Assembly: GCA_963920765.1 (NCBI GenBank)
Contig: OY987244.1
Location: 33,673,678 to 33,737,677, forward strand
Length of the DNA: 64,000 bases
Origin: Ulota crispa
Taxonomy: Eukaryota; Streptophyta; Bryopsida; Orthotrichales; Orthotrichaceae
Direction of reading: 5' to 3'
Under the pieces are notes generated by a model. It ran no database searches. It saw only the letters and a list, made by a program, of their open reading frames with translations, and was not told where the DNA came from. How positions within the stretch are numbered: position 1 is the stretch's first letter; each line of letters starts with the position of its first letter. This document shows, in pieces, positions 1-64,000 of the stretch. Position numbers and translations under genes: made by a program.

Positions 1-629
1 CTAGATCCAAGTATGTACCTAGACTTCTGGCAAACTGGACAACTCTCAAGTGTCAAATTCTCCTTCCAATAAAGTGTTCTCCCGTAATCACAGCAGTGTA
101 TGATCTCTGATGACAGTCCCAACTTCAACAACAACTGCTTCAAGTGGTAAGAATTACTTGGGCATCTGTTATCCTTAAGAAGAACATCAGTCTTCAAGAA
201 CATGAAAATCTCATCCAAGCAACGATGGCTAATGGAGAACAGTGTACAGAGGGACATTGGAACAACACAAAACTGCAATATACTACTCTTCGACCCAAGA
301 TACAGTGGTGTTCCAGCGTCATGTAGTAAATCCTCGAGCACTTCTCTCTGGTCCTCTTCTTCATCCTCGCTACATGCTCCTTCATTGTTAGCAAATGTTT
401 CGTCCAATTCATTCACTTCCTCTTGCGATTGCGTACATTGACAATGAATTTCATCTGCTCTATTGAAGAAGTTTTGAGCTAGATCATTGAAATCCACTTG
501 CACGTTATCTGGAACCTGGAAGTACTGGCCATAGTCTCCGGATGTTTCATTTTCTTCTTCATGAAACCTTGGGTCCTCTGTTGGTGATGTGTTGGAATCT
601 CTTGCCACCGAGTGTTCCGCTTCACTCCT
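1..629 (-). pseudogene. CACTA (En/Spm) transposase fragment, tnp2 family, cut by the window edge
   Basis: Reading the minus strand from 629 to 1 gives one open frame of about 209 codons that runs off the window. The order of motifs is that of the plant tnp2 transposase family (CACTA elements): an acidic stretch (EDEEEDQREVLEDLL), then PLYLGSKSSILQFCVVPMSL, then a block with SYHLKQLLLKLGL, IIHCCDYGRTLYWKE and a CPVCQKSRYI cysteine motif. In intact tnp2 proteins this block precedes the catalytic region, which would lie to the left of the window. A TAG lies directly upstream of codon 629, and CTAG/AGG there could be a splice acceptor, so the true upstream exon is not seen. The family call is from motif recognition. 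Whether the copy is active cannot be judged, but the neighbouring element parts are decayed. Confidence 0.72.
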
Positions 630-3600
630 CTAGTCATGACAGTGAAGGAAGTGAGTAATATGCAAGTGCCAGGAAACTCTAATGACGTCGTGACATGTCT
701 TTACGTCTTGCAATATTTCATTATGATAGAAATGCCTACCTGTCATTGTTGGAATTTTTAAAAAGCATGGAACCTACATCGGGCTAGAAATTATGAGATG
801 AAAGCACGCATAGGAGTAATGGTGCTCTTATTTTTCTCAAGAAACATAAATAAGGAAAAGAATGCTTACAAGGACACTTTTTGGTAGATGTTGATTGCAA
901 CCATATTTGCAATGATGGGTTTCAACAACCTCAGCAGCTTCAATTTTCAATCCATGACATTATTCACATGTGCATGGATATTGTCGAATACCTTCACGAG
1001 CTACTATAGCCTTTTCCTCATGGTAAGCCTAGGAAAGACGTTGTGGTGTCATAGTGAATGGATTTCAATACCTCAGTTCTTGTCATTAATAGAAAAACAG
1101 GGTCATTGCCAGAGGAAATTCTTGCACACTGTAAGCCAATGATTCTCAGAACTACTAAAGAGAACAACATTTGAGAATCAATGAATGATCCAAGCGGTTA
1201 CTATTGCGTTACTGAAGTGGATACTATTCTTTGCATAGACTTCATAACATGGAAATTGTTCAAATCCACTTTCCTCTATTACTTTTGAGCGAGCAGGCCG
1301 TGTGCATATGAACGAGTTGTCCCTCATATAACTGATATTGCATTGTAGGGTGATTGCAAGAATGACTTGTACTACATTCTGTCCCCCTCACCTTATGTGG
1401 CTTGTTTTTTGCTTGTCACTTTTGCAAAAGAAGTCATATTGACTTGTCTTTTTAGAGAAACGTGAACATGCAAGTTATTGACATTTACTGATTATTTTGT
1501 TTTTTTTTAAAATCATCCACTAATTTTAAATGGATTGCAATAATATGTCTACCTTGGTTGTTTTGTGGGTTTGTAGTACAATTTTGGGTCCAAAAAAGCT
1601 TTTCTAGGGTTATAAATCAAGGATGTTGTTTATGGAGCATGCTTACATGCATTTATAGAAGGGTTTTGCAAAATTATAAATTCCATGGCATGTACATTGT
1701 CTCAAATTGGGCATGCTATCTCCCTTCATTGGCAAAATACGAAGAAATTCCTTAGCAAAGCAATTGTACCATGTGAATGTGTTTAATGGGTTCTCAAATG
1801 GCCAGTTTTTATTTTATTTTCTCAAATTATTTTACTATTTTCTAAAAAGCAAGAAAGAAATTAGCTTTTTAAAATGATTTTGTTTTGCGCATAACTTTTA
1901 GAATAAAATTTTTCTAGGTCTGAATTCTCACAAGTATGCTATTTTGAGTGCTTTACAAATTGTCCATATTTTATTTTATTTAAAAAAATTATTCCAAAAA
2001 CTCAGTAGTACTATTAGTACTACCAGTATCAAGGGTGTTTGAGACAGAACAGAGAGGTCATCCTTGCAACTACCTTGTACATGGAGTAGGAGTTTGCATG
2101 ACCACATGTATGATTGCTGATATGATAAATTGACTTATACAAAACACCTTACACTACCAGACAAATAAGTGAGAACAAGTGAAATTTTACAAAAATTAAC
2201 TCAAATAATTTTGAAATATTCTTAGTGTACATTGAAAAAAATGATGCGTTTTTTATCAAGAATGTTTCAATAGATCATAGCACAATGCTTGTTCAAAGCG
2301 GGCATCAGTGTTCACGGCTAGAGAAATTGATATCAACATCTGCCATGTACAAAAGTGATGTAATTTTTGACGTTTCATAATTCTTGATATTACAATCCCC
2401 TAAACTTCATGCTCATTTCTAGCTTACACTGTTACCAATATAACAAAACAGATATGTTTAATACAGTAATACCTAAGGAGGCAGAGGAAAATCTGTTTGC
2501 ATGAAATGGTTATACCATTCAGTGCTAGGGAGGTTAACCTTAACATACCATTGTTGCAAGGAATATAGTGAATGTCAAGTTGTAGAGGCTAATTTTGAAT
2601 TGCTCACCAATACATGGAAGTAGATGTGGCCGTCCTGTTTTGTCTTATTCTTGCTCTTGCAATTGATGGACAAATTCAAACTAGATTGAATCCAACATTA
2701 TAGGAATGACGGAATCATTAGTCCTACCAAAAGTTCAGCATTCATGCAAATTATAAGCAACCAACAAACTAAGTAATGCTGGAATCCATGTACTAAAGGT
2801 CACTCATTTATGATAATGAGAAATAAGAGGTGCGACACCTCGGAACAAACCTACATTGCAGTCATGAAATTGGGTAAACCCTAAAAATGAAATGGTATTG
2901 CAGGATCCATAATAGGTTGTATATAGTTCTCAGCAATTCATAGACCAATGAGTGTTGTGTCAACAACAGATTTGTAGAGGGACTTACTTTCACTTCCAAT
3001 ACCGTGAGTCATTCTTGCCGATTCTTGATTTTTTTTATTGAATGTCCTGCCGAGTGGATAGTACTGACGCAGTTGAGGGCTTGGTCATAGTAATTTGAGA
3101 ACTAGAGGGTGACCTATAGCAATCGTCTTGATGATTAAATACACAAAGACGCCTAAACCCTAAATTACAACAATGGAAATACTTGCACTGGTAAGAAGAC
3201 AAGTATACGGACAATCCTAATGAAACTTTGACATTGGGAAATATATGGAAATGCTAACAAGGTCTCTGAAAAAACAAACTTCAAATGACATGAGGTGGCG
3301 AGAAAGGAAAATTTAACCGTTGTGGACCTGAAGTGAATGAAGACAACAAAGTATTGTCAAACCTGTGAAAGATTTGAAATTTGCAGTATAATTTGACAAA
3401 GTGGAAGCAAACTCCACCACTTCATGACAACAAACAAGATGTAAGCAATAAAATAGAAATATCCCGAGCATTGGGGCGCTTAAAATATATCCTGAGCATT
3501 GGGGTGCTTAAAAAATATCCTGAGCATTGGGGAGCTTACCAAGCGCCTTTTGAAAGTGACAATAAGAAACAACAAGTTTGTTAATCCAGGTCTAGTGCAT

Positions 3601-3935
3601 GTGTGCCACTTGTAATCATGGGAGAACACCTACTTTACTGCTGATTAAGAAGGCCACTCTCAATCCCATCAGAATGGACACCTATTGCAGGTATTTGTCC
3701 ATTATTGGACGGATGGATGAAAAAGCACTAATGGTTAGCAAGGCATTTGTTGCTCTTGTAGACAGTGCCTTGAGCGTCAATTAGCAAATGAAAGTGAAAG
3801 TGTTTTTGTATTTGCTTTGAACAGAAATCTATTGTTTGTATTTGCGTGTATAGTACTGCATGTCCAAGAGTTATTTGCAGCGGCGCTCAAGAGACTTTTC
3901 GAAGGTACGGTGACATAAGTGAACAGAACCCCATG
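630..3935. other. No supported gene; interior of CACTA-type debris
   Basis: AT-rich sequence with only short, unconvincing open frames. It lies between the tnp2 fragment and the Transposase_24-like frame, so it is probably internal element sequence, but nothing in it proves that. The only clear structure is the short tandem array near 3455-3540. Confidence 0.5.
3455..3540. repeat. Short tandem repeat, about 33-bp unit, 2.6 copies
   Basis: The phrase GAGCATTGGGGNGCTTA appears three times, at roughly 3466, 3499 and 3524, separated by AAAATATATCCT-like spacers. The copies differ at single bases. No function is apparent. Confidence 0.75.
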
Positions 3936-4078
3936 ACAGGTAAAAAATTGGGTTCACAATGACTAAGTGACAATGACTGTAATGACTAAACAATGATTAA
4001 AAAATGACAGTAAAATGACTATACAGTCATGGTTTAGTCATAGTCAGTTAGATATTGTGGACCTGCTTTTTTACCTGT
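3936..4078. mobile_element. Small MITE-like inverted repeat
   Basis: The left end ACAGGTAAAAAATTGGGTTC (3936) matches the inverted right end at 4054-4078 with a few mismatches. The interior repeats the motif AATGACTA in both orientations, like the subterminal repeats of DNA transposons. About 143 bp, non-coding, no clear target-site duplication read. Superfamily not assigned. Confidence 0.55.
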
Positions 4079-5910
4079 GCCAACTCTCAACAACATTTCA
4101 AGAAATTAGCACCAGAGAGCAGCGCAAAAGGTAAGGTAAGTTGTACTTGTGCACAATTTGCTATGTTGAATCTCTAATCCTTACTGCTTGGAGTGTTTGA
4201 AGAAATAGTTTGGTGTTAGAATTACTGTTAAAATTTACCATTGAAAGATGTAATTTTCTCTAAGCTTTGCATGCACGGAGGTCTTTTAGTAGTGCAACTC
4301 AAGCAGGAAGTCCAACAAGTATCTTGGACATACTTCTGTGTCTCCTCCTAGAAGCAGTCGTTGTTGACAAATTTGGTAACATAAAAACAATCATTTAATT
4401 TTTGAACTTTTTATTTGACATGGTCTTTGCCTTTGCCATTGGATTGTTTATGGTGGACTAAAAGTGATTCCCAAAGCAATTCATGGTGAAAACACGTCAT
4501 ATGTGTGTATTTGTTCACATTGCTGTGTGTCATGGACAAGGGCTGAGATGTTGTGTCCAGGCTAGCCAAAGTTTGCTTTTCTGTGTCCAGAGCAGTGGAT
4601 GTGGCAGGGGATTGGAGGAGAGAAATAGCAGTGCAATAAGGAATGGAAGTATATGTCTTGCATTAATGAAAAAATGAAGGTGTGAAGAATTAACACTTTT
4701 TATTAGTGAACATGGCAGACAGTGCAAATTTTAACTTGATGTTGTTCCGAGCTTAGAGAGAGTGTTGAGCACGATGAATGTGGTTTTGCAATTCTAACGT
4801 TAGGAACTAGACTTTTTGCAGTGTCTGAGGAGAACGGTCGATATAGTACAAGAGAAGGTGAGAACTACATTCCATATCAAATGCAATATGCATGATTGCT
4901 TAGAATTAATGTGAATTTTAGATATAGGAAGAACTTCCCTCATTCTTAAACTGAAATAGTAACTTCTATGTATTCGTATGAATTTCTGTGAGTAGGTATG
5001 GTGCAAACATGAATTTGCTGTAATAGGTACAATAATTTGTATAAGGATTGAGGTCATGTAGAGAGTTTGTATTGTTGATTTCTTCAAGTCAAATGCTATG
5101 TTTAGTAATCATTGAAGCACTAACATCAGCGGAATTTTGGATTTTCCATGGTTTAAAGAGTGATAATGGAATAATGTTTTAAAATTGTGGAATATAGAAG
5201 TCTTGACATCATAATTTTTCCGTCTGTACTGAATATTGTGTTTATATGGATAAGGGTAAGAAAGAAAGGAAAATTGACAGTCCTATTGATGCACTACAAA
5301 TTGCGGAAATGTGGGGAGAAATTCAGAAGTAATTTCTGAAAAGGTTTATTTTAGTTTCTCAAAGTCAACTTTAGTATAATGTGTCAGATATAATTAGTAG
5401 GAGGATGAAATGAAGTAAATGAAGTCCTTGAATATTACATGTTGCAATAGGTGCAAATTCCTTGAAATAAAAGATGTCACAGTCGTAGAAATCTTTGAAG
5501 TCATATGCAAGATGTATGCTATGATCATACCGTGTCAACCTGGAATTATGTGGATTGATTAAATAATTAAGGACTTAAGTATGAAACTCTGTGCTTGTAC
5601 TTTGAAACCTCTGTCTGTGTTTACATTTAATGACACATGATTATGTGAAAGTAGTGTCAACGTATTTGCACAAAAATGACTTACTTCCATGCAATGCAAG
5701 TGTGATATACATGGTGGTATTTTTACTGTGGTGCTTGAAAAAGAGAGGTGTGTACCAAGACACATCCAAACGGTCAATGGCATGGTCCAAAATGACACAT
5801 TAAGTTCATTGGGCGTTCCAGGTGCTACTAACCAAGTGTGCACTTCTAATCTATGATGTTTGTTTTGTTCTGTATTTTTGGTGGAAGCAATGGTCAAAAA
5901 CATGAATTTC
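4079..5910. other. No supported gene
   Basis: AT-rich, with short open frames that lack recognisable motifs on either strand. It leads into the Transposase_24-like frame at 5911. Probably internal transposon sequence by position only. Confidence 0.45.
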
Positions 5911-8093
5911 TAAAGAATAATAGAGCAATCAAGTGAAGGAAGTGATGCTTCCGCCTGGACAAAAGTAGGGAAAAAAGTTAAAAAAATGAGTGCATGCCAA
6001 GTGACAAAAGTGGACAGTGGGTCTATTTTGAGGCCTAGTTCTTCTAAGGAAGGGAAGAAGTTGACGTATAAGGAGGTGGTGATGGGGACACAAAGTGGGA
6101 GTACATCAGCCAACAATGAGAAGGTGCAATCCGCAGATCAGCCAGGAGGTCACCCTAAGAAAAGCAGAAATGAAAAAGTCAGTGATGATAGGGATATGGA
6201 CATGGCAAAAGTAGCAGACAAAGGTATGAAGAATGCTTTTGTTTGATATTGTGCATTTTCTTCTTTGTATCTTAGTGGTTGTCGCGTAATTATTTGTTTG
6301 TGAAACATTTGAATTATGTGAGAAGCCAGTTTTCAGTACTAGACTACTATTGCTTTGATTTTCTCAAGGAATTTGATATATGGTACAATCTTAAACTTCA
6401 TAATTGAAGCAGATGAAGACACACTGTCAGTTGGAAAAAAACTGGGCAGCGGTGTATTCGCTGTGATTACCAAAACAACTACAAAATCACAAAAATTCCT
6501 GCTGTCTGAATCGGTAGGGAGTTTAGAAGATGAACAAAGAGAACAATTGAGCAATGGAGATTTTGCTGTTCAGCCCCGGCATGGAAGGTTGGTGACCAAT
6601 GAGCATAGGCCCAACAATACCAAACGTCGGGAAGTTGGAGGTGAAAAGGTCAAGGAAGGATCACTTCCCCAGAAAGTTAGCCATGAAGTGCCAAAGGGTG
6701 TCAAGGACTTGGCTAGATCAGTGGCCAAGGTACAAGAGTTGCAGGTAAGTTTGTCATGCATGCGTGGGGTGCTTCATGCAAAGTTTTGATGTTTACCATT
6801 TGAAGGAAGGTTTTTCATAAACGTCATTTGTATGCATGTTTATGTAAAGTAAATTGGAAATAGAAGTTTTGTAGTTGCATAACAAATGGAATTGGTATGC
6901 TGAAGCTGCAGCTAATAGACTTATTGTTCTCTAATCTGCTTATGCATGTGCAGGTTGGTCAAGTTTAGAGAATATGTGGACGTGAGGGTGCAATTGTATC
7001 TGATGTTAACCGTGAGAATGGAACTAAAGGGAATAAGTACAGACAAAGCAACATCAGCAACGGTGACGCTAGGTACAACAGCGGGGATGGTAGAGGCGTG
7101 TCGTCAGTCCATGAAATGGTCATTGGAAGTGCAGATGAAAAAAGGGACTTTGCGGATCTTGTAGGCAAAGATGAAATACAGAAACAACAAAATAGAAGAC
7201 GTGAGCACGGGCAGCGGGAAAGAGAAAGCAGAAGAAGACGGCAAGAGGGTTTAACAACTAACATCTTGACAGTGAACAAACAGACTGGGACACCGTATGG
7301 GTATGGCATGGAGGATTGGAAGAGAGATTTAAAAGTCTTGTCTAAAAAACTTAATTTGGCAATACTAAACATTAATCAGCAACCGGAGGGTGCCATGCTG
7401 GAATTGAGCGGGTGGATACAGTAGTCCTGGTATTGTACTGCCCCTGTGCAATTCAAGATTGTGAAAGACATTGTTGCGCGTGCGGTGAGGGTGAGGCATT
7501 CCCAAATATGGGAGAGAATCAGCGTTGGTGAACCAAAATCAGAGGATTTGTCAGATCGCTCATGGAAAACACTAGTGGAACTACAAAACAGCGCTGCTCA
7601 TAAGCGGAAAGCAAAAGACTGCAGACGTGCCAACGCTAGCAGGATCAATTTTGGAAGAATAGGCCCTTCAAGATTGGTTGGTGTGAAGTAAAGATTGGAG
7701 GAGAAGCTACATCGATTGCCAGAGCCAAAAGAAATAGACTTTGAGATGCACAGGGACAAAGGATATGCTAGGGTTTTCTACAAGAATAAGGAAAAACTAG
7801 GGATTGTACATAACGGTGGCGGACCTTCTATGTTAATGCAGAATGGAACTAAAGTGGAGGACCATTTGGATGAATACAGCAGTGAAGCAGAGCACTTCAA
7901 AAGAGAGGCATTGGAGATCAATAGAAAGGGCAGTGGACAAGGGGGGCAATTCTTATCAAAGGAGCAGATTTTGAAGGAACTTGTTGTATTGGAGATGATG
8001 CAGAACATGGAGGCTCTTAAATCAAAACTTCGTGCAGCAAAGTTGGAGAAAGGGCAAAGTATGCCGAAAGTACAAGAATACAACTGTATGTAA
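5911..8093 (+). pseudogene. Transposase_24 / Ptta-En/Spm-like transposon protein, broken by in-frame stops
   Basis: Several plus-strand blocks look coding. Block 1 (5911 to about 6221) is charged and ends at a possible GT donor. Block 2 (about 6369-6744) ends at GAGTTGCAG/GTAAGT. Block 3 starts near 6969 after TTTAG and stays in one frame to 8093, except for a TAG at 7422 and a TAA at 7689. After the first stop the frame reads FKIVKDIVARAVRVRHSQIW, then SWKTLVELQNSAAHKRKA and NASRINFGRIGPSRLVGVK. That W-LVE-Q-S-HK-KA-FGRIGPSRL pattern is typical of the plant Transposase_24 (Ptta/En/Spm) family, an accessory protein of CACTA elements. After the second stop it continues LHRLPEPKEIDFEMHRDKGYARVF, also family-like. 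I infer a degenerate copy; introns spanning the stops are the alternative. Confidence 0.6.
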
Positions 8094-10110
8094 TAAAGAA
8101 GCAACTCAAAAAGCTAAGGGTGAAAGAATATGTGATGATCAAGTAAGTAACCGTCACTGCAAGTCCATTTTGTATGTACTATTGGTTACAATTGAAGGGA
8201 ACTAGTGGTTATGCAAAACTATTTGGTCGTCTTCTTTTGGAGATGCCTAAGTATTGTACACTGCATGATTACTATTATAACGTGTAGTTGAACATACGTG
8301 TAGGACATTTTTAACAATGAGGACGATGACTTTGTGGAGCCGTCCTACACATCTTGAAGTATGAGGAGGCGAGTGTTGTATGACTGATTAATGCGATGAT
8401 GGAGTTTGCAAGGTATTTTTATTTTGCCCCTTAAAATTTGGAAGGGGAATGTTGTATGATGAGATTTTGAGAAATGTATGTAATGAAAATGGATGATGCT
8501 GTAAAGTGTGCTCAGAGGGAAGGTGGAGACAGGTTGTTTTTTTTTAATTGTGCAAGGGGCAAGTGTAATATTGTAGTCAGGAATGACAAGGGAGTGTGAT
8601 TGAAGGTAGGTAGTTGAATACATTGGATGCATTAAGAATTCTTTGACCTCCTCTGTTGGTAGCAGTTGATGTCAAGTGTTGAATATGATTGAGGGAGAGC
8701 GTTTTGACTGACTGCAATATATGTGCTTTATAATGTTAGTATTTTGGAGTAGTTGCTTTGTACATGTTTCCTCATTGATGATGGGAGCCTGGAATTGGCA
8801 GATTCTGACTTAATGGTGGTGAACTGTGAATTGAATCTCTTTCCAAAAAATGAAATTTAATGAGTAGGACCATTGTGTGTTGCATTCGAGTGCATGGATG
8901 TGTTGTGAATGTTGTTGTAATAGATTTTTAGTTGTGATGCTTCTAATTCTTAGTTTGTTGGAGTTGTGACTGCGGTAGTATATATTTGTCATCAGCTAGA
9001 GTTCAAAGAGAGGATCTTGCAGTAACAATTATTGCATGAACACGTGAACATTTGTAATATTTGCAGTAGATGCATGTTGTCATTTTTAAGCTGAAAATTA
9101 AATGTTTATGTTTGACTCCAGAACTGAATGTGGTACTAATGTTTGTGAGACAAAACTCTGCAAGTTTGTATTTCCTGCTATTTGCTAAGGACGTGTATGT
9201 GTTTTTGGAACAGGATGGTAGATGTGGTAAATTACATTGACGCCAATTAACCGCTTCAGTGATTACTTCTACTACTATGTGAAGGGGAAGGAGCACAACA
9301 AGAACATGGAGGACAATGGTCTTTGAGAGTTTTCTATAAGGAATGGAGTGAAACTATTATATTATTGTATTGAAACTGTTTGTTCTCATTAGTACAATGT
9401 ATTGATGTGTTTGTTAGTGGATAGTGTGATTGTGTAATGAACACAAGGAATAATACGCTGTGATTGTTTCATCCCATGTTTAGGTTGATATTTGTGTTCA
9501 CGTGAAGGCAGATGTTGCTGAGGTAGGGAGGGGATTTTGGAGCCAGGTTCTAACAAGAGGTTTTAGCTATAGACGACAATGTTGTTAGAGTGAGAAGTGT
9601 TGGAGATGTCAAAGTTGCAGTGTTTGTACCTGTGTTAATGTAGTTAAGTGTGAATTTGTGGTTTGGGAGTAGTTCTCATTGTCTGATGAAGAAGCGTGAC
9701 ATGTTTACAGACGTACACTTTCCATTGCACAAGTACAACTGTTCCGTATTGTATGTGTGATTGTGATGCTTGAAATCTAAGTACTTAATAGAGTGGGAGC
9801 ATCTTTTTTAATACAGCTATTTCCATTGCAAGTGGTGTTCTTGTGTGCAAAAGAGTGCATATTTGAGTTCCCCAGATTCCATGTATTGTGAAGATGTGTC
9901 TACTCATTTAATATAGAAGAAGAATTTGTTATTTAGAGTAGATTTTTTGTTACAGTAAGCAAAGTAGATGTACATTTGGACGCAATGGAACTTGAGAGAG
10001 TGGCACCCCTGAGAGGAGCATTCCAGAAATTGCAATGCATGCAAAGTACAAGCCCAAATGAATAAAACCAGCTCATCCATTAGCCGTAGTTCACAAAGCA
10101 ATATTAAAAA
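8094..10110. other. No supported gene; probable 3' part of the CACTA element
   Basis: AT-rich and G/T-rich on the plus strand, with no convincing open frame. It lies between the Transposase_24-like frame and the subterminal repeats of the presumed right end, so it is probably the downstream part of the element. Confidence 0.45.
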
Positions 10111-10254
10111 ATTGACATAATTGTGTCAGTTATCAACACAAAATTGACATGAATGTGTCAAAAAGCGGTCCTAATTACCACATCCTAATTTACATTGAAG
10201 TTGACATGAATATGCCAATTTTTTGTCAATTAGGACCATATTTTCCTTGTGGTG
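10111..10254. mobile_element. Right end of a CACTA element with subterminal repeats
   Basis: The stretch ends TTTTCCTTGTGGTG at 10254, the inverse of CACCACAAGGAAAA, which resembles the CACTACAAGAAA termini of plant CACTA transposons. Just inside are related repeats: ATTGACATAATTGTGTCA (10111), ATTGACATGAATGTGTCA (10143), TTGACATGAATATGCC (10201), and an inverted GGTCCTAATT/AATTAGGACC pair. Closely spaced subterminal motifs are characteristic of CACTA ends, where the element's own protein binds. The matching left terminus lies outside the window or was not found. Confidence 0.6.
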
Positions 10255-10256
10255 AA

Positions 10257-10720
10257 GATAGTTTATTGAAAAACATTGGTGTTGAATTTTTGAGATTTGA
10301 TTCCATGGATATGTAGGAAAAATTCATATGCACATCTTCCATGCTAAAAAAAAACAACCTTAAGTAACAAAAAGTTTATCAACAAAAGATTCAATGAAAC
10401 ATGTGATAGGCCTAAATTTTGTAAAACATCTATTTTTCTATGAAAATCAAAATTTGTTGTTTGACTCAAATATTGTAACTTAGTTTGTATCTTTTAATAC
10501 AATATTTTGTTTACTTGATGAAAAGCAAGATTTTCATAGAAAAATATATGTTTTACAAAATTTAGGCCTATCACATGTTTTATTGAATCTTTTGTTGATA
10601 AAGCTTTTGTTACTTAAGGGAGGTCTTTTTTAGCATGGAAGATGTGCGTATGAAAATTTCCTACATATCCATGGAATCAAATCTCAAAAATTCAACACCG
10701 ATGTTTTTCAATAAACTATC
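10257..10720. repeat. 464-bp foldback with 190-bp arms
   Basis: Bases 10257-10446 and 10531-10720 are inverted copies in constant register (paired positions sum to 20977), with scattered mismatches and an 84-base AT-rich loop. Arm pairs include GGTGTTGAA/TTCAACACC and TCTATGAAAA/TTTTCATAGA. It begins only three bases after the CACTA end. Its arm sequence, and the flank TGTAAAACCAT...GAGTTTTGGTTTTT just outside, resemble the large palindrome at 58.0-59.3 kb, so the two look like one family. Confidence 0.85.
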
Positions 10721-11283
10721 ATGTAAAACCATGAATTTCTTCCAAAACTATTCACCAAAAAAATGGAGTTTTGGTTTTTAGGAACTGAAATTTGGTATAC
10801 TTTCATGGTGTTGCACAAGGATGCAAGGATAATTTTTTAACAAAATATTCCAATTGTACTCCATATTTCACCAAAAAAATTGAATGGTTGAAATAGGCAA
10901 TTGGTAAGCACCTTGTACCACATTGTACACCTCCATTTGATATGAAACATTTCCAACATATACGTGCCTTGGTCTTTTACATGGGAAAATTAAACCTCAA
11001 CTTTGTGTAGAGCAATTGTTTTGTTATAAGAGTGGTCAAAGGTCTTGAATTTATTGGGCAACATCAGTTTTTTTCTGTCACTTTAGATGTCAATATCTCA
11101 CTCCTCTACATCTAGAATGAGCTAAATCTCTTTAAAAAAAATACCTCCCATAGTCTAGGGCAAGATCTTATGACTGGATTTTCAAAAATAAAAAACTTTT
11201 TCCTACATTTATACTCATTCCTCCAAAGATGGCAATTTTTAGTATCTTTCACTAAAAAAAGGGCTTAGGCCTTTAGGAGTTAA
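10721..11283 (+). mobile_element. TTAA-ended inverted-repeat element, right part (copy A)
   Basis: The right terminus reads GGGCTTAGGCCTTTAGGAGTTAA, ending at 11283. The 350 bp before it (from about 10950) match, in opposite orientation, the element at 29585-30492, for example CCTCAACTTTG, GTCAATATCTCACTCCT and ACCTCCCATAGTCTAG. A related, more diverged copy is at 56518-57199. I could not find a TTAACCCC-type left end; the sequence abuts the foldback, so this copy may be truncated or nested with it. Confidence 0.65.
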
Positions 11284-12642
11284 GCGTTTTCAATTAAATG
11301 AAAGCTTTTCCTTTAACAATGTACCTATATTTCAAGGAGATTTCAATAGATAAATATTTCTATATTGATCATATTTCAATGTTTGTGATGTAATCTCTTC
11401 TTTTAAAGATAAGCCTTTGAAACAACAAAAGTTGTTTTACAAATGTGTCAAGTAGCTTTGCAAAAGATGGAGAAGTTGGTTGAACAAAATATCATACTTT
11501 TGACTTTCATTTATTGAAGAATATTGGGCCTTTAAGATAGCATTTGAAACCTTCCACTTGAAGGTTCTACATTATCAACTTGGAAAGTCACCTTTCATAA
11601 TTTACATGCCACCAACTTGCATCAAATTGAGTAAATTTTTCTTTTTATTTTAGAGGTTTTTATGCTAAATATGATGCATGTTGAAGTTCTTGGACAAAAG
11701 TTCAAAGGTCAAAATACTTGATCAAGTAGTTGTATAAAACTTAGATTCTAAATGACTTCCAACTACTGGTATTAGTTGGAAAAGACTACATTATAACTAC
11801 TCAACATGTACAATCTTGTAGTAAAAACACAAGAGTGTTGGTTTTTTATTTAATAACTACATGTGTATGAAAATTTGAATTCATAAAGGATCTTAATTGG
11901 AAACATAACTAGCAAATGCCACATCAATTATCACATGTAAAATAATTAGAAATTTTACTAGCAATTACAACAAATTCCTTGTTTTCCTAATATGAATTCC
12001 TCCTTCTCTAAAAAAAGGTCCTTTCTTTAATGATATTTTTGAATGTTGCTGTTACCTCAACTTGATCACTTATATGTATATTTAGCCCCTATTCTTAGCA
12101 ACTCCACTTGATAACCCTACCCAATCATTTAGCCTTGCAAAATGGGGGTCAATCTCCATTTTAATAGATTTCCCCTTCTCTATTCTTCAAAAAATAGATT
12201 TGACTCCATTTCAACCCTTTCCTCCAATAATCCCACTTGAACCCCACCACTTCAACTCCACCAAACTTTTATTTAGCTTTGCTACATGAGACCATCAACT
12301 TGTTTGTACATAAATACTTGCAACACAAAACTAACTCATAGTGATGCAAATGCATAATGCTTTTTTTAGCTTAAAAATTTCAGAAATAGGAATGACAAGT
12401 TCTTGATCACTATACCCAAACCTATGAAAACAAGACTAGAATCTTTATTTCATTTTTAACTGTAGGACAAACATGAGAAAAAATAGTTACCCAATGTATT
12501 CCAAGTTTCCAATCATCCAACTAGAGGACAAAAGGCACAACCCTCCCCAACATGCATTGGACGTTGGAGAGAACTCAAAGTTAAATTTAGAGAGTGATAT
12601 GTTGCCCCATCGATTCCCAACCTGTGATCAAGAGACATAAGC
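11284..12642. other. No supported gene; repeat-derived AT-rich DNA
   Basis: No open frame with recognisable motifs and no clean terminal repeats. The composition resembles the flanking elements, so it may be older repeat debris. Confidence 0.4.
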
Positions 12643-13010
12643 TTAACCCTTAAAAGATAAAAGGATCACCATGGCTTGCCTTGCATGTAGCATTCTACAA
12701 TGTTTTGCACATGGGCACCAATAGTATTGCTTCAAAAAGTTGGAAAAGTCAATAGTGCATGGTGCCCTCATGAAAATTGCAAGAAGGGTAGCTTGGGAGC
12801 TAACACCATGTTTCTGAATCTTATCACAATTTGGGTTACAAAAAAAAACAAATGCATCTCAAGAGGTAATTTTTTGTCTTCCATGATGAACCATGTGTTT
12901 ATGGTCACTTCTGAAAAAAAATCAGATGAAAAAAGATATTTCTCTAAATTACAAAATCTTTTTTTAGAGTCAGAGGACTTTTTTTGTCCTCCTTGATGTT
13001 TAGGGGTTAA
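12643..13010. mobile_element. Possible TTAA-ended element; right end clear, left end tentative
   Basis: The sequence at 12999-13010 (TTTAGGGGTTAA) is a right terminus of the family. A candidate left end, TTAACCCTTAAA, is at 12643, matching 11 of the 12 terminal bases, but similarity stops there. The pairing is therefore uncertain. Confidence 0.4.
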
Positions 13011-13016
13011 GTTAAC

Positions 13017-13678
13017 TTAACCCCTAAATGCCCAAGGCACCCAATTTGGGTGTTTGCAAAACTTTGAAGAAAAATAGAATCTTATCAAATCACTATTTTT
13101 GGTATTTTCTTTTGAACACAAGTTTGTTTTGAAGTCTATTTTCCGTATCAACAATCTGATTTTGAAAACAATTGTTCATGATTTTTCTATTCAAGATTTT
13201 GTACAAGGGTGTCCACTGCAATCTTGAGTTTTTTAGTGTTAGAAGATCTTGAAAGTGAGCCACAAAAACACTAGAGCTTGGAGAAAAATCCACATTAGAA
13301 ATGCATTTTAAAAAATGCAAGAGGAGATTTTGAAAGTTGTAAATTGATTAAAGTCAAACATGTAATGACCTTAAACCTCATATTTTTTTGATGACCAACT
13401 TTTTAGATTTGACGTGTGAAATGAGAATTAGAAAACTTCAAGTCACTTTTGTAATTTTAACACCTCATGTTCAAATGTTATAATTTTTCAAACTATAAGT
13501 GATATTGTTGGGTTTTCTTTTTCCATGTAATCTTTAACATGTCAAATTTAAATTTATATGATTACAGTTTAAAAAAACTTGATGAGATTTATGAATAGAT
13601 TGGTTGATTATTCACTTTCCTGAAAATGCCAAGAAGCTCAGAAGAAGCTCAGAAAGGCCTTGGCCATTTAGGGGTTAA
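13017..13678. mobile_element. TTAA-ended inverted-repeat element (copy with 39.1-kb relative)
   Basis: Left end TTAACCCCTAAATGCCCAAG at 13017. The inverted right end ends in GGGGTTAA at 13678 and matches 19 of the first 20 bases. The interior is non-coding and clearly similar, in the same orientation, to the element at 39149-39806 (for example around 13330-13590). TTAA at both ends with CCC...GGG termini is the signature of piggyBac-type insertion. No transposase is encoded, so it would be non-autonomous. Confidence 0.75.
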
Positions 13679-13679
13679 C

Positions 13680-14402
13680 GGGGGGAGCTGGCCGAAATGA
13701 AAAAGGGACCTTGGAGATTCGGAGAGTCAGTCTGCTTAGAATTCAGCTGGATGAATATCGTCAGCAGCCGTGGACGGGGAACGGGATGGCAGAACGGATG
13801 CAACGCTGCAGATAAAGGACAGCAGAGGGCGAGGCGGCAGCATCGGAGGCGCTGGCTGGCAGGCAGGAAGAGCAGGGACCAAGTCCGCGAGGGTACCGAA
13901 ACCAGGGCTAGCGCAGGAGCGATACCCGGCGGGCATCAACCCACCTACCCAGGCACACGCACGCAAGGCAGGCAGCAGTCAGTGGGTCGGTCGGGTTGGG
14001 AAGGAGGAGTGAGAGATCGACGACGTCCAGGAAAGGCAAAGGCAGGCAGGTGCCTCCATTCCTGCCGAGTCGCAGCGGCATTCCCTTGCTTGCTTGCTTT
14101 GTTTGTTTGTTGGTGTTGGTGTGGGCTGTGGCTGCCGTCCCTGCTGGTCTCTGGTTGCCCCTCTCTCTCACTCCGCCTCCGACTCCGCTGAGCTTCTTCA
14201 CTGCTGGCGCTCATCGCTCCTCTCGCTCACCCGCCCACTCCCCTCTCCTTCTCCCTTTCTTTCTGCATCTGCCTCTGTCTCTGTCTCTGTCTCTGTCTCT
14301 TTCCCCTTCAGCCCGGATCTCTCAGCCACGGCGCATCCTTCCTCTCTTCCCCTCCTACCCTGTCCTTTCCGCCGTCACCTCTCCTGTCCCTGTGCCACGC
14401 TC
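13680..14402 (+). promoter_or_regulatory. GC-rich upstream region and probable 5' leader of the ARF-GAP gene
   Basis: Base composition changes sharply from AT-rich repeats to GC-rich sequence at about 13,680, directly after the repeat. A pyrimidine-rich stretch with (CTCTGT)n at about 14,266-14,300 precedes the start codon, as is common in plant 5' leaders. Several upstream ATGs open long low-complexity frames that I do not regard as genes. The transcription start cannot be fixed from sequence. Confidence 0.5.
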
Positions 14403-19054
<4,652 letters not shown>

Positions 19055-21174
19055 ACATGTTTTCGTCTGGTTTCGTGAGATTGCAAGTCCGATTTTCCCG
19101 CTCGCTTTTGACACAGTATTTTCTTGTACCTCCCTTGTACGAGGACCTTTTTACATCGAAGATTGACCGAGGATCTTGTCTAGCCAATCCGATTATCCCG
19201 TGGTGTGGAAAGAAATCTTCGGAAAGCACGGTAGAAAATTCCTCATCCCCCGAAGTGTTAAGTAGGAATTGGGGGTGTATTCACATTGCTTTGTAGCCTT
19301 TGCATTTGCCGTTATGGCTGGTTAATTATGATGCAAGGTGTAGAAATCTTTGCATGTATTCTTTAGTTTTCTGGCAGCCAAAGCAGCACTACTTTTTGCT
19401 CCAGATTTAGTTTGTTACTGAGCGATTTCTTGTTATACACATTGTAAGAAAGCTGGTATATGCAGGAAGTCATTTTCTGTACTCATTGATCCTGCAATCG
19501 TAGTAAGCTTCGGTGTAGGGACTTTTGATAGAGGAGATTGAGTTTAGGAGCTCATAGACATTCACGAGCGTAAAATGTTGAATCATGATGTGCGTTACTA
19601 CCACATCGGTCAGTATAAAGCATTCATTAACATATTGTTTTGTGGATTCTGCGCCTGTGTGACAGTTTCATCTGGTTAAAGATGGCCTTGTGGGGGCTTA
19701 ACAACTTTTCCTTTCTTTGTGTGGGGGCTTAACATTTTTTTATTTTCTTTGTGTGTCGCCGTAGGTTTACTTACTAGTTTGTCTGATTGCTACAGTTGTG
19801 CTGAGTCGTTATTACAACAGGAAGTGAGAGGTACAGGACTGATTGGTGATCATTGGCATATTACTGGACGGAGAGAGCCAAGTTGCACACAACTGTGCTC
19901 GGGCTCTCTTTAGGATCACTTCGTTGCATCACGCAAATGAGGGTGATCAAGGCGACCTCATCCTAGGGCACATGGAACTTGGACTATGGGAGCCGTTGCA
20001 AGCTTGCAACCGATCATCGTGGATGACTAACTCCGTCGACCTGGTAGCGGATAGATTAGGACTGCTGCTGAGAATTGTGATATCTACGATGATGCCGGCC
20101 TGCCACTCTGAATCCTTGTTTGTTTCACCAGCATGCATGTGGATGTGATCCCAGACTGCACCATCAGATGTGTCCGTAACCTCGAGTTACATGAACGCGG
20201 CGATGCTGCACGTTGGGAGCACTGCAGTGAGGGGATTGCTGCGGCTGCCACTGATGAGTGCTTTAGGGTACGCAATTTCCATTGAGGAATGGCTACACCA
20301 CACAGGAAGTATTTGACATACTCAGGAAGTATTAGTGGTAGCAGGCTGTTGCTTAATCACAGTAACCCACAGTTACAAGCAGGTCACGAATGAACATGAA
20401 CTAAAATGGTACCGAGAGCTGCCGGGAGGTTGACGTAAATTATATCGAGTACTGCACTACTGCACTGAGTTACATACACACATTTAGGAGTGATGGCGTA
20501 GTCATGTGGGTACCATTGCAATTGGATGTAATGATAGAGTAGTGGTGGGGTGCCAGCAACATTTCCGGAACACAATGCCATTGTCGAACGCCGCCTTTGA
20601 CTACTGTATCGGAGTCCATTATTCTTTAAGGTTATTTGTTTATTCTTCAATGTTATATGGAGATTGTATACTTTTTTGTTTTTCCTTAAATGTGAACTGT
20701 TCAATAACTTCTATACTGGAAGTGTTCCAATAGGTGTGATTGTTGAGATGTTGGCGTCAAACCACGATGCATTTGTTGGTGTGATGAAGAGAATGCAGCA
20801 CCAGACCAGCAGCTGATGAAAGAAATATTGCACATGACAATTGCTGAGGCCTAAACATACGACAAGGCTGGCCGGGTGTTTAATTCCGACCGTTGATGTT
20901 GAAGGGCACGCACGAAGGAAGGATCAAATATTAGAAGACAGGCAACCAAAACGCTGTCGCTGGACCGAATGATGAAGTTAGAATATTTGTGGGTGCAGCT
21001 TGCAGCCCGAGAAGCGGGAGTAAAGATGTTCGACATCGTGTTCGACATCGGGACATTGACAGATGAGGGGGTGGGTTGCCATGCATGCATGCATGGCAGG
21101 AGTTGCTGCTGAAGTGGTGGGGCGGATTTGAGAGTGGCAATCGTCGTCGCTGTCGCTGAAGCTAAAAGCGAAGA
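19055..21174. other. ARF-GAP 3' region and intergenic spacer; possible exon-like stretch near 20.1 kb
   Basis: The first several hundred bases are probably the ARF-GAP 3' UTR. Around 20133-20270 a plus-strand frame reads HVDVIPDCTIRCVRNLELHE and onwards, with balanced coding-like composition after a CAG. I do not recognise it and see no flanking exons that complete it. The last 300 bases before 21175 become GC-richer and are probably the promoter and leader of the next gene. Confidence 0.4.
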
Positions 21175-22398
21175 ATGAAGCGAAGATGTTGTTGGGTGGG
21201 GGCGCTGCTGCCCGCCCTCGCCCTAGCGCTCCTCGTGCTACACTCGCCCTCCATGCCCCTCCCGCACTGGCAGGTGCTGCAGGCCCCAGCTGCAGCTACT
21301 CTCGCGTGCCGATCCACGGCGGAGGACCACCGAGGCTTGTCACCAGGAGCGGAGGGCATTGCATGGCACCCACAGTGGGGCCGATACTTGGTGCTCATCT
21401 GTAACTCTGGGCAAGTCACCAACCATCTCATCTGCCTGCGCAAGCATATGTACATGGCGGCGCTCTTGAACCGGACGCTGGTGTTGCCGCCGCGCGTCCT
21501 GGACTACGACTACGACCACCTGTTGGACATTGCCCACCTGCAACACTGTCTTGGCAACTCCTCCATCGTATCCTTCGAGACCTTCCAGCAATGGCGTAAC
21601 CACCGACTCCACATTGACCAGCTTGTGTGCTTCATGCCCGACTGTTACTTCGACCAAGAGCATCAAGCCAAGTGGGAGGCGCTGGACTTCACTTTCGGTC
21701 CGCGGCACGATGCGGATCAGCCCAGGCGACACGTCGTCGTACAGGCGAAGTTCACGTTGGAGGAGGCCGTCATCGCCGTGGGCGACCTGTTTTACGCCGA
21801 GGTCGAGGACTCCGATGACTTCGCGGTGACGCACCCGTGCAGTCTGCTGTTGCGGCCACACCCCAGCATTGTGACGGCCGCGCAGCGTTTCGTGCAGACA
21901 TACCTGGGGTCGAATTTTGTGGCGGTGCATTTTCGCCGGCATGGGTTCTTGGTGTTCTGCAACAAACAATCGCCGGGGCCGAGCTGCTTTTACCCCATTC
22001 CGCAGGCGGCGCGGTGTATTGCGGAAAAGGTGCGCCAAGTGGGCACGGACGTGGTGTTCTTGAGCACGGACGCGGCAGAGAGCGAGGTGGAGGCGCTGGT
22101 GACGGCGTTGCAGCAGAGGGGGCTGCTGGTGGTGCGGCGCACGGCCACGCACGAGGCGTTGGCGAAGTGGGACGCGACGCTGTGGCGGCAGGCGGGGCGC
22201 GAGGCGGAGGCGGGCGTGATGGCCACGGTGGACAAGGCCATCTGTTCGCTGGCCGCGGCGTTCGTGGGCACGCGCGGCTCGTCCTTCTCCTCTCACATCC
22301 AGAGCATGCGCCTCGCTATGGCCACCGCCTCCTCCTGCGATGCGCCCCTCTGCCACGACTACGGCGCCCCATCCTTCATCGCCGCCCCCGTCCCCTGA
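21175..22398 (+). CDS. GDP-fucose O-fucosyltransferase-family protein (plant type), intronless
   Basis: A 407-aa single-exon protein. It starts MKRRCCW followed by a hydrophobic stretch (about residues 8-24), consistent with a type II Golgi signal anchor. The family (Pfam O-FucT) is supported by an N-terminal nucleotide-sugar region (GRYLVLICNSGQVTNHLICL, with RTLVLPPRV later), the central VAVHFRRHGFLVFC around residues 248-258 (HxRR-type motif binding GDP-fucose), VFLSTDA, and the C-terminal VDKAICSLAAAFVGTRGSSF around 352-371, matching the family's D..iC..A..FiGt..SsFs pattern. The acceptor is unknown; it could be a cell-wall glycan or a protein. The coding region is GC-rich, strongly so at third positions, unlike the AT-rich surroundings. 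A long minus-strand open frame over the same bases is its shadow. The first ATG is chosen because the anchor follows at once. Confidence 0.87.
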   Translation: MKRRCCWVGALLPALALALLVLHSPSMPLPHWQVLQAPAAATLACRSTAEDHRGLSPGAEGIAWHPQWGRYLVLICNSGQVTNHLICLRKHMYMAALLNRTLVLPPRVLDYDYDHLLDIAHLQHCLGNSSIVSFETFQQWRNHRLHIDQLVCFMPDCYFDQEHQAKWEALDFTFGPRHDADQPRRHVVVQAKFTLEEAVIAVGDLFYAEVEDSDDFAVTHPCSLLLRPHPSIVTAAQRFVQTYLGSNFVAVHFRRHGFLVFCNKQSPGPSCFYPIPQAARCIAEKVRQVGTDVVFLSTDAAESEVEALVTALQQRGLLVVRRTATHEALAKWDATLWRQAGREAEAGVMATVDKAICSLAAAFVGTRGSSFSSHIQSMRLAMATASSCDAPLCHDYGAPSFIAAPVP

Positions 22399-22915
22399 CT
22401 CTCAAGCCCCTTCCTATTTCCCTCTGGAAGCTCTCAAATTCATTGTAGCTTTGGACATGGATTGAGCAATGCAAGGCCAACGTGCTTATGCAACATCTGT
22501 TGACTCCACCCTTGCCCATTCATATTGTTTCTACCCCGTACGACAAAAGGGTAGCTTACGCAACCAGAACTGTTTGCATTAAGGCAAAATTTCGTGCTTT
22601 ACAGTAGACAACCTGATATGGTGCTACAGCCGCTAATACTACACTTCAATTTATAAGGTTGAATAACTGCCTTACTTTACACTCTCGTATATAGATGAAG
22701 CAACCGCTCTAATAACTTCTTTCTTGTACTAAAAAATACGAAAGTAGAGAAGCCAAAAAAAGGCAAAAATGTATATGACCACACCCTCTATATCTCTGGC
22801 TCGACTATCCCATCAATGACCGGCCATAGCATTTCCACACCGCTCAACAGCTGTAAACGATCTGATGTCCTAGACCTATCAGCCCAGCAGTATCATTCAA
22901 CCAGCACCTCGGGGC
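22399..22915. other. Convergent 3' intergenic spacer
   Basis: The fucosyltransferase-like gene and the Ca2+-ATPase end tail to tail, 517 bases apart. The spacer must hold both 3' UTRs and polyadenylation sites. No further gene is visible. Confidence 0.6.
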
Positions 22916-25900
22916 TTATGCGTTCAGAGGAGGTTCACTGGGAATCACTTGATATCCATTGGCATCGATGTAATCAGGCTCTCTTCTCGAGAACAGCGGG
23001 GCTTTGGGTGTGGGAATAAATTTGACGATCACAGCAATAAACAGGCTGACGAACCCGATTCCCACGGTTATCAACCATTGTTCCTTATTCAACGGGACCG
23101 TGCCTGCAAACTTCCCCAAAACTTGCACCAGCAACACTTGAAAGACAACGGTGAAAGTAAGGATGAAAATGAAGACCCAGTTGTTGAATGTGTGTCGGAA
23201 GACATTTAGGTTCTCCATCTCTCGCGCATTGATCTCGTTGAATACCTGTAACCCAAAGTTATATCCACGACCATAATTCAGGATCTGAACGTGACTGATG
23301 CACACAACAATCCGAAGCTCGGAGTTGCAGACGAACAAGTCCCTACCACAACCTCAAAATCATTGAATGAGCTGTAATATAATACCTGACAGAAGACGAA
23401 AGCATTGAAGATCATTGTGTTCAGGAGCTCGGTGGAGCCCTCGCCCTTAAGGTGGAGAATCTGCTTTCCCTTATACTGCAACACCGACAACACAGCCAAC
23501 TGATAGATAGCCTGACCAAAGATGTTGCGCCACATTACGTTGCTAATAAAACTCCCATACCGACCGGCAGGAGGTTTCATCATCAGCTCGTCATAAGGGG
23601 GCTCCGTGGCCAACGCAAGGGCTCCTAGCGTGTCCATTATCAGGTTCACCCACAGGAGCTGAACAGCAGTGAGTGGTGCGGTCCCTGGAAGCACACATCG
23701 TCCAAATATGTCACTCCATCCTAAGAAGACATCCAATCACCTTGAAAAAACAAAAGAAACAAAAAAAACACACACTAAGATAACGCACATGTCTCAAGCA
23801 ATCCTCGAACCAAAAGACTCCAAAATGTTATGAGTCACCTGTAATGCAAGCGGAACTAAAATTTATGACCAGAGCAACCAAGTTCACGGTGAGCTGGAAC
23901 TGAACAAATTTTTGAATATTGGTGTACACCGAGCGACCCCACTTGGCCACCACCACAATAGTCGCAAAGTTGTCGTCCAACACCACCACATCAGCACTCT
24001 CCTTTGCGACCTGAGAGCCATAACAAGTTCACTTTCAATATTAATCAATGCATCCTACAACTAAGACTCAAATGTTTTAGACCACTAGAATGACGTATAT
24101 CCCAAATCAAGATGAAGGCGTCGTCGTTTGTTTAGATAAACAGTTTCCTCAGTATCGTTACGTAATAAGCATCTCCTGCAAATTGGACATAGACAGCCAA
24201 TTGATGACTCGTCCTTACATCTGTTATAATGTAGATTTGCACGGAAACATACCTCCGTGCCTGCAATGCCCATGGCCATTCCAATATCAGCTTCATGCAA
24301 AGCAGGCGCATCATTGGTGCCGTCTCCAGTGACAGCCACCACTTCCCCCAGCTCACGAAGTTCACGCACCAACGTATGTTTATCGGTGGGTGAAGATCTT
24401 GCCATAACCTGTCACAAATCCGGATCCAGGGCAGGAAATGAGAACATTCCATAATACAGGAAATAGCTTTATATACACAAAAAATGCGACCTAGAAAATG
24501 GACAAGCCAACCCCATAGCAGGAGATGTTACCTGCAAATTCGGAATAAGTTTTCGCATAGCTTCGGGGTTCAAATCTCGAAACTCGGGGCCCTCGATCGC
24601 TTCTCCATCAGTAAGAATCCCACATTCACGAGCGATAGCCTTGGCAGTATGGATGTTATCACCAGTCACCATACGCACCTTCACAAGAAAGAAATATGGC
24701 ATATTATCAGCTGCAGGTCGTTCCGTTGGTTACTCCTGCCTGGCTCATGATGAACACCAGCTTTTAAAAATAGCGAACACCAAAGCAAGCATCCAACATG
24801 TTTTCCCTGGCATGGCCATGGTGGCATCACCTTGATTCCAGCAGCAAAGCACAACTGTACAGCCTCTTTCACACCGGGACGTACAGGATCCTTGATTCCT
24901 ACAACCGCTGCCAAGACCAAGCTATTGCTGGGGATTGGGTCATCCCGACCCGGGCACGAGTCAATTTCCCTAAAAGCCAGGCAGAGAGTTCGCAAGGCAT
25001 CATCAGCCATAGTGTCAATGACGCCTCTGATCTCTTTCGCTTTACCCTCGTCGAAGGGGACGATATTTCCTTCGGCATCAATCGTCTTATCACACTGCTG
25101 TAGCACAATCTCAGACGCACCCTTCCAATGGGCATGTAATTTTCCAGTCTCCCGATCCTTCACCACAACCCCCATAATCTTGCGAGCGGAATTAAATGGC
25201 TCCATTCTCATCATCTCGCCTTTGCTGCAACATTCTTTGAAATTCCCGCCCACGGCCAAGCCAAAGCTCAAAATAGCGGTTTCAGTGGGTGTACCGAGAA
25301 GCTCCGGGGGTGAACCATTGCTCTCTGAAATATCACCGCCAGTATTTTGGAACGTCCCTTCCAAAAGAATATCAAAGCACTTTCTCGACAGATCGGACTT
25401 GATGTTCCCCACTTCACGAAGTGTACCTGCAACCCAGGCCTTGGTGACAGTCATCTTGTTGGTAGTCAGGGTCCCCGTCTTATCACTGCAGATGGTGGTA
25501 GCGGATCCCATGGTTTCACAGGCCGATAGATGCCGCACAAGAACCTTGTCCCGCATCATTTTCTTCATTGCAAATGCAAGAGTCAGAGTAACAGCCAATG
25601 GAAGGCCTTCGGGAACAGCAACAACAATGATCGTTACAGCAATTGCGAAGTAGTTCACAATGGCCAATGCGTCCGCGCCAGTCCATTCCGAAAGAGACTC
25701 TTTTGCATACAAGTACCTCCCTAAGAGGACTATGAAGGTTACAACGGCAAACAACAGCCCAATCTTGCCGATAAGCGTCGCCACCCCATTCAATTTCACC
25801 TGCACAGAAATTCCAGTGTAAGGCAGACGCAATCTCGCAACTGCCCCTGTGATCTTTAAAGTGGCACCCAAAGCCTTCACTCCAGACCTTGCCGTTGGAC

Positions 25901-27646
25901 TGCCTCAGTACTAAGAACAGCCTCGACAGATCTGTGAGGAGGAATGGCAACCTACTGACCCTGATTCCAAGAAGAAGCGGAGAAAGCGAGAGGGAAGTAG
26001 TGGATATGAATAGTAAGGGCAGATTTCAGAACTAGAAAGCGGGCTCACCTGCAAGGGGGTTTCATCATCGCCACCTTCGCTGAGCGTGGCCATGAGATGA
26101 CCCCATTCCGTGTTCATGCCCACCCCGGTGGCAAGCATCAGGCCGCTGCCGTCCTGGACCTTAGTCCCCGACAGCAGGTACGGATTATCTTCATTGACTT
26201 TCAGCGGTTCGCTCTCGCCTGTCATGCTCGACTCGTCGATGGACAACCCACATCCTGAGATATACAACCCGTCCGCTGGAACTTGATCGCCAATGCCCAG
26301 ATGCACTATGTCGCCTACCAAAAGCTCAAAGATGAGTACCTTCTGGCGGCGGCTCTTGCGAGTCACCTCGATGAAAATCTTCTTCTTCTCAGCGTCTAGA
26401 TCCCGGAATTGCAGCGACTGCTGGTAGTCGCTAGTGGCCGTCACCAGCACCACGAGCAAGATGCTAAACCCAATTCCTGCACCATCGTACCACCCTTCCT
26501 GCCATCCCTCGGTAATGACACCAATGACGAGCGAAACCACTGCACACACGGCCAGAATGGCTAGGGTCAAGTCCTGCATGGCCTCCCACACAAAGACCCA
26601 AAACCCTTTAGGCGGCTTTTCTGGATACGTGTTCGTCCCAAAGACTTCACGTCGCCCGATCAGGTCGCTCTCGTCCATCTGCAGACCCTGCTTTGCGGAG
26701 GATTGCAGCTTCTGAGCTAACCCCTTCACTCCACCCAGATGATGCAGCATACTGGATTCCCTATTCTCAATCAACAGTGCGAGCTGTTTTGCTCCCAACC
26801 CATAATCACTGCTCCCTTGCACGTCCACCGCACCTGCATCAGGCTTCAGCCCCTTCAACACTGCATCCACATTCCAAACATCCATGTCATTCCAACCTGT
26901 CAAAGTACAGTACAGTGCCTGGGCATACAATTACAAACATCAAATATCCTAACAGTGTTCGACTCAGTTATATATCTCGATCACACGCGTAGATGAAAAA
27001 TTTCCAATGGCAGGAGTACTGAGCCCTTCGGTATCACCTTTCATGCTGCATGTAAGGAGGAGAACTACGTCAATGCGAGGGGTAGTAAACTTACTGCCAT
27101 TGATTCTGGATACAGCTTTCGCGGCCGCAACAATCTTACGAAATTTACTCCTCTTTTCCTGCAAATAGAAGAGCAAAATGTTCTCGCAACCATCAAAACC
27201 AAAAAGCAATCATGCTCAAAAATGGCCTGCATGGAACCTCGTTTATGAGAGACCTACTCCATAGAGAGCATACAATCGGAAGGAAGGAACAGTAGGCGTA
27301 ACAGAGCAACATAATTACAGACAATTTGGCATGAACACAGTTGACAGGACGAAATTTGCGCCACTCTGGCCGTGAGTGAGTAACGACAAGAAATTATAGT
27401 CAAGGAGCAGGAGTGATGACACACCGCCATGGCTGCCGCCAGCTCTTTCCGTTGCTCCAAATCGGCGCAGTATCGAAATCGGCGGGTGGCATTCAGGGCG
27501 AGACTGAACCTACGCCATTTTTCCAGCGATTCGAGGTCGCCGCCCTTGTGAGGAATCTGAAAATTATTCATCGACAAGAGATGCTCCAGTCGAGGGCCTA
27601 GACCGCGCGGCAGCGAAACTCCGTCCCCTCCCTCCGACATTGCCAT
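22916..27646 (-). CDS. ACA: Autoinhibited P-type IIB Ca2+-ATPase (ACA family)
   Basis: A 1068-aa Ca2+ pump that exports Ca2+ from the cytosol at the plasma membrane or an endomembrane. Exons by eye in minus order: 27646-27425, 27158-27095, 26896-26049, 25799-24831, 24678-24532, 24408-24253, 24010-23839, 23684-23386, 23245-22916; GT-AG, all in frame. The N-terminal segment around residues 42-66 ([18 protein letters not shown]) resembles the calmodulin-binding autoinhibitor of plant ACAs and is the expected regulatory switch. Further motifs: SMTGESEP (actuator), [11 protein letters not shown] (helix M4, 439-448), phosphorylated Asp484 in [14 protein letters not shown] (nucleotide binding), [20 protein letters not shown] (777-787), and [19 protein letters not shown] (M6). 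It has about ten hydrophobic segments and normal family length (about 1014-1090 aa). A second start two codons later is possible. Subfamily (ACA8/10-like versus others) and membrane are not certain. Confidence 0.95.
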
Positions 27647-28497
27647 TCGACGATTCCAACCCCTTCCAACGTCCCCTGCTTGCTGTCAGAGTCTTCCGTA
27701 TGCACTACGGACAGCGTTGCATAGCTCTGCAGAATGGCGAGACCGCTCTGGTAAACGTTCGGGTTCTTTATTGGCGCAATCGCATTCAAAATCATAGAGC
27801 TGCCCGGAATGCGGCCACGATGTGAAGAGACCTCATGACTTCACGTTCAAAATACACAAGGATTTTCCTGCTTTCCACGGTATCGAGGCAGTCCTGTGGA
27901 AGATTGCAAGTTAGGAGATACAATTGAGCAATTCGTCAGCAAGCGAAGTAGGAGAGCACAAGGAGAGCTGAATGGAGGGCAAAGTCTATACCAAGGCCCA
28001 TGGCGAAATTAGTCGCCTCATCCGGGCGAGAAATTTTTTCCCCAAGAGCCAAAGAAGTCAGCAACATCGACTGAGGAATTGTAACATCGACTGAGGGACT
28101 GCCATCGACAAAGGAATTGCAAAATTGAGAAGAGAGAAGAAGAGAAACTCCGACAAGAGGGAGTTGAAGTAGTAGGCAGAGGATGTACGGGCAAGCACGA
28201 AGAGGACCAGTGTGAGATACCTGGAAGCAGCGAGCGGGGGAGATGTGACGACGCAGAAAAAAGAGCAAGGCAACGAGCATGAGGGGGGCAGGGTGGAAGA
28301 AGAAGCCGGCACAGGCAGGCACCATGAACGGAAGTGAGGACCGTTGAAAGTCAAGCACAGGAGATGAGGAGAGGTGAGGATGGGTGAGGCAAGTGAGCGC
28401 AGGAGGGAGGGATGAGGAACCCAGCTGCCGAGTGCCGGATGGGAGCAACGCATGACTGCGTGCGGTCCCAGCTCGACAAGGAGACTGGGAAACGAGA

Positions 28498-28534
<37 letters not shown>

Positions 28535-28540
28535 ACCAGC
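28498..28540. repeat. (CCAG)n microsatellite
   Basis: About ten tandem units of AGCC/CCAG in a row, one of them altered to CAAC. Upstream of the Ca2+-ATPase start. Confidence 0.9.
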
Positions 28541-28733
28541 GAGGAGGGCAAGAGAAGAGGAGGGGGCAGCAGCGGAGCAGCAGTGCAGCATCAGCGTAGC
28601 ATAGCAGGCATGCAGCGAAGACGCGAGGGCGAAGCTGGGGAGGCACCATTTGCAGCTCAGCTGACCAGTGCCTCCAAACGGCACGGGAGCCTAACTTACA
28701 ATTAACTTAACTTCGTCGCCCCCACGTTCATCG

Positions 28734-28774
28734 CCGTCGCCGTCGTCGTCGTCGCCGTCGCCGTCGTCGTCGCT
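28734..28774. repeat. (CGT/CGC) triplet microsatellite
   Basis: Run of CGTCGC/CGTCGT triplets. On the minus strand it would encode Asp/Gly repeats, but no supported gene contains it. Confidence 0.8.
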
Positions 28775-29584
28775 GGGAGTGTGTGAGGCTCCGTCGGATG
28801 ATGCAGAAAGGCCCGCAGGAGGCCCCTGGTCTGCGCCATGTCCTCCACTCCTGGACCCTGGTCCCCACTCCCCAGTGTAACTTAGCTTAATCCCGTCTTG
28901 TAAGCTTAGATCTGGTTTCCTCCGTGACCCCCGTGCCCTTCCGTTCTCTGCGCCAGTTCCGACCACCTTCGTTCAAGCAGTGCGGCGTGCACACACGGCA
29001 CCTTGGAAGGTTCGCGGCTGCTTTCCCACAGCATGCCTCACCGCTGAGGTCACTCCGATAGCATGCCGTTTTGTGGGACCAGCGTGGAATGTCTCATCTT
29101 TTTCACCCCGCCTATAAGAGCTTAGATATTTACCTTTGGAGATTGGATTCGGGAGTTTCAAATTTAAAAAAGATTCGGAGCCCCTGGTTTGGTCTACCCT
29201 TAAAGCCTTTCAAGCGGAGGATGAATCTGACCAACTCCACTCTAGGGGCTAGCCTATCACTTTTTCTTTCGTTTTTTAGAGAAGAAAGTTGAAATTTTCC
29301 TCCGTGACCCCACAAAATGGCATGCCATCTAACCCCCAGCGATGCTTCACATGCAGTCATGACGATTGTTCTCCCACAATTGCTGTGCAGGTGTGATTGC
29401 TCCAAGCCTTCGCTCCCAAAGACCAACTGAACTACTGAAGGTTGTTTATGTTCTTTTTCCTTCTCTGGAACTAGGAGTAGGGGTCCCATATTATATTTAT
29501 ACTAAAGCTAGCTTGCTTTTGTTGGCTTTGCACCCAAGTAGAGACGCAAAGCACTCTTTCGGCAAAATTTCTATCTTCTCCCAT

Positions 29585-30492
29585 TTAACTCCTAAAGGCC
29601 CAAGCCCTTTTTTCTGTACACTGAAAACTCCCACTTTTGGAGGAATGAGTAAAAAAGTAGGAAACCAAGCTAGTGTTGGAAATTCAACTGTGGGATCATG
29701 TTCTAGACTATGGGAGGTACTTGCTAAAAAAATCAGCTCATTTTAGATGTAAAGGAGTGAGATATTGACATCTGAAGTGCAAAAATATGTTTTTTTCCCT
29801 ATTACCCAAAAATTTCAGAAGCCTTTGACCTTTCCTATATCAAAAAAGTTGCTTTACGCAAAGTTGAGGTTTACTTTTCCCATGTAGGAGACCAATTTAG
29901 GTAAGTGTGGGAGAATTTTCAAATGAATTGGAGGTGTGGATCATAATTTGTAAAATATTTCAATGCCATAAGGCCATGAAATTTGCATATGATTTATATA
30001 AAATTAAGAAATCTAAATTACTTTGATCCAAATGGTGAAAATCAAGGAATCATAGTGTACTATAACTTGGAAAAAAAATTTAAATTAAAGCACAAAATTT
30101 TACAAGGGGTAAAAGAAATGGAGATTTGGGAATCCAATACCTACCCGCAAACTAAAACTTCTCACTCACAAATCAAAATCAAATGATTCAAAGCTTTCCA
30201 CATATACAATAATCAAAAAAACCAATTTCAGATTTTTTTAATAAAAAAATACAGTTTTTAAAGAAGTTTTTTGGGCTACCCAAACTGCCTGCCCTCCCCT
30301 ATTGTTCAGAAGTTCATGCATAACTTCTTCAATAATTGTTGGAATGAAGAAAAAATTGGATGTACACGTACATCTTTGAATTCCCCACCATCCACGTAAA
30401 TTTCAAAAAAATTATGAAAATTGGTTTAGTCATAGGTACATGCTTGAGGTCCATTTGTCCCCCAAGGGGACACTTCGGCCTTTGGGGGTTAA
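29585..30492 (-). mobile_element. TTAA-ended inverted-repeat element (copy C)
   Basis: The left end reads TTAACTCCTAAAGGCCCAAG at 29585. The inverse of the right end reads TTAACCCCCAAAGGCCGAAG from 30492, so 17 of 20 terminal bases match. The 908-bp interior is non-coding; its left 320 bp match copy A (to 11283) in opposite orientation. TTAA termini and CCC-type ends again suggest piggyBac-like mobility without an own transposase. Confidence 0.75.
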
Positions 30493-30900
30493 CCCTTTAA
30501 GGACCGGTCAACCTCTTTGTGGTCAATTTTGACTCTTTTTAGTTTGTAGAGAGAGCATGTCAAGGAATTTGATGATGTGGCAAAGGGGACGGGTATGCAA
30601 ATTGGAGAGTGAAGAGTTTAGGACAATAACCATGCTAATCTGAGGTGGCATGTGGCTAGAGGCTTGAAAAAACTAAAAGAGTACCGGCTGAAAATATACC
30701 AATAAATGCAAAAAGATGGCCATAACAACTAAAGAGTGAGCATAATTCATGATGCATAACACTAAATGCTGCAAGATACTTCCATCTGTACGGTCACATC
30801 TGTTGTAAACATCTATATTCAAAATTTTGAAAATTTCCCCCAAATGGCCATACAAAGGCTTGCCCACCCCCCAAATCAACCACAGTCCTTAAAGGGTTAA
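30489..30900. mobile_element. Second TTAA-ended element subfamily, sharing a TTAA with copy C
   Basis: TTAACCCTTTAAGGAC at 30489 is perfectly inverted at 30885-30900 (GTCCTTAAAGGGTTAA). The 412-bp body is non-coding and unlike the other copies. Its left TTAA (30489-30492) is at the same time the right TTAA of copy C, so one element sits exactly on the border of the other. Confidence 0.72.
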
Positions 30901-31085
30901 ATGAATTTAAATGCATTGCTAGAATAGTCATTGATCCAATTCTATAATTTGAAGCTTTTATCTAATTTTTAAAATCTATAACAAAACTAAGATAGTGCGT
31001 TTAGGTTGCTTTATTGTGGAAAGTTACCTCATGAGTCATTGTTTGGCCACTTTGATGCACATGTGACTCTCTAAATACTAGAATT

Positions 31086-31216
31086 CACTACAAGGAAATG
31101 ACACTTTTTTGACTTAGCACTATGAGTGCCGTGAGTCATTTTGTGTCCAAACTGACTCCAAAATGACTCATGGTAGTCATAGTGCTAAGTCAAAAAAGCA
31201 TCTTTTTCTTGTAGTG
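31086..31216. mobile_element. CACTA-type MITE with 3-bp target duplication
   Basis: The left end CACTACAAGGAAATGACAC and the right end TTTTTCTTGTAGTG form inverted termini. ATT directly precedes (31083-31085) and follows (31217-31219) the 131-bp element, the 3-bp duplication expected of CACTA transposons. The interior is itself a hairpin (GACTTAGCACTATGA against its inverse). Confidence 0.85.
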
Positions 31217-32036
31217 ATTTCACATGATTTATGGCCTAGACGATGCTAACTTTTTTTAGCATTGTTATTGTTGTTGCCAAGTCCTTATCCTTGTTAAAAT
31301 GATTTGTTGCACTAATCATTATCAAAAAAATTATTGTAGTATGATTGAGTATTTATATAGTGGTACAATGTCAAGAAATTAGTGTAGGCAACCTAAATGC
31401 ACTATTTAGTGTAGATTATAATGCTACAAAAAATAGCTACATGTGGTTTACCCTATTATCACTTCTCTATCTTCAAAAATTCATATATTTTAGGGCTTAG
31501 TTTCAAATCTCAATTTACAAGTATGGTAAGAAAAGTTGTAGAGTCCTTTACTAGTAGTACAACTTTTGTTCCATTTGACCAAAATTTGCAAAAGATATAG
31601 AGTATTAGCTATGAATACCTTACTTAGATATACAATTTATTGCCCCAACGCCTTAGTTGTAGCAATGTCAATTGCAAACCAAATACATTTGAAATTTGTC
31701 AATTAAGTTAGCACTTATAGATGACCACAAAGGTTAAGGAAAGGAAGAAGATGTTAAAAGATGAAAATGACAAAATATGATCATGTATGGCAATGAAACC
31801 TCTCAGAAAGTGATACGGAAGTGATAATAGGGCTCTTTCAAATTTGAGCAGAACCTTGACCTTGCCTCATTGAAACCTTGCTAACTAAGGGCCGCCTTGA
31901 GGCCGGGCCAATTCATTGTGTCAAAGGCCAAGAATCCTCACTTGTGATTGGACAGAAAGCTGAAATCAACCTCAACCCCCTTACACTTAGAGGCATAGCC
32001 AATTTGGTGGAATGAATTTTTTATCTAACGAAGACA

Positions 32037-32195
32037 AATTAGAAGAACAATGGCAATAAACAACTAAGTAATTTAGTTGTTGTGGAGTTATTGTGACCAT
32101 ATGTAGTCGTTACATAGTTGTTATGTGGTCACATATGGTCACAATAACTCCACAACAACTAAATTAATTAGTTGTTTATTAGCGTTTTTCTTGTA
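32037..32195. mobile_element. Palindromic MITE, about 160 bp
   Basis: Core arms 32059-32103 and 32132-32176 are inverted copies in constant register (sums of 64235), nearly perfect, with loop 32104-32131. The right outer edge TTTTTCTTGTAG resembles a CACTA end; the left edge is more eroded. Confidence 0.7.
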
Positions 32196-32597
32196 GGTAC
32201 ATGATTTGACATAGCCCAAGCTTGGTGAATTGGGTGCTCCACAAATGGGAGGCCAATTCTTGGCCTTGGAGCCAATGTCAAGTTTCATTAAAAAAAATAA
32301 AAATCATAGAATTATTTTTTCTCAAATCAAATTTGTTATATCCCTTTACACAAGAGGGGGCATGGGGGGTATGGAGCATTTAGCTTGCTGAATGTGTTTC
32401 CTAACTAGTTCTTATATGTGTATAAAAACTCTAGGCTTGTATGTTTTGTATCTATTTGCAAATCATGTTTTCCTTCTATGCTTCTCATAAAGTCTTTATA
32501 TAAACCTTGCATGTGTTGATATGTTGATTTCTTTTCTACCATCTTATATGCAAGATAATCTTGATGATATATAACTCATAGTATTTATTATGCTAGA

Positions 32598-32954
32598 TAC
32601 TCCTTGTGTCCCAAAATGATCTTCCTATTACACAAAATGTTATAAATTAAGCTAAAAAGAACCGTTTTTCAAATTTTTTTTACCTATGAATAGAGTTTGA
32701 TTTCCTCCTATTGTTTTGAAAATTTGAGTTTCAAATTAGTTTTCAAAGTGTGGTTTCAAAGTGCTTGAAAATTGAATTTTTGAGGCATTTTTGAAGAGCA
32801 CTGGTGGCCACTCACTTCATGGCATGGGATTGGTTAGCATGCCCATGCTTTTGGACTATGTGCAAGTGTCCCTAGCTCCCTTCCTCCTCCAACAAGATCA
32901 TTTTGAGACACTAAATAATCGGCAACAAGAAGATCATTTGGGACGGAGGGAGTA
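32598..32954. mobile_element. Stowaway-like MITE (Tc1/mariner type)
   Basis: The left end TACTCCTTGTGTCCCAAAAT and the inverse of the right end TACTCCCTCCGTCCCAAATG match over about 28 bp including the outer TA. CTCCCTCCGT with a TA duplication is the known signature of plant Stowaway elements. About 357 bp, non-coding. Confidence 0.82.
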
Positions 32955-33381
32955 TTATCTACATAAAACTTGATTTCTGAAATAGGCAAAAATATTTTAA
33001 AAGCTTTGTGATTGATAAAAAAGAAAACAAATGAAGGCAATTGGTATAAAATACCTTAATAAAGTAAACAAAAAACTTAAGGCTTTGTTTCAAACTTCAT
33101 GTTTAGGGTTCATGCACATTTTGGCAATGTCCCATTGTGTCCAACTTGATTTTATTGGTGTCTGTCATCATGTCATTGTTTCAAATTAAAGAATAATAAT
33201 TAATAGCTAATTTATTAAATTGATCAATTAATTAAAAAAATTGTGACCTATTCTCACTTTACATTGCAACAAGAAGCCACTATTTCCAAGGCTAGCTTTT
33301 TGAAAACAAGCCATGACCCATAAGAAATTTTTGTCACAACTTCTCACCTCTAGTGTAAAGATGACTTAAGTTCAGGTCTTT

Positions 33382-33438
33382 GATATTGCCACCCCCCTCT
33401 TTTACATCATTATTAAAATTTTAGTGGTTTTTGGGGGC

Positions 33439-33475
<37 letters not shown>

Positions 33476-33728
33476 ATGTATCAAACCAAGTGATTTTTGG
33501 TTGGTGTTTTACAAAATGAGAAATTACAATAAGAAATTTTGATAAGAAAAGGCAACACTCTTTTATCTTTTCTTATCAAAAAATTTGATTGTATTTTATC
33601 ATTTTGAAAGAAACCAACAAAAAAGCACTTGACTTGATAAAAAAAAAAAAAAAAAAAAAATTTATAGAATTGTCCCCAAAAATCACTAAAAATTGAACAA
33701 TGATATAAAAGAGGTGGGTGGCAGTATC
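33382..33728. repeat. Foldback element containing two same-strand poly-A tracts
   Basis: Outer arms 33382-33442 and 33668-33728 are inverted copies in register (sum 67110), for example GATATTGCCACCCCCCTCTT against its inverse. Inner arms around 33480-33545 and 33565-33630 pair as well, loop near 33555. Between them are A27 (33443-33469) and A22 (33639-33660), both on the plus strand, so they oppose each other unpaired. Confidence 0.75.
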
Positions 33729-33769
33729 AAAAAAGGGGGTGGCAGTATGATCAAGACCCTTACTTTATT

Positions 33770-35744
33770 GAATTGGCCCGACTCCTTGATCTTAAGGCCT
33801 TTATATATGAGACAATTTTCCCCCACTATAATCTTATTTTAATTAGTTGAGGCCGGCTTTAAGCAAAAAATAGGCTGAAATTTTAGGCTATTGGCCCCAA
33901 GGAGAATTGGCCCAGCCTATAGGTGTAAAGTGGCCCTAACTCATACTTCATTCATTTAGGAACTTGGAACTTGATACAAAATCTTGACTTTTGATTACCT
34001 TTTAGATGATACCATAATCATGACTTTTGATGTATTGTAAAAATGTTTAATTAATATTTGATGAATAAGGCCCAATGATAATAGGTAAACTGCCTGTATA
34101 TGAGTTTTTGAGAATAATGGCCAGAAGTACCGAAGGAAATGAACTATTTCATGTAACGAGAATTCTTCCCATCTATCGGTTATTTTCAATGTTCTTTTAA
34201 AGATTTTCAAGGCAACCTTATCCAGCCTTGATTGTACCTTGTAAGCATAAGGTAAGAGGCTCGTAAACCGACCATCTAAGAGCTGAAACTGAATTTTGGG
34301 GTGGTGGAATTTCTTGAAATATTTTTCAGTAAGTTTTTCTTGAAAGACAAGAGGAATTGGCATCTAACTCAAGTTATTTTGTATTTTTTAGAGCAATGTG
34401 GAATTAGTTATGAAATTTTGAAGTGGAAAGGTCATAAGGCTCTAAAATGGTGCACCTCCTCAAATGTACTTCCATTGTATATTATGAAAAGGTCATGAAT
34501 AAGACATGTATTGACGGAGATCATTTGGGGAGGTGAGCCTAATTAGTACCCTAATGGAATTTGAGCCTCCGACCTTAATTATTGTTAGCTACATTCAAAA
34601 GTGGCGGAAGTGTTCAACCATTCTTTTTGAGATTTAACCACATTAATGCCTTATTTTTACAAACTTAATGTTGCATTCTTGTTTAAAGTTGAATTTCAAA
34701 AGGGAGATTTGATTCAACAGGTAAATTAGATTCAAAATCTAAACTTTGAAATACATATTGATTGTGCTCAACGACCCAAAGTGTTCCAAAGTTATTCTGA
34801 TTTTAGTGTGTAAAAAATCCTACTTTTGAGTAAAACAATCACGTTACTGGAATCAAATATTTCTACATTTCATTAAATGGCTATAGTACAAATTTTTCCA
34901 AATTAAAAAATATATATTTAAATATGTGTGTTTTTTTTGTTGTAAACATCAAAATTTGAATGCTCCTATGATAAGTATTTACAATTTTTTTTTTAAAGTT
35001 TTGATTTATTTGTATATTTTATATACATTACAATTTTTTAATTGATTTAAAAAATATGAAAATTTCCCATTATTATACATCTTATATTTGTCTCATGTCT
35101 TGTAAGAAGTCATTGGATTAAAAATTAGTTTGTAGGATAGTATACATTTCTTGAAGCGACGTTAAAAACTAATTTGCTTACATAAATATGTAGAAGTTTT
35201 GTTATATTGGTGTCAAATGGAACAATTACATTTAACCAGCAAGGGAAAATAATTCTCTCGCTTGTAGAAACATGTTAGGACTCACATAGAAGATAATCTT
35301 ACTTTTAATGCTCTACTTCAAGAATTTAGTACAAAATTAAACATAATTAACAAAAGATAAAATGAATTGATCTCATGTTGTTAAGAAGAGTACAAGGAAA
35401 CAATGTTAGAAATATGTGCTAGAACTTGAAAATTTATTTTTGTCAAGATTGGAGAATCTTCTCAACCTCAACTTCCATATACACATAGTTTTAACACTTT
35501 ATGATAACTCAGAACAAATCGTGCTCATGTTGTATTTGTAACATGTTATCATTACTATTAGACACTTAGTCTTTTCAATTCAACATGTTGAAAAATAGAA
35601 AGAGCAAAAGTCAAATAGGTCACAGAAAAATTGGTTCTTAATAATTGGCAAAGTCAAAATCTTCTTCAAAAGCTCTATGCAATGGATGATACTTTGAAAG
35701 AAGAACATAGTTTTTTGTGCCCAATTTGGGTAACAAACCTGCAC
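33770..35744. other. No supported gene; AT-rich spacer downstream of SPAG17
   Basis: Only short open frames without motifs. A phrase at 34560-34580 (GAGCCTCCGACCTTA) resembles the end of the 17882-18023 element, so diverged MITE remnants are likely. Confidence 0.4.
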
Positions 35745-35808
35745 ATTGCAAGGTATGCAAGAATTGCAAGGTATGCAAGAATTGCAAGATATGCAAGAAT
35801 TGCAAGGT
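35745..35808. repeat. 18-bp tandem repeat, 3.6 copies, just beyond the SPAG17 stop
   Basis: Unit ATTGCAAGGTATGCAAGA, with one base changed in the third copy. It ends 72 bases beyond the SPAG17 stop codon, so it probably lies in the 3' UTR or just downstream. Confidence 0.85.
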
Positions 35809-35880
35809 CTCGTATCCTTTGAATCACAATGTGAAACACCTCATTTATTTTTGTACACAACAATGTGTGCTTTATATAAT

Positions 35881-36072
35881 TTAGCGATTTGCTTTCTTGG
35901 CTTCCTCATCCAACCGTTTTTGCCGAGCTTTTTCAGCAATGGCATCAAGCCATTCTTGAGTAATATGAAAGTGCCAGCATTTGGTACATTCATATAAGCC
36001 CCAATTTTTTGACCACCAATGCAAGTGATGTGTGAGGCATTTTCTGCACAAAATCAAAGCACCCCATGGATC
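35881..36072 (-). other. C-terminal CxxC-CxxC tail of SPAG17
   Basis: Within the last exon, after the [11 protein letters not shown] block, the protein continues to [20 protein letters not shown] and YECTKC. This gives Cys2550-x2-Cys2553-x16-Cys2570-x2-Cys2573, a spacing compatible with a zinc ribbon, followed by a basic/acidic helix to the stop. As I recall the human protein, it ends soon after the MSP-like domain and lacks this tail. Zinc binding is inference. Confidence 0.6.
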
Positions 36073-39000
36073 GATAGGCTCATCGCATGGATTTCGTACG
36101 ATTTCTTCAATTTGGTCATCAGGGTCCGGAGGAGCTACTCCACTTATAACAAATGCTTTGATTGTAATTGAATACACATCAAATTCTGTCATTATTTCAG
36201 CCTGCAATAGATTTATAAGTGAAAAAGTGTGCATTTGTAACATCAAATCTTGTGAAAACAATATTCATTAAAATAAAATAAAAAATCTTAAATGGAATAA
36301 GTATGAATAACCTGGCTAAGGTGTACACCCAATTTTGATGCACGAAAATAAACTCGTAACATTGTGTACATTCCTGGTGCAATCTGCATACAACAAACAA
36401 AGTATGACATTAACCCTTGAACGTCTGAAAGACTCTTTGCGACCAAATAGTATGCAAGGTATTTTTTTGTATTTGGAATGGATCCACACCTTTATTACAT
36501 TTGAGATCAACAAAGAAGTTCAGATATAGATCAATGCGCCAATGCTGTTTTAGTGAACTATTTAAGATCCCAAAATAAAACTTATTGTTGGTAGAAAATG
36601 CCAATTATATGATAACATTTTTACTATACACATGGGATGTCCAAGGATTAAATCTATGTGCTCACACACAATCACCCATGTACACACAAGTGTGTACACT
36701 CATCAACTTGTAATAATAAGTTTAGAGCCAAATTGACACCTATCAATTTCAATCTTATTTTCTTTTGTAAAAATTACAAAGCCTATGGAGTTTTTTTGGA
36801 ACTAAAATGTTTGCACTCCATTGAGGTCAAAATTGTGTATTGGTGATATTAAATTTTGATATCACTACAAGAAATTGTGTCCTAAATTCCTAATTGACAT
36901 GTTCAAATTGACTAAATGTGTCCAAAATGACAAAAAGACTATCAAATTGAACAATTTGTGTACGCTTAGCCATGTTGATTTAGACATATTTTTGTCATTT
37001 TGAACAATTTCCCTTGTAATGTATAGAAGTATTTACCGAGCCATGAAAATAGTGAAACTTGATGGATAACTTGTCTTCTTTGTGGATATATATTCTACCA
37101 CTCCGAGGTCCGTGATAATTTTGGACAACCGCAATCTACATGTGTCACTACAATCTATCAAAAACACTTGCAGCAAGATTTCTAAACATATTTTTATTTC
37201 AACTATTGCAATCAAAAAACTTGACTACTTTATAGGATTTGCAAAGTAGGATCATGAATAGGTTTGATAAAATGAAACGATTATAAAATTTGCTTAAACT
37301 TATGTTTCAAAATATATTTTGGGATCCAACGTACCTTCATTCTCATGGTACCTAACTGAACAATATGGAAGTCTATGAGGGGAGGAAATATCCGAAATTG
37401 ACGATCTACCCATTCACTTGGTAAAGGGTCATGAGAAAGTTTCATGCGTTCATAGGACTGTACTTGCATTGGTCTTTCATTAGGCAATTCCCTAATAATA
37501 TAAAAGTCATTGCCTTTCCATGGAGCATCTCGGAATCTGTTTATTAACATTTAAACATAATTTCTTTATATCATCAAAAGATTACAAAATGCATGTTTTT
37601 CATGTCTTTTATGTTCTCCTTTAACTTAGAGTGTGTGAATATATGTGCACAGACTTATCTCCCCCATTATTATGTATTTTTGTAAAATTTGAAGACCATT
37701 CTAAGATCTCATACTTGTAAGTTCTTATGGCCACAACATACTTTTATACCGAGTTTCAGATTCTCACGCTTTTTTGAAAGCCCTTGCCCTCATGTATATT
37801 TCATAATCATAATCAAATTCTTGAGGGATAGCCCAAGTAGGATCAAGCATCTTTGCTTTCATGGCTTCTTTAGCCTGTCAATATTTATCAATATTACAAA
37901 GTACCAAAATCAATGAATCACAACCGGCAAATTCTCAAACAACTAGCTAAATAAATTTGTGCTATCAGTGAAAGCTTGATAGACATTCAAGTCTTAAAAT
38001 CTCAGTAACCTATGCTGAAATTATATATATATGTATATATACAAAAATAAAAAGAGAGAGAGGGGAATTGCTAATGTCACACCCAAAATTGCCAATGCCA
38101 CATCTCAAGGTGTGCTTTGAGCATGAAATGTGAGAATTTAATGTAGGTTATTTTTTATTTAGATCAAAAAATTGTTTCACCTCTATCATTCTAAGGTTTT
38201 ATTAAAAAAAATGGAGGTGCTTGAATTTGAAACTTTTACATAGGATTTTTGAATTACTTAAAGCAAAAGTACATCAAAAAAACAACAATGGGAAATAAAA
38301 GTTTAACATTTTTTTTGTTCTTTCTTTCAAAGAGGTGGTAATGTCATGATTGAATGAATGATGGACAACTTGAATAATAAAATATAACATTAAACTCTCA
38401 AATTACATGCTCACAAGGGTGTGGCATTAGCAATTTTGGGAGTGGCTTTAGCAATTCCTTGTATACATGTATGCAACGATTTTTAAAATTATGGCAATTT
38501 AGGCATAAATTCTTATTTGATTAACCCCTTTTGTTTGTTTATGTTTGTTTATGGTTGACTTTTTATCTAATAAGCTGTGTATACACTTACACATTGATAA
38601 ATACTTATGGAATTTTTACTAACAATCTTGAGTGCAAAACAATTACCAAAAATGTAATGAAATTCTTATAAACCTCCCAACTAGAATACATAATTTTTAT
38701 CAGTTTTTTAATCTAAAATAATTATTCAATTTTGAGATTAACATCCATATCTTTTACCATTCAAGATAAGCTATCTTAAAATCATATTTTATGGTAGTTG
38801 CAACAATTTTCATATCGCCTATAAAAATCGTGCATTTAATTGATTTTGTAAGTGGTTATTATGGAAGAACTCAAACAATGTAACGTAAGTACTTCACACA
38901 GTGTGTTTGCATTCTGATTGTTTTCAAGGAACTCTTAACTAATGGATGCATGCAACCCTATTTGTTTTGCAACCTTTTTTTTTTGGTGTATTATTATATT

Positions 39001-42000
39001 TGGTCATATTTTTAGGATAGCATTATCAAAAACACGTACAAAGATTTTTTTTTTTATGAATTAAGAAAAGCCTAAAAATTTTAATTAAAAAATCACATCA
39101 TTGATCACCAAAAAGTTGCTCAACATATTGTATCAATGTTGGAATTTCTTAACCCCTCAAGGCCCAAGGGGACCACAACTGTCCTTCCTTGTTTGTAATT
39201 TGGAATGCCTAATTTTTTCATGATTAATTACAATGATCATTAATTTTTTTAAATTCTTGTTGAAGTATTTTTTTAGTATCAAAAATCTAATTTTGAAAAT
39301 GACTAATTATAATTTTTTAATTTAAGATTTTGTGCAAGAGTGTCTATTGCAAATTCTTCACTTTCTAGTGTTGAGAGCTCTTGGAAATGAAACTAAAGTA
39401 CACTGGAACTTGGAGAAAAAGTCACATTAGAAACTTAATTTTAAAAATTGTAGAGTAGGTTTTAAGAAGCCATAAATTGATTAGGGTTACAAATGTTGTA
39501 CTCTACATACTCATACTTTTTTGGTATCCTCAATTTTAAGTTTGAGATGTGAAAAGAGGATTGAAAGACTTCAAATCACTTTCACAATTTTAACACCCTC
39601 TTGATTAAATGTTAAAATCTTTCAATCCATAAGAGATGTTATTGTGTTAATTTTCTTTTACTATGTGATTTATAACATATCTAGTATGAATTTTTTCGGT
39701 TATAATTTAAAAAAAATTGATGCAACTTATCAAAATGTTAATATTTTGTTCATCCAAGAACAAATTTTGAGATACTTGGGAAAGAGCATGGGCCTTGGGG
39801 GGTTAACTTAAGACAAGTCAATTTAGTGACTTAAAAAGTACAGATAGTGTGTACATTTGTAAAAGGATGGTATCTTTTTCTTAGATTACGTTATCATTTG
39901 CTTCTGAAATGACCCTAGCACAATTTCTTTTAGACTGAAGATAAAGCAAATCAATTCCCACAATCAACTTGTTTTGTTAATCTTTTTGAGACCAATGGCC
40001 ATATCATTTTCATTTTCTTCATGATAACTGGAAGTAATAACACAAGACATGCTACAATAAATGCATTTTGGGATTGAACTTTACCATCCTTTGTGCATAC
40101 CAAGCTTCACGGGCAAGTTTATTCTTCTCCTTCAATGGAATTTCTGGAGGTTTTGGTGTTGAAATAGTTGGAATGATTATAGGTTTCTGCAAAATAATTG
40201 TCGTTCTTAAATTCATTTAATCATTTGGTCAAAAAAGCACAAGATGCGCTTATTATGTAGTTATTCTATAATTTTACTCTAGATAAGCATGTGACCTTTA
40301 ATTGTTTTATTTCATTTCTTTGAAATTTGCACTCCATGTAAATCTTAAATCAAAACTTGACCTACTTTTCTTAATTATGGAAACAATAGTATTTACATTT
40401 CATTTATTTATTTACAAAAATGACATAAAATCAAAATCATTGTGAGTATGGTGTTAACATTAATATTTTCAAAATTTGCATGCAAATTCAAAAATCAATT
40501 ATCTTTGACGTTTATGAACATAGATTTATTTCAAGAATAACTTTGAGTGCCAAAAATACTGAGATATATAATATAATTGTAGTTTTATAGATCTCATTTA
40601 CTCTCATGAATACATTGTGTAAGGACAACGCTATTTGGTGAGCATAAAATGGTGAGCCGTGAGCGGGGATTCAAGATTTTGTGAGTGGGAACGAAGTTTC
40701 AACTCAAAATCAATGGAATAATTAAAAACACAACAAGTTTTTCAAGAGATAGTAGTTTAAAATGCACAATAATTGGGTCCTATATACACATTTATAGGTA
40801 AATTTTATAATTTTGACAAAAAATCCCTGCTCATAGCTCACGGCTCATGGACCCCCACTCATGAAATAACATTCCCCCATTGTGTAACTTGCAGGTTTTT
40901 TATAAATTCTAAATTTACATTAAGTGTAAATTATGTGTTCTAGTTTTAAATTCAAAGCTATAAAGATGAGCAGAATTTTGTATACCGGAGACATTTGTGA
41001 TGGTCGTGGGAGAGGAAGTGGAGGTGGTGGTGAAGGTGATGGTGGTGTTGGCGCTGGTTCAAGTGGAGGTAGAACGGACCCAAATTCATAAACATGCTGC
41101 AAAACATTTGTGTAAATAGTTGGGAAATCTTTGTTACTCCCTCTGTTTCTGAAAGAAACCCAGATTCACCCTTTTCTTTTTGTTTCAAAAAGAAACCAAG
41201 ATTTGGTCAGAACGACTAGGCTGGCAAAGTTTCAATCTGGTTTCCTCACTCTCCGACAGTCTTGATTACAGCAACCTCTTGAAAACCTAGTTTTAAACAC
41301 GATTACAGAAATTGCACCCAATCTCACAAAGCTTGGAATCTTGAAAGGATGCAAGCAAACTGACTGGAGGTGAAAAGGGTTGATCAACTTGCGGCTATAG
41401 AGGCTGCGGTTCGTAACAAGGAGGCCTTCTGTGAAGAAAAATAAAAAAACTTTTCACACTCTTTCCATAATCGCCTTCCTTCTCTGAAAAGTTTTTTCAC
41501 TTTAGAAAAAGCACGTTCCCTGGCCCTTTAGCATGTTAACTTGTTCTTAAGAGTGTTAGAGCTTCACATTTTCTATTTTTGGCCTTAAGTCACCACTTTC
41601 TTTGAAACCCAGGTTTCTTTCAGCCTGTCAATGTGTATTGTGTAGTGTTATAAATATGTCAAAAACCAACAAATCTATTACTTAGAGTAATATTTACCGG
41701 AGGACGTGGCACAGGCTTCTTCTCCTGTAGAAAACAAAAAGAGCTTGTGTAAACATGATGTTATAAGTTCTTTGTTTACTTAGTAGGCATTTTTAGAGAT
41801 AGACATTTTGCTAGCTTTGATTTTTTCTAAAGCTACACCTCAATTAAAATGGTTTTATTACTTTCCACAATTTGAAAGTAAAAATTTGATCCTCATGTTA
41901 ATTAAAATTTTAAAAAAATAAAAAATGGTGGCAATTAGAGAAAAAATAACCAAATAAATTGTCAGTAGTGGCCATAATTAAGAACAATAAATTTTTCATA

Positions 42001-45000
42001 GTTGTTGGTAATTTGAGCTAGTATTTCAAACATATGGTACCATAAATCGGATTGAAACAAAAAATTGTTTGTTTCAATAAACTCAAAATATCAAGATATG
42101 TTAGTGAACCAAATAGAAAATATGATACAAATAGGCATATTACAATGAAACTTTTATATTACCAGCTTTGGTGGAAAATCAAAAATACATTGTTCTTCTT
42201 CTTCTGAACTTGGTTGTTCTGCTGTAAAGTCAAAAAATGGATCCTTTGGTATAAGCTGCAACACATGAAAACATGTTAGTTTACGGATTTTTTGGCCTCG
42301 TTGTAGCCTTTGATTCTTTAAAGACTGTGACTAATGAAGAAGTTGAAAATCCTCTAAACTAAATCCAAAAACATTATACATGATCAAAACAGAATATAAA
42401 GGTGTTAGAATACATTACAACTTCTGAAAAGATCTGTTTGCAAAACTTTTCCCCGGCCTTCTTTTTCATTTCATCTTCTTCAGCTTTATGAACTTCTTGT
42501 GAGAGTTCCTAACACCGCAAATTACAATGTTAATAGATTTGGACCATCTTATTCAATTGTAGGTACTTTCTTTTTCTAATTTATTGTTCATACTAAAAAA
42601 AAAACATGAAGCAAATTTTGAATTGAATAACCAGTTGTTAAGAGAGTTCTAAAAATTTCAATATTATATCAGGCCAAATTTGTGTTTGTTCATTCACATT
42701 CATTTCCATGTATGTATAAATACATGTGTATATTCACATATATACATATGTATTTATACATGTATAAAAACACTTGAACAAATTAGTTTTTATTCTAATC
42801 AACTTTTAGCACATAACAACTCAATTTTTTTGGTAACCCACCTCAACTTTTCCTATCATTCCAGAAAACATATCCGTTAGTTCTTTTTCTTCATGATTTG
42901 TCAAATCTTGAAAATATTCATTAGTATGTATTGAACTTTTGGGAGAAGGAGACATTGTTTTAATTGACCATCGTTTTGCCTCATTTTCTTTTTGCTGCAA
43001 ATTATGACATTGTAAAATTAAAACCCAATGTATCATTAATAAAAAGATCGTTTGATGAAAATTGCCCAGTATTATTAAGAAAGATATAATTAAATAAAAT
43101 TTGGAGGTTAGAATACATTTATAAAATAGTAGGCACATGTTATAATGGTATAAACAACTATAATTGGTGTTAAAACAAGGGAATTGATATGTGCACACCA
43201 GGGTTGATATATGCACATTCCTTGGGAGGTAAATTATAGATTTCTACCATCAAAAAGTTGAATTTGAGAATTTTGAATTCAGATTTGGATTTAAAGACCA
43301 TGATTTAGTCTAGAAACACAAAAAATGTTGCAATTGAACAATACCCAATGAAAAAGCTTAGCTAGGGAGAAAAGCGTTATTTTTAATTTTGTTTGTAAAA
43401 AAAATAAAAGTTTTCATTGGGTGTTGTTCAATTATAACCTTTTTTGTGATTCTAAACAAAATCATGGTCTGTAAGTCCAAATCTAAATTCAAAATTCTCA
43501 AATTCAACTTTTTGATGGTAGAAATCTATAATTCACCCCACGGAGGTGTGCATATATCAATCCCCAGTGTGCACATATCAATCCCCTAAAACAATTTGTA
43601 TAATTATAACTGAAATTTAGTCTTACTTGACAAATAAAAAGATATCGCAATCCTTCTTCAGCATGAAAAAAAAGAAATCGAATGGTTGGAAGTGGATGAA
43701 ATGGTGGGTCAACTTGTAATAAATCTGTGGGCTTGTGCATGCATTGGAAAGGTCCCCCTTTACTTTCTACAAAAAGTTTCCAGTCTTGGTCAATATCAAA
43801 TTGCAATAGATTTTGTTGTCGACTAAGTTCAATAGCTTTTGCACTTAATTCACGCAGTTTTGCACGAATTATACGTCTTGCATCTTGAATTTGAATGTTT
43901 TGTTGCTTTTGAGCCTTTTGAACATCTTTTTCTGCCAATTTCTACAAACATTTGTATTTAATATATAATTTTTTTACATGGTAGAAGTTTTTTATAATTT
44001 GATGAATTGCAAGCATGCTAGTTCAATAGTGTTAAATCATCTTATTTTTTTAATACAATATGCATTATTAAGCCTTAGACAAAGTCACCTCTTGTTTGCA
44101 TTGTGCAATGAGTTTATCTATTTCAATTTCAAAATCAGATCTTGTATCTGGACCAACATCACAGCCTGGAAGGTCAATGTTTTCCAATAGCCAATCTGCA
44201 TAGGCTTCTAATATTTTTTCTATGTTTTTACTAGTCTCTTCTGAAATCAATGGAGTTTCTAAAATTTGACGATAAACAAATATTGAATTTTCCTCTTCTG
44301 GATCAAGTTTTGGTACTATTGGGTTTATAATGTGTGGTAATGTGGGCAATATAAATTCAAGTTGAAGCCAACAACAATCTGTTTGAAATTTTACTTTGTT
44401 GCTTAGTTGTTTGGCTTCAAATCTTCTTGCAAATTGTGAAGTTCTTCTTGTAAGTAGCCAAGGCGTAATAGGAAATGACGTTTGCATTTTTTCTTCATCT
44501 TTCAAAAGTTCATTTAAAGTCTTTTTACTTTCATTTTCAGTTGTAACAAATGTATGCACATTACAATCTTCTTCAAAGACAAGACATTTATCATCTTTTT
44601 TGGTACAATGTTTATTATATAATTTTGATGTTTCATACATTTGATACATTTCTTCAGATAAGATTTCATAACCATATCCTCCATCATGAACCACAAATAA
44701 GCGAGGAAATGGACCTAATACAATTGGCTCAAGAAGTTTAGAAGGTTCTGGTGTTGGCATTGGAGTAGGTGTTGGTTTCCAAGTGCCTAGAGGTTCTAAG
44801 TCAAATCCATCAAATGGATCAAACAGCTTTCTTGGTTGCCCTTCTTTAGCCATCATCTTGAGCTTTGTAGACTCCTTTTCCATAGTTGTGTTAGAATTTC
44901 CTTCCAAAGGCTCTTCTAAACCACAATCTTTAGAACCAACTTTAAGAGGTTTTTCAAAATCTGTTGCAAGTTTGTTATGTTTATTTCTGAATTTTTTGAG

Positions 45001-48000
45001 ATTAAATTAAATTTTTAACATTCTTGTTTGAAATCTTAAAATTTTGTAATATCTCACAATTTTTGGAATTTTTGTTAAATGTTAAAATACTATTTCAATA
45101 GCAAACCTATTTAATACCTTTTGTATTCTGTTGTAGTTTATTAACATTATTCACATCTTTTGAATCATGGTTATTCAACACATCAGCAATTGCTTTATTT
45201 TCAACTTCCGCAATAGTTGGCTCTACAATTTTATCTGTCAATTCTTCAGATCTTTTTGCTATTTGGTTAAATAATTCACTGTTGATAATGGACTCATAGT
45301 CACATCCTCTTCCAAATACTTTAAATCCAGTGCCCATATTGTTTGTAAATGTCAAGCTACCTTCCAACTAAAGGATTTTTTTGTTCAAACTCTTATTTCT
45401 ATATTATTTTCACAAAATGCAAAGGAGCATATATCCTAATAATATAATGTCATAACTCACCAACTAGTATAAACTTCACTTAAAGCATACATAAATAAAT
45501 AAATGTTTACCACATCAAAAATATAAACACCATGGGTATTTATAGGGGGGAGAATATCAATTTCATTATTTGAGTCTTCAATTTGCACCAAATCTTCTTG
45601 CTGAGGTGAATTTTCAATTAGTGGTGCATTTTCCTTAATATTTATAGGGGGGAGAATTTTGCGTTTATTATTTGAGTTTTCAATTTGCACACAATCTTCT
45701 TTTTGAGCTAAATTTTCAATTATTGTTGCATCTTCTTGCTTTCTTGACGTAGAAAAAGGATCATATGTCACACTGCTTCCAATAGAATACAAAGTTGCTC
45801 CTCCTGGCATTGTAAAAGTTAATTGTGATTTCTCTTTAGACCAAGTTGCAACATATTGACCATCTTCAGTTGCAAACTCAACACATGTGCCACATCCAAC
45901 CTGCTCAGGTGTAGAAAAAACAATCAATGTATATATTCATTGGTATCTAGGATTATACTCAAAGATTCAAGTGTTGCAGACTAGTTACTTTGCCTTCAAA
46001 ACAGTATAATTGCATGAAAATAGCCTCTTAGATCAAATAATATTTAATTCAAAAGAAAATATTAGTTTAAATTTTGATGATAAAAGAACAAACTACTCAG
46101 ATAAAAAGTTAAAAGTGCTAATATGGTTTTGATTACCTTGCCATGAACTTTAGCAAAGCCGTCTTTACGCACGTGCCAAACAGTTGAGAAATGTGGTTTT
46201 GGTGACTCCGGTTCATTAAGATCTGAAACATCTTCCGGAGGTGGCGTACTATACCACTCTTGACGGCATCCAGGCGGTTGGGGAGGCCACACCCAATCAA
46301 GAATTTCTCTAGGAGCTTCACCATATCCTTCTGGTGCCCAAGTTTGAGAATGTTTCTTTTGTGCTTTTGCAAAATCGCTAAGCTTCACACCCATCTTGTT
46401 TGGAAGTTCAGAAAGTAAGCCACTAAGTGGTTGCTTCTTCTTGTAACTTCTGTCAACATTTGTTTTCTTAGAATTGTCAACTTTTTGCACAATCTTAGGC
46501 TTTACACCAACTTCATCTTTTGGTTGAATGTCTTGAGTTGAATCTTTGTTGACATTAGCTTTGTTATCAATTCCAACAATAGCGGTGGGATTCTTTGAGA
46601 CGTCCATTACCAAAGAATTGTTTTGCAATACAAGATTGTCCTCACCTTCTAGGAGGGGCTCTTTCTCTTGCTCTAGAGGGCATGAAGTAGGCCAATCGTA
46701 GAGGTATTCCGGAGGAACAACAACCTCAGCAGGGATAGGAGGAAAATACTCCCAAACTTCACTATAAATGTGAGTGCCATCAGCATGTTGCACTAGACAA
46801 GAGCATTGCTCTTCACAAGTGACCATAACTACTAAGTCTTCCCGAGTTATAATTTCATCTCCAGTGTCTGGATCATAAAATTGAACTACTTTAAGATCAG
46901 GTAGTTGTGTCAAAATGGGCTTGGCTGGTTCTTCTTCTTCTACTAAAGCATCTGAAAGTTATCAACATTTAAAAGTATTTGAGATCACATCCTATAATGT
47001 GTAATCTTAACTATCTCAAAAGCTTCAATTTGCACAATTATATTGAAGTTTTTTTCTTATTGTAATTTGTTCATTTATACAGAAAACTACTATATACGTG
47101 AATTTCATAAGTACAATTTAGATCATCACGTCCAACTTTCTACAATATACATGAATTTCAAAAATACACTTTTGGGCATCATGTCAAAAAAATTGGCTTT
47201 TTTTTTAGTGTAGTAGGATTTGCATTAACTCTATACCTAAACTGTTTGTTGCTTCCACACGTGCAGGTTTATTTTCATCTGATGGAGGATCTTGCTGCAA
47301 AAAAGGGAGATTTACTTTTGGAATGATGGAGAAAATGGTCTTTTTCTAGTTTGTTAGAATTAAATCTTTATGTCAAATTGATAATAATGATTGTGAGCTT
47401 TAAATGAAAACAAGTTTCAGATGAAGTAAGTAATCAAGTCACCTTTATTAGTGCATTTACTAAGACCATGTTCTAATTGATATATGTATTAGATGATAAA
47501 CTCAAATTCTCTATGTGAAAAAAAATTGCAAGAAATTAAATGCTTACTTGTACTACTAAAAACCCACTATTATTGGCAGTTATCCAACATGAGCTGCCTT
47601 CAAGGTCACTTCGCCAGTCACTTACATTTCCTTGCCGACACAAGACCTACTAGTTTTTCAAAAATGTGTGTAACAAGTTTAGTATCAACATAAAAAAACA
47701 TAAATTGAATGCTTTATATATGGAAATATATTCTAAAACAACAAAGCAAATAAATTCTACCTTGTTAATGAATATCAATATCATTTGTTAAGATGTTGAA
47801 CTTGATATGTAACTATATATGTGTGCATATACATATAACAATCCAAATGTAGGATTTTAAATTAAAAATGGGTTTGTGTAGTAAAAATGGTTTTGAATTT
47901 TAAAATGACCTCTTGCAAAAGATACTAACTTTAGACATGTAGAATCATTTTTATCCAAATTCAATAGTTATAATGCTTATTTCAAACAAATATAAAAGAT

Positions 48001-51000
48001 TGGCTGAAACTCAAGAAATGGAGACCAAAATAGAAAGTTCATCAATTACTTATGTTTTTAGTTTTTTTAAAGTGTTCATAGTTTATTAATTGCCTAGGAA
48101 TCCTAGGATTACTTAAGAATCAATGTTGACAAACAAAAATCCTTGATTTGTAATACAAACTAACAAGCCTCCTATGCTATGGTAGCTTAGGTTTACATGA
48201 TGTAACTAAAATTAAGAATCTATGATATCACTAAATCTACAATTTATTCATTTTTATTTATTTTTACATCACACTAAGTATGAACCATTTTTTATCATGT
48301 ACTTCAAAGAATTTTAGTACATAAAACTACCATTGGGTTCAACTTTGCCAAACTTTTTAGTCAGATGTATTCAATGTGGTTTTAGAGTACATTGTTTTTA
48401 ATTTCAAAAACAAAATGAACAAAATTGAAATAATAATGTAAATTTCCTATGCATTGTTTTCTAAAAAAAATAACATAAATTAGTGTGTGTTTTAGTGGAC
48501 CTTCCAAATTAACCTCTAAATGCCCACGGCACCAAATTTTGGTGTTCAAGAAATTTGAAAACCTTGTTAAAGGTAGAGATTTGACTATTTTAAGGTTTTT
48601 TTTTGGAGAAGTTGCAAGCTATAGTTAGCTCTAGCGTTTGATTTTAATGTCCACCATACCTTATTCCAATTGTTTTTGGTGCAAGCTAAATTGCAAGCAT
48701 GCCTCTTATGCACCAGAAACCGTGATGAATAGTGTCACTAAAGAGCCTATGATAAATTGTCACATTGAAAAAATGGATAACAATTTGAGAATAAAGTGAA
48801 AATTTCCCTTGGACACTCTCTTGGGCAAAGAGGGCCCTTCCATTGAAAATTCATCATTTAATAAAATCAAAATGTGATTTTAGACCAATATCACTTGGAA
48901 TGTCTTTGTTCTACAAATTAAAATTCATTCACACTTAAATTCTCTTTCATTCATCATAATCTTTTTGTAAATAACTAGAATTAAGACATTTTTTGTATTA
49001 GGTGGTAACTCTTTGATAGTTCTATTGCAAGCTCATTTATGAAACCAAGGTCATAGATTTGAGAGGAGGGTCATCGGTTTTAAAGTAACAACAACAAATA
49101 CTAAACCACCATAAGTGGTTGTTTCCCATTTTTGTACACAGAAGTTGTCATTTTTGCATTAGAAGTTTTGGACACCAAAAAAAACTAAAAAAATTCCATA
49201 CTCATCCACATTCAAATTACTCAATTACAAACACTTGAAAATTTGTGTGGCCTTTTTGGAGGTTCTTTTGGTAGCACCATCTAGAAGCCTTGAAGTTCAA
49301 GATCCTACGGTTCAAATTTTGTTTTGATGTTCAAGAATGATCTTTCAAAGACAATTCAAAAACTTCAAAACTATCTTCCAAAAACAAGAACACCCTTGGG
49401 CATTTAGGGGTTAACCATTGGCAAAGATGAAACGTATTGACTGCTTATTAACACATTTCAAATCATTTATAATAGATTCTACTAATCCTAAATTATTCTT
49501 GGGTAAATTCAGGTAATAGTAGCCACTAACAACATTTTAAGGTCCTTGATTGAAAACTTGATGTAGATTTTAATGGAATATTTGTATGCCATAATGTATT
49601 CAATTACCTCATAAATTTATTCAATGTTATTACTGATGGTATGTTCTATCTAAAACCTTTTTTTTTTGTAATAATAATCTAATTTTTGCTTTTAGCATCC
49701 AAATAAAAAGTACAAAAGAACAATCACTTGCCCACCATTAATCTTCTTGCTATTTGATGGAAAGTTCAATACCATTAATTTATTATCAATAAACATATCT
49801 ACAAGCATAAAAACAGTTATATATTAAAAAAATCACAATTTCAATATATTATGATTGTTATAATATGTATTCCATGAAAAAACCATTGAAAACACAAGGG
49901 TTATTTTTTAAGTGGCTCAAGTCATCTTATGTTAGCTGCCATGCAATTTTGGACCATGTATATTACTAGAGGACCATAATTTTTTAAAATATTTAACTTG
50001 TTTTTCTATTCAATCACATTAGACTAATTATGGACTAAAACAATAAACTAGAATTAGACATGGTCATGGTGATTGAGGAATTATGACGCCATAGACATCT
50101 CCTAAAATTTAACTCTCCAATCATGAATTGTATCCAATGAGGAATCTTACAATGCACCAATAATTCATAAAAACATCTAAGTTTTTTGCACCTCCTAACG
50201 TAATTCTTATTTATAAAACTATCAATTGTTTAATTTTTTTAATCATGACATCTTTACATATTAGGGAACAAAGAATGATTGTTGAGTATAACAAAATCAA
50301 TTGTGTATAATTGAGCCATGTTTTGATACTACATGTTAGTTCACTTAAAATTCCTTTGTGTTTACATGCTCACATGGCTTAAAATGGACATCTCTAAATA
50401 AAATATTGAAGTGGATCAAATTTTGGATTTTTTTTAATAGTTTAACCATAAGATCTATTTTGTCACTTACTTACGTACACCCTCTCAAAATTTCAGACTT
50501 TGTAAGGGCATACTTTATTACATCATGACACTCACAGTAAGGTTTAAGCATTTTTTGAAATTTGTCTATGTTGTCAATTTTTTTTGGTCATCCAAAATGA
50601 AATCTTCCACTTTATGAATTTCAAGTGCAATTTGGATTTCTTGTAGAGCATGAAGTTGGTTATATGCCTCACAAATTTCATAATCACCCAATGCTTAAAA
50701 CATACTAGAAAAAAATGGAAGCAAAAATTGCTTCATTGAAATTGTCATTATACTAAGAAATTTTCATTAATAAAAGTTCTTATAGAAATTAATCTCAATT
50801 ACAATTTCCAAACAATGTAACCTTAAGGCTTAAAGCATCATGTGGAGTACTTGCCAAAATGATTTTTTCTTAAAATAAAAAATAAAATAAAAGTTATTAC
50901 ATAGTCACTGAGAGTTCATTGCAAATTTTGCCCATTGACCAAGCCATTGTAAAGAGCTTTTGAACAATTTGTGGACAACACCCTTCTTCAATCCTTTGTG

Positions 51001-53265
51001 TTTAATTTTTTTCAAGGATGCATGTGTTGACACTTAAAAACACATGTAATACCATATCTCACTCAAAAATCATTTAGCTCTCATTTTTTTGGGATTAATG
51101 CAAGTTTCTCAATATGAGCACATACACCTTTATTTTCACAATCTTATATCTAATATATATACAAAGAAATGTTTGCCCAAAGATGTACAAAGCCCACTTT
51201 GGGCTTTTTAGTCCTTGAGGAGTTAGTAGTAATTATTTTCTTCAAAATAGTTTTTTGTGATAAAACTTAAGATTCTAGTTACAATAAAATCTAAAATTTA
51301 AAGCAATAAGTTGCTCTTAGATAGGATAATTTTCTTTTTTGTTCCTTATACTTTTGCCCTTGAAATGAAAAAAAAAGATTTGAGATGATTTACTTGAGCA
51401 TCTCCATTGCTTTTGTATCGTATTATTGTGCCTGTAGGTAGAATGCAACGCCAAGCTTCTATATCTCCTTTTTCTTGGAGAAGTATGTCTTTGATAGTTT
51501 GAATGTTGCTAATTTTAATGTCTTTTATTTCTTCATCTCCTTCATCTTTGTCTGCTTGTGGGCTTTCTTTTAGAATTTCTTTTGGAGCTTCTTTTACGAC
51601 TTCTTTTGGATTCTTTTTGTGAATATCTTTTGAAACCTCTTTGGTAGTACCAATTTTTGTTGATGCTTCTTCATCTGTAATCAAAACTCATAATATTAAT
51701 TTTCCACTTACATAATCTCTTACTAGTAATTTTACTCTTGGTTTTCAAAAAAATAACAAAGACTTGGTGTTGCATTCTTGTACCTGTTAAACTTTCAACA
51801 AGTTCTTCTTGTGCATACATTTCTGAAGGAAACATAAGGATAACTCCCTTTGAATTGATTTCAACTGTTTTATTTTCTGTATTGGTAATTTGCAAGCTCA
51901 TTGTGCCGTCTGCAGCAATAAAGAAACAAACTACAAGGCCATCCCTTAAGATGGCAAATACGCTCTTAATAAGTGGTGACTCAGAATTGTCATTTGGGCC
52001 ATAACCTCGTAGCAAGATCATATTCCCGTCCTAATGAAATTGGACACAATATCAAAAGAAAATGAGTATAGAAACACACTTTGAAACTCACATAATTTAT
52101 AGTTTATGTCATGATAAACATCTATAGACAAGTAATCTAAAATATGTCATTATAATTGAGTTCAATTCAATTAATTAACATTGAATGAAAAAATATGATA
52201 TACTTTAATAACGGTTGTTTGGGGTTCCCATTGAATGACGCTCTTTGCTGGAAGGCCAGTCCATACAAGACCTTGTTCTTCTGTTAAATGGCATTTAAAA
52301 TTTTCCAAAATAGTTCCATCACGTTGTTCAATATCATAAGTTGCATGTTTATTATGAATAGTCATTGACGGTAACGGAGAATCCATATTTGCAACAAACT
52401 CACCAAACCCCATCTGACAATTGGCATGTACTTAAGTGGAATTTTAGAAATGAATTAAAAAAAATCAAAATGGAATATGCAGAACATTCTAATACTTGGG
52501 TACAACCATCTTGCTACTATATGAATATTACATTTAATAAAATCCACACATTTTGAATTAAAAACAAAAAACACATTACATGAGTTATTTTTGTTTATTT
52601 ACCTCAGATGGGACTGTTCCCTCCCATTCATGGTCTCTTTCATCTGCATATAAAGCTTCAAGTAGAGTATCATCATCCCTATCATACCTAAAATGAACAA
52701 AAAAATCAAGAGTTATAAAGTTTGTTGTGGACACATTGAATCATGGTAGTTTGTTATGATAAAATAGAAATATGAATTTTAGAAGATGCTTACTTACCTT
52801 CGTACTCTATATGGTAGATGAGTTTTGGCTCTACCATAAACTTCTCCCAAAAGTCCATCCACAAGTGATTCTATCATTTTTCGATTTAAAATCTTTTGAA
52901 ACAATGGAAACATATTTGATGATTTTGATGATGCCATTGATAGTGAAGAGAGATCTGGTTTTGGTGGAGTTGGAAACCAATAAATCTTGACCCCAGGACA
53001 TCCACAGTCTACAAGATATTTTTCTTTTTCAAGAGCTTTACTTTCACAATCTGTCATGCCATTGTCTATTTCAGATTCTTTGTCTTCAATACATATGCTT
53101 TTTGGAGGTGTTTCTTCTTGAGAGTCAAGGACATTAAACGCCTTTCTTTGATCTTTTAAGAGCATTTCTAAAAACATTTTCTATACATACCAAAATAAAA
53201 AAGGAAACATATCACAAAAGAAATATATATGTATATGTATGTATGTATATGTATGTGTATGTATG

Positions 53266-53344
<79 letters not shown>

Positions 53345-56300
53345 TCTTGAAGTGATTCAAACCAAATTTTGATTAATAATTGTGTTTATGTTTATATCAC
53401 CTAAAATGAAACTCAAATATCTAAATGTTTTATTCATAACAAAAATATGATAAAAATGTTTGAATTTTGAATTAGTTAATAGACAAACAAATCATGATTC
53501 ACCAGCTTTCTGTATCTTTTAACTGCAGCAAGATTAACAGGCACAAGTGAGAACAATGGACCATTTGGGTCTTCTAGTATTTCCAAAATCACAGGTGGAC
53601 CATAAATATCATCCAACTCTTTATACCGAGGATATGTTTCTCCAGATGTCTGTTTTCCGCCACTAGCAAACATTGCTAAAGCTTCTAGACATCTTTGCCT
53701 TTTTTCTTTTGTTAAAAATGGGGTAATGGGCATATATGCTCGATTTTTACCTTTAAAAATTTGCAACATCAAATATTAGGCTTTTTATTAAAATGTAAAC
53801 AAAGACCGTGGTTTCACTTGAATGGATTAACAATTTGTGTGGACATGTATCAAATTTGGTTTCCAATGTAAATGGAGTTCAAACCTGGAGATGCAAGCAA
53901 TGACAACATACGCTTTTCAACTTCAATGGCATCTATAGAATCCCAGAATTCTAAAATTTGTTGCTTTTGTTTTATTGCAAGTCTTTCCACTCTATTGAAT
54001 TCATGAACAATTGATAAGTGTTCTTCAGCATCTTGAGTTTTAGTAGATGAACCCTCTGATAATTTTGAGATTTGACTCATATCATCGTCTATTTCAACCC
54101 TTTCATTCATAGCAAGTAAGATGTTACATTCTTTTGGTATTGGTTCTCCAATTTTTGAAACTTGTTGTTCTACTATTACGGAACCTACTTTTGATGACTT
54201 TTTATGTTCTTGCATCTTCATACTTGATTCTTTTCTTTCCAAATTGTTTGATATTGATGACTTTTTTTGACCAATTGTTTCAGCATATGCTTCAAGTGCA
54301 ATAGCTGTGGCTTTTGCAGCTTCCTTATTTGCTTCAAATGCAGCAAGATTTGCTGCTTGTAAAGCTCTTTGAGCAGCTTCGCTTGATACTTGCCTTTCTA
54401 TTCTTTGCATTAAGTCAAAGAGAACTTCAGATGGTTTGCACATGCATGAAAGTCCATGACCTAGTTTTTGAAAAGTATTTTGCAAACTTTTAGCCACATA
54501 CTTGTTTGCTTTAGCCACCTTTAAAGCTTCCAAATCTTCACTTGGGCATTCATAAAGGGATACTTGTCCAACTATACAATGAACAATAATTGGAATACTT
54601 AATAAATTTTTGGGCACTTCATCTAGAAGCTCCTTATAGTACATCATGTCTACATCCTAGGCAACAAACATGGTTGTAACTCACGAATAAACAAATGACT
54701 AAATAAGCCAACTATGTTGTCAAAGTGATCATTTACAAAAAAATGAAATTGTAAAATGAAAATCACCTTTGACGGTTTGGCCTCTGGAATTTCACATTTT
54801 TCTGATATATATGCCTCTAATGCAGCAAATGCTTCCATTTGTTGTTTTAAGACAATTGTAGAATCAACCACCGCTTTAGCAACTTGTTCATATGGTAGGC
54901 CACTAGTTGGTTGACTTGGTGTTTTAGGTGGAGGAGCTTTACTTGTTGTTTTTGTTTCTAAATCCTATAAGAAAGGGTTCTTTTGAATGCTTGATTTAAA
55001 AAGAAGTGTTGTACAATCTTACATTAAATTTAGAAAGTAAATATATATAATATTTGAATGGCTATTAATTGTATATAGAATGTAACTCAAAGTTCAAAAG
55101 TAAAATTTAGAGTAGATTTGAGATTAATCAAAATCTAACTTGCTCGAATGCAAAAAAATCGAGATTTGACAAACTTTAATCCATTGCATATTCCAATTGT
55201 GGTATCATGCATTTACCACTTTTATCTCCCTAGTATTACAGTTGTAAAACTCTAAACCTCTCTTGATGCTCTTGCAAATAAACAAAGAGTCATCATGTTC
55301 AGATGTACATTTGGTGTGATGTCAAGTTGTGCTTCAAGTGGTGGTGGATCTTCATATAAGACATTAATTATGGGAAGCTTTCTTGAAGGGTGGTCAAGTT
55401 TAGAAGCCTTTGTCAAGGCAAGCAACTCTTGTATCAATAGTGGAAGAGGTGGTGCCGATTCACTAGAAACATTGTTAATTTTTGTTGTTGCATCACTTTT
55501 TGTTAGTGGCGCAGTTTTTGTTGCTGGCGGAGTTTTTATTGCAGATTGATTTGATTCAACCTCAGTGTTTGGTAGACGAAGCAAAGGTGGCGGCTTTTTT
55601 GCTACATTGAAAATAGCTTGAAAAATATTTTTGACCGTGACTTGCTGGGAAAGAGCCTCAGCAGTATTTCCAAACCCCACGCACCAGTAAATACGTGTGG
55701 TTGTCATAGGATCATTTTTCTCAAAGTCTCCTTTTACATCCCAATATTGAGCTACTTTCACCTATAGAAAACAAAACACATTTGATAAAACATTGGATTC
55801 TCCCTTTTATAACTTAATTGCCACAATCAAATTTATTTTTTCTCCTTAAAGGACCATTGTTCCCTTACAATACAAATGGGATTCAGGCATGTACCAATGC
55901 TTATACTAGTATGTGTGATTTTTTGAATATTTTATAAAGAGAGTGACTAGGCGGACACCCCCTAGTTGCTTTGCGGACACCCCCCATAGCTGAACCTATT
56001 AAATTTGAGATTGTTATTATGCTAAAATATGAAATAAAATCAAAGCAATACTTTGGCATACATTTGCATTTACAAGTATTGCAAACATACAACAAATCTG
56101 CCTCATTTGCTACACAGTCAAGAGTCAAACCAGTGAATGAAGGGAGCAATTGGTTTAACTCCTAACCGTGTCACAAACAAGATAAATCTGTTGTGTGTTT
56201 GCAACACTTATAGAACACACAACACTTGTAGACGTAGATGTATGCTAAAATATTGCTTTGATTTTATTTCATATTTCAACGTAATGATAATCTTAAATTT

Positions 56301-59300
56301 TATAGATTTGGCTATGGGGGTGTCCACGTAACAATTGGGGGGTGTCCACCTAATCGCTCCCTTTACAAAAGTTGGAAAATTCAAAGACCTATGTGGGCAT
56401 TTAATTTTTTTTGTTTGAGGGTTTAAGTAGTTATGCAAGAATTTATCAAGAATAGGGGAGGAGGGGTAGTTTGAAGAGGGCCTCTTTTTTGTAAAAGGGC
56501 ATTGACTCCAAAGAGGGTTAGCCCTTATAGGCACAAATGTGTGGCCATTTGGGCAAATGGGAGTGGAGTAGAAGGGCCCATCTTGGGGACTCCCAACCCT
56601 CCATTCCTTCTACCCCTTATAAAATTTGGTGCTTTAATTTTTTGAGCAATTTGAGTATTTTGTTTATTTATTGAAAAAACTCCAAGTTGTAGTATTTTAG
56701 GATTCCTTGGTTTTAAACATTTGGATTAGCATAATTCAGATTTTGAAATGTACATAATGCCTTCAAATTTGCCTTGTGTATTTGCAAATTTTATGACCTT
56801 CCAACATTGCAAGATTTTATGCAATATGTTGTACTCCTCCAATTCATATGAAAACCTCCCCACACATACCTAACTTGGTCTTCTACATGGAAGAATTAAA
56901 ACTCAACTTTGTGTAGAGCAATATTAATACTATAGGAGTGGTCAAAGACTTTTGAAAGTTTCAAACAAGAAGGGAAAATTTTGATTTTTCTTTTACTTTA
57001 GATGTCAAAATCTCACTCATCTCCATTGGAAATAAGTTGATGTTTTTTTCCACAAGTACCTCTAGTAATTTAGGAAAAAACCCTATGGTTGGATTTCTGG
57101 GAATTTTTTTTTCCTACTTTCCTACTCATTCTCCTAAAAGTGGCAATTTTCAATGACTTTAACATAAGAAAAAAAAAGCTTGGGTCCATTGAGGGTTAAT
57201 ACATGCAAACTAAGGAAAATGAGCCGATTTGATAACTGTTTTCATTTATTGAGCCATATCATGTTCATGTGAAAATAAAACCCAACATTGCAAATGTGAA
57301 AGTTTTAGCAAACGGTATATAGCACAAATGTAAAAAATGGAACTCAAAAGGAATTGTTGCGTGCAAGTTTATAAGTTTTAAAGTGGACCACAAAAATGCT
57401 CAATCATGTACCCACTTTGGAAACCATTCAGTTGTTATTATTTTTGCATGTTGTTTCAATTTAAGGCCCTTGTGTCATTGTTTTGCACATTGATACATAT
57501 CATTTAAAAATGATCTCCATCAAAAATATAAAAGACACATAATATCCTATCTTAATTTGAATTGCATTTGAAGTTACTTTATTCCATACAGGAATAAGAC
57601 TTCATCAACAATCAATTGAATGCAATGAGAATCAATGTTGCAATCTCTATATGATATTTAAAAATATGTATGCAACTTTTAGTAAAGTGTGGATAATTGA
57701 AAACTTCAGAATAATATTCCATTTTTTTATTTTATTAAAGATACATGCAAAACATTTAGAGATTTCTCATACTTTCTTTATGTATTGGAAGGTCTTTTGA
57801 TGTTTTGCCAAAACATCTATAAATCTTTGGATGTTATGCATGGTCCAAAACTACATGAGAAATCTAATAAGTTCAAAATTTAATGTAAAATGTAGAAAAT
57901 CTTAAATCACACAAACAATCCTCATTTGATAAATGTGGTGCATATGTCTGAGTGAATTTTTTTTGAACTAATAGACAATTGAAAACTTAAAAATGAGCTT
58001 CCTATTGCATTTACATTAAGGAAAATATAAAAAATAAGCCTAACAAAATGGTCATATTTCAAAAATAGGTTTGACATTTAAAATACATCAAAAGTAGGCC
58101 TCACCAAACATCAGAAGTAGGTCTTGCAACTATGGTGGCTCAAACATTGCACATGTTTATTTATTTTCAAATCAAATTGGTTTGTGGTAGTTTTGCATAT
58201 AGTGACCAAGACCACAACATCAATTGCAATGTGCCGTGCCCTTGCCATTGTTTTTGCTCACCATGTTTTACAAATTCAAAAATTTTGGCATTTTAGAACA
58301 TAGAATCAACATTTTAGTATTGTGATCACTGATCTTCAATTTTTACGCAATCTCAATCAAGCATACAAGTTTTGGAGTTTAAAAAAACCAAACCTCTATT
58401 CTTGTTGATTTGTTTTACATGATATTTATGGTTTTACATGGTAATTGATTAAAAATTGGTAATACATTTTTGAAATTTGATTGATGGATGCATAGGAAAC
58501 ATCCATACACCCATTTTTTCTTTTAACAAGTATCTCCAACAAGTTTCAAAATTCTTCCTATGTAGCTTTTAATATTGGGTAACCACAACCAAATTGAAAA
58601 AATAGATAATTCTTTATGATAAGTAGATATTTCTTTTTGACTCAATAAATATGATAAGGTTTGAATCTTTGAGCATAATCATATGGTTGTTTTGCCAAAA
58701 GCTAATTGAAAAAATAAAAATATCTATTTTTTCAGTTTGATTGTGGTTACCCAATATTAAAAGCTACATAGGAAGAATTTTGAAACTTGTTGGAGATACT
58801 TGTTAAAAGAAAAAATGGGTGTATGGATGTTTCCTATGCATCCATCAATCAAATTTCAAAAATGTATTACCAATTTTTAATCAATTACCATGTAAAACCA
58901 TAAATATCATGTAAAACAAATCAACAAGAATAGAGTTTTGGTTTTTTTAAACTCCAAAACTTGTATGCTTGATTGAGATTGCGTAAAAATTGAAGATCAG
59001 TGATCACAATACTAAAATGTTGATTCTATGTTCTAAAATGCCAAAATTTTTGAATTTGTAAAACATGGTGAGCAAAAACAATGGCAAGGGCACGGCACAT
59101 TGCAATTGATGTTGTGGTCTTGGTCACTATATGCAAAACTACCACAAACCAATTTGATTTGAAAATAAATAAACATGTGCAATGTTTTGGCCACCATAGT
59201 TGCAAGACCTACTTCTGATGTTTGGTGAGGCCTACTTTTGATGTATTTTAAATGTCAAACCTATTTTTGAAATATGACCATTTTGTTAGGCCTATTTTTT

Positions 59301-62300
59301 ATATTTTCTTTTTGTATTATGGTATATTAAATGTCACTTGGAGCAACATTAACCCCTACATGCGCATTTTCTCTATAAGGGACAAATTTAATTTTGTACA
59401 TGCTTATTCTATTTGGATTTTTTTTAGTTTTTTTGATTTTTTTTCCAAAGATGGAGTTTTCAAGGGCAAAATGGGGATACAACTTTTATATTGGAATTGG
59501 ATTTATGGTTCAAATGTTATGAGTGTAGTATGTGTATTTTTTGAACTAGGGGCAAGTTAGGCATGCCATTTTTCATCAACTTCTCTTAAGGGCAACCAAT
59601 GAAGGCATGACCCTTCATTGGAGTACTTCCAAAGCAATAGTGTACTAGATAAACACATTATTGTAATTGTACATATAGTAGCTTTTGAAATGCAATAGCT
59701 GTTAAAGATTTGGTTTTTCTTTCAACTTTTTGTGGTTGTCAATAAATGTAAAGTCTTTGAATCCTTTGTTTGAATTTCAATATTTAAAAACTAGCCCTTA
59801 GAAATTTGAATCACAAAAACCTCAATATAGTGTGAATTTCAAGCACATGTTTGCAATGCATGGCCATGTAGAGTGGATTCCATGTCTCCATTGGCCTTGG
59901 AAGTTTGTAGAGACATGCCTAACATGATTTGGATCATGTTAGACAAATCTCACCCACATCCATAGTGCAAAAAATGTTCACCACATGTGGTTAAAGGGGT
60001 CTGAAAATTATGGACAAAGATTAAAAAAAACTTATTATACTAACTTCAAATGGTTATATCTCTCAACATGTATGGTCAAACCTCATGAAACTTTCACCAT
60101 GGTTGCTTGCAGAAGTTTAATGTATGATCCTATAGGCGGATATGTAGGAAAAAAGAAAAAAATTGTTCTTTAGATCAAATGTCTAAAAATGGCAGCTTTG
60201 AGTGTTTCTTGAGAAAAAGTGGACTTGGGTGTTTAGGGCTTAAAACATATATAGATTGCATTTTCAGATAAAAACCCTTATAATGCAATGATATTTGAAT
60301 GAAAAAAGTCTATATTAGGTAACTTGATAACTCCTTGTAACTTAATGTTGAGGTAATATGGAAGTTTCTATGGAATAACTTTAAGGGTCATTCAAGTTGA
60401 TATTTTTTATATTTCTTTTCTTTCAAACATACATGACAAATTGGTAAAGATGATTTTACAATGGTACACATGAGTGTGTCAAAAATGACAATATGGTGGT
60501 GATTTGAAAAAAACATGCAAATAATTTTTTGTTATATGGTATCAAAAAATGACTCCGTGATTGCCAATTGGTATTTAAAATAATCCACTTGAAATCCAAT
60601 TACTTGCAAGTTACAAGTACTACTATTATATTAGTTATTCACAAATTTTCAACATGCGCTATGCTAAAACACTTACATTTTGATCATGAATTTTATTTTA
60701 CACATAAAGATGATGTACCTCATTGAATAAATTTGTTGAACAAACATACATACAATTGTTATCCATTGACATAAGACAATCATCTTTGACCAAATGAATA
60801 CCAAAAACAATATTGTCTCTTAATATTAGAATTATAACTAAATCAAAAGCTTACTTTTGTCTCGTAGCATTGAAGAAGAGCTCTAAGCTCTGTTGTTTTG
60901 TCTTCAAGAGCTTTTTTTTCATCCATTGAACCACTTGCAGGTGTAGGAGGTGGAGCACCTTTTGCACCTTTTGTTGCTAAAATAACATGCATTTATAATA
61001 CAACATAAATGAATATTCAAGAAAATAAATTGTAGTCAACGGTACCTTGAATTAAAGAGTATTTTATAGCCCACATCATCAACAATAGGTAAATGAGTGT
61101 TTAGTTTTTTTTTTTACTAGTTTGAATTTTAAATTTTGCAACTCAATAGCCAATGACTTTTACATGCATATTTGTATTTTGAATTCAGAGCATTGCAGCT
61201 AAATAATCAAAACTTTTATAAAAAAGTTATGTTAACAAATTTGCAATTTGTATTCCAACAAAATTGAAATGGTAGTGACCTGGTGCAGGAGGAGGTTTTC
61301 CTTTTGCAGGTGCTATTGCTATTGCAGTTACCTCTACCATATTAACATTTTGCTCGGCCAATTCCTTTGCTTCCCTTTCTTTGTCTTCAATCTCTTTTAA
61401 CCTTAACAAAGATGCTTCAAATTCTTGCTTTGCGTCTGCTTCTTTCACCAATGCTTCCTATTACATCATGAAAAGCCTACTAGTGTGCATTGCTTTTGGT
61501 AATTCTCCAAAAAGTTGGCAAACAATATACTTTCATTGGTTGTAGAAAAAGGGTTTATATCTTCAACACAAAATCACCTTTACGTTTTTTTTGCATATTT
61601 CAGCCCCATCCATCCTACGTTGAGATTCCTTCCTATGTTCATCATCTTTGTCTAAAAGAGATCGTGCTACATTATAAGTCCAAATAAGAAACAAACTTTT
61701 GTTAGTACATGAGAGCTTAGAGACAATGGCAAGGCAAACAAAATCATGACAATATGCAACACCTTTTTTTTTATTGTTTTTACAAATTTTACCATGGATT
61801 GTGAAAGTTAAAAAAATTAGGCTAATAATCTCAAGCATGTTGTGAAAATTTATATCTTAAAGTCCAATATCACCTTCCAAAACCTCACTTAGGAGTTGTG
61901 GAGTGAGCCAATTAGGATCTCTAGTTTCCTTGAAACAATAAAAGAGAAAAGAAAATAAGTAGACTATTAAAATCCTAAAACACAAATAGGCTTTGATCAA
62001 GAAGGAAAAAGAAGATGAGGTTACTAACAACTAGCAAATGAGAATACGTCATGTTGTGTTAATTGTGAAAAAACCTAAGTGATATCAATTATAACTTGTG
62101 ATTATATAACAAAATGTGATTATATAATTAAAAAATAGTAGCTAAATAATGGAGGTTTGGTAGTTTTTGATTTTAGAAAACCTATTTATAATGTGCAATG
62201 CTAGAATTTTTCAAAAATAATAGCAACATATATTTAATTTGGTGGGTTTAAAAACATTCATTATCAACATAAAACTAGTCTTATTGTATACACCTTTGAG

Positions 62301-62923
62301 GCTTTAAGTTTTAAAGCAAGGCTTGTTGGTGGATCTACCCCCATTTCCTGAAATAACACACAATGATAAATGATGTATGGGTATATACTAACAATTTCAA
62401 AAGCAACAACAAACAGTAGAAAGTGACAAACACATACTAAATATCATGATACAGCTGATAAAGACAATATAAATTATCCAAATGTTCACCTCTAGTGTGA
62501 GAATGTTTGCATCCACAATTGCCATGCTATATGCTGGTCTCATTTCATTCAACTTTTCCACCAAAGTTGAAGGATCAAGGGTTAATAGGGTTTCAATGCA
62601 CATCCCAATACATGACCAATTTATGGGCCATTCTGGAAGTGGCGGTGCCTGAGCAAATGCAAGCCATGCACTAAAGTTTGAGGTGTATAGTATTTATTCC
62701 ACAATTTAAAAAAATAATTGCAAACTGCACATAGGTTACCCTCATGCAATTTTAAAAACTAATGCGTATCAATCCTAACACATTTTTGATGCATCTAAAG
62801 AACTTGACAGTGTGTCAATTGTCAAGCCATTGCAATTTTGATAATGGAAAACAAAAATGGACTCACCTCCCCCTCTTTGTAACGTGGAGGTGGTGGGGTT
62901 GCCTTTGCATTTGTTGAGGCCAT
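35881..62923 (-). CDS. SPAG17: SPAG17/PF6 homologue, ciliary central-apparatus (C1a) protein
   Basis: A 2604-aa scaffold of the C1a projection of the axoneme central pair (PF6 in Chlamydomonas, about 2.3k aa; human SPAG17 about 2.2k aa). Exons in minus order by eye: 62923-62867, 62648-62490, 62347-62294, 61928-61874, 61666-61578, 61457-61280, 60976-60855, 55761-55258, 54964-54767, 54656-53885, 53750-53503, 53180-52798, 52687-52603, 52413-52204, 52030-51784, 51674-51394, 47646-47548, 47294-47237, 46951-46137, 45900-45511, 45367-45118, 44960-44089, 43941-43627, 42994-42842, 42508-42422, 42255-42163, 41724-41698, 41096-40986, 40186-40085, 37874-37768, 37536-37335, 37135-37037, 36383-36312, 36201-35881. 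Every junction is GT-AG and keeps frame. Family-like blocks: [15 protein letters not shown] (about 490-505); [32 protein letters not shown] with [28 protein letters not shown]; and a C-terminal PapD/MSP-like end with [17 protein letters not shown] and [11 protein letters not shown]. The N-terminal start is the least certain point. Expression is presumably restricted to sperm cells. Confidence 0.88.
36863..37021. mobile_element. CACTA-type MITE beside a SPAG17 splice donor
   Basis: Left end CACTACAAGAAATTGTG, right end AATTTCCCTTGTAATG; TAT precedes (36860-36862) and follows (37022-37024) as a 3-bp duplication. The 159-bp interior has GACA/TGTC subterminal words like those at 10111-10254. It ends 15 bases from the donor of SPAG17 exon 32 (37037). 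Confidence 0.85.
38062..38460. mobile_element. MITE with about 40-bp terminal inverted repeats, SPAG17 intron 29
   Basis: GGGGAATTGCTAATGTCACA and the following CCCAAAATTGCCAATGCCAC are mirrored, with mismatches, by GTGGCATTAGCAATTTTGGG...GGCTTTAGCAATTCCTT at the right end. About 400 bp, non-coding, family not assigned. A TA microsatellite is just to its left. Confidence 0.72.
39149..39806. mobile_element. TTAA-ended inverted-repeat element, SPAG17 intron 29
   Basis: Left end TTAACCCCTCAAGGCCCAAG at 39149; the inverse of the right end is TTAACCCCCCAAGGCCCATG from 39806, so 18 of 20 bases match. The interior is collinear with the element at 13017-13678. 658 bp, no coding capacity. Confidence 0.78.
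40625..40874. mobile_element. Short foldback MITE, SPAG17 intron 28
   Basis: ATGGTGAGCCGTGAGCGGGGAT near 40650 is inverted as ATCCCTGCTCATAGCTCACGGCTCAT near 40823, with outer arms CGCTATTTGGTGAGCAT and CTCATGAAATAACATT. About 250 bp, no TSD read. Confidence 0.6.
41135..41630. mobile_element. Possible Stowaway-like element, SPAG17 intron 27
   Basis: The left side reads TACTCCCTCTGTTTCTGAAA, close to Stowaway termini, and the right side carries the inverse GGTTTCTTTCAG near 41,613. The outermost right bases do not match, so the end is eroded or the pairing is chance. Confidence 0.4.
43180..43585. repeat. 406-bp foldback with gap-free arms of about 175 bp, SPAG17 intron 23
   Basis: Arm pairs stay in constant register (sums of 86765): GGAATTGATATGTGCACAC/inverse at the tips, CAAAAAGTTG/CAACTTTTTG in the middle, CAATGAAAA/TTTTCATTG near the loop (about 43356-43409). 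High identity but several mismatches. A duplicated ATATGTGCACA word also occurs inside each tip. Confidence 0.85.
48509..49414. mobile_element. TTAA-ended inverted-repeat element, SPAG17 intron 16
   Basis: Left end TTAACCTCTAAATGCCCACG; the inverse of the right end is TTAACCCCTAAATGCCCAAG from 49414, so 18 of 20 bases match. 906 bp, non-coding, termini nearly identical to those of 13017-13678. Confidence 0.78.
49415..51393. other. Remainder of SPAG17 intron 16; one further element end
   Basis: AT-rich, no coding frames. At 51198-51226 the sequence TTTGGGCTTTTTAGTCCTTG AGGAGTTAG resembles a right terminus of the TTAA family with an altered last base. I could not place its left end. Confidence 0.4.
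53223..53343. repeat. (TA)n/(TATG)n microsatellite in SPAG17 intron 11... next to exon 12
   Basis: Mixed GTAT/ATGT repeats run into about 35 uninterrupted AT units. It lies between exon 11 (53750-53503) and exon 12 (53180-52798), about 40 bases upstream of the exon 12 acceptor in gene direction. Confidence 0.92.
55932..56367. mobile_element. Foldback MITE, ends with GGACACCCCC repeats, SPAG17 intron 7
   Basis: The outer arms AAAGAGAGTGACTAGGCGGA and the inverse of TCCACCTAATCGCTCCCTTT match with a few changes. Inner arms (GATTGTTATTATG... and TGCTAAAATATG... against their inverses) extend the pairing to about 135 bp per side with small indels. The GGACACCCCC word is present twice in each arm. 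Confidence 0.75.
56518..57199 (+). mobile_element. TTAA-type element (copy B), SPAG17 intron 7
   Basis: The right end, ending GAGGGTTAA at 57199, and a weaker left end TTAGCCCTTATAGGC at 56518 bracket 682 bp that match copy A in the same orientation (for example AAACTCAACTTTGTGTAGAG, TTTAGATGTCAAAATCTCACTC). The left TTAA is changed to TTAG. Older and more diverged than the others. Confidence 0.6.
58021..59308. repeat. 1288-bp near-perfect palindrome, arms 588 nt, loop 112 nt, SPAG17 intron 7
   Basis: 58021-58608 and 58721-59308 are inverted copies in constant register over the entire length (paired positions sum to 117329), so the arms have no net insertion or deletion. I see only scattered single-base differences, such as GCTCAAACATTG versus its GGCCA counterpart, so identity is roughly 98-99% by eye. 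The loop 58609-58720 is unpaired, AT-rich and non-coding. No open frame is in the arms. The inner part and the TGTAAAACCAT...GAGTTTTGGTTTTT part resemble the older foldback at 10257 and its right flank. Being intronic, it would be transcribed into a long RNA hairpin whenever SPAG17 is expressed. Confidence 0.93.
59349..60243. mobile_element. TTAA-ended inverted-repeat element, SPAG17 intron 7
   Basis: Left end TTAACCCCTACATGCGCATT; the inverse of the right end is TTAAGCCCTAAACACCCAAG from 60243. About 895 bp, non-coding, beginning 40 bases after the large palindrome. Terminal match is weaker than in other copies. Confidence 0.62.
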
Positions 62924-64000
62924 GATGCAAAGATACTCTTTGACAAAATACAATATAAAATTTGATTGTTATATATGCATTATTGAGGTAACTTAGAAGC
63001 TTCCTTAAGGTTTCTTTCCTTTTATTGAAAAATATTTTTTCATTCTCCTCTTCCAAATTTCTACACAAAATATGGTTTTTGTTACAAAGATATGTTTCAT
63101 GTTCAAGTTTTCAAGCAACAAAGATTGTGGCAACCAAAGATAATATAAAGAGAATCACAATCAAAACTTTGAACTAAAGTCTTGTGTCAACCAAATGGTT
63201 TGCATGTAAACACTTGTTCTAAATGTATTTAAAATATACTTTCAAAAAGTTTTTAATAGTCTTGGAAATCAAATCATTGAGTATGTCAACTAAAAGTGTG
63301 CATTGATAGTGTGTACAAACAATGCATAAAGGTTGCCCTAATCTTGTTCTTAAATGATTTGGTTGTAAATAGATTATCAAAACAACAACAACAACAAACT
63401 TTTTCAAAATTGTAGTTTCATGTTAGAACCTTGTGATTATTTACTTCTCTAGGGTTTACAACCACATTAACACATGCACATTTGCAAAATCTTTGATGAT
63501 TACTTAAATGTAATACTTGATGAACAATGTGCATGTCACTATTAGCATCTCATGAATAAATTGGTAGAGGATTTCATGTACTTTCTTAAAGCACCCCTCC
63601 CAAATCTTCAACAAATTCTTTTACAAACTACATTTAAAAGTTACGTATTCTCCCTAAATTTTATAAAAGAAAAACTCACTCAAGAAAATATAAAGAGATC
63701 AATATTATTTGCTTATTTTGACTTGCACACTAATCTTTTTTAAATGCAATTCTATGTGATTGTTAAATTTAAACTTGGAATCTTTGCTTTTTATATATCC
63801 ATATATCCAGTCTATAGAAGTTTGTAACAAATGAAAAAAGAAAACAGTTTTTGTTGCTTACAGTTATAGTGATAAAAGTGATCCCTTTTGTAGAGATGAA
63901 TATCTCAATCTCTTACGAAGGAGCCTGTCATCTTGTAATTAAGGTTTGTCTACTCTAGTTTGTTGTTTTTATATAGGTACTCTTTTTATTTATTGTTTTC
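62924..64000 (-). other. Upstream region of SPAG17
   Basis: AT-rich. The minus-strand frame into the chosen ATG is open for at least 16 codons upstream (reading YFVKEYLCI before the start), so an upstream start or a further 5' exon cannot be excluded. Another frame here (63068-62775) has a charged stretch NLEEENEKIFFNKRKETLRK but does not join the gene. No second gene is seen to the window end. Confidence 0.4.

Follow-up and report, generated by a model that had tools for sequence, protein, structure and literature searches.

A near-perfect 1.29-kb palindrome in the moss Ulota crispa, read as a nest of two transposon families with probably homogenised arms

Introduction

Foldback Mutator-like elements (MULEs) are exemplified by MuTAnT of Medicago, and FARE1 of Arabidopsis and Jittery of maize are named in the same account (PMC4486113). 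The palindrome described here, which lies in a 64,000-nucleotide stretch of Ulota crispa DNA (hereafter the window, to which all coordinates refer), shares with the elements treated there long terminal inverted repeats, a modular build, 9-nt target duplications, an occasional location in introns, and non-autonomous copies accompanied by a transposase-bearing relative, and with MuTAnT itself the ability to form a hairpin. It differs from them, as far as that account describes them, in that the inner part of its hairpin belongs to another family with GTAC termini of its own and a fixed joining point, and in that its arms look homogenised after insertion. With Mu killer of maize (PMC3440606) it has in common that MULE termini stand in inverted arrangement next to a transcribed gene and, in principle, a long hairpin RNA. 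However, Mu killer is reported to carry transposase gene sequence and to silence MuDR in genetic tests, whereas our palindrome shows no evident coding frame; its identity to its best relatives is mostly 78-85%, and over the terminal 90 nt it is 72-73% to its transposase-bearing relative, L070.

Template switching, in which one arm templates the other and arm differences vanish, would act on the same kind of structure; the events analysed in PMC8604942 have arms of 7-16 bp, against nearly 600 nt here, and the length covered may point to break-induced copying or gene conversion. The same source adds that homogenisation has been well documented for long inverted repeats too. In Physcomitrella, PMC2600652 gives 132,656 inverted repeats with a median arm identity of 79%, some of which yield 21-nt RNAs; the arm identity of our palindrome is far above that median.

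Results

Geometry and surroundings of the palindrome

The palindrome consists of two ungapped arms of 594 nt each (58018-58611 and 58718-59311) around a spacer of 106 nt, and with eight mismatches the arms are 98.65% identical (1.35% difference). The original prediction of a gap-free palindrome with very few mismatches was thus borne out by the arm alignment it had proposed, while its lengths of 588 nt for the arms and 112 nt for the loop are replaced by the measured ones. In blastn it is the top inverted repeat of the window (bit score 2030, E = 0; runner-up 538), and hence not a product of chance. By base counts the arms have 30% G+C, against 36.7% for the window. No stop-to-stop frame of at least 100 amino acids was found wholly inside the palindrome, and one of 102 amino acids (59252-59560) overlaps its right end. 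Since the window holds at least six further palindromes of 141-464 bp, together with one simple TA-rich one, palindromes are in themselves nothing unusual there and the object is mostly ordinary; what is unusual about it is its arm identity, its length and its composite anatomy.

It lies between two open stretches on the minus strand:
55252..55761, minus strand: putative host-gene exon, an open stretch on the downstream side of the palindrome (open frame; no Pfam match; SPAG17 as a tentative name)
60846..60992, minus strand: second putative exon of this gene, an open stretch on the upstream side of the palindrome (open frame; tentative assignment)

The host gene is tentatively named SPAG17/PF6 from its motifs. 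Six host-gene stretches matched no Pfam family, and six stretches compared with PDB sequences brought up no axonemal protein, so that neither route provided a useful match for confirming the name. A weak photosystem PsaD-like match at 45457-45936 (minus strand; E 2.3e-5, with no stretch passing alone) was taken as chance. Because the gene name is tentative and Pfam and PDB gave it no support, the predicted location inside a SPAG17/PF6 intron is likely rather than proven.

The outer module

The outermost parts of the arms are as follows:
58010..58018, plus strand: target-site duplication of the outer MULE-type element, left copy, TTTACATTA (9-mer just outside the terminus; 7/9 against the right copy)
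58019..58230, plus strand: left outer module, MULE-type terminal inverted repeat of family B (own-genome blastn, ends and flanks, transposase-bearing relative L070)
59099..59310, minus strand: right outer module, MULE-type terminal inverted repeat (98% to the left module)
59311..59319, plus strand: right target-site duplication, TTTGTATTA (flank comparison with the left copy; 9-bp duplications of the family)

The outer module takes up about 213 nt of each arm and is 78-85% identical to family B copies elsewhere (blastn against the own genome), with a stretch of 115 nt matching elsewhere at 90%. Judged by its sequence, it is a member of a Mutator-like family: family B has long terminal inverted repeats, 9-bp duplications and a relative with a transposase. 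MULEs in general duplicate 8-11 bp of their target, usually 9. Its ends read GGGAAAATAT, and those of the palindrome itself AGG/AAG; a GGG start is a habit of MULEs. In the seven elements with both B ends located (L060 is given apart), the 9-bp duplications agree on average at 7.0/9 within own pairs against 3.45/9 in 42 cross pairs; L047 reaches 4/9 in register. The 9-mers flanking the palindrome are 7/9 alike, a match that rests on nine bases and could be due to chance, as agreement of 7/9 or better has P = 0.0044 between random 9-mers of its flanking sequence and at least one cross pair, the best, also scores 7/9. The relative, L070, is 4.9 kb long with terminal repeats 88% alike, ends of B type (72-73% over 90 nt) and 73% identity to the B interior. 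Inside these ends its open reading frame 1831-2532 (minus strand) matches the MULE transposase domain PF10551 (E 2.3e-11), and its target duplication, TTGAAAAAA, is perfect (9/9).

The inner module

Between the outer modules lie the following features:
58231..58234, plus strand: left junction, GTGC (most family B terminal repeats seen have GTAC, GTAY or a near variant; the foldback family has a GTAC terminus)
58235..58611, plus strand: inner GTAC-ended foldback, left arm (identity of 82-85% with the best genomic copies, from their terminus on)
58612..58717, no strand: loop of 106 nt, conserved in the foldback family (80-85% identity; 40 scored places, window included, the best of 744 candidates)
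58718..59094, minus strand: right arm of the inner foldback (arm alignment and genomic matches)
59095..59098, minus strand: right junction, mirror of the left (GCAC on the plus strand; from sequence)

The inner module, 868 bp long, is a member of a foldback family whose dispersed copies regularly measure about 880 bp with a loop of about 106 nt, so the predicted lack of a typical MITE size does not distinguish it. Family matches start at its terminus. Of 21 copies, 14 have GTAC at both ends and seven lack it at one or both, L030, with a GTAC about 11 bases beyond the element end, not being counted among the 14; the window copy has GTGC/GCAC. In one readable case, nested L031 compared by eye with the empty site in the paralogous repeat L035, GTAC (or the TA within it) is doubled. 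The inner module resembles one stand-alone foldback subfamily from GTAC onward (82-85% to the best copies). The composites of family B2, described below, were rejected as its simple source, as they resemble it only from about arm position 313 and at 69-74%. By title, a literature search of one open-access library gave no GTAC-target MITE or foldback like this one, which does not imply that it is unpublished, and no moss MITE palindrome resembling the composite, which is not absence from print.

The composite as a unit

Taken together, the sequence comparisons indicate that the palindrome is a nest of two transposon families, a foldback between the ends of a Mutator-like element; both module identities, both boundaries and the mirror symmetry are established. 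When the arms were compared with the genome, as originally suggested, both modules proved to be dispersed separately, and the full 1.29-kb composite was not seen a second time among the best 40 scored of 2733 candidates. In that set the best other match to the inner module was 84-85% and none crossed the junction, and over whole modules the best other scored candidates of the own genome were 83-85%. The arm identity is therefore not the sign of a visible recent burst, and the composite does not appear as a near-palindromic unit dispersed in many copies, as a foldback transposon would. The idea of a young foldback transposon thus names the right class, the parts being foldback and MULE, and fits poorly as to a young unit, given these values and the 7/9 duplication.

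In a tree of outer arms (blastn pieces with a query span of at least 150 nt; 23 arms of L046-L061 and the window) the window grouped weakly (support 61) with the older composite family B2 (L053, L054, L055, L057 and L060), so the composite could be of ancient origin and need not have arisen at this site. B2 composites, L060 and its relatives, have the same junction and a different foldback subfamily; the arms of L060 are 94% alike over 494 nt, and its 9-bp duplication was not found (3/9). An intermediate in which the foldback occupies just one of the terminal repeats was not encountered. For an ancestral empty hairpin, the outer module mirrored around GTAC, a constructed query of 224 nt gave no match covering more than 123 of the 224 bases (86 matches from the best 40 scored of 106 candidates), which lends such an ancestor no support. 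A simple nested insertion with no symmetrisation was rejected because the same mirrored terminal repeat stands on both sides of the foldback and the B interior (about 290 nt, non-palindromic) is missing.

Divergence of the arms and of the flanking duplication

The arms are nearly identical while the flanking duplication agrees at only seven of nine positions. At the arms' own divergence, two or more differences in nine have a probability of 0.006; at 15-20% divergence it is 0.40-0.56. The arm mismatches also cluster at the ends, five of the eight lying no more than 23 nt from an arm end (p 0.0001-0.0005, the cut having been chosen after the data were seen in one of the tests). Among 22 elements that of the window has the highest arm identity (0.99) and the widest gap to the best other copy (0.885), L045 being narrowly second in that gap (0.921 against 0.821); these identities leave out gaps, with free end gaps, and so stand above blastn values, and the best other copy is the best within those 22. 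Against homogenisation, the arms are closer to each other than to any other sampled copy in 11 of the 22 elements, as in L067 (arms 0.984), and an active lineage with lost donors would be expected to look partly similar. The earlier alternative of recent formation or active homogenisation fits these data, the best reading being old elements whose arms were recently homogenised.

Discussion

We consider it probable that the palindrome is an old nested composite of non-autonomous DNA transposons, the arms of which were later homogenised in place. An old MULE-type element of family B holds the foldback of about 868 bp between its terminal repeats of about 213 nt, joined where the B terminal repeat has GTAC. 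Copying between the two arms in place would have followed when the insertion was already old, likely by a replication fork or broken end that folded back at the hairpin so that one arm templated the other, the copying running outward as far as the B terminal repeat. Such copying may have made the composite symmetrical or have kept it so, leaving the small arm difference seen today. Homogenisation by hairpin template switching or gene conversion is our best reading of the sequence. A wider version, that hairpin-templated copying makes longer foldbacks from nests, is unlikely in our estimate: a foldback inserted at GTAC within a MULE terminal repeat would become symmetrical through synthesis templated by the hairpin itself; the palindrome would then be a fresh product, B2 an older, multiplied one, and the hairpin might at the same time be a source of dsRNA against both families.

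It is possible, if doubtful, that a composite foldback MULE transposed recently, its donors being lost or segregating in other individuals, and that the arms are alike because they are young. The arm identity itself would suit such an event, as would the several copies of the related composite family B2 and the foldbacks L066/L067, with arms at 0.97-0.98 and a sibling at 0.955. However, the candidates scored include no sibling that exceeds 85% across a whole module, a young insertion sits badly with a duplication that agrees at only 7/9, and the mismatches are gathered at the arm ends rather than evenly spread. An assembly artefact, a fold-back read or collapsed haplotype, would explain near-perfect arms too, as long near-perfect palindromes are a familiar failure mode of assembly; yet the palindrome ends at transposon ends, it has eight arm mismatches and a non-palindromic loop that recurs in other copies, and the sequences on its two sides are unrelated to each other and bracketed by open stretches assigned to a single gene, which makes this account highly improbable.

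Selection could also have kept the arms near-perfect if the locus served as an endogenous source of hairpin RNA (siRNA or proto-miRNA, similar to Mu killer), with a dsRNA of about 590 bp silencing related transposons or regulating the host gene. One strand is computed to fold into a single long hairpin (-989.5 kcal/mol), and the Physcomitrella repeats that feed 21-nt loci (PMC2600652) and the maize inverted duplication that silences MuDR (PMC3440606) provide precedents, as far as those sources describe them. On the other hand, a search of the 64-kb window against Rfam for a known small RNA gave no match, the best would-be targets are mostly only 78-85% identical, so few perfect 21-mers are expected, similar elements are many in the genome, and template switching homogenises arms without selection. 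We regard such a locus as quite improbable. If transcribed with the host gene, the palindrome would form a hairpin of about 590 bp, and it could play a part as dsRNA or siRNA source, including for the sperm-lineage small RNAs originally suggested; most likely, however, splicing removes it, and it is at most a Dicer substrate.

What the palindrome mainly documents is thus the history of transposons and DNA repair. It carries two clocks at one locus, as the target-site duplication dates the insertion and the arms date the last homogenisation. If it is true in general that the two disagree, arm identity could not be used for dating foldbacks or elements with long terminal inverted repeats. Arm copying would also offer a simple route from nested elements to new foldback transposons.

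Geometry and setting of the palindrome

The palindrome at window 58018-59311 is real and is the strongest inverted repeat of the window. The original prediction had described two arms in gap-free register with very few mismatches, and this was borne out by aligning them: 58018-58611 and 58718-59311 form a gapless pairing of 594 nt with 8 mismatches (arm positions 3, 20, 123, 124, 376, 572, 577 and 592) around a loop of 106 nt. We also noticed the following inverted repeats.

Other inverted repeats in the window
10257-10720, palindrome (86% over the entire palindrome)
31081-31221, palindrome
32040-32195, palindrome
33379-33731, palindrome
43178-43587, foldback palindrome
53266-53343, simple TA-rich palindrome
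55930-56370, palindrome

The five entries described simply as palindromes gave 69-86% in whole-palindrome self-alignment. The foldback at 43178-43587 carries MULE-like ends (AGGGAATTGATATG...) and an 8-bp direct repeat, TAAAACAA, on its flanks.

The window lies close to the end of a 34-Mb contig (genome 275 Mb, 157 contigs). Open stretches on the minus strand flank the palindrome on either side and are read as exons of a single gene, the motifs of which we take to be SPAG17-like; the name SPAG17 was supported by no database search of these open stretches. Another open stretch, 45457-45936 (minus strand), gave a weak PsaD-like match (E 2.3e-5, no single stretch passing alone), which is probably due to chance.

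Two modules in each arm

When one arm was searched against its own genome, as the original prediction had proposed, 48 matches were obtained from 40 scored of 2733 candidates, and only the inner part was matched. The other matches start at arm positions 205-258, except for two short ones at 318 and 366, and none of them includes the outer part. The outer 213 nt, searched alone, detected a different set of loci at 78-85% (40 scored of 352 candidates). The palindrome is built of two parts. Their boundary, arm position 214, is a terminus of the inner family; here stand-alone copies of the closest subfamily mostly read GTACCRCGCCCTTG and the window reads GTGCCGTGCCCTTG.

The outer part is MULE-derived, as follows from its 9-bp target duplications and a transposase-bearing relative. 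Complete copies of its family, B (L046, L047, L048 and L061), measure ~745-770 bp; their terminal repeats are ~210-240 nt long and enclose a non-palindromic interior of ~290-330 nt. A search with this interior gave 44 matches (40 scored of 44 candidates). The duplications agree in register at a mean of 7.0/9 in seven elements (7, 4, 9, 8, 7 and 7, plus 7 in the window), against 3.45/9 in 42 cross pairs, where the highest score was 7. The relative, L070 599-5507, is a 4.9-kb element with ~500-nt terminal repeats 88% alike, a perfect 9-bp duplication and an ORF with the MULE transposase domain PF10551 (E 2.3e-11); it resembles family B at its ends (72-73% over 90 nt) and in part of the interior (73%).

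The inner part belongs to a foldback family of ~880 bp with a loop of ~106 nt, and of 21 copies, 14 have GTAC at each end. Outside GTAC, the two flanks of one copy agree barely above chance (own versus cross pairs: 0.50 versus 0.34 over 2 bases, 0.34 versus 0.28 over 5, 0.31 versus 0.29 over 8). The L031 foldback is nested in a repeat of which L035 holds an uninterrupted copy; compared by eye, this one case has one GTAC before insertion and two after it, and the duplication may be either GTAC or its inner TA, because GTAC is palindromic.

A further foldback of this family, L045 1115-1995 (C3:33748114-33748994), lies ~10 kb past the window end, and the region therefore has several. Window 10639-10779 is ~74% similar to part of the inner foldback arm, and 1348-2073 is a dispersed repeat 86% similar to a sequence of ~730 nt inserted into the L035 foldback loop. 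L037 1291-2217 and L038 1839-2648 are differing insertions at an identical TTAA site in a foldback arm; the doubled TTAA and CCC...GGG-type ends of both suggest piggyBac-like elements, the superfamily being our presumption.

Joining of the modules

At exactly the point where the foldback starts in the window, many terminal repeats of family B read GTAC or GTAY, which makes it plausible that the foldback entered a B terminal repeat by GTAC-directed insertion. Plain insertion into one terminal repeat predicts that what remains of that repeat, together with the B interior, lies on one side only; the palindrome contradicts this, as its two sides mirror each other and it lacks the B interior. There is also an older family of composites, B2 (L053, L054, L055, L057 and L060), in which B terminal repeats are followed by another foldback subfamily at the same point; its symmetry is not universal, L057 having a single B end in the stretch covered. 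Because the window outer arms group, weakly, with B2 in the tree (support 61), the composite state may be of old origin.

Age and probable homogenisation of the arms

The arm age and the insertion age of the palindrome appear to disagree. Arm identity suggests youth: at 0.99 it is the highest among the 22 elements compared, and the gap to the best relative (0.885) is the largest. L045 follows just below (0.921 versus 0.821, the latter perhaps not from its nearest relative), and in 11 of the 22 no other sampled copy is as close to the arms as they are to each other, so the excess in the window is one of degree. As for the insertion, no copy above 85% over a whole module was found among the scored candidates of its own genome (40 of 2733 for the arm, 40 of 352 for the outer module); within the outer module, 115 nt have a 90% match elsewhere. 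Between the two 9-mers on its flanks, the element shows 2 differences in 9 positions; at least two differences have a probability of 0.006 at the arms' own divergence and of 0.40-0.56 at 15-20% divergence, and unrelated 9-mers would agree at 7 or more positions with a probability of 0.0044.

Arm mismatches are concentrated at the arm ends (p 0.00046, distance to nearest end; p 0.000135 for 5 of the 8 lying no more than 23 nt from an end, the cut-off having been picked after inspection of the data), as is expected if a conversion tract spanned the middle. Template switching between inverted repeats is a known route to arm homogenisation, and that of long inverted repeats is called well studied (PMC8604942). 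The events analysed in that paper have short arms, whereas each arm in the window is nearly 600 nt, for which a break-induced or gene-conversion variant would be needed.

RNA potential and overall reading

The minus strand of the palindrome, presumed to be the sense strand of the host gene, is computed to fold as one long hairpin (-989.5 kcal/mol). Inverted repeats make up 6.2% of the genome of the moss Physcomitrella with a median arm identity of 79%, and some yield 21-nt RNAs (PMC2600652), while Mu killer of maize is a transposon inverted duplication able to silence its own family (PMC3440606). These are analogies and not evidence on the window palindrome. Taken together, the palindrome is mostly ordinary in kind, consisting of nested MULE and foldback elements; what is unusual is its symmetrical composite build and the apparent mismatch between the age of its arms and that of its insertion.
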